Source: Clostridiales bacterium
Lineage (GTDB): Bacteria > Bacillota > Clostridia > Oscillospirales > Acutalibacteraceae
Length of the DNA stretch: 59,114 nucleotides
Assembly (NCBI GenBank): GCA_021200555.1
Contig: JAJQGK010000065.1
Location: forward strand, 1 to 59,114
Direction: 5' to 3'
A model generated the notes under the pieces. The model saw nothing but the letters and a program-made list of their open reading frames with translations. It was not told the origin of the DNA and did no database searches. The number at the start of each line of letters is the position of its first letter. Position 1 is the first letter of the stretch. A program made the position numbers and the translations under genes. Positions 1 to 59,114 of this stretch are shown here, one piece after another.

Positions 1-2
1 AT

Positions 3-452
3 GCGGCAAAGCTGGAAACCTTAACCAACGAACAGTTAAATGCCGCACAAGCAGTCAATTATGCTGCCGACAGCAGCTGTGCAAGAGATATACTCAGATC
101 TGCAGCAAAGCTGGATAACCTCGATGCAAAGTACATAGCAGTAGTAGGTGAGTCATACACTATTGATTCGCTTCGCACCGGCGGCAGCGGTATGTACTCA
201 TGGAGCTGCACTGTCATGACTGTTGACGGTGAAGAAACGGATAATGTATCTGTGACGGAAACAAGCAAAACCATTGTTGACGATCCTACAATAGTCGGAG
301 CACCTGTCAATCAAATTTTTACAATTGATGCAATTCAGGCAGGTGAATACATAATAACATTCAGGTATACCACCGGATGGAACTCCGATGAGGCTATCGA
401 TGAGTTCAGTTTTCAACTGACAGTCTATGCAACCGGTTTGCTTCCGGAATAA
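3..452 (+). CDS. Partial secreted protein (5' end outside window): divergent dockerin-like segment followed by a chagasin/peptidase-inhibitor-I42-like domain
   Basis: Frame 3 is open from base 3: AAKLETLTNEQLNAAQAVNYAADSSCARDILRSAAKLD (dockerin-like ARDILRSAAKLD helix), then GESYTIDSLRTGGSGMYSWSC...VGAPVNQIFTIDAIQAGEYIITFRYTTGW, resembling the I42 inhibitor layout. Confidence 0.5.
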   Translation, partial: AAKLETLTNEQLNAAQAVNYAADSSCARDILRSAAKLDNLDAKYIAVVGESYTIDSLRTGGSGMYSWSCTVMTVDGEETDNVSVTETSKTIVDDPTIVGAPVNQIFTIDAIQAGEYIITFRYTTGWNSDEAIDEFSFQLTVYATGLLPE

Positions 453-591
453 AAAAACGAATATAAACAAATAAGACTAAATCATAAATAAAAATAATAA
501 TCTATAAAATTCACATCAGTATACAGCCGGTACGATATCAATCTTCCCGCTGTACGAAAAAATGAATTAAAGCATAGCTAAAAACACAAAG

Positions 592-614
592 CCCTGCGGT
601 ACATCGCCGCAGGG
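592..614. terminator. Intrinsic terminator-like hairpin
   Basis: CCCTGCGG/CCGCAGGG perfect 8-bp stem, 7-nt loop, followed by an AT-rich tract; lies after the first CDS. Confidence 0.6.
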
Positions 615-674
615 TTATATTTATTATGATTTTGATATAAAACAAACACCGATTAAATCATCACTTGCTTAATT

Positions 675-1541
675 TCAGTTTCCGAAGTTACGATTAAACT
701 CTTCAAAATTATACTGCTCATCATCTCTTGCCAACACAGCAAAGGCAATTCTGCGGAACATGTCGTTTTCATTCATACCGTCAAAATTAAATTCCTTTAA
801 CGCCTTATAAAACAAATCAGATACAAGTCCGGCATCATTACCAAAAGCACCGCAGCCGAATGCACCCAATACAAGAGTCGAATATCCCATATATGCAGCA
901 CATCGGAGCATTCCCTCAATTCTGCTATACAGCATATTTTTGTATTGTTGTCGTGACAAACCCTCCATACCGAAAAGCAGACATGGAGCGGCACAGGTCA
1001 TAACCGCAACAATAAAACTTTCGTCCAAAAGCTCCCCATTTTCATCCTTAAATATTTCAACCTTCGGCGTGATTATAACCGCATCGGAAGCCATATATGT
1101 ATTCAGCGAACGATTATAGTTATAGTATTTAGCCGCCTCATTACACTCCAAGGAAAGCAAAAGTGAGCTTTTTCTGCACAGATCCTCCTCCTGTGCCCTC
1201 GCACCGATACGGACTCCGCCGCCGGGGGTAACGGGATTGGCAAGATTAAGAACAAGTATTTCATTCGAACTCTTACCTGTAAGCTTATAATCGTAATACA
1301 TTTTCCGAGCAAGAGAGAACGAATCGATATTTTCACAGCTGTATACACATTTCTTATTTTCATGAATATGCTTAAAGTCTTTAACATGAGATAATGCAGA
1401 TATTTTATCCGGCAAAAACACACGCACTTGCTCCATTTCCTCCCAAGAAAGCATTAATTTATGTTTTTTGTCGTTACGCATATAAAAACCCTGCTCACAG
1501 ATTTTCAGAGTATCATCGAGCATATTTATATTATCGGTCAT
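675..1541 (-). CDS. Microbial-type poly(ADP-ribose) glycohydrolase family protein (TIGR02452-like)
   Basis: NLANPVTPGGGVRIGARAQEEDLCRKSSL (GGG-Xn-QEE PARG signature) and LGAFGCGAFGND. Confidence 0.85.
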   Translation of the reverse strand: MTDNINMLDDTLKICEQGFYMRNDKKHKLMLSWEEMEQVRVFLPDKISALSHVKDFKHIHENKKCVYSCENIDSFSLARKMYYDYKLTGKSSNEILVLNLANPVTPGGGVRIGARAQEEDLCRKSSLLLSLECNEAAKYYNYNRSLNTYMASDAVIITPKVEIFKDENGELLDESFIVAVMTCAAPCLLFGMEGLSRQQYKNMLYSRIEGMLRCAAYMGYSTLVLGAFGCGAFGNDAGLVSDLFYKALKEFNFDGMNENDMFRRIAFAVLARDDEQYNFEEFNRNFGN

Positions 1542-1582
1542 AGTGAAATCCTTTTCTTTATCTGCAATCCATATTTATACGG

Positions 1583-2062
1583 TCAGGCTTTTACAAGGTC
1601 GGCATATTCAAATTTTATCACCTTTGCCAAATCTTCGGGAGTGATTTCAATCTGAAAGCCTATTTTTCCTCCCGAGCAAAATATTGTCCCGCACTCCTTT
1701 GCGGATATATTTACTACGGTGGTGAAAAACTTTTTCATACCTATTGGAGAGCAGCCTCCGTGAACATAGCCTGTGAGAGGCAGTAGATCCTTTGATTTCA
1801 GCATTTCCACGGATTTTTCTCCCACTGCCGCCGCAGCTTTTTTCAGGTCAAGCTCCGATGAAACAGGCACCATAAAGACATAGTGACTTCCCGATTTTCC
1901 CGTGGCGACAAGGGTTTTAAAAAGCTTATCGGGATCCTCATTAAGCGCCGCCGCAACCTCCGCTCCGCTTACTGCGCCGCTGTCGGTGTAGTAATGCTCC
2001 TTATAGCTTATTTTCATACTGTCAAGCTTACGCATTGCGTTTGTTTTATCATTCTTTGCCAA
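1583..2062 (-). CDS. ybaK: YbaK/EbsC-type Cys-tRNA(Pro)/aminoacyl-tRNA deacylase
   Basis: KTLVATGKSGSHYVFMVPVSSELDLKKAAAAVGEKSVEML...GYVHGGCSPIGMKK. Confidence 0.9.
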   Translation of the reverse strand: MAKNDKTNAMRKLDSMKISYKEHYYTDSGAVSGAEVAAALNEDPDKLFKTLVATGKSGSHYVFMVPVSSELDLKKAAAAVGEKSVEMLKSKDLLPLTGYVHGGCSPIGMKKFFTTVVNISAKECGTIFCSGGKIGFQIEITPEDLAKVIKFEYADLVKA

Positions 2063-2208
2063 AGTATTACACTCCTTATTTTCCCTGAATTAAAATTTCC
2101 GGATTTATCAATGATTGCTTTATAATATTACCATATCACTTGTCATTTTTCAACTTAAATAATTGACTGTTTTTGATTTTTATGCTATGATTATCCCAAG
2201 GTGATTTT

Positions 2209-2799
2209 ATGAGAATTTGTATTTACGGATCTGCAAGCAACGATATCGATAAGGAATATATGACGAAAACGGAAGAGCTGAGCATTGCATTGGCAAAAAG
2301 AGGTCATTCCCTTGTTTTCGGAGGCGGAGGACAGGGACTTATGGGAGCAGCGGCGAGAGGCTTCAGCTCTCAGGGCGCTTCAATTATCGGAGTTGTGCCA
2401 AAATTTTTCAATGTTGACGGCATACTTTTCGACAAATGCGATGAGATGATACGCACGGATACAATGCGCACAAGAAAGCAAAAAATGGACGACCTTGCCC
2501 AAGGCTTTATCACAACGCCCGGCGGCATCGGCACGTTTGAGGAATTTTTTGAAATTATTACGCTGAAGCAGCTGGGGCAAAGCAAAAAGCCGTTGGCGGT
2601 TTACAATATTAACGGCTACTTTAACAAGCTCAAGGCTCTTTTGGACAACTGCGTAGACGGGAAATTTATGCCTGAGCATTCTCTTGAGCTCTGCTTTTTC
2701 AGCAGCTCACAGTCTGAAATTATCGACTATGTGGAAAATTATTCATCCGATGATTTCAACATTTTAAAGTACAGAAGCATTACAGCCGAGGACAAATAA
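2209..2799 (+). CDS. LOG family protein (TIGR00730-type nucleotide 5'-monophosphate phosphoribohydrolase)
   Basis: VFGGGGQGLMGAAARG and PGGIGTFEEFFE (PGGxGTxxE motif). Confidence 0.9.
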   Translation: MRICIYGSASNDIDKEYMTKTEELSIALAKRGHSLVFGGGGQGLMGAAARGFSSQGASIIGVVPKFFNVDGILFDKCDEMIRTDTMRTRKQKMDDLAQGFITTPGGIGTFEEFFEIITLKQLGQSKKPLAVYNINGYFNKLKALLDNCVDGKFMPEHSLELCFFSSSQSEIIDYVENYSSDDFNILKYRSITAEDK

Positions 2800-2800
2800 A

Positions 2801-3733
2801 ATGAAATATTTAATTATCGGTTCAGGGGGAACCGGCGGCTGTATCGGCGCATATATGACACGAGCAAAGGCGGACGTCGCCATGATTGCCAGAGGCTGCC
2901 ACCTTGAAGCAATCCGCCGAAACGGGCTTTTTATGGAAACAACCGCTTTCGGACAATTTACGGTTTATCCGAAAATATCCGCAGCGGAGGAATACAGCGA
3001 GTCTCCCGATATAATTTTTGTCTGCGTAAAAGGCTATTCCCTTGACGGCGTTATACCGTTCATAAAAAGAATTGCGGGGAAAGATACAATTATTATTCCC
3101 GTTTTGAATATTTACACCGCCGGGGAATATTTGCAGGAGAAGCTGCCCGAAATAACCGTTGCGGACGGCTGTATTTACGTTGCCGCAAACATAACCGATT
3201 ACGGAAAAATCAAAATGCACGGCGATATTTTCCGAATTATTTTCGGCATCAGAGGCAGAGAAGCCACAGCAGCCGAAAAGATACGCTTACAGCAAACGGC
3301 TGCGGATCTTAACAGCAGCGGAATTATGGGCATTGTTTCGGAAAACATCCGGCGTGACGCTCTTTTAAAGTTTTCCTATGTTTCGGCTCAAGCCGCCTGC
3401 GGAGCTTACTACGGCGTAACGGCAGGCGCAATGCAAAAGGACGGAGAGGTACGCAATTGCTTTATCGAGCTTGTAAGAGAAATCGATACTCTTGCAAAAG
3501 CCATGGGAGTTGATTTCGGCGAGGACATAGTAAAACGCAACCTTAAAATTCTTGCGGATTTGCTGCCCTCATCCTCCACATCCATGCAAAGAGATATTGA
3601 AGCGGGAAAGCAATCTGAAATTGACGGGCTTATTTATTCCGTTGCGGACAATGGGGCAAAGCTGGGAATTGAATTGCCCATGTATGAAAAAATCACAAGA
3701 GAGCTTCGGAGCAAATTAAAAAATAAGTATTGA
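2801..3733 (+). CDS. Ketopantoate reductase family (ApbA/PanE-like)
   Basis: N-terminal Rossmann IGSGGTGGCIGAYMTRAKADVAMIAR; KFSYVSAQAACGAYYG; SSSTSMQRDIEAGKQSEID. Confidence 0.85.
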   Translation: MKYLIIGSGGTGGCIGAYMTRAKADVAMIARGCHLEAIRRNGLFMETTAFGQFTVYPKISAAEEYSESPDIIFVCVKGYSLDGVIPFIKRIAGKDTIIIPVLNIYTAGEYLQEKLPEITVADGCIYVAANITDYGKIKMHGDIFRIIFGIRGREATAAEKIRLQQTAADLNSSGIMGIVSENIRRDALLKFSYVSAQAACGAYYGVTAGAMQKDGEVRNCFIELVREIDTLAKAMGVDFGEDIVKRNLKILADLLPSSSTSMQRDIEAGKQSEIDGLIYSVADNGAKLGIELPMYEKITRELRSKLKNKY

Positions 3734-3793
3734 CACTCGTTATTTATATGATGTATACTTACTGAAAATAAAAAATAAAAAGGAAGGATTATT

Positions 3794-4135
3794 ATGCAGC
3801 TGCTTGTTCTTATACTTACAAAAACAGAATGTATGCCGCTGATTGTTTCCGGCTTGGTGGGTGCAGGTCTGGGAGATCCCACAGTCATAAACTGCGAGGG
3901 AGCTTTAAACGTCATTGATAAATCAAACGTTGAACCGCCTCCGATTTTTGGCGGGCTCAGGTATATGATTCACCAAGGGAAAAAAGAGTCAAAAATGATG
4001 ATGGTTGTTCTGAAGGACGATCAGGTGGCAAAGGCAAAAAAGCTTATAGATGAAACGGTGGGAGGAATAAAAAATCCCAACACCGGAATAATTTTCACCG
4101 TGCCCGTGTCGGATGTTGACGGCTTAAGAAGCTGA
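3794..4135 (+). CDS. P-II-like signalling protein
   Basis: 113 aa with PII-like fold pattern: MQLLVLILTKTECMPLIVSGLVGAGLGDPTV...NTGIIFTVPVSDVDG; next to an antiporter gene. Confidence 0.6.
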   Translation: MQLLVLILTKTECMPLIVSGLVGAGLGDPTVINCEGALNVIDKSNVEPPPIFGGLRYMIHQGKKESKMMMVVLKDDQVAKAKKLIDETVGGIKNPNTGIIFTVPVSDVDGLRS

Positions 4136-4174
4136 TTTTTTTTGCGTAAAGCAATCGGAAGGTTAATAAATTAA

Positions 4175-5362
4175 ATGGAAGTTTTACTTTATCTCGGAAT
4201 TGCCATGGCAATCGGTCTTGTGTTCAACCGAATTGTCAAAAAAATCGGTCTGCCCAATGTTACGGGTTATCTCCTTGCCGGTCTTATTGCAGGTCCCTAC
4301 GTGCTTAACATTTTGCCTGCCGAAGCCGTGGAGCAAATGGATGTTATCACAAATGTGGCGCTGGGCTTTATCGCCTTTTCAATCGGCGGTTCCTTTAAAA
4401 TTTCAAATATTAAGGCAATCGGTGCAAAGGTGCTTGTCATAACCGTATTTGAAGCCTGCACGGCGTCTCTTCTCGTTACGCTGGCGTTGTATATTTTCGG
4501 CTTTGACCTGCCCATATGTCTTGCCTTGGGCGCAATAGCCGCAGCGACTGCGCCTGCCGCCACTCTTTTGGTTGTAAGGCAGTACAATGCGGACGGTCCC
4601 GTCACAAGGATGCTTCTCCCCGTGGTTGCAATGGACGACGCCATATGTCTGCTGCTTTTTTCAATACTCTCAAGCATTGCGGCAGTTATTGCAAACGGCA
4701 CGGAGCTGTCTGTGGGAAAAATGCTTCTTGACCCGTTAAAGGAAATAGGGCTGTCTGTGGTTTTGGGAGCCGCAGTGGGCTTTGCTGTAACTCTTTGCGC
4801 AAAGCTGTTTAAGTCAAGAGCCAACAGAATTGCCGTTATCGTCTGCTCAATTTTCATCTGCGTTGCATTGGCGGACAAATACGACTTGTCCTCTCTTTTG
4901 GTATGTATGATGAACAGCGCAATTATGGTGAATTTCAGCAAGGAAAGCGACAAAATGCTTGATGTGTGCGACCGCTGGACCCCTCCGCTTTTCCTGCTTT
5001 TCTTTGTAATTTCCGGCGCAGAGCTTAATCTGTCCATTATCCCGCAAGTGGGACTTATGGGAATAATCTACATATTGGCGAGGGCTTTGGGCAAGTATGC
5101 CGGCGCAACCGCAGGCTCCGCAATTGTGGGAGCGGACAAACAAATAGTAAAATATCTGGGGCTTACGCTTATACCCCAGGCGGGCGTTGCAATCGCCATG
5201 AGCCAGCTCGCCATTGACATATTGCCTCAATACGGCGAAGAAATACGGGCGGTTATATTAAGCGCGACTCTCGTTTATGAGCTTGTAGGGCCTCTTATTA
5301 CAAAGCTGTCGCTTACAAGAGCCGGAGAAATTCAAAAAACCGCAAAGAAAAAATCGACTTAA
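4175..5362 (+). CDS. Cation:proton antiporter (CPA2-type membrane domain)
   Basis: Multi-TM protein; GLPNVTGYLLAGLIAGPYVL, AAATAPAATLLVVRQYNADGPVTRMLLPVVAMDDAICLLLF. Confidence 0.85.
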   Translation: MEVLLYLGIAMAIGLVFNRIVKKIGLPNVTGYLLAGLIAGPYVLNILPAEAVEQMDVITNVALGFIAFSIGGSFKISNIKAIGAKVLVITVFEACTASLLVTLALYIFGFDLPICLALGAIAAATAPAATLLVVRQYNADGPVTRMLLPVVAMDDAICLLLFSILSSIAAVIANGTELSVGKMLLDPLKEIGLSVVLGAAVGFAVTLCAKLFKSRANRIAVIVCSIFICVALADKYDLSSLLVCMMNSAIMVNFSKESDKMLDVCDRWTPPLFLLFFVISGAELNLSIIPQVGLMGIIYILARALGKYAGATAGSAIVGADKQIVKYLGLTLIPQAGVAIAMSQLAIDILPQYGEEIRAVILSATLVYELVGPLITKLSLTRAGEIQKTAKKKST

Positions 5363-5382
5363 CGTATAAAGGATGGTGCCTT

Positions 5383-6642
5383 ATGAAAAAAGACACATGC
5401 AAAATCGGATTTATAGGCTTAGGCGGCAGAGGGAGGAGTATGCTCGATCTTCTTCTTGACGTTCCCGGAGTAACCGTGCCGGCTGTTTGCGACAAGGTAG
5501 AGGACAGAATGAACGAAGGCGTGACAATCGTCACATCTCACGATAACTGCAATTATACGGTAAACGGCTACCTTGACTACAGGGAGCTTATTGAAAAAGA
5601 AAAGCTCGATGCTCTGTTTATAGCCACGACATGGATAACTCACATACCCATAGCGATTGACGCAATGAATGCGGGACTTCACGTGTGTATGGAGGTCGGC
5701 GGCGCAGGCTCTGTTGAGGAGTGTTGGCAGCTTATCCGCACAAGCGAAAAAACGGGAAAATTCTGTATGCTTGCGGAAAATTGCTGTTACGACCGCAAAG
5801 AGATGGCTGTTTTCAATATGGTAAAACAAGGGCTTTTCGGTGAAATCGTCCATCTTGAGGGCGGCTACAGGCACGATTTGCGGGATGAAATCGTATTGGG
5901 AAAGGAAAATATCCACGGCAGGCTTAAAAATTTCATGCACCGCAACGGCGAGCTGTACCCGACCCATGAAATCGGCCCTATCGCCAAGCTTATCGGCATA
6001 AACAGGGGCAACCGCTTCACATCCCTTGTATCCGTTTCAAGCAAATCCCGAGGACTTAATCAGTGGATAAAAAACGAAAAAGGCGAGGATTATTACCTTA
6101 ATGATTATCCGTGGAGCTGCGGAGATGTTACAAGCACAATAATCACCTGCGCAAACGGAGAAACAATTTCAATTCACCATGACTGCTGTTTGCCCAGACC
6201 CTATTCCAGAGAATACACCGTTCAGGGGACAAAAGCAATTTTCAAGGAAGCTCCGGACGATACAAACGGCGTGATTTATATTGACGGAGTATCTCCCGAA
6301 CAGCACAAGTGGGAGGATTTCAACGAAAAATACAGAGACAAGTACGACCATCCCCTTTGGGCAAGCTATCAAGTTCAGGGCATACAAAAGGGGCACGGCG
6401 GCATGGACTTCCTTATACTTGCTGCCTTTGCGGAAAGCGTTCTCCTTGACGAACAGCCTCCTATAGACGTTTACGACACAGCTGCATGGATGGCAATTAC
6501 TACACTTTCGGAGCAATCCGTTGCCTTAGGCGGCACGGCTGTACCGTTCCCCGATTTCACAAACGGCAGGTGGATAGAGAGAGAACCGTTCAGAAGAGGA
6601 CCCTTCTGCCTGGATGAAATATGCAGCGAATATTTTAAGTAA
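5383..6642 (+). CDS. Gfo/Idh/MocA family protein, GH109-like
   Basis: KIGFIGLGGRGRSMLDLL N-terminus; YPTHEIGPIAKLIGINRGNRF; GHGGMDFLILAAFAESV typical of GH109-like members. Confidence 0.75.
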   Translation: MKKDTCKIGFIGLGGRGRSMLDLLLDVPGVTVPAVCDKVEDRMNEGVTIVTSHDNCNYTVNGYLDYRELIEKEKLDALFIATTWITHIPIAIDAMNAGLHVCMEVGGAGSVEECWQLIRTSEKTGKFCMLAENCCYDRKEMAVFNMVKQGLFGEIVHLEGGYRHDLRDEIVLGKENIHGRLKNFMHRNGELYPTHEIGPIAKLIGINRGNRFTSLVSVSSKSRGLNQWIKNEKGEDYYLNDYPWSCGDVTSTIITCANGETISIHHDCCLPRPYSREYTVQGTKAIFKEAPDDTNGVIYIDGVSPEQHKWEDFNEKYRDKYDHPLWASYQVQGIQKGHGGMDFLILAAFAESVLLDEQPPIDVYDTAAWMAITTLSEQSVALGGTAVPFPDFTNGRWIEREPFRRGPFCLDEICSEYFK

Positions 6643-6694
6643 CCGCCGGATAAATAATCTCACAACCTATACTCATATTTACATACACAGTAAA

Positions 6695-6720
6695 AGCGGC
6701 AGTACCAAAAGGCTGCCGCT
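6695..6720. terminator. Bidirectional terminator-like hairpin
   Basis: AGCGGCAG/CTGCCGCT perfect stem with 10-nt loop between convergent genes. Confidence 0.65.
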
Positions 6721-6757
6721 CATGTTTTATTTAAATTCTCGTATTTTTATTTAAATT

Positions 6758-7120
6758 CTACAAACTCAAACCGCCATACATATTCTCATACAACACAATA
6801 TTTATTGTTTCATTTGAGGTTCGGGATATGTTTACTTTATATGTTGTGCCGGGAAAATCATCTTCGGAGAGAACGACCATTAATAATTGATCGCCGTATT
6901 CCTGATCCTCCCACTGCACATTGCCGTTTTCGTCTGTTGTACCTATTGGAATATATACAAGATCGGAGTAATTATATCCGTATGGTTTTTTCTGTTGCTC
7001 ATAATAAACCACTGCGTCAGTGACAGCGCTGCCTTCCGAATCGGTAATATTTATTGTAACCGGATCGTTGGTTCCTATGCCTATGCTGCCTAAAAAATAC
7101 ATCAATGACATAATCAACGC
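6758..7120 (-). pseudogene. Small secreted/membrane-anchored protein with a Cna_B/carboxypeptidase-regulatory-like domain; start codon split by a tnpB element
   Basis: Body ALIMSLMYFLGSIGIGTNDPVTINITDSEGSAVTDAVVYYEQQ... runs in frame out of the IS right end; joining 8478 to 7121 gives AGGAGGTTTTTTTATGGCGTTGATT (MALIMSLM...). Confidence 0.75.
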
Positions 7121-7121
7121 C

Positions 7122-7300
7122 GTGACGTACTCCCACCACTTAAGCACTATCATGTTTTGAAGTGGGGGCTTCTCGCTCAATAATCCCAACGGACTAAGTA
7201 TCAACGAGCTATCCCCGTTCGCCCAACGGTTCTATATTTGGTTATGCTAACACAAGTCGCATACCCTCGTTTCTTATGTTGACTGCGGCATTTACATCTC
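7122..7300 (-). ncRNA. Predicted omega RNA (reRNA) scaffold overlapping the tnpB 3' end, 5' boundary uncertain
   Basis: Conserved-looking tnpB 3' region through the right-end hairpin (GGGATTATTGAGCGAGAAGCCCCCACTT...); such RNAs derive from this position in IS605-family elements. Confidence 0.6.
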
Positions 7301-8354
7301 TGTTGTGATGAGTGCCGCAGTTTGGACAAGTCCACTGCCTTACGGACAAATCCTTTGTTTCATTATTTTTATATCCGCACTCACTGCACAATTGAGAGCT
7401 TGCAAAGAACTTATCCGTTTTTATAAGGCATTTGCCTAAATCGGAAAGCTTATAGCTAAGAAATGTTACAAGCATTCCCCAACCGTTATCAGCAACGGAT
7501 TTTCCGAAATTTAGGGATTGTGACATACCTTTCATATCAAGATTTTCTATACAGATACAGTCATAATTATCTGACAACATTTTTGACTGCTTGTGTAGAA
7601 AATCCTTACGCTGATTGGAAACCTTTTCGTGAAGCTTTGCAACCTTAATTCTCTGCTTATCGCGGTTATTACTGCCCTTTTGCATAAGAGAAAGCTTGCG
7701 TTGTTCGCATTTTAGTTTCTTTTCTGCTTTACGGTAGTATCTCGGATATTTAGGTTCGTTCCCGTTGCTGTCTACATACAATTCGTGCATAGAAAAATCT
7801 AAACCTAAGAAGGTTTGCGGTTCTGTTTTTTGTGCTTGGTTTTCGTACTCAAACAGAATACTCGCAAAATACTTTCCGCTTGGGTTTTGACTTACTGTTA
7901 CAGATTTAAGCTTATAGTTTTCTGGTATAGAGCGGTGCTGTTTCATTTTGACAAAACCGATTTTAGGAAGCTTTATACAACCGTCTTGTACGAAAATGTT
8001 TCCGTTTACACATACGGTTGAATAGCTTTTTTGATTAGCCTTTTTACTTTTGAATTTCGGAAACCCTGTTTTGGGATTTCTGAAAAAATTTTGAAAAGCA
8101 GTGTCAAGATGTCTTAATGATTGCTGCAGTGCGATACTGTCCACATCTTTAAGAAAAGTCTTTTCGGATTTTAGTTTTACCATATCTTTGGCACAATCTG
8201 TATAGCTAAGTGAAAGTTTATCCGCTTCATATATACGGATTTTCTTATCAAGATAGTAATTGTAGACCATTCTTACACAACCGAAAGTTTGTGAAAAAAA
8301 CTGAGTTTGTTCTTTATTTGGATATATTCTGAATTTATATGCTTTGTTCAACAT
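7242..8354 (-). CDS. tnpB: TnpB RNA-guided nuclease
   Basis: MLNKAYKFRIYPN start; RuvC residues in GLDFS, CIENLDM, HNRDVNAAVNIRNEG; zinc ribbon CSECGY...CPNCG; full length. Confidence 0.95.
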   Translation of the reverse strand: MLNKAYKFRIYPNKEQTQFFSQTFGCVRMVYNYYLDKKIRIYEADKLSLSYTDCAKDMVKLKSEKTFLKDVDSIALQQSLRHLDTAFQNFFRNPKTGFPKFKSKKANQKSYSTVCVNGNIFVQDGCIKLPKIGFVKMKQHRSIPENYKLKSVTVSQNPSGKYFASILFEYENQAQKTEPQTFLGLDFSMHELYVDSNGNEPKYPRYYRKAEKKLKCEQRKLSLMQKGSNNRDKQRIKVAKLHEKVSNQRKDFLHKQSKMLSDNYDCICIENLDMKGMSQSLNFGKSVADNGWGMLVTFLSYKLSDLGKCLIKTDKFFASSQLCSECGYKNNETKDLSVRQWTCPNCGTHHNRDVNAAVNIRNEGMRLVLA

Positions 8355-8776
8355 CTTTCACCTTACTTTCAATTATTTTCTATATTTGTATTTTATAGGA
8401 AAAAGTAAGAAAAGTCAAAAAATAGTCGCAATTCATCTCACCGCTTACAGAAGCGGGAGTATTCTTGCGAAGTTTTGATAAAAAAACCTCCTAATTTTAA
8501 ATTTAGAAATCGAATAAATACTTTCTGAGACACAATATCAGACCTTCATATTTAGCAATCGCCCCCTTTAATTCAGTAATATTTTACCCACATTTATTAT
8601 AGTACAAATTATAATAAATTTCAAGCGATTTTCAAAATATTGTCAATTAGTCTGAAATATTTTCATCTTTTTACGCAATATGCACAAACACAGCAGAGTC
8701 ATGGGCATTTTTTGTTTTTCAAATCTGAAATTCATCGTTCATAGGAAGCGGAAAAATGACGTTGTTTCTGCAAAGC

Positions 8777-9499
8777 TCAGACAACAATACTCCCCAGAAC
8801 CTCGCCAACCTTTTCACGGATAACAAGGTCTGCCGTGCTGTCCATCGGCGTTGCGTCTCGATTTATGAGAACAAGGCTGCCGCCGGAAAAATATCTTATC
8901 ATGCCTGCTGCGGGATAAACGGTAAGAGACGTTCCCGCAATAATAAGCGTATCGGCGCAGGCAATGGCGTTTACGGCGCCGCTGACGGTTTCATCGTCCA
9001 AGCCCTCCTCATACAGCACCACATCGGGTTTGATTGTTCCGCCGCATTGACATTTCGGTACTCCCGTTGAATTTAAAATATATTCGGCATCATAAAATTT
9101 GCCGCATTTTGTACAGTAGTTTCTGTGGACGGAGCCGTGAAGCTCGTAAACTCTTTTGCTGCCGGCTTTTGTGTGAAGTCCGTCAATATTTTGAGTGACA
9201 ACTGCCGAAAGCTTGCCCGCCTTTTCCATTTCCGCCAATTTCAAATGGGCTTTGTTTGGCTTGGCGTCAAGGCAAAGCATTTTATCACGGTAAAATTTGA
9301 AAAATTCCTCCGTATGACGGACAAAATATGTATGGCTTAAAATCGTCTCAGGCGGAACGTCGTATTTTTGATTATAAAGCCCGTCAACGCTTCTGAAATC
9401 CGGTATTCCCGATTCGGTGCTGACTCCCGCTCCCCCAAAAAAGACAATATTTTTTGATTTGCCGACTATTGCTTGAAGAAGATCCGTTTCCTTTGACAT
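8777..9499 (-). CDS. cobB: Sir2-family NAD-dependent protein deacylase
   Basis: FFGGAGVSTESGIPDFRS, TQNIDGLH, CTKCGKFYDAEYILNSTGVPKCQCGG zinc site; start chosen at MSKETDLL. Confidence 0.92.
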   Translation of the reverse strand: MSKETDLLQAIVGKSKNIVFFGGAGVSTESGIPDFRSVDGLYNQKYDVPPETILSHTYFVRHTEEFFKFYRDKMLCLDAKPNKAHLKLAEMEKAGKLSAVVTQNIDGLHTKAGSKRVYELHGSVHRNYCTKCGKFYDAEYILNSTGVPKCQCGGTIKPDVVLYEEGLDDETVSGAVNAIACADTLIIAGTSLTVYPAAGMIRYFSGGSLVLINRDATPMDSTADLVIREKVGEVLGSIVV

Positions 9500-9618
9500 A
9501 TTTATCCTCCCGATTATTGTTTTTATCAATATATATTTTACCCTTTACCGTAAATTTTTTCAAGCGTCACAATACATATTCTCTTTACTTACCGTTAAAA
9601 TTGTGATAAAATGTCATT

Positions 9619-9790
9619 AAGTAAGTACTGATTAAATCGAGTGCGTCGGATGCTTAGAGGATTTTTTGCAAGACAAGGAACAAAGCGCAAGGAATACTGA
9701 CGTATTTCGAGCATTTGTGACGATGTATTGCGGAAAATAATCAAGCAGGCGGCGGCGATGCGTCAGGCGTGATTTAATCAGTGTTTACTT
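9619..9790. repeat. MITE-like palindromic element, copy 1
   Basis: Ends AAGTAAGTACTGATTAAATC and GATTTAATCAGTGTTTACTT are inverted repeats; internal and end similarity to copy 2 at 46718. Confidence 0.75.
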
Positions 9791-9817
9791 TACATCAACT
9801 GAAAGGACTTACATATA

Positions 9818-11632
9818 ATGAAGCAGCTTCTTATGGGCAATGAAATAATGGCTCTCGGCGCATTGAGAGCCGGAGTGGGACTTGTTTGCGGATACCCCGG
9901 CACGCCCTCAACAGAGGTTTTGGAGACAATCGCAAAGAAAAAATCAAAGGGCGAAATTCAGAACGTTTATGTGGAGTGGTCGGTCAACGAAAAATCCGCC
10001 ATGGAGGTTGCCGCCGGAGCAGCTTATTCCGGAGTCCGCTGTCTTGTTACGATGAAGCAGGTCGGCTTAAATGTGGCGTCCGATCCTCTTATGTCCCTGG
10101 AATATGTGGGAATTAAAGGCGGAATGGTGATTTTGGTCGCCGATGATCCCGGCCCCATATCCTCTCAAACCGAGCAGGACACGAGAAAGTTCGGTGAATT
10201 TTCAAAGGTTCCCGTATTTGATCCCTCAAGTCCGGAAGAGGCTTATCTTATGATAGCGGATGCCTTTGAGCTTTCCGAAGGAACAGGCTCTCCCGTATTT
10301 TTCAGACCTACAACGAGAATTTGCCATGCCACGGCTTCAATCGAACTCCTTCCCGATTTGCCGAAAAAGAAGCCGCAGGGATTTATCAAGGATTCGTCAA
10401 GATGGGTAATCTTTCCGAGAACGTCCTTTTTAAACCACAAGAAAATAGAGGAACGCAACGAAAAGCTGCGCACCGAGCTTTCATCATACAAATACAATGA
10501 AATCACAGGCACGGGCAAAAAGGGAATTGCCGCAGGAGGAGTAAGCGTTGCATATGCAAAAGAGGCGCTGAACATCATCGGCGGCGAGTGCAGGATGTTT
10601 AAGGTCGCAACGCCTTTCCCGTTCCCCGAAAAAAAGGCTCTTGAATTTTTAGACGGATTGGACGAGGTTCTCTGTTATGAAGAGCTTGATCCGGTTATCG
10701 AAAAGGAGCTTACATATATTTGCGGAAAATACAATTTAAATATCAAAATAAAGGGCAAGCTTTCCGGAGATACGCCCAACGCAGGCGAAAACAGCGTTGA
10801 AGCTGCCGAAGAAATTTTTGCAAAATTTTTGGGACTGCCCACGCCCGAAAAAATCGAACAGCCCGATATTCCCCTTCCCGTCCGTCCGCCCACACTTTGC
10901 GCAGGCTGCCCCCACAGGGCTTCATTTTACGCAGTAAAGCTGGCAATGAAGGGACGCAAAGCGGTATTTGCCGGCGATATCGGGTGCTATACTTTAGGCA
11001 ACGCCATGCCGCTCGATATGACGGATACCTGCCTTTGCATGGGTGCAGGAATTACCATAGCTCAGGGAATAAACCGAGCCGAGCCGGACACGGTGTGCTT
11101 CTCCTTTACGGGCGACTCAACGTTTTTCCACACCGGACTGGCGGGAATTGCAAACGCCGTTTACAATGACGCCCATATGGTTGCGGTAATTCTTGACAAC
11201 TCAACCACCGCCATGACAGGTCACCAGCCGAACCCGGGAACGGGAAAAAGCGCCATAGGAGAGGTAGCCGAAAAAATCGATATTGAGGGCGTTCTGCACG
11301 CTTTGGGAGTCAAAAGCATCTATACCGCAGATCCGCTGAAGCTTCCAGAAGCGGTTGAAACCGTAAAAAAAGCCGCCGATGCCCGAGGCGTTTCGGCAAT
11401 AATCTTCCGCTCCCCCTGCATTGCAATCGTCAACCCCCTTCCGCTTTTAACGGTAAACAAGGAAAAGTGCGTCGGCTGCAAAAAATGCATAAAGGAGCTG
11501 GGATGTCCCGCTATTGTTAAGGACGGCAAAAAGGTTAAAATCGACTCAACCCTTTGTTACGGGTGCGGACTTTGCGCTTACGTCTGTCCCACAAACGCCA
11601 TCAATGTAAAGGAGGAGAACCAAAATGCTTAA
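9818..11632 (+). CDS. iorA: Indolepyruvate ferredoxin oxidoreductase, alpha subunit
   Basis: CGYPGTPSTEV, TPP-binding GDIGCYTLGNAMPLDMTDTCLCMGAGI, C-terminal 2x[4Fe-4S] ferredoxin cysteines. Confidence 0.95.
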   Translation: MKQLLMGNEIMALGALRAGVGLVCGYPGTPSTEVLETIAKKKSKGEIQNVYVEWSVNEKSAMEVAAGAAYSGVRCLVTMKQVGLNVASDPLMSLEYVGIKGGMVILVADDPGPISSQTEQDTRKFGEFSKVPVFDPSSPEEAYLMIADAFELSEGTGSPVFFRPTTRICHATASIELLPDLPKKKPQGFIKDSSRWVIFPRTSFLNHKKIEERNEKLRTELSSYKYNEITGTGKKGIAAGGVSVAYAKEALNIIGGECRMFKVATPFPFPEKKALEFLDGLDEVLCYEELDPVIEKELTYICGKYNLNIKIKGKLSGDTPNAGENSVEAAEEIFAKFLGLPTPEKIEQPDIPLPVRPPTLCAGCPHRASFYAVKLAMKGRKAVFAGDIGCYTLGNAMPLDMTDTCLCMGAGITIAQGINRAEPDTVCFSFTGDSTFFHTGLAGIANAVYNDAHMVAVILDNSTTAMTGHQPNPGTGKSAIGEVAEKIDIEGVLHALGVKSIYTADPLKLPEAVETVKKAADARGVSAIIFRSPCIAIVNPLPLLTVNKEKCVGCKKCIKELGCPAIVKDGKKVKIDSTLCYGCGLCAYVCPTNAINVKEENQNA

Positions 11633-12200
11633 TATTCTTCTTGCCGGCGTCGGCGGTCAGGGAACCGTTTTAGCGTCAAAAATCATAGCGGCGTGTGTTA
11701 TGAAAAGGGGCGAAAATGCTCACACGGCGGAGACTATCGGAATGGCTCAAAGAGGCGGCTGCGTTGTAAGCCATGTGCGGATAGGCGAAAACGCCTACAG
11801 TCCGCTTATTCCAAAGGGGCAAGCTGACGTAATCATAGGCTTTGAACCGGGAGAGGCGGTCAGAGCGCTGCCCTATCTTAAAAGCAGCGGAACGGTTATA
11901 GTAAGCACAATGGCAGTAACACCCGCCACAGATTCGCTTTCGGACGGTACATACAACGGCAAGGATATGATTGATTTTCTCAAAAAGAAAAATATAAAGT
12001 ATATCGCCGTTGACGGTGAAGAAATCGTCAATCGGCTTGGCAGCTCAAAGTCCTTAAATATCGCTCTCTTGGGAGCGGGAGCAAAGGAAATGGGAATTTC
12101 TCTTGAGGATATCGAGGATGTTATCCGCACGTCTCTTAAGCCGCAATTCCTTGAAGGCAATCTTGCGGCGTTAAAAGCAGGCGCATTATACGCCAAATAA
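11625..12200 (+). CDS. iorB: Indolepyruvate ferredoxin oxidoreductase, beta subunit
   Basis: LLAGVGGQGTVLASKIIA, HTAETIGMAQRGGCVVSHVRIG; overlaps iorA end. Confidence 0.95.
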   Translation: MLNILLAGVGGQGTVLASKIIAACVMKRGENAHTAETIGMAQRGGCVVSHVRIGENAYSPLIPKGQADVIIGFEPGEAVRALPYLKSSGTVIVSTMAVTPATDSLSDGTYNGKDMIDFLKKKNIKYIAVDGEEIVNRLGSSKSLNIALLGAGAKEMGISLEDIEDVIRTSLKPQFLEGNLAALKAGALYAK

Positions 12201-12226
12201 ACGGCAGTACGAAAAGAGGATTTTAA

Positions 12227-12598
12227 ATGCTTGAAAAGGTTTTGATTTTCAATTGCAGCGGCGATGTTAAAGCTTTAATCAATCGGACGCTGCTGCCTCT
12301 GAAGGTTAGGCTTGTCTTTGTTGAAAAGGAAGATTATTCAAAGCCCTTAGGCGTTCTTGCGGGCTTATCGGGAATAATCGGCGAGGATACGGCTTCCGAT
12401 TATCCCGAAATATCCGACACAATGATAGTGTTCGCATTTTTCGGCGACAAAAAGCTAAACTCGGCTTTATCCGCATTAAAAAAAGGCGGCTTAAACCTGC
12501 CGTACAAAGCGGTGCTTACCGATGAAAACAAGCTTTGGCCGGCAAACAAGTGCTTTAATGAAATAAAGCAGGAGCATGAAAAATTAAATAACCGATAA
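12227..12598 (+). CDS. DUF3783-like protein
   Basis: 123 aa; MIVFAFFGDKKLNSALSALKKGGLNLPYKAVLTDENKLWP; follows iorAB. Confidence 0.7.
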   Translation: MLEKVLIFNCSGDVKALINRTLLPLKVRLVFVEKEDYSKPLGVLAGLSGIIGEDTASDYPEISDTMIVFAFFGDKKLNSALSALKKGGLNLPYKAVLTDENKLWPANKCFNEIKQEHEKLNNR

Positions 12599-12603
12599 TT
12601 AAA

Positions 12604-12641
12604 AACACCGTGGATTTTCGCAATTCACGGCGTTGTTTTTT
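12604..12641 (+). terminator. Intrinsic terminator of iorAB-DUF3783
   Basis: AACACCGTG/CACGGCGTT stem followed by GTTTTTT. Confidence 0.75.
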
Positions 12642-12654
12642 ACTTATTTGCTTC

Positions 12655-13194
12655 TTAATATTCTTTATTATCCTTGAGAAGCTCTCTTATATATTTGAAG
12701 GTTTTTTCCTCTCCCTCACGGCTCAGCATTGTCAGAAGCTTTTCAAGAAGCTCGAAGGTTTCGGGATGAGCGGTTAGTCTCTTCCTGCTCTTTGAAAAAT
12801 ACTGAAGAGGATAAGAATCGTCATATTTGTCCCCCATGTAAATTTTACTGGCGGCAACTCGGTCGCAAAACATCTCAACCACATATTTCAGAGGCATTTT
12901 TACCGGTTCTACAAGCTTTGTTTCAATATTGTAATCCGTCCAATATTCAAAATGGTGCTTATTTCTGCCCTTATGATGAAGCCACGCCTTGGAATAACCG
13001 TATGTCTCCCTTTCCGCCTCATTGGGACTTCGGGTGCCCAAATAAAATTTTGCGCCCGTAAAAAATTCGGTAGGAGAATACTTCGACAAATCGTGCCTTA
13101 ATCCCTGCATGGGTATTCCCGCCTTAATGCAATTTTTAATCACTTCGTGCCTGTGGCGGGTTATAGTTTTAAAATGCTTAATCGGATGTGACAT
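12655..13194 (-). CDS. DUF5662-like protein
   Basis: HFKTITRHRHEVIKNCIKAGIPMQGLRHDLSKYSPTEF...GRNKHHFEYWTDY. Confidence 0.75.
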   Translation of the reverse strand: MSHPIKHFKTITRHRHEVIKNCIKAGIPMQGLRHDLSKYSPTEFFTGAKFYLGTRSPNEAERETYGYSKAWLHHKGRNKHHFEYWTDYNIETKLVEPVKMPLKYVVEMFCDRVAASKIYMGDKYDDSYPLQYFSKSRKRLTAHPETFELLEKLLTMLSREGEEKTFKYIRELLKDNKEY

Positions 13195-13206
13195 TTTTGC
13201 CTCTTT

Positions 13207-14082
13207 TTAAAGATAATATCCCTTTGCAATCATATCGCCGATAGCCTGAACGACTCCGTCTTTGTCCTCTTTGTATGTAACGCCGTACCATTTATCTTCA
13301 GCGGTGAGAACCCTGACCTTTTTTATGTCGTTCTCTATAAGCTCGGACACAACGGAAGGTAAATAGTATTCGGATTTTGGCTTTGTTATATTCTCTTTAA
13401 GAAACTCCTCAAAGCCCCTTTGAATATAGCCGAAAATATCAGGCTTAAAGCCCCATAAATTCATGGAAACCACCGTATCAGGCAAAAGAGCGGTCCAAGT
13501 TTTTCCGTCATCCTCCGTATACTTACAGTCCATAATTTTTGTCCGCTCGGTTACTCTTTTAAGTATGCCGTTCTCCGTCTCACATACTCCTCTTGAAACA
13601 CACCCGTTTTCGGTAAGAGTATTTTTAAGCCTGAAGCCTACCATGCAGTAATCCTCTGTTTCCTTAATAAGCTCCTCATAAATTTTGTCAAAGGCGGTTC
13701 TTCCGTAGTAATCATCGGCATCTACAACGGCAAAAGGTTCATGAACGGCATCTTTACAAGCGAGAATTGCCTGAGCCGTTCCCCATGGCTTTGTTCTGCC
13801 CTCCGGACATTTAAAGCCCTTCGGCAAGTCATCCGTTTCCTGAAATACGTATTCCACATCAACAGACTTTTCAATTCGTCTTCCGATAATATTTTTAAAA
13901 TCTTCCTCTATTTCATGCTTGATAACAAATACAGTTTTATTAAATCCTGCCCTTTTCGCATCGTAAACGGAAAAATCAAGAAGGACTCTTCCGTCCGAGG
14001 TGATAGTCTCCATTTGCTTTAATCCGCCGAAGCGGCTGCCCATACCGGCTGCCATAACCACAAGCGTTGCGTCATTTTTCAT
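13207..14082 (-). CDS. Nucleotidyltransferase family protein
   Basis: LVVMAAGMGSRFGGLKQ NTP-transferase signature; FAVVDADDYYG. Confidence 0.85.
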   Translation of the reverse strand: MKNDATLVVMAAGMGSRFGGLKQMETITSDGRVLLDFSVYDAKRAGFNKTVFVIKHEIEEDFKNIIGRRIEKSVDVEYVFQETDDLPKGFKCPEGRTKPWGTAQAILACKDAVHEPFAVVDADDYYGRTAFDKIYEELIKETEDYCMVGFRLKNTLTENGCVSRGVCETENGILKRVTERTKIMDCKYTEDDGKTWTALLPDTVVSMNLWGFKPDIFGYIQRGFEEFLKENITKPKSEYYLPSVVSELIENDIKKVRVLTAEDKWYGVTYKEDKDGVVQAIGDMIAKGYYL

Positions 14083-14191
14083 TCAATCCAAAACCTCCTG
14101 CTCTTATTGCATTGATTAATTGTATCACATAATAAAAAAAAACACAAGATGAAATTTCCAAATCCTAAGCACAAATCCGACGCTCAAAAAA

Positions 14192-14215
14192 ATTCCCGCC
14201 GATAAGGGCAGGAAT
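14192..14215 (-). terminator. Intrinsic terminator of nifS-nifU
   Basis: Minus strand ATTCCTGCC-cttatc-GGCGGGAAT followed by TTTTTTT. Confidence 0.85.
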
Positions 14216-14230
14216 GTATATTAGATATTT

Positions 14231-14659
14231 TTAAAGCTCACAGTGCTCGCAGCTTCCACAGTCGGGGAAAATCGATCGGTCGTATTCAATGCCGTTTTTA
14301 TCGTAATAGTCTTTAACAGCCGCCTTGACTGCTTCCTCGGCAAGAACGGAGCAATGAATTTTATGGGCGGGCAAGCCGTCAAGAGCCTCTACAACCGCTT
14401 TGTTTGACAGCTTCAACGCATCCTCAACACTATGTCCTTTTATCATCTCGGTCGCCATACTGCTTGTGGCGATAGCCGAACCGCAGCCGAAAGTATTAAA
14501 CTTGCAGTCGGTTATTGTACCGTTGTCAATCTTAAGGTACATTTTCATTATATCGCCGCACTTGGCGTTTCCTACCTCGCCTACTCCGTCCGCATTTTCT
14601 ATTGTTCCCACATTTCTGGGATTGCGGAAGTGATCCATTACCTTTTCGCTGTATAACAT
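14231..14659 (-). CDS. nifU: Fe-S cluster scaffold NifU/IscU-like
   Basis: MLYSEKVMDHFRNPRNVGTIENADGVGEVGNAKCGDIMKMYLKI. Confidence 0.95.
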   Translation of the reverse strand: MLYSEKVMDHFRNPRNVGTIENADGVGEVGNAKCGDIMKMYLKIDNGTITDCKFNTFGCGSAIATSSMATEMIKGHSVEDALKLSNKAVVEALDGLPAHKIHCSVLAEEAVKAAVKDYYDKNGIEYDRSIFPDCGSCEHCEL

Positions 14660-14676
14660 ATTGTTTCCTCCTTAAT

Positions 14677-15867
14677 CTATTTGAAATAATATTGTCTTTT
14701 TCCGCTTTCAAGGTCCTTCCACACAGGAGACATTGATCTGAGATATTCCACAACCTCGGGTACGCTTTTTATTATATGGTCAATTTCCTCCTCGGTGTTG
14801 TATTCGCTTATCGAGAGCCTTAACGAACCGTGGGCAACCTCATGAGGCAAGCCTATGGCAAGCAGCACATGACTTGGGTCAAGAGAGCCTGAAGTGCAGG
14901 CGGAACCGGAAGATGCGCAAATTCCCTTTTCGTCCAAAAGCAAAAGCAGCGACTCGCCCTCAATTCCCTCAAAGCACATATTCACATTGCCGGGCAGCCT
15001 TTTTTGAATATCGCCGTTTACTCTTGAATGAGGGATTTTTGAAAGCTCGGCAATAAGCTTATCTCTAAGCGGCATCACCTTTGCGGTGTTTGTTTCAATA
15101 TTTTCACACGCCTCCTCCAAAGCGGCAGCCATACCCATAATTGCCGGGATGTTTTCCGTGCCGGCACGCTTGCCTCTCTCCTGTGCGCCGCCCTCAATTA
15201 TATTTACAAGAGGTATTCCCTTTTTACAATAAAGAGCGCCTACTCCCTTCGGTCCGTGGAATTTATGAGCGGAAATTGAAAGCATATCGATATTATCGTC
15301 TTTAACGTTGACCCTAATATGACCCGCCGCCTGAACCGCATCCGTATGGAAAACTACGCCCTTATCACGGCATACCCTTCCTATTTCCCGTATCGGCTCA
15401 ACCGTTCCTATCTCGTTGTTTGCATACATAACCGTCACAAGACAAGTATCGTCCCGAATTGCCTCGGCTACCTGCTCCGCCGTGACAAGACCGTTTTCGT
15501 CCGTGGGAAGAAGTGTTACATCATAGCCCTGTTTTTTTAATTTGTCAAGGGTGTGCAGCACGGCGTGATGCTCTATTGAGGTTGAAATAATATGCTTTTT
15601 TCCTTTTCTTGAACCCTTTGCGGCAGCGGAAATTATCGCCTGATTATCCGCTTCGCTTCCTCCCGATGTGAAGGTTATTTCATTTGGAAGGCAGCCCAAG
15701 CATTTTGCGACAGTCTCTCTCGCCGTGTATAACGCCTCGGCAGCTCTTTGCCCGGCGGAGTGAAGACTGGAAGGATTGCCGTAAATATTATCCATATAAG
15801 GAAGCATGGCGTTAATAGCCATCTCGCTCATTTTTGTCGTTGCGCCGTTGTCGGCATATACATACAT
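14677..15867 (-). CDS. nifS: Cysteine desulfurase
   Basis: YADNGATTKMSEMAINAMLPYMDNIYGNPSSLHSAGQ, SAHKFHGPKGVGALY, CASSGSACTSGSLDPSHVL. Confidence 0.95.
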   Translation of the reverse strand: MYVYADNGATTKMSEMAINAMLPYMDNIYGNPSSLHSAGQRAAEALYTARETVAKCLGCLPNEITFTSGGSEADNQAIISAAAKGSRKGKKHIISTSIEHHAVLHTLDKLKKQGYDVTLLPTDENGLVTAEQVAEAIRDDTCLVTVMYANNEIGTVEPIREIGRVCRDKGVVFHTDAVQAAGHIRVNVKDDNIDMLSISAHKFHGPKGVGALYCKKGIPLVNIIEGGAQERGKRAGTENIPAIMGMAAALEEACENIETNTAKVMPLRDKLIAELSKIPHSRVNGDIQKRLPGNVNMCFEGIEGESLLLLLDEKGICASSGSACTSGSLDPSHVLLAIGLPHEVAHGSLRLSISEYNTEEEIDHIIKSVPEVVEYLRSMSPVWKDLESGKRQYYFK

Positions 15868-15934
15868 ATAAATTACCTCCGTTCCGTATATGTATTTATT
15901 ATTTGAATAACATACCTTTTTTGTAGGTAATTAT

Positions 15935-15968
15935 ACTATAGCATTATATGAAGTACTTGTCAAGTACT
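15935..15968 (-). promoter_or_regulatory. nifS promoter with overlapping palindromic operator
   Basis: Minus strand TTGACA-17-TATAGT; perfect palindrome AGTACTTG-T-CAAGTACT (15952..15968) overlaps the -35. Confidence 0.6.
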
Positions 15969-16021
15969 AAATTCAGATTTGTTGCCGCTGAAAAAAATTT
16001 CATATTTTTCCAAAATACCTA

Positions 16022-16050
16022 TTGACATAGTAGGAATAGTATGATATAAT
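16022..16050 (+). promoter_or_regulatory. Consensus sigma-A promoter of the metY-cysK transcript
   Basis: TTGACA-17-TATAAT, exact consensus; embedded in inverted repeat ATACCTATtgacatAGTAGGAAT. Confidence 0.85.
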
Positions 16051-16081
16051 TCATTCAACAACAGAGAAAGGGGTGCGGAAG

Positions 16082-16147
16082 ATGAAAAATTCATTTCCGA
16101 TTTTGTCCTACGCTGAGAATATCCGCAAACGAATGTGCCGATGTTGA
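16082..16147 (+). CDS. Putative 21-aa leader peptide MKNSFPILSYAENIRKRMCRC
   Basis: ATG 8 nt after GGGG of AGAAAGGGG; ends TGC CGA TGT TGA (Cys-Arg-Cys-stop); lies between promoter and metY. Confidence 0.6.
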   Translation: MKNSFPILSYAENIRKRMCRC

Positions 16148-16214
16148 AAATCTTGCAACGCTGAATACAAAAACATAAATTATTAATTTTAACATTCGGA
16201 AAGGATATTACATT

Positions 16215-17498
16215 ATGAGCAAATATAAATTTGAAACAATCCAGCTTCACGCAGGACAGGAGCAGCCCGATCCGGCAACAGACTCCAGAGCCGTACCCAT
16301 TTACCAGACAACATCTTATGTATTCAAAAATTCCGCCCACGCCGCGGCTCGCTTCGGACTTACCGACTCAGGCAACATTTACGGCAGACTCACAAACTCC
16401 ACTCAGGGCGTATTTGAAACAAGAATAGCGGCGCTTGAAGGCGGCGTTGCGGCGCTTGCAACAGCCTCGGGCGCAGCGGCGATTACATATACGATTGAGG
16501 CTTTGGCTCAAAAGGGCGATAATATTGTGGCTCAAAAGACAATTTACGGCGGCAGCTACAACCTTTTGGCGCACACACTTCCCCAGTTCGGTATAAGCAC
16601 GACCTTTGTGGATGCGCATAATCTCAGCGAAATTGAAAATGCGATACAGGACAACACAAAGGCGATTTACCTTGAAACCTTAGGCAATCCCAACAGCGAC
16701 ATTCCCGACATTGACGCAGCAGCGGAGATAGCCCACAGGCACGGACTTCCGCTTGTTATAGACAACACCTTCGGAACTCCGTACCTTATCAGACCTATTG
16801 AACACGGAGCGGATATTGTCGTTCACTCGGCTACAAAATTTATCGGCGGTCACGGAACGACCTTAGGCGGCGTAATTGTTGACTCCGGAAAATTCGATTG
16901 GAAAAAGAGCGGCAAATACGCTCCCATAGCAGAGCCCAATCCAAGCTATCACGGTGTTTCGTTTACAGATGCGGCAGGAGAAGCGGCTTTTGTCACATAT
17001 ATAAGAGCGATACTTCTCCGCGATACGGGAGCGACAATTTCTCCATTCAACGCTTTTCTGCTTTTACAGGGAACGGAAACACTGTCATTAAGGCTTGAAC
17101 GCCATGTCGAGAACACAAAAAAGGTCGTGGAATTTCTTGCAAACCACCCGCAGGTTGAAAAGGTCAATCACCCGTCACTTCCGGACCATCCCGACCACGC
17201 ATTATACGAAAAATACTTCCCAAACGGCGGCGCTTCTATTTTTACATTTGAAATCAAAGGCGGACAGCGTGAAGCCCACGCCTTTATAGACAATCTTGAA
17301 ATTTTCTCACTGCTCGCCAATGTTGCGGACGTCAAAAGCCTTGTAATTCACCCTGCCACAACTACTCATTCGCAGCTGACGGCCGAGGAGCTTCTCGATC
17401 AGGGTATTAAGCCCAACACCATAAGACTTTCAATAGGCACAGAGCATATTGACGATATTATCGCCGACCTTCAAAAGGGTTTCGACGCTGTAAAGTAA
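16215..17498 (+). CDS. metY: O-acetylhomoserine aminocarboxypropyltransferase (sulfhydrylase)
   Basis: KFETIQLHAGQEQPDPATDSRAVPIYQTTSYVF; PLP site HSATKFIGGHGTTLGG. Confidence 0.92.
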   Translation: MSKYKFETIQLHAGQEQPDPATDSRAVPIYQTTSYVFKNSAHAAARFGLTDSGNIYGRLTNSTQGVFETRIAALEGGVAALATASGAAAITYTIEALAQKGDNIVAQKTIYGGSYNLLAHTLPQFGISTTFVDAHNLSEIENAIQDNTKAIYLETLGNPNSDIPDIDAAAEIAHRHGLPLVIDNTFGTPYLIRPIEHGADIVVHSATKFIGGHGTTLGGVIVDSGKFDWKKSGKYAPIAEPNPSYHGVSFTDAAGEAAFVTYIRAILLRDTGATISPFNAFLLLQGTETLSLRLERHVENTKKVVEFLANHPQVEKVNHPSLPDHPDHALYEKYFPNGGASIFTFEIKGGQREAHAFIDNLEIFSLLANVADVKSLVIHPATTTHSQLTAEELLDQGIKPNTIRLSIGTEHIDDIIADLQKGFDAVK

Positions 17499-17513
17499 TC
17501 GGAGGGAACCGTT

Positions 17514-18449
17514 ATGTCTGAAAAAATTTATAAATCCGCAGATGAACTTGTGGGAAACACTCCCCTGCTTGAATTGGTTCGCATTGAAAAAAATGAAGGG
17601 CTTGACGCCAAAATACTCGCAAAGCTTGAATATTTCAATCCCGCCGGCTCCGTAAAGGACAGAATTGCAAAGGCGATGCTCGATGATGCGGAGCAAAGCG
17701 GAAAGCTTAAAGAGGGCTCGGTAATTATCGAACCAACCAGCGGCAACACGGGCATAGGGCTTGCGTCTGCGGCGGCGGCAAGAGGATACAGAATTATAAT
17801 CGTTATGCCGGAAACCATGTCCGTTGAACGCAGACAGCTTATGAAGGCATACGGCGCCGAGCTTGTGCTTACGGACGGCGCAAAGGGAATGAAGGGAGCA
17901 ATTGCAAAGGCGGACGAGCTGGCAAAGGAAATCCCAGACAGCTTTATCCCCGGTCAATTTGTAAATCCTGCAAACCCCAAGACACATTACGAAACAACGG
18001 GACCTGAAATTTACAGGGACACAGACGGCAAGGTTGATATTTTTGTCGCAGGCGTAGGCACCGGCGGAACCGTTACCGGTGCGGGGCAGTATCTCAAGGA
18101 GAAAAATCCAAACATAAAAATCGCAGCGGTTGAACCTGCCTCCTCAGCCGTTCTTTCAACGGGAGTTGCCGGATCTCATAAAATACAGGGAATCGGCGCA
18201 GGCTTTGTTCCCGATGTTCTGAATACGAAAATTTACGATGAGATAATCACGGTAACAAACGAGGACGCCTTTGCAACGGGCAAGCTTATCGGAAAAACAG
18301 AGGGAATACTTGTGGGAATATCCTCCGGCGCGGCTGTTTGGGCTGCAATTGAGCTTGCAAAAAGACCTGAAAACAAGGGCAAAAACATAGTGGTGCTTCT
18401 GCCCGATACCGGCGACAGATACCTGTCAACTCCGCTTTTTGCCGATTGA
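17514..18449 (+). CDS. cysK: Cysteine synthase A
   Basis: [38 protein letters not shown]. Confidence 0.95.
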
Positions 18450-18487
18450 CAGTACAACCGACATCATATATTATAATGACAGACACA

Positions 18488-18517
18488 GGAAAAGGGCTGA
18501 GCATTTCACCCTTTTCC
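18488..18517. terminator. Hairpin after cysK
   Basis: GGAAAAGGG/CCCTTTTCC perfect 9-bp stem; no long U tract follows, so termination is uncertain. Confidence 0.45.
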
Positions 18518-18556
18518 ATTGTTCGTTATATTAGAACACCGAAAAGGAAGAGAATT

Positions 18557-19114
18557 ATGGCATATACTAAAGAACAGGCATTGTCTCTGCTTGAAGAATT
18601 TAACAAGGGCGAGTTCCATTTAAAGCACGCCCATATTGTAGGCGACGTAATGAGGTGGTTCGCCAAGAGCTTAGGCTATGGTGAAGAGGCGGATTTATGG
18701 GAGATTGTGGGACTTTTGCACGATCTTGATTTTGAGCAATTCCCCGACGAGCACTGTATAAAGGAACAGGAAATTATGAAAGAGCGGGGAGTTGACGAGA
18801 AAATAATTCACGCTGCGGCAAGTCACGGCTATATGCTTACGGTTGACATAAAGCCTGAGCACGAAATGGAAAAAGTGCTTTACGCAACGGACGAGCTTAC
18901 GGGACTTATAGGAGCGGCCGCTATTATGCGCCCGTCAAAAAGCGTTGACGATTTAGAGGTTAAATCGGTTAAGAAGAAGTACAAGGACAAGAAATTTGCC
19001 GCCGGCTGCTCAAGAGAGGTTATCGAGCGAGGCGCGCAAATGCTTGGCTGGGATTTGGATTACCTTATCGGTCAAACGATTTTGGCGATGAGAGAAAGCG
19101 AATATGTGGATTGA
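18557..19114 (+). CDS. HD-domain hydrolase
   Basis: HLKHAHIVGDVMRWFAK...GLLHDLDFEQFPDEH; start at MAYTKEQ after AGGAAGAG. Confidence 0.85.
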   Translation: MAYTKEQALSLLEEFNKGEFHLKHAHIVGDVMRWFAKSLGYGEEADLWEIVGLLHDLDFEQFPDEHCIKEQEIMKERGVDEKIIHAAASHGYMLTVDIKPEHEMEKVLYATDELTGLIGAAAIMRPSKSVDDLEVKSVKKKYKDKKFAAGCSREVIERGAQMLGWDLDYLIGQTILAMRESEYVD

Positions 19115-19119
19115 CTAAA

Positions 19120-20034
19120 ATGAATATTTCAACCATGCAATCGGAAATAATCAGGCTGAAAAAAGAGAAAGACGTGTGCATTTTGGCTCACAGCTACCAA
19201 TCTGCGGCAATTAAGGAAATCGCCGACTATACGGGGGATTCATTCGGATTAAGCGTTCAGGCGGCAAGGGCTGAGCAAGGCACAATTCTTATGTGCGGAG
19301 TGCGTTTTATGGCTGAAACCGTAAAGCTGCTGTCCCCGAATAAAAGAGTTATTCTCGCCAATCCCTACGCCGGCTGCCCCATGGCGGAGCAGATGGATAA
19401 GGATTTGATTAATTCCGTAAAAGAATATTATCCCGATTATACCGTTGTTTGCTATATCAACACCACTTCGGAGTTGAAGACAATTTGCGATGTCTGCGTA
19501 ACATCATCCTCTGCGGTGAATATCATACGAAAAATTCCAAACAAGAAAATACTGTTTATTCCGGACTGTAATTTAGGCTCCTACATAGCGAAAAAACTGC
19601 CGGAAAAGGAGATCAAGCTCTTGCAGGGCGGCTGTCCCATTCACGCAAGAGTCTCAAAAAAAGATATAATTGCCGCAAAAGCAGCGCACAGAAATGCGCC
19701 TGTCCTCGTTCATCCCGAATGTACTCCCGATGTGTTGGAGTTAAGTGACTTTGTGGGTTCAACAACGGAAATAATAAGCTTTGCCCGAAATTCCTCCGAA
19801 AACGAATTTATAATCGGAACGGAAATCGGCATTGCGGAGCAGCTCTCTTTTGAATTTCCCCACAAGAAATTTTATCCTCTGTCAAAAAATCTTATCTGTC
19901 CGAATATGAAGCTAACCGTATTATCCGATGTTTTTCAGGCGGTCAGCGGTACGGGAGGAGAAGAGATTATGCTTTCGGATGAAATTATGAGAGACGCCAA
20001 AAGGTGCATAGACAAAATGATTGAATTGGGATAA
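19120..20034 (+). CDS. nadA: Quinolinate synthase
   Basis: VCILAHSYQSAAIKEIADYTGDSFGLS; NPYAGCPMAEQMD; VHPECTPDVLELSDFVGSTTEII; alternative TTG start at 19111. Confidence 0.93.
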   Translation: MNISTMQSEIIRLKKEKDVCILAHSYQSAAIKEIADYTGDSFGLSVQAARAEQGTILMCGVRFMAETVKLLSPNKRVILANPYAGCPMAEQMDKDLINSVKEYYPDYTVVCYINTTSELKTICDVCVTSSSAVNIIRKIPNKKILFIPDCNLGSYIAKKLPEKEIKLLQGGCPIHARVSKKDIIAAKAAHRNAPVLVHPECTPDVLELSDFVGSTTEIISFARNSSENEFIIGTEIGIAEQLSFEFPHKKFYPLSKNLICPNMKLTVLSDVFQAVSGTGGEEIMLSDEIMRDAKRCIDKMIELG

Positions 20035-20037
20035 TCT

Positions 20038-21102
20038 ATGAGTAAAGCGATAATAGCCATGAGCGGAGGCGTAGATTCCTCCGTTTCGGCATACATAATG
20101 AAAAGCAAGGGCTTTGACTGTATTGGCGTAACAATGAAGCTCTTCAGCAATGAGAGCATTGCCGCAAGCCAAAGGACCTGCTGCTCAGCCGAGGATACGG
20201 AGGATGCCCGCAGCGTTTGTATAAAATTGGGAATACCCTATTATGTTTTTAATTTCACCTCGGATTTTGAAAACCGGGTTATCGAGAAATTTGCAAGGGA
20301 GTATGAAAGCGGCGCAACGCCCAACCCGTGCATTGACTGCAACAGATATTTAAAATTCGGAAGGCTTTTCCAAAGAGCAAAAGAGCTTGGAATTGGCACT
20401 GTTGCCACAGGGCATTACGCAAGGATTAGGGAAGAAAATGGCAGAATGATTTTGCTAAAGGCTGTTGACGCAAAAAAGGATCAAAGCTATGTTTTGTATG
20501 CCATGACGCAGGAACAGCTGAGGCATACGAATTTCCCATTAGGCGAAATGACAAAGGAGCAGGTAAGGGAAATCGCCGCAGAGCAGGGATTTTACAATTC
20601 CGCAAAGCCGGACAGCCAAGATATATGCTTTGTGCCGGACGGAAATTACGGTTCTTTTCTTGAAAAATACAGAGGAAGGCCCTATCCCAACGGTGATTTT
20701 GTCAATACAGAGGGTTCTGTTTTGGGAAAGCACAGGGGAATTGTAAATTACACCGTCGGTCAGCGGCGGGGACTTGGAATTTCATCCCGAAGCAGGCTTT
20801 ATGTCTGCGAAATCGACAACAGAGAGAACAAGGTTATTTTAGGGACAAACGAGGAGCTTTTCAAAAAAGAATTTGACGTAAAGGATTTTAATTGGATAAT
20901 GTTCGGTACAGCCCCCGACAAGCCCTTTAAAGCGGCAGTACGGGTTCGGTACCACCAAAAGGAGCAGGAGGCTGTTATTTCACCGACAGGCGAAAATACG
21001 GCGCACATCGAATTGAAAAATTCTATGAGAGCCGTAACAAAAGGACAGGCCGCAGTGGTTTATGACGGGGATTTTGTTATAGGCGGCGGAACGATTTTTT
21101 GA
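20038..21102 (+). CDS. mnmA: tRNA-specific 2-thiouridylase
   Basis: IAMSGGVDSSVSAYIM; TPNPCIDCNRYLKFG; KPDSQDICFVPDGNYG. Confidence 0.97.
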   Translation: MSKAIIAMSGGVDSSVSAYIMKSKGFDCIGVTMKLFSNESIAASQRTCCSAEDTEDARSVCIKLGIPYYVFNFTSDFENRVIEKFAREYESGATPNPCIDCNRYLKFGRLFQRAKELGIGTVATGHYARIREENGRMILLKAVDAKKDQSYVLYAMTQEQLRHTNFPLGEMTKEQVREIAAEQGFYNSAKPDSQDICFVPDGNYGSFLEKYRGRPYPNGDFVNTEGSVLGKHRGIVNYTVGQRRGLGISSRSRLYVCEIDNRENKVILGTNEELFKKEFDVKDFNWIMFGTAPDKPFKAAVRVRYHQKEQEAVISPTGENTAHIELKNSMRAVTKGQAAVVYDGDFVIGGGTIF

Positions 21103-21123
21103 AGCTGTAAATTGCATAGAAAA

Positions 21124-21151
21124 TTGCCGTAGGAGCAGCATCCTGCGGCAA
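21124..21151. terminator. Bidirectional intrinsic terminator
   Basis: TTGCCGTAGGA/TCCTGCGGCAA stem between convergent mnmA and LRR genes. Confidence 0.75.
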
Positions 21152-21170
21152 TAATTTTACATAAATTTTG

Positions 21171-24100
21171 TCAGTCAAGCTTTGCGGCAACCCTTAAAAT
21201 GGATCTTGCGTCCGCAGGCTTTATCACAGAGTCGGCGTCAAAGTCGGCTGCAGCAAGGTAAACATTCTCAAGAATGTCAATCTGAGCGGCTGCTCTCAGG
21301 GCAAGCCTTGCGTCCGCCGCCGTAATCTTGCCGTTGCCGTCCACATCGGAGGGAACGATAACAGTGTATTCAGACACAACGCCGCCGCTTTCGTCAAAAG
21401 TCTGCACCTTGCAGCCCGTACCTACAAGAGACTCGCCTTCAAGCTCCTCTCCGTCTGCATTAAAAAGCTTAAAGCTGCCGCCTGTAACAATCGCCGCAAA
21501 ATCCTCTGCACTTGTGTCCGCAGGAATTGTAATCCGCTTTGTTCCCTCAGCCAATGATGCCAACGCTTCATCTACCGCAAAAGGCACTTTCTCCGTGTCG
21601 GACTCCTCCGTTGAAGACTCTTCGGTGCTGGTTCCCGCCGCTCTCGCCGCCTCCGTTGTGGCTTCCGCCGTGGGCGGTTCTGCTGTGGTCGGCTCTTCCG
21701 TTGTTGGGTCTGCTGTTGGCGGCTCTGCTGTGGTCGGTTCTGTTGTTGTAGACTCCGCTGTAGTCGGCTCGACTGTAGTCAGCTCAACTGTTGTGGGTTC
21801 AGCCGTGGTTGGCTCCTCTGTCACAACATATTCACCTAAGGATACAAATATTATTCCATTTTCGTTGGCGTATATTTCCGCAGCCGTGCCGTCATAGCCG
21901 TAAATTATAAATCCGTCAATAAGAACATATGTCCAGCTATCATAACCATAATCGCAAATATATCCAAATGCATCATCACCGATTGAGGTTACGCCAATGC
22001 CGATTGTTACAGTTTTAAGAGATGTACAATTCACAAATGCATCACAGCCAATTGATGTTACGCTGTCGGGGATTTCTATACTTGCAAGGGATGTGCAGCC
22101 GGAAAATGCATCGCCGCCGATTGAGGTTACGCTGTCAGGAATTTCTATACTTGCAAGGGATGTGCAACCGGAAAATGCATCAACGCCGATTGAGGCTACG
22201 CTGTCGGGAATTGAATAGGATGTAATACTGCCTCCTTCAGGGAATTTAATAAGCCTTGTTTTATCCTTATTAAATAATACTCCATATTCATCGCTTGAAT
22301 AATATATGTTGTTTTCACCAACGGTTATGCTTGTAAGGGATGTGCAGTCTTCAAATGCACCATACCCGATTGAGGTTACACTGTCGTGGATTTCTATGCT
22401 TGCAAGAGATGAACAACCGTAAAATGCATAATCGCCAATTGCGGTTACGCTATTGCCAATTGTTACATTTGCGAGAGATGTGCAATTTCTAAATGCATAA
22501 TTGTCAATTGATGTTACGCTGTCAGGGATAGTTATGCTTACAAGAGATGTGCAGCCATAAAATGCAGAACTGCCGATTGAGGTTACGCTGTCAGGGATAG
22601 TTATGCTTACAAGAGATGTGCAGCCGGAAAATGCAGAACTGTCGATTGAGGTTACGCTATCTGGGATAGTTATGCTTGTAAGAGATGTGCAGTCGGAAAA
22701 TGCAGAACTGTCGATTGAGGTTACGCTATCTGGGATAGTTATGCTTGTAAGAGATGTGCAGTCGGAAAATGCAGAACTGTCGATTGAGGTTACACTGTCG
22801 GGGATTGTTATGCTTTCAAGAGATGAACAGCCGAAAAATGCTCCACTGTCGATTGTGGTTACACTGTTACCGATTGAAACACTTTCAAGAGATGAGCAGC
22901 CGGAAAATGCAGAACTTCCGATTGTGGTTACACTGTCGGGGATTGTTATGCTTTCAAGAGATCTGCAGTTGTAAAATGCATCTTTTGCTATTGTTTTTGT
23001 TCCCTCTTTTATTTCATAACTACCGCTAAGACTTGTTTGAGCTTCTATACAATGATTGCCTATATATAGAACTCCGTCTTCCCAATTGGAGCCATTGTTA
23101 TAATATGCGGTGTCGTAAAATGCCCAAACGCCGATTGTGGTTACGCTATCCGGGATAGTTACGCTTGTAAGAGATGTGCAATTGCAAAATACATAATCAT
23201 CGATTGAGGTTACACCGGTATCAATCGTTACGCTTATCAGGGATGTACAGCCGTAAAATGCATAGCTACCGATTGAGTCTACACTGTCGGGGATGATTAT
23301 GATTTCAAGAGATCTGCAATTGTAAAATGCATAATCATCGATTGAGATTACGCTGTCGGGGATTATCATGCTTTCAAAAGATCTGCAGTTGTAAAATGCA
23401 TAATCACTGATTGAGATTACGCTATCGGGGATTGTTATGCTTTCAAGAGATCTGCAGTTGTAAAATGCTTCACTTGCTATTGTTTTTGTTCCCTCTTTTA
23501 TTTCATAACTACCGCTAAGACTTGTTTGAGCTTCTATACAATGATTGCCTATATACAGTACTCCATCTTCCCAGTTGGAGTCTTCATTATAATATGCCGT
23601 ATTATAAAATGCTTTTCTGCCGATTGTGGTTACGCTGTTGGGAATTGTTATATTTGCAAGTGATGTACAGCCGTAAAATGCACCACTTTCAATTGAGACT
23701 ACACCGTCGGGGATTGTTAAACTTTCAAGGGACGAGCAGTATCCAAATGCATAACTGCCGATTGTGATTACACTATCGGGAATAGATACGCTTGTAAGAG
23801 ATTTGCAGTTGTAAAATGCACAATCTCCGATTGAGGTTACACTGTTGGGAATTGTTATATTTGCAAGAGATTCACAGTGCCTAAATATACTACTGCCGAT
23901 TGAGATTACACTGTCGGGGATGGTTATGCTTACAAGAGATCTACAGTAGGAAAATGCATAATTTCCGATTGAGGTTACATTGTTGGAAATCGTTACACTT
24001 GTAAGGGATTTACAGTTGTAAAATGCACCGGAGGAAGCAGAGCTTGCACTTTTGATTGCGGTTACAGGATACCCATCTATAGTATCCGGAATGGTATAAT

Positions 24101-24278
24101 CACCGCTGATTGAGGTATCGCAGTCGGTAATAGTCGCCTTGCCGTTTGATACAGTGTAGGTTAAATACCCGTCTTCAGATGTGTATGATGCTGCCGAGGC
24201 GGTTAGGGTTATGGGAGCTGCGGACAAGATAAGCAGCACGGACAAGACTACGCTGAGAAGTTTATTTAGCTTGGACAT
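21171..24278 (-). CDS. Secreted BspA-type LRR_5 protein with Thr/Pro/Glu linker and C-terminal dockerin
   Basis: Signal peptide MSKLNKLLSVVLSVLLILSAAPITLTASA; many SLxSITIPDSVTSIGSSAFxGCT repeats; PTTAEPTT linker; DVDGNGKITAADARLALRAAAQ...DFDADSVIKPADARSILRVAAKLD. Confidence 0.93.
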   Translation of the reverse strand: MSKLNKLLSVVLSVLLILSAAPITLTASAASYTSEDGYLTYTVSNGKATITDCDTSISGDYTIPDTIDGYPVTAIKSASSASSGAFYNCKSLTSVTISNNVTSIGNYAFSYCRSLVSITIPDSVISIGSSIFRHCESLANITIPNSVTSIGDCAFYNCKSLTSVSIPDSVITIGSYAFGYCSSLESLTIPDGVVSIESGAFYGCTSLANITIPNSVTTIGRKAFYNTAYYNEDSNWEDGVLYIGNHCIEAQTSLSGSYEIKEGTKTIASEAFYNCRSLESITIPDSVISISDYAFYNCRSFESMIIPDSVISIDDYAFYNCRSLEIIIIPDSVDSIGSYAFYGCTSLISVTIDTGVTSIDDYVFCNCTSLTSVTIPDSVTTIGVWAFYDTAYYNNGSNWEDGVLYIGNHCIEAQTSLSGSYEIKEGTKTIAKDAFYNCRSLESITIPDSVTTIGSSAFSGCSSLESVSIGNSVTTIDSGAFFGCSSLESITIPDSVTSIDSSAFSDCTSLTSITIPDSVTSIDSSAFSDCTSLTSITIPDSVTSIDSSAFSGCTSLVSITIPDSVTSIGSSAFYGCTSLVSITIPDSVTSIDNYAFRNCTSLANVTIGNSVTAIGDYAFYGCSSLASIEIHDSVTSIGYGAFEDCTSLTSITVGENNIYYSSDEYGVLFNKDKTRLIKFPEGGSITSYSIPDSVASIGVDAFSGCTSLASIEIPDSVTSIGGDAFSGCTSLASIEIPDSVTSIGCDAFVNCTSLKTVTIGIGVTSIGDDAFGYICDYGYDSWTYVLIDGFIIYGYDGTAAEIYANENGIIFVSLGEYVVTEEPTTAEPTTVELTTVEPTTAESTTTEPTTAEPPTADPTTEEPTTAEPPTAEATTEAARAAGTSTEESSTEESDTEKVPFAVDEALASLAEGTKRITIPADTSAEDFAAIVTGGSFKLFNADGEELEGESLVGTGCKVQTFDESGGVVSEYTVIVPSDVDGNGKITAADARLALRAAAQIDILENVYLAAADFDADSVIKPADARSILRVAAKLD

Positions 24279-24489
24279 TTAATTTTCCTCCAAATTGAAT
24301 TACATAAAACTTACATTGTATTATAGCATACAAAATGTCCCGTAAAAAGGTCTTTTAAAAATTTCTTGAAAAAATTTTAAAGGATTAGCGTGATTTTCGG
24401 CTGTTTTCGAGTAAAAAAAATAAAAGTAAATGCAATTCCGGTCGTTTTCGGTCAAAAAATACAACGGAAATGCTCCGCAATTTTATCCG

Positions 24490-24540
24490 AAAAAAATGTA
24501 GACCGCCGATGCGATAATTATCAATCCACCGACGGCCTAC
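24490..24540 (-). terminator. Strong intrinsic terminator of the candidate ncRNA
   Basis: GTAGGCCGTCGGTG / CATCGGCGGTCTAC 14-bp stem with G-U pairs followed by ATTTTTTT. Confidence 0.9.
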
Positions 24541-25257
24541 TTCTGAAATTCAATCATTAATTTCGTCCTTTTTATTCTTTTTAATTTTTAAATTTTCATT
24601 GGAATGGTTCTTAAACTTTAATTTACAAACAGTTTTATTTGACTTCAATTTCAAACGGTTTACTATATATAAATTTTTCCAATGGGGCAGTTTCTCTATC
24701 GGCCTTTTCTTTCTCTTATTTCATTGGCTTAGCTGCCATACGCTGCACATTTACATTAATTTTATTTTGTGCTTAATTTTAAAGGAACGATTTCGCCAAA
24801 TTCCGAATAGCAATCACAATCCACCTTTTAAGCCTTCGCCTTTTGAACATATGCCTTTTGGTTTTGGAACTTAGAATCAGATGAAATTTTTACTTAACCG
24901 GTACAAAAATACTTACGGACTATCTTTCTTTTAATTTCTCTTAAGAACGGTACTCATTATTTTATTTTTAATGCCGATCCTTTTCCTCTGACTGCTTTTG
25001 CGGAAGATATCGATACTGCTGCTTTATACTGACCGCCGGCGATCTGATTGATTAGGAGCTAAAGCATACATTGCACAGTTACATTATTTTGCAGCTGCCT
25101 TAAATCAAAGTCAACCATTTATTATTTTTGCCTTATGCGATCCGCCGATATTTTACGAGCCGACGTACTCATTACATGAACATTGGACTCACCTCCCGTG
25201 TTTTATTTGGTTGTTTCAAGGATTTATCTTATCATTTTGGGTTATCTCTCTTTTGCA
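24490..25257 (-). ncRNA. Candidate large non-coding RNA (~770 nt), class unassigned
   Basis: Own consensus promoter (25263..25291) and strong terminator (24490..24540); no minus-strand ORF of 60 aa or more in 24279-25596; internal partial repeats and a self-complementary 14-mer. Confidence 0.6.
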
Positions 25258-25262
25258 CCCTT

Positions 25263-25291
25263 ATAATAGCATACTTTTCCCGCCTTGTCAA
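25263..25291 (-). promoter_or_regulatory. Promoter of the candidate ncRNA
   Basis: TTGACA-17-TATTAT on the minus strand. Confidence 0.8.
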
Positions 25292-25552
25292 GAGTTTTTT
25301 CATATTTTTTTCATTTTTTCTATCACTTTTATGTGTCATTTGTACAATAAAAATATGAACAAATTATGAACAGAAGATTTCGACCTCCGAACAAGCCCTT
25401 TCGCCGTAATCGAATGCTTCATAAGGCACGGGGACGGGCACGGCCTGCTGCATTACAAAAATCTGCTGCACCTTGTTCCCTGTTCCGAAAAAAAATCATC
25501 TGTCAGGTTATACTTTTCATTGCTCATTGACTTCCGAAAAATACAATTTAAA

Positions 25553-25580
25553 AAGACGCCTGAAAAGCTCCAGACGTCTT
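25553..25580 (-). terminator. Terminator of the ribosomal operon after rplQ
   Basis: AAGACGTCTG...CAGGCGTCTT followed by TTTAAA. Confidence 0.85.
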
Positions 25581-25596
25581 ATTATACATTTTGCTA

Positions 25597-25947
25597 TCAA
25601 ACAAGCTCGATAATGCACATTTCAGCTGCATCGCCTCTGCGTGCGCCTGTTTTGATTATACGGCAATAACCGCCGTTTACATCTTTGTACTTGGGTGCGA
25701 TTTCGTCAAAAAGCTTTTTAACGACATCTTCTTTTGTGATATAAGCCATAGCCTGTCTCTTATTATGAAGATTGTCCTCTTTTGCAAGAGTAATCATTTT
25801 TTCAGCCATTGAACGAACGTCCTTAGCCCTTGTAACGGTGGTTTCAATTTTGCCGTTTTCCAAAAGGTATGTTACCATCGCTCTGAGCATTGCTCTGCGC
25901 GAATCAGTAGGTCTGCCGAGTTTTCTGGTTCCGGGCATGTAATTCAC
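25597..25947 (-). CDS. rplQ: 50S ribosomal protein L17
   Basis: [38 protein letters not shown]. Confidence 0.97.
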
Positions 25948-25977
25948 TCCTTTACCGTTATTGGTATAAATTTGGAT

Positions 25978-26928
25978 TTACTCATCATCACGGCGAAGGG
26001 AAAGTCCGAGAGAACTGAGCTTTGCGATCACCTCATCAAGAGATTTTCTGCCTAAATTTCTGACTCTCATCATTTCATCTTCTGACTTTGAGATTAAATC
26101 CTCTACCTTGTGAATATTCGCTCTCTTTAAGCAGTTGAACGAACGAACTGAAAGGTCAAGTTCCTCAACAGTCATCTCTAAAATCTGAGTTTTGTTGTCT
26201 TCGCCCTTTTCTATCATAACCTCTGTATTGCTCGCCTCATCGGACAAGTCAATGAAGAGGTTGAGATGCTCGTTGAGAATCTTGGCTGCAAGGGAAACTG
26301 CGTCTTTTGCCGCAATAGTCCCGTTAGTCCAAACCTCAAGTGAAAGCTTATCATAGTCGGTTATATCCCCGACACGAGCATTTTCAACTTTGTAGTTTAC
26401 TTTTACGACAGGCGTATAAATAGAGTCGATTGCGATAACCCCTATAACGGGATCCATCATCTTTTTGTTACGTTCTGCCGAAATATAGCCTCTGCCACAG
26501 TCAGCCGTAAGCTCCATGCGTACATGAGCGTCCGAGTTAAGAGTTGCTATGTGCTGCTCCGGGTTAAGTATCTCAACCTCGGAATCAGCCTGTATATCGT
26601 CTGCCGTGATTTCACATTCACCGCTGCAATCGATATACAATGTTTTGGGTCCTGAGCCATGAATTTTCAGAATGACATTCTTTAAATTCAGGACGATTTC
26701 CGTTACATCTTCCTTTACGCCCTCAATTGTCGAAAATTCGTGAAGTACGCCGTCAATGCTTACCGAAGTAATAGCATATCCGGGAAGTGATGATAACAGA
26801 ACACGGCGAAGGCTGTTGCCGAGTGTTGTGCCGTAACCCCTTTCAAGGGGCTCAACCACAAACATACCGTAGGTACCGTCCTGTTTTAAATCAACAGCAT
26901 CAATTCTGGGCTTCTCAATACCTATCAT
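25978..26928 (-). CDS. rpoA: DNA-directed RNA polymerase subunit alpha
   Basis: [30 protein letters not shown]; alpha-CTD. Confidence 0.98.
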
Positions 26929-26991
26929 TCAAAACCCTCCTTAAGTTTTTGCAGTCAGGCTGCTAAAATATTCAATTTAGCCGCTGAGCTA

Positions 26992-27609
26992 TTATTTAGA
27001 ATAGAACTCAACAATAAGATGTTCTTCAACGGGAACAGAGATCTGCTCACGAGTAGGAAGAGCAACAACCTTTGCTGTATAATCAGAGCCGATTTCCAAC
27101 CATTCGGGTACTACGCCTGTCTTTTCAAGGATAGCTTTGAACTTTTCGGACTCAAGGCTTGACTTGCTGATTGCAACGGTATCGCCTGCTTTGCAAAGGT
27201 ACGAGGGAATATCAACTCTCCTGCCGTTTACAAGGTAATGACCATGAGTTACAAGCTGCCTTGCTTCCGCGCGAGAGGAAGCCCAACCGAGAGAATAAAC
27301 TACGTTGTCAAGACGGCTTTCACATATTTTCAATAAGTTGTCACCGGTTACACCTGCCTGACGAACTGCCATTGTGAAATATTTATGGAACTGACTTTCG
27401 TTCAATCCGTAAAAGCGTCTTGCTGTCTGCTTAGCGCGAAGCTGAAGACCGTATTCAGAGAGCTTCTTACGACCCTGTCCGTGCTGTCCGGGAGCATAGC
27501 TGCGGCGCTCGAATGCACACTTTGAGCTTGTGCATCTTTCACCCTTTAAAAAGAGCTTTTTGCCCTCTCTGCGGCACAATTTACATACCGCTCCGGTATA
27601 TCTTGCCAT
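26992..27609 (-). CDS. rpsD: 30S ribosomal protein S4
   Basis: [26 protein letters not shown]; four-Cys S4. Confidence 0.98.
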
Positions 27610-27635
27610 GTGTTAAAACACCTCCAGTTTTTAGG

Positions 27636-28040
27636 TTATACACGTCTTCTTTTTGGCGGACGGCAGCCGTTATGAGGAATGGGAGTAACGTCTTTGATCA
27701 TGCTTACTTCAAGACCTGCTGTCTGAAGGGCTCTGATTGCCGCTTCTCTGCCCTGTCCGGGACCCTTTACGAAAACCTCAACAGTCTTCATGCCGTGGTC
27801 GATAGCTGCCTTTGCGGCAGTTTCAGCTGCTGTCTGAGCTGCGAAGGGCGTTGACTTTCTTGAACCTCTGAAGCCCATTTCACCTGCACTTGCCCATGAT
27901 ACCGCATTACCCTGAGTATCGGTAATGGTAACGATGGTGTTGTTAAAGGTGGACTGGATATGAGCTGCACCGCGTTCAATATTTTTACGCTCGCGACGCT
28001 TACGGGAAGCGCCTTTTTTAGCGGTTGCTTTTGTAGCCAT
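27636..28040 (-). CDS. rpsK: 30S ribosomal protein S11
   Basis: [29 protein letters not shown]. Confidence 0.98.
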
Positions 28041-28055
28041 ACTTTTCCCTCCTGA

Positions 28056-28424
28056 TTATTTCTTCTTATTGGCTATCGTCTTCTTGGGACCCTTGCGTGT
28101 ACGTGCGTTTGTCTTTGAACGCTGTCCTCTTACGGGCAGACCCTTTCTGTGACGAACACCACGATAGCATCCTATTTCGATAAGCCTCTTGATGTCATAA
28201 GCTGTTTCTCTTCTGAGATCGCCCTCAACCTTAACGTTGTGGTCAATATACTCACGAAGTTTTGAAACATCATCTTCGGTTAAATCCTTGACTCTTGTAT
28301 CGGGATTTATGCCGGTTGCCTTAATAATGTCGCTTGCGGTTTTACGGCCGATACCATAGATATAGGTAAGACCGATTTCAATTCTCTTCTCTCTGGGAAG
28401 ATCAACACCGGATATACGCGCCAT
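28056..28424 (-). CDS. rpsM: 30S ribosomal protein S13
   Basis: [26 protein letters not shown]. Confidence 0.98.
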
Positions 28425-28461
28425 TTGTCAGTTGCACCTCCATTACGGTATTATCAGAGCA

Positions 28462-28575
28462 TCAACCCTGACGCTGCTTGTGCTTGGGATTTTCACATAT
28501 AACCATTACTTTTCCCTTGCGTTTAATGATTTTGCACTTCTCGCAAATTTTCTTTACAGAAGGTCTGACTTTCAT
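28462..28575 (-). CDS. rpmJ: 50S ribosomal protein L36 (absent from the supplied ORF track)
   Basis: Minus-strand translation [37 protein letters not shown]. Confidence 0.97.
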
Positions 28576-28598
28576 TGTTTTACCTCCTTAAAATTAAC

Positions 28599-28817
28599 CT
28601 ATTTGGATCTCCATGTAATACGCCCTCTTGTGAGATCATAGGGCGACATGTCAACAGTTACCTTATCGCCGGGAAGTATCCTGATGTAGTTCATCCTGAG
28701 CTTACCGGAGATCGTGGCTACTATCTGGCGGCCGTTTTCAAGCTCTACCTTAAATGTTGCATTGGGAAGAGCCTCGACCACAACACCTTCGACTTCGATC
28801 ATATCCTGTTTGGACAT
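28599..28817 (-). CDS. infA: Translation initiation factor IF-1
   Basis: [29 protein letters not shown]. Confidence 0.98.
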
Positions 28818-28818
28818 A

Positions 28819-29079
28819 CTATTTTACCTCCCTTTCACCTTGGCGCCGGATTTTATTCAACGCCTTGTTTAAAGAATGATTTGCTGCTGTTTCGGCGTCT
28901 GTCAGAACATAACGGGTAGGGGCTAAGTGGATAAGGTTTTTCTTTTTTGGTCTTTCAACCGGTCTTTCCTTACCGTCGCACACCATAGCGCTTTTTTCGG
29001 ATAATTCCACAACCGCCAAAAGCTTCCCCTTGTCTCGCCCTGCCTTTGATATTACTACGCTGCCCTGCTTTATTTCCAT
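28819..29079 (-). CDS. KOW-domain (L14e-like) RNA-binding protein
   Basis: [26 protein letters not shown]; located between map and infA as in many Firmicutes. Confidence 0.8.
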
Positions 29080-29083
29080 ATTC

Positions 29084-29842
29084 TCACCTATCGGGAAGAG
29101 TAAGGATTTCGCAGCCGCCGTCATTTGTTATGGCAATTGTATGCTCAAAATGAGCGGATAATTTGCCGTCCTCAGTTATGACAGTCCAGCCGTCCGACAG
29201 TTGTTTTACCTGCCAGCTGCCCTGATTAATCATGGGCTCAACAGCAATAGTCATGCCCGGCAGCAATCGGACTCCTTTACCGGGAGTTCCGTAGTTCGGA
29301 ACCGATGGATCCTCATGGAGCTCTCTGCCTACGCCGTGACCAACAAAATCACGTACAACGCCGTAGCCTCGCTCCTCGCAATACACTTGAACCGCATGAC
29401 CGATATCGCCGAGTCTGTTGCCAGCGACAGCCATTTTAAGCCCCTCATAAAGAGAGTCCCTCGTGGTGTCGATCAGCCGCTTTGCCTCATCGGAGATGTC
29501 CCCGACCGCAAAAGTGGCAGCATTGTCGCCGTTGTATCCGTCCTTAACCGCACCGAGATCGATACTAACAATATCGCCCTCTTTTAAAATACGGTTCTTT
29601 TTCGGTATTCCGTGTATTACCTCATCATTTATGGAAATGCATGCCGTTGCAGGGAAGCCGTACAAGCCGAGGAAGTTCGGCTTTGCCCCTTGACTTTCAA
29701 TGTACTTGCGGGCAATTGTGTCAATCTCAAGAGTAGAAACTCCCGGACGGACAGCTTCACCTGCCAACTTAAGTGCCGTTGCGGAAATTCTTCCCGCCTC
29801 ACGCATGAGTTCAATTTCCCGGCGTGTTTTCAGCACTACCAT
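29084..29842 (-). CDS. map: Methionine aminopeptidase type I
   Basis: IELMREAGRISATALKLAGEAVRPG; FVGHGVGRELHEDPSVPNYG. Confidence 0.97.
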   Translation of the reverse strand: MVVLKTRREIELMREAGRISATALKLAGEAVRPGVSTLEIDTIARKYIESQGAKPNFLGLYGFPATACISINDEVIHGIPKKNRILKEGDIVSIDLGAVKDGYNGDNAATFAVGDISDEAKRLIDTTRDSLYEGLKMAVAGNRLGDIGHAVQVYCEERGYGVVRDFVGHGVGRELHEDPSVPNYGTPGKGVRLLPGMTIAVEPMINQGSWQVKQLSDGWTVITEDGKLSAHFEHTIAITNDGGCEILTLPDR

Positions 29843-29844
29843 GC

Positions 29845-30477
29845 TTAATCCTCCAATGCTTTGAAGGTAAGGCTTGTAGTATCGGCAATATTTTCCTGAC
29901 CTTCAACTATAGACAGCTTGCCTTTGCTCTTATAGAAATCCTTAAGAGGTTCGGTTTCACTGTGATAAACCTTTAATCTTTCAAGGACAGTTTCCGCTGC
30001 ATCGTCCTTACGCTGAACGAGCTCGCCTCCGCAGCTGTCGCAAACACCATCCACCTTAGGCTTGTTAAACTCAAGGTGATAGGAGCTTCCGCACTTTGCG
30101 CAGACTCTCCTGCCTGACATTCTGCGGACAATAGCGTCGTCGCTGACCTCAATATCAATTACCTTATCGATTGCAATACCCATTTCGTCAAGAGCCTGAG
30201 CCTGAGGAATTGTGCGAGGGAATCCGTCAAGGATAAATCCGCCTTTACAATCATCCTCGGATAATCTCTCTTTGATGATGCCGATAACAATATCATCCGG
30301 AACGAGTCTGCCCGATTCGGTATATTCTTTTGCCTTAAGCCCCATTTCCGTGCCGTTTTTAAGAGCCGCACGGATAATGTTGCCCGTTGAAATTGTGGGG
30401 ATAGCAAGCTTTTCACTTACTTTCTCCGCCTGCGTGCCCTTGCCTGCGCCGGGAGCGCCGAGAAAAATTATATTCAT
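29845..30477 (-). CDS. adk: Adenylate kinase
   Basis: MNIIFLGAPGAGKGTQAEKVSEKL; zinc lid CAKCGSSYH...CDSCGGELVQRKDD. Confidence 0.97.
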   Translation of the reverse strand: MNIIFLGAPGAGKGTQAEKVSEKLAIPTISTGNIIRAALKNGTEMGLKAKEYTESGRLVPDDIVIGIIKERLSEDDCKGGFILDGFPRTIPQAQALDEMGIAIDKVIDIEVSDDAIVRRMSGRRVCAKCGSSYHLEFNKPKVDGVCDSCGGELVQRKDDAAETVLERLKVYHSETEPLKDFYKSKGKLSIVEGQENIADTTSLTFKALED

Positions 30478-30487
30478 CAGCCGCTCC

Positions 30488-31840
30488 TTAATCAAGGAAG
30501 CCCTTGTAATGGCGCATCATCATCTGGCTTTCCAGCTGCTGTACTGTTTCAAGAGCAACACCTACAAGGATTATGATTGAAGTACCGCCGATGGAAATGG
30601 AAACTCCCGCTGAGCTTTCCGAAATAACCGCATCCATAGCCGTGCAGATAACAGCTGTAATCTGAGAGTAAAGGATGGGGAAGATAGCTACTACGCTGAG
30701 GAGCAATGCACCCAGAAGAGTGATTTTTGAAAGCACCTTTGCAATATAATCCGAAGTGGGTCTGCCGGAACGGATTCCGGGGATTGTGCCGCTGTTCTTG
30801 GCAAGGTTATTGGCCATGTCAATAGGATTATACTGAATTGAAGCATAGAAATATGCGAAGAAAATTATAAGGACAAAGTAAATCAGTCCGTATGCCCAAT
30901 GGTCCGTTGTAAACACATTGAAGAACTTGTACCAGAAGGTACCCTCCTCGGGGTTTACAAACATCTCAATCGTTGAAGGAAGAGAGAGAATTGAGCTTGC
31001 GAAGATGATGGGGAGAACGCCGGACATATTGACCTTAATGGGAATATGCGAGCTTTGACCGCCGTACATCTTACGGCCTACAACACGCTTTGTGTACTGC
31101 ACGGGAATCCTGCGCTCGGCATTGTCCATCCAAACGATGAACACAACCATCAAAAGCAAACAAACTACTGCGATGGGAACGAGAACATAATAAATTCCGC
31201 CGTGATCCATGTAATTGTAAAGCTGAGTTGCATATGTGGGAAGCCTTGATACGATACCCGCAAAAAGAAGTATTGAAATACCGTTGCCGATACCCTTGTC
31301 GTTTATCTGCTCACCCAACCACATTGTCAGTGCGGTTCCTGCGGTTAGAATAAGTATGATTGTAATTGCCTGGAAAACCTCTGCAAATGTTGAGGTTGTA
31401 GCTGTCAATGCACTTTGGCTGCGAAGATATACATAATATGCCACAGCCTGAAGAAGCGCAAGACCGATTGCGGTGTATCTTGTGATGGCGCTGATCTTTT
31501 TGCGTCCTTCTTCACCCTCTTTTGAGAGCCTCTCAAGAGCGGGGATTGCAACTGTAAGAAGTTGGATGATAATCGATGCGTTAATATAGGGCGAAATCGA
31601 CAAGGCGAAAAGCGTACCCATACTGAAAGCGTCGCCGGATATCATATTGATATAATCGAGGAATGTAGCGGTCGTAGTTGACGAATCGAGAAGACCGCCC
31701 TCCGCAATATTAAGAAACGGTACCGGAATTGCTGAACCAAGTCTGTATATAAAGATAATGAATGCGGTAAACAAAATCTTTCTACGCAGTTCCGGAATCT
31801 TCCAGGCGTTTTTGATTGTCTGAATCATTTTGTTACACAC
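30488..31840 (-). CDS. secY: Protein translocase subunit SecY
   Basis: NAWKIPELRRKILFTAFIIFIYRLGSAIPVPFLN; 10-TM protein. Confidence 0.98.
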   Translation of the reverse strand: MCNKMIQTIKNAWKIPELRRKILFTAFIIFIYRLGSAIPVPFLNIAEGGLLDSSTTTATFLDYINMISGDAFSMGTLFALSISPYINASIIIQLLTVAIPALERLSKEGEEGRKKISAITRYTAIGLALLQAVAYYVYLRSQSALTATTSTFAEVFQAITIILILTAGTALTMWLGEQINDKGIGNGISILLFAGIVSRLPTYATQLYNYMDHGGIYYVLVPIAVVCLLLMVVFIVWMDNAERRIPVQYTKRVVGRKMYGGQSSHIPIKVNMSGVLPIIFASSILSLPSTIEMFVNPEEGTFWYKFFNVFTTDHWAYGLIYFVLIIFFAYFYASIQYNPIDMANNLAKNSGTIPGIRSGRPTSDYIAKVLSKITLLGALLLSVVAIFPILYSQITAVICTAMDAVISESSAGVSISIGGTSIIILVGVALETVQQLESQMMMRHYKGFLD

Positions 31841-31886
31841 GCTCCTTTTTTTCGGATAAACCGAATTAAGATCTCATGTGGTGCAA

Positions 31887-32330
31887 TTAAAGAGTTTCTG
31901 CTTTGCCGCCGGCTGCCTCGATTTTCTCTTTTGCTCCTGCGGAAAAGGCGTTTACTTTAATTGTAAGCTTCTTTGTAATTTCGCCGTTACCCAGAACCTT
32001 AACACCATCAAGCTGCTTTTTGATAAGACCGGATGCTATAAGCGCGTCGACATCAACAACTGCGCCGTCATCAAACTTATCGTTGATTGCACCCACATTT
32101 ACGGTTGCAATCTCCTTTGCAAAGATGTTGTTAAAGCCTCTTTTGGGCACACGTCTCTGAAGGGGCATCTGACCGCCTTCAAAGCCCGGACGGGGACCTG
32201 CTCCTGCACGAGCCTTTTGACCCTTATGACCTTTGCCGGCTGTTTTGCCTTGACCCGATGCCGGACCGCGGCCTATACGCTTTGAAGGTCTGTTTGAACC
32301 TGCTGCAGGTGCTAACTCATGTAATTTCAT
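31887..32330 (-). CDS. rplO: 50S ribosomal protein L15
   Basis: [41 protein letters not shown]. Confidence 0.98.
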
Positions 32331-32349
32331 TAGTTTGACCCATCCTTTC

Positions 32350-32529
32350 TTAAGCTTCGGTTACTTCGATAAGATGAGAAACCTTCTTAATCTTACCGAG
32401 AGTCTGAGGATTGTTCGGCTGAACAGCCTCATCACCTATTTTACGAAGACCGAGTGCATAAACGGTAGCAATCTGATCTTTCTTGCTGCCTATAAGGCTT
32501 TTAACAAGTTTAACTTTTAAGTCTGCCAT
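32350..32529 (-). CDS. rpmD: 50S ribosomal protein L30
   Basis: [32 protein letters not shown]. Confidence 0.96.
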
Positions 32530-32541
32530 ACCGTACACTCC

Positions 32542-33045
32542 TTATCCTAAGATTTCCTTAACTGTTTTTCCTCTTGTAGCCGCAACTGTTTCAGCGGAGC
32601 GAAGCTGTGAAAGACCGTTAATGGTTGCTCTTACAACATTACAGGGATTGTTCGAGCGGAGAGCCTTTGTACGGATATCCTTAATACCGACTGTCTCAAC
32701 AACAGCACGGACAGGACCGCCGGCAATAACTCCCGTACCGGGTGCGGCAGGCTTCAGAAGAACAACGCCTGCGCCGAATTTGCCTATAACTTCGTGTGAA
32801 ATTGTTGTGCCCTTAAGTGGAACAGTAATAAGATTTTTCTTTGCATCCTCGATACCCTTGCGGATTGCATCGGGTACCTCGCCGGATTTACCAAGACCAA
32901 AGCCGATGGTTCCCTTTTGATCGCCGACTACTACGAGAGCGGAGAATTTCATAATACGACCGCCCTTAACAGTCTTTGATACACGGTTAATGGAAACGAC
33001 TCTTTCCTGGAGCTCTTCCTGCTCCTGTGTTTCAAATTTAGCCAA
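32542..33045 (-). CDS. rpsE: 30S ribosomal protein S5 (TTG start preferred)
   Basis: GGAGG then [35 protein letters not shown]. Confidence 0.95.
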
Positions 33046-33064
33046 AAGTATATCCTCCCTTTCG

Positions 33065-33424
33065 TTAGAAATCAAGTCCGCCTTCACGGGCGCCTTCGGC
33101 CAAGCTTGCTACACGGCCGTGATAGATGTAACCGCCGCGGTCAAAAACGCATTCTTTGATGCCCTTTTCAGCCGCACGTTCTGCAATTTTTTTGCCTACT
33201 TCTTTAGCAGCGTCTGCATTGCCGCCGTACTGCTGAAAATCCTTCTCAACAGTTGAAGCGGAAGCAAGAGTAACACCCTTATCGTCATCTATAAGCTGAG
33301 CGTAAATGTGCTTAAGGGAGCGGAATACATTAAGGCGGGGGCATTCAGCCGTGCCGTAAACCTTGCCGCGAACTCTTTTATGACGCTGAATTCGTGCCTG
33401 CTTTGTATCAGGTCTGTTTACCAT
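33065..33424 (-). CDS. rplR: 50S ribosomal protein L18
   Basis: [36 protein letters not shown]. Confidence 0.98.
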
Positions 33425-33442
33425 TTGATATTCACTCCTTTA

Positions 33443-33988
33443 TTATTTACCGCCCTTGCCGGCCTTGCCCTCTTTGCGTCTTACGTGCTCATCGGCGTAT
33501 CTGATACCCTTGCCCTTGTAAGGTTCGGGAGGACGAACGCCTCTGACCTCAGATGCAAACTGACCTACCAACTGTTTGTCGGGACCGGAAATAACGATCT
33601 GATTGGGTGAAGGCACTGTAATAGTGATTCCTTCGGGAGGAGCCATGGTAACGGTGTGGGAGTAGCCTACCGAAAGAACTACATCCTTGCCCTGCATATT
33701 TGCACGGTAGCCGATACCTACTATTTCAAGCGTCTTGCTGTAACCGGTATGCACGCCCTCAACCATATTGGAAATAAGTGTGCGTGTAAGACCGTGAAGA
33801 GATCTGTTCTCTTTTTCATCGTTGGGGCGGGTAACCGTAATTGTGTCGCCGTCCTTAGCGATAGTCATATTTTTGTTGAATGTTCCGGTAAGGGTACCCT
33901 TGGGACCTTTTGCTGTTACTGTGCTGCCGTCGATTGTTACATCAACGCCTGCCGGAACTGTAATGGGCTTTCTGCCAATACGTGACAT
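33443..33988 (-). CDS. rplF: 50S ribosomal protein L6
   Basis: [19 protein letters not shown]. Confidence 0.98.
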
Positions 33989-34002
33989 CCCTTTGTACCT
34001 CC

Positions 34003-34401
34003 TTACCAAACATAAGCAAGAACTTCGCCGCCAACGTTGGCTTTGCGTGCGTCCTTGTCGGTCATAATACCCTTGTTTGTTGAGATTATGGCAATTCCAA
34101 GTCCTTTAATAACCTTGGGCATATTCTCAACATCCGTATATATACGCAGGCCGGGTTTGGAAACTCTGCGTATACCCATTATTGAGGGGGTTTTATTGGG
34201 ACCGTATTTGAGAGCGATTTCGATAACGCCCTGCTTATTGTCCTCAATTACCTTATAACTCTTTACATATCCTTCATCAACAAGAATTTTGGCAATTGCC
34301 TTCTTCATGTTGGATGCAGGAACTGTCACTACATCATGCTTAGCGGAACTTGCGTTTCTGATTCTTGTAAGCATATCAGCGACCGGATCGGTAATCTGCA
34401 T
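34003..34401 (-). CDS. rpsH: 30S ribosomal protein S8
   Basis: [30 protein letters not shown]. Confidence 0.98.
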
Positions 34402-34414
34402 TGAATGTTCCTCC

Positions 34415-34600
34415 TTACCAGCTTGATTTCTTTACTCCGGGAATCTGACCTGCATGAGCCAGCTCTCTGAAGCATATACGACACACACCGTATTTACGGA
34501 GATAAGCGTGGGGTCTGCCGCAAATTTTACATCTGTTGTGCTGTCTTGTTGAATATTTGGCAGGAGCGGCTGCTCTTACCTTTTGTGATGTCTTTGCCAT
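34415..34600 (-). CDS. rpsZ: 30S ribosomal protein S14 type Z
   Basis: 61 aa, [26 protein letters not shown] zinc form. Confidence 0.97.
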
Positions 34601-34613
34601 TCCAACCCCTCCT

Positions 34614-35153
34614 TTACTTGGCGAACGGTGCGCCCATAAGGCTTAACAGCTCACGGGCTTCTTCGTCTGAATTAGCTGTGGTAACAATACAGATATCCAT
34701 TCCGCGAACCTTATCAACCTTGTCGTACTCAATTTCGGGGAAGATGAGCTGCTCTTTAACGCCCATGGAATAATTTCCTCTTCCGTCAAATGAATTGGGG
34801 TTGATACCTCTGAAGTCACGAACTCTGGGAAGTGCGAGATTGAAAAATCTGTCAAGAAATTCATACATTTTCTCGCCTCTGAGAGTTACCTTAACGCCGT
34901 TGGGCATGCCTTCACGGAGCTTAAAGTTTGCAACCGATTTTTTAGCGTTGCAAACCACAGGCTTCTGACCTGTAATAAGTCCGATATCATGAACAACCGC
35001 ATCAATAGCCTTGGGATTTTCTCTTGCTTCGCCGCATCCTACGTTGATAACGATTTTATCAATCTTAGGAATCTGCATAACGCTCTTGTAGTTGAATTTC
35101 TTCATAAGTGCGGGAGCAACTTCTGCTTTGTACATTTCTTTAAGTCTTGCCAT
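34614..35153 (-). CDS. rplE: 50S ribosomal protein L5
   Basis: [31 protein letters not shown]. Confidence 0.98.
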
Positions 35154-35170
35154 TTTTATGCTCCTCCTTA

Positions 35171-35497
35171 TTACTCAAACTTAGCGCCGCAGTCGGCTTT
35201 CTTGCATACACGAACCTTTTTGCCCTTGTCGTCTATCATGTGTCCCACTCTTGTGGGTCTGCCGCACTTGGGGCAAATAAGCTGAACCTTATCGGCATAC
35301 AAAGCGCTTTCTGCCTTGATAATTCCGCCGGGCTCACCCATCTTGCGGGGCTTAACATGCTTTGAAACAATATTTATGCCCTCAACGATGACTTTGCCTT
35401 CGGAAGGGCTGACCTGGAGCACCTTACCCTGCTTGCCGCGATCCTTACCGTTGATAACTACAACCTTATCTCCGGTTTTAACATGAACTTTACTCAT
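35171..35497 (-). CDS. rplX: 50S ribosomal protein L24
   Basis: [29 protein letters not shown]. Confidence 0.98.
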
Positions 35498-35513
35498 TAA
35501 TCCTACCTCCCGA

Positions 35514-35882
35514 TCACAGAACTTCAGGAGCAAGACTGAGGATTTTTGAATAATCATGATCTCTCAGCTCTCTTGCCACAGGTCCGAAAATACGAGTTCC
35601 CCTCGGGTTCTTATCCTCTTTGATTATAACGGCTGCGTTTTCGTCGAAACGGATATAAGTACCGTCATCGCGGCGAACGCCCTTTGCTGTACGGACGACT
35701 ACCGCCTTTACAACTTCGCCTTTTTTAACAACGCCGCCGGGTGTAGCTTTTTTTACGGAAGCTACGATAACATCGCCGATATTGGCGTATCTTCTGCCGG
35801 TACCGCCAAGAACACGAATGCACATAAGCTCTTTAGCGCCTGTGTTGTCGGCAACCTTGAGAAGCGTTTGCTGCTGTACCAT
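35514..35882 (-). CDS. rplN: 50S ribosomal protein L14
   Basis: [27 protein letters not shown]. Confidence 0.98.
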
Positions 35883-35894
35883 TGGTAGCCCTCC

Positions 35895-36149
35895 TTATTT
35901 AGCTTTTTCTATGATTTCAACCACGCGCCATCTCTTGTCTTTTGAGAGAGGACGGGTTTCCATGACCTTTACACGGTCGCCGATGCCGCACTCGTTATTT
36001 TCGTCATGAGCCTTTAATTTGATTGTACGGTTGACAATCTTTTTATAAAGGGGATGCCTTACACGATCCTTAACGGAAACGACTACAGTCTTATCCATTT
36101 TATCGCTGGTAACGAGTCCAACACGGGTTTTTCTTAAATTTCTGTCCAT
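35895..36149 (-). CDS. rpsQ: 30S ribosomal protein S17
   Basis: [32 protein letters not shown]. Confidence 0.98.
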
Positions 36150-36170
36150 TACCGATTATCCTCCCTTTTA

Positions 36171-36374
36171 TCAAGCATCTGTGCCATGAAGCTCAATATC
36201 ACGCTGAACAGTAAGTATTCTTGCGATATCCTTCTTAACGGCACTGATACGCGCAGGGTTTTCGAGCTGGTTGATGGCCTGCTGGAAGTGCAGCTTAAAA
36301 AGCTCGTCCTTCAGTTCAAGAAGCTTAGCATCCAACTCCTCGGCGGACATTTTTCTTATTTCACTGGCTTTCAT
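36171..36374 (-). CDS. rpmC: 50S ribosomal protein L29
   Basis: [31 protein letters not shown]. Confidence 0.98.
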
Positions 36375-36799
36375 TGCTGCTCACCACCCTGTTCTTCCTT
36401 AGATACAAACTTACACTTAATGGGAAGCTTGTTTGCTGCAAGACGCATTGCCTCACGGGCAACGGACTCGTCAACGCCGGCAATCTCAAACATAACTCTG
36501 CCGGGCTTTACCACCGCAACCCAATATTCGGGGGAACCTTTACCGGAACCCATTCGGGTTTCAGCGGGCTTCTCTGTAATGGGTTTGTCGGGGAATATCT
36601 TTATCCAGACCTTACCGCCTCTTTTTGTATATCTTGTCATGGCGATACGGGCTGCTTCGATTTGATTGGCTGTGATCCATGCGGGCTCAAGTGCTACAAG
36701 ACCGTAGTCGCCGTAGTTTACCTTATTGCCTCGGGATGCCTTACCTGTAAGGCGGCCTCTCTGTACTCTGCGGTATTTAACACGCTTAGGCAGTAACAT
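36371..36799 (-). CDS. rplP: 50S ribosomal protein L16
   Basis: [25 protein letters not shown]. Confidence 0.98.
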
Positions 36800-36801
36800 T
36801 A

Positions 36802-37470
36802 TTAAGCCCTCTCTTTCCTTGAATTTACTTTGCGGGTATCGTGAAGAACCTCGCCTCTGTAGATCCAGACCTTAATTCCGAGACGACCGGTCATTCTTGC
36901 CTCTGCAAAACCGTAATCGATGTCGGCACGGATAGTCTGAAGGGGAATTGTTCCCTCATGGTATGTTTCGGAACGTGCGATTTCGGCACCGCCGAGACGT
37001 CCGCTGACCTGAATTTTAATACCCTTGGCGCCGAGCTTCATAGTTCTGCCGATAGCCTGCTTAAGAGCGCGGCGGAAAGACACACGCCTTTCAAGCTGAG
37101 CCGCTATATTCTCAGCAACGAGCTGAGCGTTAAGATCGGGCTGCTTGATTTCAACGATATTGATATAAACATCCTTATCGCCGCCGAGCATCTCTTTGCA
37201 TTTTGCCTTGAGCTTCTCTATTTCGGCGCCGCCTCTGCCGATAACCATACCGGGCTTGGCGCAGTGAATGTTTATACGAACCCTTTTGGGGTCTCTCTCG
37301 ATTTCAACCTTAGGTACACCGGCGGGAGCGAGAGTTTTAAGAAGATATTCACGGAGGTTGTAGTCGTCTACAAGATTATCTCCGAAGTTTTTCTTATCCG
37401 CATACCAACGGGATTCCCAGTCTTTAATAACTCCGATTCTCAAACCGGTAGGATTTATTTTCTGTCCCAT
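36802..37470 (-). CDS. rpsC: 30S ribosomal protein S3
   Basis: [27 protein letters not shown]. Confidence 0.98.
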
Positions 37471-37489
37471 TTATTTTTCCTCCTCCCGA

Positions 37490-37840
37490 TTATTCTTCCT
37501 CAGACTCTTTGAGCGTAAGGGTTACATGAGAAGTCTTTTTGTTGATTCTGTATGCGCGTCCCTTAGATCTGGGTCTGATTCTTTTAAGTGTGGGTCCCTG
37601 GCTTACTGCGCAATATGAAACGTAGAGCTTGGAGACATCCATATCAAAATTGTTTTCGGCATTTGCCATAGCCGACTTAAGAAGCTTTGCAAGAGGTTCA
37701 CACGCAGCCTTAGGTGTGTACTTCAGGATTGCCATAGCTTCATCAGCGGGCTTATTTCTTATAAGGTCGAGAACTATCTGAACCTTACGGGGTGCAATGC
37801 GCACAAAAGTCGCTTTTGCTGTTGCTTCCATTACTTCCAC
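37490..37840 (-). CDS. rplV: 50S ribosomal protein L22
   Basis: [25 protein letters not shown]. Confidence 0.98.
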
Positions 37841-37849
37841 TCCTTTGAC

Positions 37850-38131
37850 TTATTTACCGTTGTTAGAGGTTTTTGAACCTGCATGGCCTCTGAATGTTCT
37901 TGTCGGAGCAAATTCGCCCAGCTTATGACCGACCATATCCTCGGTAACATAAACGGGAACATGCTTTCTGCCGTCATGAACTGCAAATGTATGACCTACA
38001 AAATCCGGGAAAATCGTAGAGCTTCTGCTCCATGTTTTAAGGACTATTTTTTCTCCGGCATCGTTCATTTTCTGAACCCTTTCAAGCAGCTTGGGCTGCA
38101 CATAAGGTCCCTTTTTAATACTTCTACCCAT
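37850..38131 (-). CDS. rpsS: 30S ribosomal protein S19
   Basis: [23 protein letters not shown]. Confidence 0.98.
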
Positions 38132-38152
38132 TATTAATAGCTCCTTTCCCGA

Positions 38153-38986
38153 TTATTTGTCGTTGCAGCGTCTCACGATAAGCTTATCGGAGCGCTTATA
38201 TTTCTTACGAGTCTTGTAGCCGAGAGCAGGCTTGCCCCAAGGCGTTACAGGACCGGGACGACCGATAGGTGATTTGCCCTCGCCGCCGCCGTGAGGATGG
38301 TCGTTGGGGTTCATTACGGAACCTCTGACCGTAGGACGGATACCCATGTGACGGGTACGGCCTGCCTTGCCGATTTTAACGTTTTCATGGTCGGCGTTGC
38401 CTACCGTTCCGATAGTAGCCATGCAAATTGCGGGAACGTTGCGAAGCTCGCCTGAAGGAAGTCTGAGAAGAGCGTAACCGTTCTCCTTAGCCATAAGCTG
38501 AGCTGCGTTTCCTGCCGCTCTTGCAAGCTGTCCGCCTCTGCCGGGATAAAGCTCCACGTTATGGATAAATGTACCGGTGGGGATATTTACAAGAGGAAGA
38601 GCATTGCCCGCCTTGATATCCGCATCGGGACCGGCGACAACCGTATCTCCGACTTTAAGACCCTCGGGAGCAAGGATGTAGGTCTTCTCGCCGTCCTCAT
38701 ACTCCAAAAGTGCGATATTTGCGCTTCTGTTGGGGTCATATTCCAAAGTTTTTACTTCCGCCTTAACACCGAATTTGTTTCTCTTGAAATCGATAACACG
38801 GTACTTACGACGGTTTCCGCCGCCCTTGTGGCGAACGGTAATTCTTCCGTAGCTGTTGCGGCCTGAATGCTTTTTCAGCGGTTCAAGCAGGCTTCTTTCG
38901 GGACCGCAGTCCGACAGCCCGGAATAATCCGTAACAGACATATTTCTTCTGCCGTTAGTAGTCGGATTATAGACTTTAATAGCCAT
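38153..38986 (-). CDS. rplB: 50S ribosomal protein L2
   Basis: [37 protein letters not shown]-type C-terminus. Confidence 0.98.
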
Positions 38987-39092
38987 TTTCTGAGTCACTT
39001 GCCTTTCTTGTCCGAAAACGGACCGGATTTATATGCTCAGACAGCTTAGCGGTCGGCAACCATACATCACTGTCTGAAAATGTGATTTTTTA

Positions 39093-39389
39093 TCAATACA
39101 TTCCGTCAAAGAACTCAATGGGCTTTGAGTCTTCGGTCAGAGTTACGATTGCCTTTTTCCAATCGGGCTTATAGCCTGTAAAACGGCCGTAAGTTCTCTT
39201 ATGACCTTTGACGTTCATTGTGTTGACCTTGGAAACCTTTACCTCGAAAAGCTCCTCAACAGCCTTTGCAATATCAATTTTTGTAGCGTCCTTTGCCACC
39301 TTGAAGGTATATTTCTTTTCGGGAATTTCAGCCATACTTTCCTCGGTGATAACGGGCTTAAGGATTATATCCTGAGCAATTTTACTCAT
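39093..39389 (-). CDS. rplW: 50S ribosomal protein L23
   Basis: [25 protein letters not shown]. Confidence 0.97.
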
Positions 39390-40009
39390 GCGTATACCTC
39401 CTCGATCTTATCAACGGCATCCTTGAGGATTACAAGCTTATTGCAGTTAAGCATATCGTAAACGTTGAGAGTGTTTACAAGAGTAACCTTAACGCCTGCA
39501 ATGTTTCTTGCGCTCTTGTAGATAACGTCATTCTTTTCGGGAAGAACGATAAGGGACTTCTTGCCTGCGTCGATAGCGGAAAGAGTTTTTGCAGCTTCCG
39601 CAGTCTTGATTGCTTCAAGCTCGAAGGAGTCAAGAACGATGATTTCGTCAGCCGCAAGCTTTGCGGACAAAGCCGACTTCATAGCGAGTCTTCTTACCTT
39701 CTTGTTGATTGTGTATTTATAGCTTCTGGGCTTGGGTCCGAGAGCTACGCCGCCGTGGTACCACTGGGGAGATCTCGTTGAACCCTGACGGGCTCTGCCT
39801 GTACCCTTTTGTCTCCAGGGCTTTTTGCCGCCGCCGCTTACCTCTGAACGGGTAAGTGTGGACTGTGTGCCCTGACGCTGATTTGCAAGATAATTTACAA
39901 CAGCGGTGTGCATAGCGGAGGTGTTGGGCTCGATTGCGAAGATTTCATCACTGAGAGATATCTCGGAAACCTCTTCGCCGGCCTTATTAACTACTTTAAT
40001 ATTAGGCAT
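39386..40009 (-). CDS. rplD: 50S ribosomal protein L4
   Basis: [43 protein letters not shown]. Confidence 0.98.
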
Positions 40010-40022
40010 ATTTACTTCCTCC

Positions 40023-40658
40023 TTACACTTTCTTCACGGCATCTGAAATAACAACATATCCGCCCTTGGGACCGGGGATGGCGCCCTTGATTGCGATAAG
40101 GTCGTTTTCAGTGTCTACCTTAACGATGTCAAGATTTTGAACGGTGACTCTTTCAGAGCCTAAATGACCGGCAAGCTTCTTTCCCTTGTAAACTCTTGAG
40201 GGATCGGAGCAAGCGCCCAATGAGCCTGCGTGCCTTGCAACGGGTCCTGTACCGTGGGATTCCTTAAGTCTGGAGAAATTCCATCTCTTGATTGCGCCTG
40301 CGGTGCCTTTACCCTTGCTGGTGCCTACAACGTCCACTTTGTCGCCGACTGCGAAAACCTCAGCCTTTACAACAGAGCCTACCTCGTAAGCCGCCGTATC
40401 GTCAAACTTGAATTCCTTGAGCACCTTCTGCGGTGCAACGTCAGCTTTTGCAAAGTGACCCTTAAGGGGCTTTGTAACACGCTGCTGCTTCTGAGCTGCG
40501 AAGCCGAGCTGAACTGCGGCATAACCGTCTGTCTCAACGGTCTTTTTCTGGACTACCGGACAGGGACCGGCTTTGACTACCGTTACGGGAATAACATTTC
40601 CGTTGTCGTCAAACACCTGAGTCATACCGATTTTTTTACCGATAATACCTTTTTGCAT
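40023..40658 (-). CDS. rplC: 50S ribosomal protein L3
   Basis: [32 protein letters not shown]. Confidence 0.98.
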
Positions 40659-40741
40659 TGATTTTTCCTCCTGTCAGATTATTGGTTGACACAAGTCAAC
40701 ATGACCTGCGGTATATAATTGTATATATATCCTGTGTTAAA

Positions 40742-41053
40742 TCAGAGCTTGATTTCGATATCCACGCCTGCGGGAAGCTCAAGGTTTGTAAGAGCTTCAA
40801 CGGTTTTGTTGGAAGGTCTGAGGATGTCGATAAGTCTCTTGTGCGTACGCTGTTCAAACTGTTCGCGGGAATCCTTGTACTTATGAACGGCACGGAGAAC
40901 GGTAACGATTTCCTTTTCCGTGGGAAGAGGCACGGGACCCGATACCTGAGCGCCTGTACGCTTTGCTGTTTCTACGATTCTTTCGGCTGCCTTGTCAACA
41001 AGGTTGTGATCGTAGCCTTTAAGTCTGATTCTGATTCTTTCCTTAACTGCCAT
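40742..41053 (-). CDS. rpsJ: 30S ribosomal protein S10
   Basis: [30 protein letters not shown]. Confidence 0.98.
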
Positions 41054-41352
41054 TGTTAATTACGCCTCCTGTAAAATTTGGCGGGCTTCATGAATTTCAT
41101 AAACGCACCCGGGTGTTTCGGATTTTTCCGTTTTAAAAACCGGAAATTCCTATTTCCGGGTCGGCTGAAATATCACGTCCGACAGGCAATTTTGCGGTTA
41201 AGGCACAAAAAGACCCCTTGTCGGATAGTTTCGCCCGGTTTGAAATCGGACATACTCCGCAGAAGTTTCCTGCATCAAAGTGCAGCCACATCCTGCATCA
41301 TCGCATGGCTTGCGGGAAAAACGGACATAATTGTCCCCTCTTTTTCGCACGC
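41054..41352 (-). promoter_or_regulatory. S10 operon 5' leader (candidate clostridial S10-type r-protein leader)
   Basis: ~300 nt leader with hairpins (e.g. CCGGAAATAGGAATTTCCGG) between promoter TTGCAA-17-TATAAT (41359..41387) and rpsJ. Confidence 0.5.
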
Positions 41353-41358
41353 TAAAGT

Positions 41359-41387
41359 ATTATACATCATTGTTTTTTAAATTGCAA
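41359..41387 (-). promoter_or_regulatory. S10 operon promoter
   Basis: TTGCAA-17-TATAAT on the minus strand. Confidence 0.75.
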
Positions 41388-41761
41388 CAACTTTTTTAAT
41401 TTTTTTCATATAAACAAGGATTTTTTTCTTTTAAACAGTCAGCGGCTGTGCTTTAAAACGGCACGGCAGTGTTTAAACGGAAAATTAAGGCTGTCATCTA
41501 TAAGAATTTGCAATAATCTTGATCCGGTTGATACTATCAAAAATTCTCCGTTTATGTGGTTTTTCGTGCGGATTTTGACAAAAAGTCTGCAAATTATTAC
41601 ATTTTTCACACAAATCCAAAACTTTATGCTATGGTATAACCACAATACAGCTGTATTAAATACGAAATGAAGGTGATAAAGAAAAAAAATAAGCTATATT
41701 GCAGAAATGCAGCCTAATTATGGAGAATAACAAAAAAAACATTCAAAAGGAGAATAACATT

Positions 41762-43513
41762 ATGATTAAAAAGCAAATCAAACGCTCAATTGCAATTTTA
41801 TTGGCGGTAATAACAATTTTTTCAGCTTTCGGCATTACAAGCTTCGCTCACAACACCACGGCTTACAATAAAATAAATTCATCCTCCGTAAGCTATGCAA
41901 AGACCTATACCATTTCCACCTCCGGCAGAACAATACCTTATACATCCACATCTCTTTCCACAAGAGGAACAGTAACCTACGGAAAAAGCTCCGGTGCTTA
42001 CATCGACAATGCAGCTGACGAAATTTATGTTTACAGTGTAGGCAAAAATTCAAGCGGCACATACTACGCCAAGGTCACATATCCTTCGGGAAACAAGAGA
42101 TTGACGGCTTATATTGCGCTTTCCGCAATTTCCTCAGGAAACGGCTCGAATAAATCGGTTACGTCCACAGGTAAATTTTACTGTGCAAAGAGATACGGCA
42201 ATTCCACATCGAGCAGCTATTATGTAGCGAAAGGCGACACGGTATATCTTCTTGCAACAAACGGAAGCTGGTATCAAATTCTTTACCCAACAAGCGGAAG
42301 TGTGTGGAGAATAGCTTGGTGTAAGCAGACCGATTACAACAAATACTGCGGATCCTCCACAAAAACAACATACAACGACGTATTTGCATCATCTAAAGGC
42401 AAAGGCTATTCTCACACACAAGCGCTGGCATCGGAAAAGACATCCTTTACAAAAGGCGACTACATATATGTTTGGGGTATGCTTCATGACGGAAGCAAAA
42501 ATCTCTACGAAACATATTCTTCAGGCAAATGCAATATGACGCTTTCTGTTTACAAGCCTGACGGTTCATGTAAGTTTACTTACACATACAGCAACTGCTG
42601 CTGCAACTGGATCGGCGTTTCCTTGGATGTGGCAGGAACATGGAAAATCCAATCTAAGGTTACCGGCGCTCTTACAGGCACAAACACGAGAACAATCACG
42701 GTTACCAACGGTTCATCCGGCAGTTCCTCCTCTACATCGACAAAAACCTACACGGGATATGTAAACACATCCTCGGCGCCTCTGGTACTCAGAAAATCCG
42801 CATCTACAAGCTCATCCGCTATCACCAATATGCCTAAAGGCAGCTCTCTTACGGTTCTTGATAACAAGGCGCAGACAAACGGCTTTTACCATGTAACGTA
42901 TAACGGCAAAACGGGTTATGCGTCTGCAAGCTATATAAGCTTTACAAAGCCCACTACCGGCTCAACTTCCACATCATCCAAAATTACATTTTCTTATTCA
43001 AATTCAAAAACAGGCTACACAACCTCAAGCAGTTCAAAATTAGTTGTAAACGGCACAACCATTACCGTGGGTTCTACATTTTACACATACAACTCCAACG
43101 GCTCAGGCAGAACCACAGCGGCAACAAGCGGATATACATATGCTAAGGTAGGAAGTAAATATGTAAACATGAACGGATGGCAGTGCTGTGCTTATGCAAG
43201 ATATATTCAATATTTGCTGTACGGCTGTCAAGATTTCAGCAGTAATAAATTTACGAGCATAAGCGCTGCAAAAGGAGCAACAGCTACTGCATCTTCAATA
43301 AAGACTTGGGTAAATACAGCAGGTGTCGGTGCACACATTCGTTCATCCCGTCCCCATTCACTCATTGTAATCGGAATTGACAATAACGGTTTCTATTATA
43401 CAGATGCCAATGTTTCCGGAACCAATCAGATCAGAGTAGGATATTATACTTGGAGCGGTTTTGCATCAAGCAGTTTTAAAAATATTGAGTCTATTAAATA
43501 CTACAAGGGTTGA
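41762..43513 (+). CDS. Secreted cell-wall hydrolase-like protein with SH3-like repeats and a C-terminal CHAP/NlpC-P60-type domain
   Basis: RBS AAAAGGAG then MIKKQIKRSIAILLAVITIFSAFGITSFA; SH3-like APLVLRKSASTSSSAITNMPKGSSLTVLD; WQCCAYARY ... PHSLIVIGI ... FYYTDAN. Confidence 0.7.
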   Translation: MIKKQIKRSIAILLAVITIFSAFGITSFAHNTTAYNKINSSSVSYAKTYTISTSGRTIPYTSTSLSTRGTVTYGKSSGAYIDNAADEIYVYSVGKNSSGTYYAKVTYPSGNKRLTAYIALSAISSGNGSNKSVTSTGKFYCAKRYGNSTSSSYYVAKGDTVYLLATNGSWYQILYPTSGSVWRIAWCKQTDYNKYCGSSTKTTYNDVFASSKGKGYSHTQALASEKTSFTKGDYIYVWGMLHDGSKNLYETYSSGKCNMTLSVYKPDGSCKFTYTYSNCCCNWIGVSLDVAGTWKIQSKVTGALTGTNTRTITVTNGSSGSSSSTSTKTYTGYVNTSSAPLVLRKSASTSSSAITNMPKGSSLTVLDNKAQTNGFYHVTYNGKTGYASASYISFTKPTTGSTSTSSKITFSYSNSKTGYTTSSSSKLVVNGTTITVGSTFYTYNSNGSGRTTAATSGYTYAKVGSKYVNMNGWQCCAYARYIQYLLYGCQDFSSNKFTSISAAKGATATASSIKTWVNTAGVGAHIRSSRPHSLIVIGIDNNGFYYTDANVSGTNQIRVGYYTWSGFASSSFKNIESIKYYKG

Positions 43514-43569
43514 TACAGCACATATAATTCACCAAGTGAATGCATAGAAATAAAATAATCAATTCAACA

Positions 43570-43601
43570 AAAGCCGGGTACAGCAAAATGTACTCGGCTT
43601 T
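43570..43601 (+). terminator. Intrinsic terminator-like hairpin
   Basis: AAAGCCGGGTACA/TGTACTCGGCTTT 13-bp stem. Confidence 0.7.
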
Positions 43602-43670
43602 GCACATAATCAACTTTAATTAATAAGCAAAATGAAGTTGTATGTTTATTTAAACATCGGTTTGTCTTTT

Positions 43671-44918
43671 TTATTCCACATAAGCTCCGCAGGAGTGGCA
43701 GAACGAATCGCCGGACATAACGGGTTTACCGCAATTTGGACAAATCCGAGTTTCACTGCTTTCGGATTTCTCATCACCGGCATTATCCGTTTCATCCTTA
43801 GCCGAACCGTCAATTTCATCGGGAGTCGAATTCAATGAAACGCTGACGCCGCTTACATCGCCGGCATATTTTTCACCGGCTGTGATTTCGTTAAGCATAG
43901 ACTCTGTGGCTTTAAGTATATCCTCGCCTGTGGCGCTGTCGGGATCAAGATCGATTGTATTTTGAGAAGACGAAGGAGAGTCCGTATATTTTCTAATAAG
44001 GTCATCATCGTATGAAGCATCTGACGAATTGGAATTAATTCCTGAGAAGCTGCCGCCGGTAAGCTGTCCCAAAAGAGCAGCATTTTTAATTGCCGCCGCC
44101 GATTCCTCGCTGGTCATTGCGCCGCCGTTTGCGGATGTTCCTCCTGCCGATGAGGCAGAGCCCAAAAGCTCGGCAATACGTTCGGGAGTCATAATCTCAG
44201 GGATAACCGGAGTAGCGGAGGTGTTGTCCGTTCCGCCTACGAAAGTTGAAGCTGAACCGCTTTTTTCAACGGCAGGTCTGTTGTTCCGCTGGATTACAAG
44301 CGCTGCAACAAGAGCCGCAAGAATGACAAACAATACTGCCGCTGCAATCAACGCAACCGTCTGCCAAGGAACGGATGAGTCCTCGTCATCGTTATTTATT
44401 GTTAATGCGGAACCTATTGTATAAGCCTCGGTTGGTGTTTGAACTATAACCGCCGCCGTATCCTCTTCAAACAAATCAGTAAGAGATGCGGAAAAAGGCA
44501 AAGACGAATCCTCTTCCTCTTCGGCTGCGGTAGTTGTGACCGTTGTAAGTTCGGTTGCGGTTTGAGTTGTATAAGTATATTGATAATTTGAACTGCTGTA
44601 GGTTGTGGCTTCGGTTGTGGTAACAGTACCCGTTCCCGAATTGTTTACCGGGTCGGCAACCGTAGTGTTGTCGTCCGACGCCGCCGTAGTTGTCGTATTG
44701 TCTCCTGACGGTTCCGTAGTGGTGGTATTATCATCGTTGGCAGCAGTTGTGGTGCTGTCGGGATATAACAGAGAATACAGCCAATCCGTCAGTGGTGAAC
44801 TTCCGATAGCCGCTGTGCTGACATTACTCATTGCGGCAACCGTAACATGTACACTGCACACACAGCCGACAGCCATTGCAACGACCAATAATTTTTTAAG
44901 GTATTTTTTCATGGACAT
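43671..44918 (-). CDS. Signal-peptide protein with Thr-rich ectodomain, single TM helix and cytoplasmic tail ending in a zinc ribbon
   Basis: N-terminal signal; TTTTEPSGDNTTTTAASDD; TM VALIAAAVLFVILAALVAALVI; C-terminal CPNCGKPVMSGDSFCHSCG. Confidence 0.75.
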   Translation of the reverse strand: MSMKKYLKKLLVVAMAVGCVCSVHVTVAAMSNVSTAAIGSSPLTDWLYSLLYPDSTTTAANDDNTTTTEPSGDNTTTTAASDDNTTVADPVNNSGTGTVTTTEATTYSSSNYQYTYTTQTATELTTVTTTAAEEEEDSSLPFSASLTDLFEEDTAAVIVQTPTEAYTIGSALTINNDDEDSSVPWQTVALIAAAVLFVILAALVAALVIQRNNRPAVEKSGSASTFVGGTDNTSATPVIPEIMTPERIAELLGSASSAGGTSANGGAMTSEESAAAIKNAALLGQLTGGSFSGINSNSSDASYDDDLIRKYTDSPSSSQNTIDLDPDSATGEDILKATESMLNEITAGEKYAGDVSGVSVSLNSTPDEIDGSAKDETDNAGDEKSESSETRICPNCGKPVMSGDSFCHSCGAYVE

Positions 44919-44992
44919 TCTCCTTAATACGGTTATTCCACACCTGTCAAATCACATCTACACTAAGACAATTATTAAGCTACTTAACTTTT

Positions 44993-45790
44993 TTAAAAGC
45001 TGCTCGCTATTCCTGCCGCATATCTTAATATACTGCGGGCATCCTTCGCCGTAACGTTTCCGTCGCCGTTTACATCGGCTGCATAAAATTCAAGTTCGCT
45101 GAGCTCCGTAAGCTGAGCGCCCGCACGCAGCGCAAGCCTCGCATCCGCAGCGGTTACCTTGCCGTCTCCGTTTGCATCGCCTGTCATATAGCTGTCCGCC
45201 GTTTCCGTATTGCTTTGCGTGTTCTCATCGGACTCCTGCGTTGTATACTCAATCTGCTCCGTTTGCTCCGACTGCTCCGTTTGCTTTTCCGACTCGGTCT
45301 GAGCGGCTGCGGTTGAAGAAGGAACAAATTGATATTTGGTTGTTGTTTCGCCTGTGCTTCCTGCGGAATTTAATGCCATTCCCGAAATATAAGACAACAG
45401 CTCATCCGCCGAAAGGCTTTCCACTGACTCCGGAACGGTATAAGCCTCTCCGAATGTTTCCGCAATCCAATCCTCAAAACTGCCGCCCTGTTGAATGTAA
45501 TTAATGAGGTCGATTATCTCCATAACGCTCATATTCAGTCCGGAAATAAAGCTTTGCAAATCCCCTTCCGCATTTTCATAATAAACCGTGGTTTCGGTGG
45601 TTTCCGCAGCGGATGTGGGAATTAACCCGCTTATATCAAAGCCCCAATCGGAGCCTGCCGACACAACCACATTCAAAAGGCTTTCGCCCTCTTCTGAAAG
45701 CGCCGATACGCTTGAAGCTCCTATGGTGCAGGCTACAGCCAAAATTGTTATAGCCGCAATTACGGTTTTCAATCCGATGTTATTCTTCAT
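44993..45790 (-). CDS. Secreted protein with C-terminal type I dockerin
   Basis: DANGDGKVTAADARLALRAGAQLTELSELEFYAADVNGDGNVTAKDARSILRYAAG; N-terminal signal peptide. Confidence 0.88.
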   Translation of the reverse strand: MKNNIGLKTVIAAITILAVACTIGASSVSALSEEGESLLNVVVSAGSDWGFDISGLIPTSAAETTETTVYYENAEGDLQSFISGLNMSVMEIIDLINYIQQGGSFEDWIAETFGEAYTVPESVESLSADELLSYISGMALNSAGSTGETTTKYQFVPSSTAAAQTESEKQTEQSEQTEQIEYTTQESDENTQSNTETADSYMTGDANGDGKVTAADARLALRAGAQLTELSELEFYAADVNGDGNVTAKDARSILRYAAGIASSF

Positions 45791-46689
45791 TAAATATCAT
45801 CCCAATAATTGATATTGCTGTAATCGATATTGCCATATTCATCATTACTGCTGTCAACACTGCTGTCAACGCCGTCATAGGAACCGTCTTCCTCATCAGC
45901 GGCGGGTTCAGCATTCTCCTCCGAAGAGCCGTCGTTCCAATAAGTAATATTGTCAAATCCACCGCTGTCTCCGTCATCCTCGAAGAATTGAGCAAGCGTT
46001 TTGGGCTTGTCCACGGAAGGAATGGTAGACTTGTCCATAACGGCTGAATTAAACTCGCTTCTCCTCGTCATTACGACAAGCACTATTACAATCACAAGCA
46101 CAAGCAAAACGACTGCCGCTATAAATACAACGAGAGTAAGGGTACTCCCCGAAATGCCGGAGGAGTCATCGGAGGTATTGTTGACGACAATTATAGAGTT
46201 GACCTCTGCGGAGTTGTTGTTTTCCTGAGCCGCTGCGGTGGTGCTTTCGGCCTGCTGCGTCGTTGCGGCTTCAGTGGATGCGGCGGTAGTCACCGAAGAC
46301 GAATAAGCCTGTCCGCCGGAGGACTGCATTGTGGTAAGCTCGCTTGTTGTGGTTTCCGCTGCTGCGGTCGTACCGCTGCCGTAGCTCTGGATGCCTGAAG
46401 AAAAACCCGACAAAAGCGAATCCAATCCGTCGCTTATTGAATCTGCAAACTGATCGATATAGCTGTCAACGGCATCGCTGTCAACAAGATCTCCTATGGC
46501 ATCCCTCAGCGTGGTGGTTGTTTCAGCTTGAGTGGTAGTTGTTTGATCCGTAGGGTCATATTTGTCCTCTCCGTCTTCCACAACATAGACATCGTCCGCA
46601 AACGCAACCACGGGAAGGGACAAACATATGAAAACAGATACAAATATACATAACAATCTTTTCATTGTGCTAAACACTCTCCTCCCCAT
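45790..46689 (-). CDS. Signal-peptide protein with Thr/Ala-rich ectodomain, TM helix and acidic cytoplasmic tail
   Basis: MKRLLCIFVSVFICLSLPVVAFA; TM LTLVVFIAAVVLLVLVIVIVLVVM; tail with NITYWND and NINYWDD; stop/start overlap (TAATG) with the dockerin gene. Confidence 0.75.
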   Translation of the reverse strand: MGRRVFSTMKRLLCIFVSVFICLSLPVVAFADDVYVVEDGEDKYDPTDQTTTTQAETTTTLRDAIGDLVDSDAVDSYIDQFADSISDGLDSLLSGFSSGIQSYGSGTTAAAETTTSELTTMQSSGGQAYSSSVTTAASTEAATTQQAESTTAAAQENNNSAEVNSIIVVNNTSDDSSGISGSTLTLVVFIAAVVLLVLVIVIVLVVMTRRSEFNSAVMDKSTIPSVDKPKTLAQFFEDDGDSGGFDNITYWNDGSSEENAEPAADEEDGSYDGVDSSVDSSNDEYGNIDYSNINYWDDI

Positions 46690-46717
46690 TGGCAGTCAGC
46701 GACAATGCTTTTACTTT

Positions 46718-46816
46718 AAGTAAGCACCGATTAAATCACGCCTAATTCCGAGTGTGCGGTTTTTTAGCGGAAATCCTCCGCACATCCGATACGCTTGATT
46801 TAATCAATATTAACTT
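46718..46816. repeat. MITE-like palindromic element, copy 2
   Basis: AAGTAAGCACCGATTAAATCACGCCT ... GATTTAATCAATATTAACTT; matches the reverse complement of copy 1 at both ends. Confidence 0.75.
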
Positions 46817-47045
46817 TATCTGAAAAACTTTCTCCCACTTTAAAAACTATCAATTTATTATACTACATAAAATACGCTTTTTAATTCTTATTAAGAATAA
46901 TAAAAAAGTAATTTCAATATCAATCCGCACTTCCGTTGCCGGAGACTTTTACAGATTACTTTATAAAGCCATAAATGAGCATAAAGACAGAGATACTTTT
47001 TTGTTTGTACTCTGTCCGCCGCCTCATATTTAAACTAATCTTGGT

Positions 47046-47843
47046 TTAATCTTCCGTATTATTTTGACCGTCTTCTGCTGCAGTCTCTGTTTCAGCCTCT
47101 GTATCGCTCTCCGCTGACTGCGTATTTTCAGATTTATCCTCTGTATCCGCTTCTCCGTTTTCCTCATCCTCATCGTTATCCATACGGTTGCTTCTGATAA
47201 CGAGAACAACAACTGCTGCGATTGCCGCTGCGGCAACAATTCCGATTATAACATACACATACCATTTTGTACCGCCGTCGTCATCGCTGCTGCTGTCGCT
47301 GCTGTCCGTGTCGTAACGAACGACAATATCCTCTTCCGCCTGAGCGTTATCTTCATTGCCCTGCCCGTCAAGCTGATCCGCAATATCTCCGTCTTCTATG
47401 TCAAAAGCTCCCGCCTGGAGATAAAAATCGTCTATATCATAATCATCGGCTGCGGGTGTAAATGTATAAGTTGCCAATAAAAGATTGCCTTCATCGTCAC
47501 AGTCCGATTCTACACACTCCTCCGCAAACATAAAGGCACAGGACAAAAGAGTTTCATCGGTCTGAGTTTGACCTGCAACGACAATTGCGCTGCTTCCCGT
47601 AGCTTCCTCAACACTCTTATACTCGAACATATCCGGATCGTAAGTAAGGAAAAGCGATCCGCTTTGAACACCTACGGCATTTTTAATGTAAACGGTTACG
47701 GTAACCGTGTCGGTGTCGGCATCATACGCCGAATCATACGCTATGGCGTAATCATATGCAAAGGCCGTAACCATTCCGCAAACCATTAAAACCACCGTCA
47801 TAAACAGCGCACATATTTTTCTTTTCATTTGTAAAACCTCCAT
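47046..47843 (-). CDS. Membrane-anchored cohesin-like protein
   Basis: Signal peptide; DADTDTVTVTVYIKNAVGVQSGSLFLTYDPDMFEYKSVEEATGSSAIVVAG...GNLLLATYTFTP (cohesin-like beta pattern); TM WYVYVIIGIVAAAAIAAVVVLVI; acidic tail. Confidence 0.65.
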   Translation of the reverse strand: MEVLQMKRKICALFMTVVLMVCGMVTAFAYDYAIAYDSAYDADTDTVTVTVYIKNAVGVQSGSLFLTYDPDMFEYKSVEEATGSSAIVVAGQTQTDETLLSCAFMFAEECVESDCDDEGNLLLATYTFTPAADDYDIDDFYLQAGAFDIEDGDIADQLDGQGNEDNAQAEEDIVVRYDTDSSDSSSDDDGGTKWYVYVIIGIVAAAAIAAVVVLVIRSNRMDNDEDEENGEADTEDKSENTQSAESDTEAETETAAEDGQNNTED

Positions 47844-48004
47844 TGAGTTTGGTAGACATCTGCCGATTAAATCAACAGAAATATCGGGGGTTTCTCCCTA
47901 ATCATAATACCCCATATATAAATTACAATATCGTGACAAAAAAGTCAACAGTTAAATTTATCATCGGTTTGCCGTTTTTAATACACAAATCGGCTGTTGT
48001 GCTG

Positions 48005-49171
48005 TCAAACATAAGGTCTGTCAATATTTATAACCGCAAAATAATTTTCTTTTTCATTTTTTATCTGCCGGGAAATTGTATTTTTGAGTTCATCGTCCGA
48101 CAGCTTCACGGTGTAGGGAACCACAATATCAAAAATCAAATTCGTATGAGTCTTGCCCGGAACTATTCTGAAATCGTGGATTGTAATGCTCTCGTCCGTC
48201 TGTTTTACAGCTCTTTCGGCTGTTTCCTTTGCGGCGGTCACATTTTCATTATCAGTCTCTATTGGGTCCATATGTATTACCGCAATACAGCCCAGCTCCT
48301 TTGACAGACGGTGTTCGGCGTTGTCTATCACATCATGAAGCTCAAAGATATCGTTTTTGCCGTCAACCTCAGCGTGAAGAGAAACCATAACCCGTCCCGG
48401 ACCGTAATCGTGAACCACAAGATCGTGAATGCCGATAATCTTGTCATAGGACATAACAATTTCTTCCACACTATCCACAAATTCTTTTTCCGGCGGAGAG
48501 CCCAAAAGAGGACTTACCGTATCTCTTGCGGAAACAATTCCCGCATAAATAATAAACAGGGACACGAGTATTCCGCAATATCCGTCTGCGTGGAAATCGG
48601 TAAAATATGCGATTACCGTTGAAACAAGAACGACAAAGGTTGCCGCAACATCACCCAAGCAGTCGATAGCCGTTGCCTTCATACCGGATGAATTGATTTT
48701 CTTGCCTATTTGCCGATTATAGTAAAACATATAACCCTTAACCAGAATTGAAAAAATCAAAATAACAAAGGAAATTACGCTTGTATCTATATCGGAAGGA
48801 TTTTTTATTTCATCAACGGAGGCGAGAAAAAGCTGTACGCCGACCACCACAATAATAACCGAAACGGCAAGGCCGGAAAGGTATTCCACTCTGCCGTGGC
48901 CGAAGGGATGGTTGGGATCCGGCTTTTTACCTGCCAATTTAAGTCCGACAAGAGTTATAACGGATGAGCCTGCATCCGAAAGATTGTTAAAGGCGTCTGC
49001 CGTAATGGCAATGGAACCGCTTAAAACTCCGGCAAAGTACTTTAAAGCGAAAAGAACGGCGTTCAAAACTATTCCCACAACGCAGCAAAGAGTGCCGTAG
49101 GATTGCAAAAGCTGATTTTTTGTCAGACCGTCGCTGTTCTTTATGAAAATTTTACTTAAAACCGTTATCAT
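48005..49171 (-). CDS. Cation diffusion facilitator family transporter
   Basis: SIAITADAFNNLSDAGSSVITLVGLKLAGKKPDPNHPFGHGRVEYL. Confidence 0.93.
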   Translation of the reverse strand: MITVLSKIFIKNSDGLTKNQLLQSYGTLCCVVGIVLNAVLFALKYFAGVLSGSIAITADAFNNLSDAGSSVITLVGLKLAGKKPDPNHPFGHGRVEYLSGLAVSVIIVVVGVQLFLASVDEIKNPSDIDTSVISFVILIFSILVKGYMFYYNRQIGKKINSSGMKATAIDCLGDVAATFVVLVSTVIAYFTDFHADGYCGILVSLFIIYAGIVSARDTVSPLLGSPPEKEFVDSVEEIVMSYDKIIGIHDLVVHDYGPGRVMVSLHAEVDGKNDIFELHDVIDNAEHRLSKELGCIAVIHMDPIETDNENVTAAKETAERAVKQTDESITIHDFRIVPGKTHTNLIFDIVVPYTVKLSDDELKNTISRQIKNEKENYFAVINIDRPYV

Positions 49172-50640
49172 CGCTTTTTATCCTTTTTATTATCGGCTTT
49201 ATTATCGGCGGCTGCTTTCCCCTCATCGTAAATTCTGCGGAGTGTAAAGAGATTTCTCGGATACTTGCTTTCGTCTGTTTCTATTTCTCCTCGAATTGCC
49301 TCCTCCGTAACGGACAGCAGCAAATCAAACACGGAGTATCTTTTTCTTGTGAAAAAGTCGTCTGATATTTCAACGGGACTTACCGTTTCATATCCCTCGG
49401 CGGCAAGCTTTATTTCAAAGCAGTGTCTTATAAGCTTTCTCTTTTTCGGCACAAGCTCCGCAAAGGGGGAAAATGTCTTGACTTTCTTGTTAAAGGAATT
49501 GACAAAATCGTAAAAATCCAATTCTCTTACGCCGTCTTTATTTTCGGAAAATTTGCGGACGAACTCAATGACGGCTTTTTCATGGGAGCAAAGCTTTCTT
49601 TTTACGGCGTCATTCTCAGATACAAGCTCGGCGTTAAAGCCATCCTTACCGGCTGTTATATACCCTCTTGAAATAAGCTCAAGAGCTGTAACGATAAACA
49701 TATCCGCCTTATTCAGAGTGTTTTTTAAGGTTGTTTTCATAATTTCGGCAGGGCTTATCTCGTAAAGCGCCGAGGACATTGTCTCATAGGACGACTCCTC
49801 TCTCGCTTTTTTTCTGCATCTGCGTTCCCAGCGTTTTCTGAAAATCTTTTTGTAATTTACAAAGTAAACAACGGCGGCGACAATAATGACAAATCCCGCC
49901 GCACCGCTTATTCCGGACGCTGTTTTTGCGGCGGTATAATCATCGACAATGTGAATTAGCGAGTCGGAGTCGAATATTTCCGACGGCATAGACAAGCCTA
50001 TTTTTATTCCGCCCATAGAGGTTACGCTTTTAAACACAACTCCGCTCTTTGATTTTTCGCCTGCAAGAGATCCGGACTCAATAATTGTAAAATCTTCGGG
50101 AAAGCACTCCTCCGGAACTGTTACGGAAATTGTAACGTTTCGGCAAAACAGTTCGCTGTCCTCATTGACAACATTGCAATAAAAATAAGCTCTGCCGTTA
50201 TATATTTTAACTGCTCCGGATTGAATATATCTCAGTGAGAACTCGTGAGTTTCGCTCTGTCCCTCCATATTCCAAAAAACAGAGTAAACATTATCCTCAT
50301 ATGAGTAGGAATATGTGCCGTCTGCGCCGTTTGACTCCTCCTCGGAGCAATTGTAGCCGTCGGCGGAAACGGACATATCGCTTATCCCTATTATATATTC
50401 AAAGTCGCTGTCCGATATAACTATGTTGCGGCTAAATCCTTCCGAACCGTCTTCGCCGTATGCAACCGTCCAATTTTCCGTAATAACCGCGCTGCCGTCA
50501 GACATAAGCTCGGCGGTATACTCAACGGACTCAACGCTGTAATCCTGATTTTCGGATGCGTCAACGGCTGCTGCCGGCAAAAAGCAAACCGACAACAGCA
50601 TTATAATCGCCGCTGCAAAAAAACTTACGGCTTTTTTCAT
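49168..50640 (-). CDS. DUF2207-like membrane protein
   Basis: Signal peptide, YSVESVEYTAELMSDGSAVITENWTVAY, TM and large cytoplasmic region. Confidence 0.8.
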   Translation of the reverse strand: MKKAVSFFAAAIIMLLSVCFLPAAAVDASENQDYSVESVEYTAELMSDGSAVITENWTVAYGEDGSEGFSRNIVISDSDFEYIIGISDMSVSADGYNCSEEESNGADGTYSYSYEDNVYSVFWNMEGQSETHEFSLRYIQSGAVKIYNGRAYFYCNVVNEDSELFCRNVTISVTVPEECFPEDFTIIESGSLAGEKSKSGVVFKSVTSMGGIKIGLSMPSEIFDSDSLIHIVDDYTAAKTASGISGAAGFVIIVAAVVYFVNYKKIFRKRWERRCRKKAREESSYETMSSALYEISPAEIMKTTLKNTLNKADMFIVTALELISRGYITAGKDGFNAELVSENDAVKRKLCSHEKAVIEFVRKFSENKDGVRELDFYDFVNSFNKKVKTFSPFAELVPKKRKLIRHCFEIKLAAEGYETVSPVEISDDFFTRKRYSVFDLLLSVTEEAIRGEIETDESKYPRNLFTLRRIYDEGKAAADNKADNKKDKKR

Positions 50641-52076
50641 TGCTTCAGGCTTTCAAGAGCTTCGGTCAGAAGCTTATCGATGAGAATGGGATTTCCTCTG
50701 CCTTGAGTTCTTCCCATAACCTGCCCCATAATAGCTTTGGCGGCTGCGGTTTTTCCCTTTTTGTAATCCTCAATCGACTTCGGATTTTTCTCAATCGCTT
50801 CTTTTATATAAGCTCTGAGTATACCTTCATCGTTTATCTGAGCCAAATCGTTGCGTTTTACGTATTCGGCTGCGTCCTCGTCATTTTCCCAAAGAGCCTT
50901 TACAACCTTTCTTGCAACGGAGCTGTTGATTTCTCCGCTTCCCTGCATTTGAGCAATCTGCGCCATATGCAACGGCTCTACCGTAATCTCTCCGTTTTCG
51001 GAATCGTACAGCTTCATAATTTCCGAAATTATAAGGTTTGCAAGGATTTTCGGGTATTCGGTATTTTTCGCCGCCTCTTCAAAATAATCGGCAGTAGACA
51101 AATCGTTTGTAATAAGCTCGGCGTCATAAGGAGTCAATCCGTACCTGCCAACATATACCTTTTTTCTCTCATCGGGAAGAGTCGGAATTGAATTTTTAAT
51201 CTCCTCCATCTTTGCCTTTGACGTTACGATGGGAGCCAAATCCGGATCGGGAAAATAACGGTAGTCGTTGGCGTCCTCTTTTTTACGCATGGAATAAGTC
51301 TTTCCGCTGTTTTGGTCGTAACGCCTTGTCTCCTGAACAATCGTACCGCCCTTTTCTATCTCCTCAACCTGTCTTTTATATTCATATTCGATTGCCTTTT
51401 GAATAAACGTAAACGAGTTAAGGTTTTTCATTTCCGTTCTCGTGCCGAATTTTTCCGCGCCTTTTTTTCTGACTGAAAGGTTTACGTCGCACCTCATGGA
51501 GCCTTCCTGCATTTTACAGTCGGAAATACCCGTATAAAGTATAATGGCGCGCAGCTTTTTAAAGTAGGCTATTGCCTCCTCGGCGCTTCTTATATCCGGC
51601 TCGGAAACTATCTCAATAAGCGGAACTCCGCAGCGGTTGCAGTCAACCATGGTGCCGTATTCGTCATTGTGGATAAGCTTCCCCGCATCCTCCTCGATAT
51701 GGATTCTGGTTATGCCTATTTTTTTTGCGCCGTTTTCGCCCTCAATCTCAAGCCATCCATGCTCGCAAAGAGGCAAATCATACTGTGAAATTTGGTATGC
51801 TTTGGGAAGGTCGGGATAAAAGTAATTTTTTCTGTCCTGCTTTGAAAACTCCGCTATTGTGCAATTTGTGGCAATTCCCGCTTTTATTGCATATTCGACA
51901 ACCTGCTTGTTGAGAACGGGAAGAGTTCCGGGCATTCCCATACAGACGGGGCAGCATTGAGTGTTTGGTTCTGCGCCGAATGTTGTGGGGCAGCCGCAGA
52001 AAATTTTTGTTTTGGTGCCGAGCTCGCAGTGGACCTCAAGCCCTATAACCATTTCATAATCTTTTATCATATTCAT
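50637..52076 (-). CDS. gatB: Asp-tRNA(Asn)/Glu-tRNA(Gln) amidotransferase subunit B
   Basis: YEMVIGLEVHCELGTKTKIFCGCPTTFGAEPNTQCCPVCMGMPGTLPVLN. Confidence 0.98.
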   Translation of the reverse strand: MNMIKDYEMVIGLEVHCELGTKTKIFCGCPTTFGAEPNTQCCPVCMGMPGTLPVLNKQVVEYAIKAGIATNCTIAEFSKQDRKNYFYPDLPKAYQISQYDLPLCEHGWLEIEGENGAKKIGITRIHIEEDAGKLIHNDEYGTMVDCNRCGVPLIEIVSEPDIRSAEEAIAYFKKLRAIILYTGISDCKMQEGSMRCDVNLSVRKKGAEKFGTRTEMKNLNSFTFIQKAIEYEYKRQVEEIEKGGTIVQETRRYDQNSGKTYSMRKKEDANDYRYFPDPDLAPIVTSKAKMEEIKNSIPTLPDERKKVYVGRYGLTPYDAELITNDLSTADYFEEAAKNTEYPKILANLIISEIMKLYDSENGEITVEPLHMAQIAQMQGSGEINSSVARKVVKALWENDEDAAEYVKRNDLAQINDEGILRAYIKEAIEKNPKSIEDYKKGKTAAAKAIMGQVMGRTQGRGNPILIDKLLTEALESLKQ

Positions 52077-52088
52077 TTTCAGCCCTCC

Positions 52089-53525
52089 TTACCCTGCATA
52101 ATTTTCGTAAGCATAACCGGCTCTCAAAAGAGTGCTTTCGGAAAACGCTTTTCCTATAAGCTGCATACCTATGGGAAGTCCGTTTCCGTCCTTTCCGCAC
52201 GGCATTGACAGTCCGGGCAGTCCGGCAATATTAACGGGAACAGTATAAATGTCGCCTAAATACATTTCAACCGGATCTGCGGTTTTTTCTCCGATTTTAT
52301 ACGCCGTTGTGGGAGCTACGGGAGAGATGATAAAGTCGTGTTTTTCAAAAACCGAGTTAAAATCATTGATTATGAGAGTTCTCACCTGAAGAGCCTTTTT
52401 GTAATAGGCATCGTAATATCCCGAGGACAGCGCAAACGAACCCAGCATTATACGCCGCTTAACCTCTTTGCCGAATCCCTCGCTTCTTGTATTTTTATAA
52501 AAGTCGTCCATTTCCTCAAAATCGCCCTGAGCTCTGTAGCCGTAGCGAACGCCGTCAAACCTCGCAAGGTTGGATGACGCTTCCGATGAAGATATAACGT
52601 AATATGCAGGCAAAGCGTATTCCATAGCGGGAATTGACACCTCTTCGATTTCAGCGCCCATTTTCTCAAAGGCCTTCGCCGCATTCATAACGGCTTCCTT
52701 TATTTCCGGATGAATACCCTGTCCGAAATATTCCTTCGGCAAAGCGGCCTTCATGCCCTTTACTCCCATACCTATATCAGCCGTAAAATCGCCGTATTCC
52801 CTGTCAACGGATGTGGAGTCGAGAGGATCATGGCCGGCAATGGCGTTTAAGATGATTGCGGCATCCTCAACCGTTCTTGCAAGGGGACCGATTTGATCCA
52901 GGGAAGAGGCGAATGCCACAAGACCGTTTCTTGAAACGGTTCCGTAAGTCGGCTTCAGTCCCACAACCCCACAGAATGCGGCAGGCTGACGGATGGATCC
53001 GCCTGTGTCCGAGCCCAACGCAAAAGCCGTCTCTCCGGCTGCAACGGCAGCTGCCGAACCGCCGGACGAGCCTCCGGGGACGCAGGATGTGTCGCGGGGA
53101 TTTTTTGTGACATGGAACGCCGAATTTTCCGTAGTCGAACCCATGGCAAATTCGTCCATGTTCATTTTGCCCAGCATTACGGCATTTGCTTCCTGCATTT
53201 TCTTTGTTACAAAAGCGTCAAAGGGCGGAACAAAATTTTCAAGCATTTTTGAGGCGCAGGAGGTTATGCTCCCTCTTGTGCAGATATTGTCCTTCATACC
53301 GTAAGGAATACCGGTTAACGCCGCAGCACTGCCCTCGGCAATCGCTTTATCGGCATTTTCGGCCTGTTTTAAAGCCGCTTCCCGTGTAAGTCTGACAAAT
53401 GCCCCTATTTCATCGTCTGTATTCTCTATTTTGGAAAAATATTCTTCTGCGGCATCCACAGCGGAAATTTCCCTTTTGTGAAGCTTTTCCGACAGCTCCT
53501 TAACTGTTAAATCCGTAATATTCAT
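52089..53525 (-). CDS. gatA: Asp-tRNA(Asn)/Glu-tRNA(Gln) amidotransferase subunit A
   Basis: [55 protein letters not shown]. Confidence 0.98.
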
Positions 53526-53548
53526 AATTGCCGTTTCCCCCTGTACTT

Positions 53549-55645
53549 TTATTCAAATGTTTTCGGAACGGTCATATATCCGTCCGCTTTTGTGGGAGCG
53601 TTTGACAAAAGCTCATCTCTGTTTGGCTTGTTTGTAACTTCGTCCTCTCTGAAAACATTGTTAATGGGAACGATATGAGCCGTTATCGGAACACCGTCCG
53701 TATTGATTTCCGCAAGTCTGTCCGCAAAATCGATAATAGCGGAAAGCTCGGTTTTCATGGACTTTTTCTCATCGGGAGTGAGCTTAAGCTTTGACAAATT
53801 TGCAACGGTATCAACATCAATATCGGCTTTTTTCTTCTTTTTGCCCTTTCCCTCTTTTTCATCATTATCTTGGAACTGCCCCAAATTTAAGGCCTCAAGC
53901 TGTTCCTTGTCAACGAAATCGGGAGCGCCCGTCATGGGACAAGAGGCGTCCTTGATTTTCGGGAAGGCTATAACCTCTCTTAAGGACTCTGCGCCGGTCA
54001 AAAGCATTACGAGCCTATCCAAGCCGAATGCAAAGCCCGCATGAGGAGGCGCGCCGTACTTAAAGGCATTTACCATAAAACCGAAACGGCTTTCAATCTG
54101 TTCATCGTCAAAGCCCAAGGCTTCAAACATTTTCGTCTGTACGTCGGGTCTGTGAATCCTTACCGAGCCGGATCCAAGCTCCACGCCGTTTAAAACAACG
54201 TCGTAAGCCTGAGCCCTTACTCTGCCCGGGTCGGTTAAAAGATATTGAATGTCCTCTTCATAGGGCATTGTAAAGGGATGATGAGCCGCCATAAAGCGGT
54301 TCTCCTCGTCGCTCCACTCGAATTGAGGGAAATCCGTCACGATAAGGAATTTATATTCATCGTCTTTTATAAGGTGCTGTATCTCGGCGACGTCAAGACG
54401 GAGAGCGCCCAGCACTCTTCTCACCGTTTTCAGCTTGTCGGCGCAAAACAGTATAAAATCTCCCTTTTCGGCTTTAACGGCTTTGATTATGGCATCGATG
54501 TCCTCCTGCTTAAAGAACTTGTTAAGCAAAGAATACACCTCGCCGTCCGGACGAATCATAATCCAAGCCATGCCCTTTGCCCCGTAGGAGAGAGCCTTTT
54601 CCGTAAGATTTTCGATAACGGTTCTGGTGAAGTCTGCGCCACCTTTGACGTTAATCGCTCTTACGACTCCGCCGTCGTCAACAGCCTTTCTGAATACGGA
54701 AAATGAGCATGTTTTCGCAATATCGCTTATATCGACTATAGGCAGCTCAAAACGCAGATCCGGCTTATCGCTGCCGTAAACATCCATACAATAGGTCCAC
54801 GTAAGGCGGGGAAAATCATATTTAATTTCGCTGCCCATTGTCTCCTTGAAAATGTACTTGAACAGCTTTTCAAGATGCTGCAAAACGTCCTCCTGATCCA
54901 CAAAGGACATTTCCATATCGACCTGAGTAAATTCCGGCTGGCGATCCGCTCTGAGATCCTCATCTCTAAAGCATCTCGCGACCTGATAATATTTGTCAAC
55001 TCCGCCCACCATAAGCATTTGCTTGAAAATCTGGGGTGATTGGGGCAGCGCATAAAAGGTCCCCGGATGAACCCTTGAGGGGACGAGATAATCTCTTGCG
55101 CCCTCCGGAGTGGATTTCATAAGCATAGGCGTTTCCACATATATAAAGCCGTCGTTGTCAAGGTAATCCTGAGTTACCTTCTGAACCTTGTGGCGGAATT
55201 TTAAGTTGTTTATCATAGGCTGACGGCGTAAATCAAGGAATCTGTATTTAAGCCTCAAATCCTCACGGACGTTTTCATCATCGTCAAGAGAAAAGGGCAA
55301 TGCTGCGGATGTGGAAATAAGCTCAATGTGATCCGCCATAAGCTCAACCGTTCCCGTTGCGATTTTCGGATTGACGGTTTCCTCATCTCTGAGCTTAATT
55401 TCTCCCTCAACAAGAATTACCGACTGATTTCTCAAATTCTCGGCAATATTAAATTCCTCTTCCTTTAAATTCTGAGCGTTGAACACAACCTGCAAAACGC
55501 CCTCACGGTCACGCAGGTCAACGAAAATAACGCCGCCCATATCCCGCTTTGTAAGCATCCAGCCGCAGCAAACGGCTCTTGAGCCTATGTCTTTTTCACG
55601 AACTTCTCCGCAATAAATTGTTCTCCGCAAATTTATCACTCCCAT
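53549..55645 (-). CDS. aspS-gatC: Aspartyl-tRNA synthetase fused to GatC
   Basis: AspRS core ([19 protein letters not shown] ... [27 protein letters not shown]) then Lys-rich linker [14 protein letters not shown] and GatC domain [57 protein letters not shown]. Confidence 0.95.
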
Positions 55646-55697
55646 TTGTTAAAATAATCTTCAAACACAAAAATAAGTCTATTTCATTATCCGTATC

Positions 55698-55990
55698 CGC
55701 TTAAAAATATTAAAGTCCCACGCCAAACAGCATGGGACGAAAATTTCTTCCGCGGTACCACCCAAATAAACGGCTCCCGCCGCTCACTCACGGATACGGT
55801 GTATATCCTGCGGCTGTAACGTACCGTAAACGGCTGAATCTACAGGCATTTTACGCCGAGACGGCAAATGCTTTCGGACAGCGGCTCAGGGATGTTCTTC
55901 ACTTAACGGCGGATACCGCTTTCCAGCTTCGGCGGCTCTCTGTAATCCGTAAAAATTAAGCTACTCTTCCCATCATTGCCTTTATTGAGT
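55698..55990 (-). promoter_or_regulatory. T-box leader (specifier reads AAC, Asn)
   Basis: T-box GGGTGGTACCGCGGAA (55748..55763), terminator GTCCCATGCTGTTTGGCGTGGGAC-TTTAATATTTTT, Stem I with GAAGAGTA and GTGAAG-AAC-A specifier loop. Confidence 0.93.
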
Positions 55991-56004
55991 ATTTTATTGT
56001 ATAT

Positions 56005-56033
56005 ATTATATGCTGCAAATCGGGATTTGTCAA
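56005..56033 (-). promoter_or_regulatory. Promoter of the T-box/aspS operon
   Basis: TTGACA-17-TATAAT exact consensus on the minus strand. Confidence 0.9.
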
Positions 56034-56120
56034 GAAAAATTATTTACGCCTTTATAAGGACGCCGAAACCGCAAAATTACCGCAAGATTTCTCCTGCGGC
56101 AATAATTTTATATAAATTTT

Positions 56121-56339
56121 TCACTCAAGCTTTGCGGCAACTCGGAGAATCATTCTTGCGTCCGCAGGCTTAACCGCCGAGTCGGAGTCATAGTCCGCCG
56201 CTATAATGTAAACGCCTGCAAGAATGTCTATCTGCGCTGCGGTTCTCAGCGTTATTCTCGCATCCGACGCCGTAATCCTGCCGTTGCCGTCCACATCGGA
56301 TGGAACGATAACTTCATATTCCGATACAATATTGCCGAT
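56121..56339 (-). pseudogene. Orphan dockerin fragment
   Basis: TAA then IGNIVSEYEVIVPSDVDGNGRITASDARITLRTAAQIDILAGVYIIAADYDSDSAVKPADARMILRVAAKLE-stop; no in-frame ATG; near-identical to the dockerin of 21171..24278. Confidence 0.85.
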
Positions 56340-56374
56340 TTAGCGGGCTTGTGAAGCAATTTAATATTTTAAAT

Positions 56375-58885
56375 CTACATCAATCCCAAAAACTCAAATA
56401 TTCTTCTGAAAAATGCGATAATTCTTTGGAAAAATCCCAAAATTCCCGAAGCCGATCCCGAAGAATCACTGCTGTCTTCAAGTGTATCGATAATTCCGCT
56501 GAGTTCGTAGATCACAACGCCGGTATAAGTCGAAGACGGGATAAATACCGCATAAAGCTTGCCGTTTAATTCAAAAATCGATTCGATTTCGTAGTTTGTA
56601 TTGGAGATACAAAATGCTTCTATATAATTCCCGTCCCAATCGTAAACAACGATATAATTGTTCCTGTTTGTATTGACCGATGTGCGAACCGAATAAATAT
56701 ACTCGTCCGACAAGTAGTTGTTTTGCCTTGTAAAGCCTGACATTCCGATTATATATTCAAAATCTCCAAAATTTTCATCGGTAAAAGCAATATTATATGA
56801 ACCCTTAATGCCTACGACATATTTATCATATGCTGAACTGTATGACAGAGAATACATTCCGTTTGTAATACCGGTGAAGTTAATCTCTATGGTTCGGGTG
56901 ACTTCAAAAGTTTCCGTGCTTATGCAGGTGACGACATGAGACTCGTCCACATCATCTGTGGTTGCATTGTCGGAGTTATTTGTAATTATCAGCTCTCTTG
57001 TTTCGGGATTATAAGTCATATCGTTGCTGTGGTTTGTATCATAGGGTCCGTAAACTCCCAAAACCGACCAACTCGAAGGGTCGATTTTTAAGATATGGCA
57101 TGTTCCGCTTATGTAGCTGCTTCCGTCTTTTACTGCCTGTTCAATTGCAATATAAACATATGTACCGTCGGTGCAGGCAGACTGAACATTACCCCCTATG
57201 TTGCCTGCCGTTTTATAGCTGAAAACCTCACTGCTCGATACCTTGGCTGTTTTAAATTGACTTTCATCCACTGCCATTACAGCAGTTTTAAGCTCTTCGT
57301 CATAAACAATCTTAAAGAATGACCATGTTTCGATTAATTTGAATTTACTGTAATTGTCGGCGTTGTATTCGCTTGCGCCCAAAATCACATAACCCTTTTC
57401 CGCTTCTTCGCTTCCGACAAGAGGGCTGACAGAGACGCCTATAGTGTCTGCTGTCGTCAAATTTCCCGCAACGATTATATTACATCCCTCAAGATTTGTG
57501 TCAAGAAGAATAATATCCGCATACGCCGATCCCGAAATTTTAAATGTTGAGTCCTCGCCAACTATTCGTATGCTGCTGTTATCCTGTTCGAAATTAGTAT
57601 GATTGCCCGTAACGGAGCCGCCGCACATTTCAACCGTACCGCCGTCTCTGACGGCAATTCCGCCGCAGCCGCTCATTTCCATACAAGTATTATCGGTAAT
57701 TGTTCCGCCGCTCATATAAAGATAGCTGCCGTTAGATACGCTGATTGCTCCTGCGCCGTATGCGTTGCTGCACATATTTCCGACAAAAGAACCGCCGTCA
57801 AGATAAAATATTCCGCCCTTAGCAATATATACGCCGCCTGCTCCCGAAGAATATGCGCTGCTGTTATCCTTTATCGTGCCGCCGGTCATATGTAGACATC
57901 CGGCATTGCAAACCCTTATTGCGCCACCTGTACCTTTGGCGGAATTGCCCTCTATAACGCCGTCGTCAAAATACATATTTCCGTCTGTAGCTATATATAC
58001 CGCTCCTGCGCCTGTGGAAATTCCGCTTGTATTATTTTTTATAGTGCCGCCGGTCATATAGAGAACAGCATCGCTGTGAACGCTGATTGCGCCGGATACC
58101 GCTTCGGGAGCGGAGTTATCGGCAATAAGTCCGCCGGACATATACATTGTTCCGCCTGACGAAACATAAACTGCGCCGGAGCCTTGATCATCTGAATTTA
58201 CATTGTTGACAATGGAACCGCCGTTTAAATAAAATACGGCATCCTTACGCACATAAACCGCACCTGCATACGCTTCGGACGAATTGCCGTCGATAATACC
58301 GCCGTTCATATACGCTTCGCCCCACACACTTAATGCTCCGGCTGCATTTGAATTGTTATTGTTTGTCAGCCTAACTCCGGCATTTAATATAAATATCGAT
58401 GTTGCCCCCTGAGCATTTCCGATAGACACAATTTGTGCGTTAGCCAACGCATCCGTTCCGCCGCCGTCAATCGTCAAAGTGATATTTTCGTCATTTCCCG
58501 ACGAGCCTGAAAAAGTCAAAGAAGCATCATCGTATATGTAAAACATTCGGTTATGAAGAGGCGATGAGCTTTTTTTCCACTCGTCAGCTCTTGAAATGGT
58601 TCTTGCTGTTCCGTCGTCCGTAATTGTAATGTTTCCCGTAATTTTTACGGTTGAGGATATTTCCACATTCGACAAAACAACGACTGTCGCCGACTCCATG
58701 GAATTTGCCGCCGATACCGCATCTTCAAAGAAGTCATAATAAATATCGCCTATTTTTGCTTCATACGCATCGCCGCCGGCAGCAGCGGCTCCGACATTCA
58801 GACCGAAAATCAGACAAAATACCGAAAGCAATATCAGGCATGAATAAATTGCCGAGGTTAAAATATGAATTTCTTGTTTTTTCAT
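56375..58885 (-). CDS. Secreted Pmp-like beta-helix repeat surface protein with amphipathic C-terminal tail
   Basis: Signal peptide; repeats YMSGGLIADNSAPEAVSGAISV / YMTGGTIKNNTSGISTGAGAVYI; C-terminus GFFQRIIAFFRRIFEFLGLM. Confidence 0.85.
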   Translation of the reverse strand: MKKQEIHILTSAIYSCLILLSVFCLIFGLNVGAAAAGGDAYEAKIGDIYYDFFEDAVSAANSMESATVVVLSNVEISSTVKITGNITITDDGTARTISRADEWKKSSSPLHNRMFYIYDDASLTFSGSSGNDENITLTIDGGGTDALANAQIVSIGNAQGATSIFILNAGVRLTNNNNSNAAGALSVWGEAYMNGGIIDGNSSEAYAGAVYVRKDAVFYLNGGSIVNNVNSDDQGSGAVYVSSGGTMYMSGGLIADNSAPEAVSGAISVHSDAVLYMTGGTIKNNTSGISTGAGAVYIATDGNMYFDDGVIEGNSAKGTGGAIRVCNAGCLHMTGGTIKDNSSAYSSGAGGVYIAKGGIFYLDGGSFVGNMCSNAYGAGAISVSNGSYLYMSGGTITDNTCMEMSGCGGIAVRDGGTVEMCGGSVTGNHTNFEQDNSSIRIVGEDSTFKISGSAYADIILLDTNLEGCNIIVAGNLTTADTIGVSVSPLVGSEEAEKGYVILGASEYNADNYSKFKLIETWSFFKIVYDEELKTAVMAVDESQFKTAKVSSSEVFSYKTAGNIGGNVQSACTDGTYVYIAIEQAVKDGSSYISGTCHILKIDPSSWSVLGVYGPYDTNHSNDMTYNPETRELIITNNSDNATTDDVDESHVVTCISTETFEVTRTIEINFTGITNGMYSLSYSSAYDKYVVGIKGSYNIAFTDENFGDFEYIIGMSGFTRQNNYLSDEYIYSVRTSVNTNRNNYIVVYDWDGNYIEAFCISNTNYEIESIFELNGKLYAVFIPSSTYTGVVIYELSGIIDTLEDSSDSSGSASGILGFFQRIIAFFRRIFEFLGLM

Positions 58886-58910
58886 TGTGCGATACCTCCA
58901 ATAGTGTTAA

Positions 58911-58960
58911 CAAAAATAAAAAAAGCACAACTCAAAGCGATGGACTGCTTTAAGCTGTGC
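58911..58960 (-). terminator. Intrinsic terminator (possible attenuator) in the leader of the beta-helix gene
   Basis: GCACAGCTTAAAGC / GCTTTGAGTTGTGC 14-bp stem (G-U pairs) followed by TTTTTTTATTTTT, ~25 nt upstream of the start codon. Confidence 0.8.
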
Positions 58961-59007
58961 GAATATTACAAAAATATTGATATAAAGGATAAAATTACAG
59001 TATTAGT

Positions 59008-59035
59008 GCTTGCTTGCTTGCTTGCTTGCTTGCTT
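59008..59035. repeat. Tetranucleotide microsatellite (GCTT)7
   Basis: Seven perfect GCTT units followed by degenerate GATT GCTT units. Confidence 0.97.
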
Positions 59036-59114
59036 GATTGCTTGGTGGATTGCTAGCTTGATTGGTATATATGTTATTAATGTATAATTAATTTAATATT
59101 GAAATTATTTTATT

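Follow-up and report, generated by a model that had tools for sequence, protein, structure and literature searches.

A predicted RNA gene with extended Shine-Dalgarno boxes and mini-ORFs beside a ribosomal-protein operon in a Clostridiales genome

The locus between rplQ and a surface-protein gene

We analysed a 59,114-nt stretch of DNA from a Clostridiales bacterium (contig JAJQGK010000065.1, positions 1 to 59,114; hereafter the window), in which a 768-nt RNA is predicted on the minus strand at 24490..25257, bounded by a promoter and the T-run of a terminator. This RNA sits between rplQ, which is the last gene of a ribosomal-protein operon that has its own terminator, and a gene encoding a BspA-type leucine-rich-repeat (LRR) protein, which lies on the same strand as the RNA and 212 nt beyond its 3′ end. 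The following features frame the RNA:

25340..25347, no strand assigned: TTGTACAA palindrome, a possible operator, present as a single copy in the 59-kb window
25263..25291, minus strand: promoter TTGACA-17-TATTAT with an extended −10 (TG), matching the consensus at 11 of 12 positions
24490..24540, minus strand: intrinsic terminator, folding into a 17-bp stem with T7 after it
24320..24325, minus strand: TATAAT −10-like element of a separate LRR-gene promoter (TGTATGCTATAAT)
21171-24278, minus strand: BspA-type leucine-rich-repeat surface protein of 1035 aa, with a Thr/Pro/Glu linker and a borderline dockerin-like C-terminus

A first-pass annotation of this DNA had proposed an independent RNA gene of ~770 nt, and both the promoter and the strong terminator that it named at the two ends are present and support that proposal. 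Within 2 kb there are 5 promoter-like sites, of which this promoter scores far above the rest; because shuffled sequences yield 6.0 sites matching at least 9 of 12 positions, only its quality is notable. It was also correct that the RNA contains no ORF of 60 aa or more, the longest sense ORF over the 768 nt being 34 aa, but since 82% of shuffles likewise lack an ORF of 60 aa, this absence alone is no evidence of a non-coding RNA. (A 91-aa Phe-rich ORF antisense to the RNA, at 24599..24874 on the plus strand, is probably spurious.) With its own promoter and terminator and no ordinary protein-coding ORF, the locus looks like an independent RNA gene, and the separate promoter of the LRR gene argues that the RNA is not merely the leader of that gene. 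Elsewhere in the window we noted a T-box leader (RF00230, 112 bits, 55730-55985, minus strand).

The same annotation had described internal structure and had suggested one of the large ornate RNAs such as ROOL, GOLLD and OLE, or a new class. Neither an ornate fold nor membership of, or likeness to, the ROOL, GOLLD, OLE or raiA RNAs was borne out. Folding against shuffles gave z = −1.3 to −1.7 for the whole RNA and z = +0.6 once the terminator was removed, so that the body holds no more structure than expected by chance. A search with 4227 Rfam models matched none of them to the window RNA; the ROOL, GOLLD, OLE and raiA covariance models gave no match at the gathering threshold or at E 10, and the permissive threshold returned only chance-level matches. 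The smaller elements fared variably. The claimed repeated motif, TAATGAGTAC, occurs twice. Two related segments do lie at 25064..25090 and 24736..24763, but their ungapped self-match is marginal, with 1% of shuffles reaching its score, and a gapped 57-nt version falls near the 95th percentile of shuffles. A 14-mer proposed to be self-complementary is so only with two G-U pairs. We also considered a decayed protein gene, given that the two repeats translate alike (NVTVQCM and NVNVQRM), and rejected it: nothing else supported it, and the same spots carry ATG-TAA.

An extended Shine-Dalgarno box and a series of mini-ORFs

Overlooked in the first-pass annotation was a box, GGGAGGTGAGTCCAATG-TTC-ATG-TAA at 25197..25172, that opens a three-codon ORF. 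The box and the other small elements of the RNA are listed here from 5′ to 3′; R1, R2 and the 5′ profile are models described below.

25224..25235, minus strand: first mini-ORF, ATG ATA AGA TAA (M-I-R-stop)
25172..25197, minus strand: extended Shine-Dalgarno box GGGAGGTGAGTCCA with mini-ORF ATG TTC ATG TAA (M-F-M-stop), matched by R1 and the 5′ profile
25122..25172, minus strand: overlapping small ORF MSTSARKISADRIRQK*, with a duplex energy of −11.8 kcal/mol and without comparative support
25064..25090, minus strand: internal repeat copy 1 (marginal self-match), holding a start-stop ATG-TAA
24736..24763, minus strand: internal repeat copy 2 (marginal self-match), holding a start-stop ATG-TAA
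24716..24727, minus strand: CC-A-ATG AAA TAA (M-K-stop) element
24584..24603, minus strand: degenerate box CCAATG AAA ATT TAA (M-K-I-stop), the second-best R1 match (8.1 bits, E 0.2)
24537..24557, minus strand: last mini-ORF, ATG ATT GAA TTT CAG AAG TAG (MIEFQK*), within the best R2 match

The string CCAATG occurs three times in the RNA against 0.21 expected (P 0.001), and the M-K-stop string CCAATGAAATAAG is also found in another multi-box RNA (L200). The UAG stop codon of MIEFQK* falls in the base of the terminator stem.

When the RNA was searched as DNA against genomes of the genus and family, short matches stacked on a 22-nt stretch, GTGAGTCCAATGTTCATGTAAT, at 25192..25171. The pattern GTGAGTCCRATGNNCA was found at 44 sites in 33 of 394 genomes of the order and at 22 sites in 17 of 200 genomes of the family, whereas the reversed pattern gave 1 site in each set; a scan of IMG/VR for the box returned 73 matches, which we estimate to be about chance level. 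The box consensus is A-rich and then reads AGGTGAGTCC(A/G)ATGNNCANNTAA, and its upstream half can base-pair with the 3′ tail of 16S rRNA. With that tail taken as the order's usual sequence, assumed rather than read from this genome, the window box pairs at −20.6 kcal/mol, which places it in the top 0.1% of 1784 ATGs. On the same scale seven ATG-start genes of the window range from −9.3 to −13.7 kcal/mol and rplQ, which has a GTG start, reaches −5.6, so that the box out-pairs every ribosomal-protein gene tested in the window. The 5′ boxes of the compact family described below average −16.4 kcal/mol; the Shine-Dalgarno of the M-I-R-stop mini-ORF is weak (−6.5 kcal/mol).

A stop at codon 4 was present in frame 0 at 28 of 72 unique box sites and in each other frame at 2 of 72, with TAA and TGA both occurring. 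Degenerate boxes retain GG(T/A)G and CC-R-ATG. In a second box type, seen in about ten genomes, GGTGAGTCC is retained and AAA or AAG replaces ATG (CCRAAR). Because some boxes thereby keep GGTGAGTCC without a start codon, selection may act on binding and not on translation. Most boxes lie in free-standing intergenic RNAs with a promoter and a terminator, often several to an RNA, and a minority are ordinary gene starts (for example that of a phosphoglucomutase-like protein, L180) or lie inside other ORFs.

Several loci picked up along the way differ from this pattern. At L299 (G000:C121), L292 and L183, one of them in the window's own genome, single boxes opening MG*, MV* and MGNALAD* lie in the 5′ untranslated regions of secreted-protein genes. 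At L179, L185, L188, L189, L147, L275, L152 and L157, boxes open ORFs of 17-30 codons that start MG(S/T/I)E or MDSE, and some of these boxes could base-pair with a CGUUGGGC-like segment farther downstream, a pairing that would mask the start site. Another genome of the same genus carries, at about 1330-2440 of L293 (G206:C5), at least five tiny genes for amphipathic peptides of 30-55 aa, each with a strong Shine-Dalgarno and one with a GTGAGTCCAATG box; this looks like a bacteriocin- or modulin-like peptide cluster.

Long and compact relatives

A full-length DNA search of 11 genus and 200 family genomes, phages and plasmids found no full-length homologue of the window RNA, and within the genus the site after rplQ is variable, with no equivalent RNA there. 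In one genome of another genus, L013/L144 is a ~770-nt RNA with about ten copies of the box. Window positions 25344..25119 align with the promoter and 5′ region of L013 over 226 nt, promoter to promoter, at 52.5 bits; the shuffle maxima were 34.0 against L013 (200 shuffles) and 46.8 against all 143 loci (120 shuffles). Multi-box RNAs adjoin 6S RNA in several genera (L144, L145, L146, L147, L152, L155, L156 and L158) and, where inspected, are divergent from a DUF1292-type gene. In the window's genome the DUF1292 gene is on contig C101 without the box motif, and the window RNA lies instead after rplQ.

A second set of relatives consists of compact RNAs of ~300-500 nt, found in other families of the order. 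At their 5′ end they carry GAAAGGGTGAGTCCAATG and a tiny ORF, only a few nucleotides from the predicted start; at their 3′ end they carry GAAAGAGAGGT..., an ORF encoding M(M/K)LD[I/T/N/F]KxExK, and a terminator. Where compact relatives have M-Y-R-stop (ATG TAC AGG TAA), the window RNA has M-I-R-stop directly after its predicted start, and where same-genus relatives end in MKLDFKSEQK*, it ends in MIEFQK*, a peptide shorter than LDxKxExK. A covariance model built from the compact-family 3′ end (R2) matched 72 of 394 genomes of the order, in 36 of 169 genera, the sampled genomes being mostly metagenome-assembled (MAGs). It also matched 9 of 50 named records, all MAGs. In the window's genus, 6 of 11 genomes gave matches below E 3e-9, often in two or more copies; in a seventh (G080, E 0.016) the terminal ORF was not seen on inspection.

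The terminal ORF of the compact family is strictly conserved as a peptide. Across 41 distinct versions, Leu is encoded by five codons, Asp by two and Lys by two, with zero amino-acid changes. These ORFs were collected with a nucleotide model, and because essentially all of its strong matches carried the peptide, filtering on the peptide adds little bias. The stop codon (UAA, UGA or UAG, depending on the species) pairs through its second and third bases with the 3′ arm of the terminator, and these pairs covary (A-U 32 and G-C 13 at one, A-U 40, G-C 3 and C-G 2 at the other). Over the whole terminator stem, 16 of 19 pairs change on both sides, a value reached in 0 of 500 shuffles; fitting the alignment to the structure biases these counts upward, but pairing drops to about 50% when the partners are slid. 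In the compact family, RNAalifold detected no structure beyond the terminator and a trivial 2-bp pairing within the 5′ box. A targeted search revealed that 13 of 47 compact RNAs, compared with 1.9 in shuffles, have a hairpin with a CUUA-type loop, located mostly 56-80 nt before the terminal ORF; by the same criterion this hairpin is absent from the window RNA. The compact RNAs have no constant neighbours, and in 28 of 46 the gene that follows is encoded on the opposite strand, which indicates that they are free-standing RNA genes. Their promoters carry TTTGTACAAA or TTTGTATAAA directly upstream of the −35, and the TTGTACAA palindrome of the window lies 49 nt upstream of its RNA's −35. This likeness, which is suggestive only, could reflect a regulator common to the window RNA and its compact relatives.

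A model of the box (R1), the 3′-end model R2 and a compact-family 5′ profile were run across the full 59 kb; the window had contributed to none of the three. The best R1 match was the box itself (25197..25171, 22.8 bits, E 3.9e-6) and the second lay inside the same RNA, E-values for so short a box being rough owing to a shortened calibration. The best R2 match in the window fell on the exact 3′ end of the RNA (24573..24490) at 23.2 bits and E 0.024, a weak score that is not genome-wide significant; the next matches, at 20.6 and 19.3 bits, are other terminators. The best match of the 5′ profile was the box, and the promoter (25293..25257, E 0.013) ranked third. Judged by these matches, the alignment with L013 and the start-stop units listed above, the window RNA very probably belongs to a class of RNAs with multiple mini-ORFs, and it would with much the same likelihood be a divergent long member of that class; it is not a clear compact member. 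Common to the relatives are the extended Shine-Dalgarno boxes, the tiny ORFs and the terminator, not a large fold. Conserved intact ORFs in homologues, which the first-pass annotation had held would count against a non-coding RNA, do exist at 2-11 codons, but all of them are below its 60-aa limit.

RNAs of this kind, with arrayed start-stop units and a stop codon that covaries within the terminator, are undescribed in Rfam, where the compact-family sequences match no family, and in the open-access literature that we searched on ribosome sponges, minigene RNAs and ornate RNAs. Our models detect the class in roughly a fifth of the genomes sampled from a major gut order, and it has been invisible until now because gene finders ignore ORFs this short.

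Possible functions and comparison with known systems

The explanation that we moderately favour is a free-standing RNA gene that carries several strong ribosome-loading sites and mini-ORFs, with the last stop codon paired in the terminator. Across the class, extended Shine-Dalgarno boxes end in CC-R-AUG and the mini-ORFs have 2-11 codons, or up to about 25 in some relatives. Initiating ribosomes would engage such an RNA and terminate almost at once, and the RNA could thereby titrate, park or sense free ribosomes, while the terminal mini-ORF would hold a ribosome against the terminator hairpin. The simplest reading of this shared design would be an RNA that engages ribosomes, whether to buffer them, to sense them or to be protected by them as a transcript. 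Our best guess, a tentative one, is a regulatory role in translation capacity. More tentative still is the full proposal: a widespread RNA class that may hold ribosomes through arrays of the strongest start sites with immediate stops, park one at the terminator, and so buffer or report translation capacity. If these RNAs engage ribosomes, they would represent a novel means by which uncultured gut bacteria control or measure translation.

The RNA might instead be mainly a micropeptide mRNA that acts through its terminal peptide (of the MLDIKSEQK type), with the 5′ minigenes serving only to adjust expression or stability. The strict conservation of this peptide in the compact family, with synonymous changes at L, D and K, is what would be expected of a product, as is the strong Shine-Dalgarno ahead of the terminal ORF; such a nonapeptide gene would rank with the shortest genes that we know to be strongly conserved. 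However, the peptide is reduced to MIEFQK in the window, many multi-box relatives lack such an ORF altogether, and minigenes of 2-3 codons are unlikely sources of useful peptides. Because the CUUA-loop hairpin in the middle of compact RNAs is conserved as well, a role for the RNA itself is also suggested, and we consider the micropeptide reading doubtful for the locus.

The position of the LRR gene, on the same strand and a short distance beyond the RNA, raises the possibility of a 5′ leader or attenuator, whereby ribosomes that complete the last mini-ORF would open the terminator and allow transcription into the BspA-type gene. Placement of the last stop codon inside the terminator stem would suit such a mechanism, and the single boxes with MG* or MV* mini-ORFs in secreted-protein 5′ untranslated regions (L299, L292), this genome included, provide a precedent. 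Yet the LRR gene has its own TATAAT-type promoter past the terminator, and because 28 of 46 compact relatives have an opposite-strand next gene, the class is not generally a leader; we regard this reading as unlikely.

A slightly less probable alternative is that the RNA acts as a sponge, its boxes titrating some other GGUGAGUCC-binding RNA or protein, such as a C-rich small RNA targeting Shine-Dalgarno sequences, with translation being incidental. The GTGAGTCC core is kept in about ten genomes even where AAA or AAG replaces the start codon, as a binding site would be, but the AUG boxes keep an in-frame stop at a fixed distance, and degenerate boxes keep only GG(T/A)G and CC-R-AUG, as start sites would. 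A sponge for CsrA in particular was considered and rejected, as the boxes have no consistent A-N-GGA core.

We think it improbable that the window RNA is a relic, non-functional and in decay, of a compact or long class member: its 3′ ORF is divergent, its R2 score is weak and the species has no strong compact copy, but the near-perfect promoter and terminator, the strongest box of the window and three intact start-stop units all speak against decay. A large ornate structured RNA (ROOL, GOLLD, OLE, raiA-like or new), already disfavoured, fits in size class, promoter and terminator and is very improbable given the lack of an Rfam match at E 10 and of excess folding without the terminator, and relatives that keep boxes and ORFs.

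Comparison with known systems places the preferred reading, that of a free-standing ribosome-loading RNA gene, among several partial parallels. ROOL, GOLLD and OLE are intergenic, have their own promoters and occur in anaerobic Bacillota, as does the window RNA. They resemble it also in being several hundred nucleotides long (PMC12286853). The window RNA differs from them in having no model match or excess folding, and the conserved content here is ribosome-binding sites and mini-ORFs.

Some small RNAs have dual functions and also encode a small peptide, such as SR1/SR1P and RNAIII. The class shares with these an independent predicted transcript that combines a short ORF with an RNA feature (the compact-type hairpin); it differs in carrying several ORFs of 2-11 codons per RNA, in placing a stop codon within the terminator stem and in showing no sequence relation in Rfam. 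Leader-peptide attenuators likewise have a short ORF directly before an intrinsic terminator, so that ribosome and terminator overlap, whereas here the downstream gene is usually convergent or far away and an alternative antiterminator fold was not found. RosA, which sponges RoxS in Bacillus (PMC8216469), is similarly a free-standing RNA with repeated short motifs. In the present class, by contrast, the motif joins an extended Shine-Dalgarno to a start and a stop codon downstream of it.

The bar minigene of phage lambda reads AUG-AUA-UAA. A minigene is also found in axe-txe (PMC8708949). These share with the mini-ORFs described here a start and a stop that are 2-3 codons apart behind a strong Shine-Dalgarno; here, unlike in those systems, the minigenes are arrayed in dedicated free-standing RNAs that are conserved across an order.
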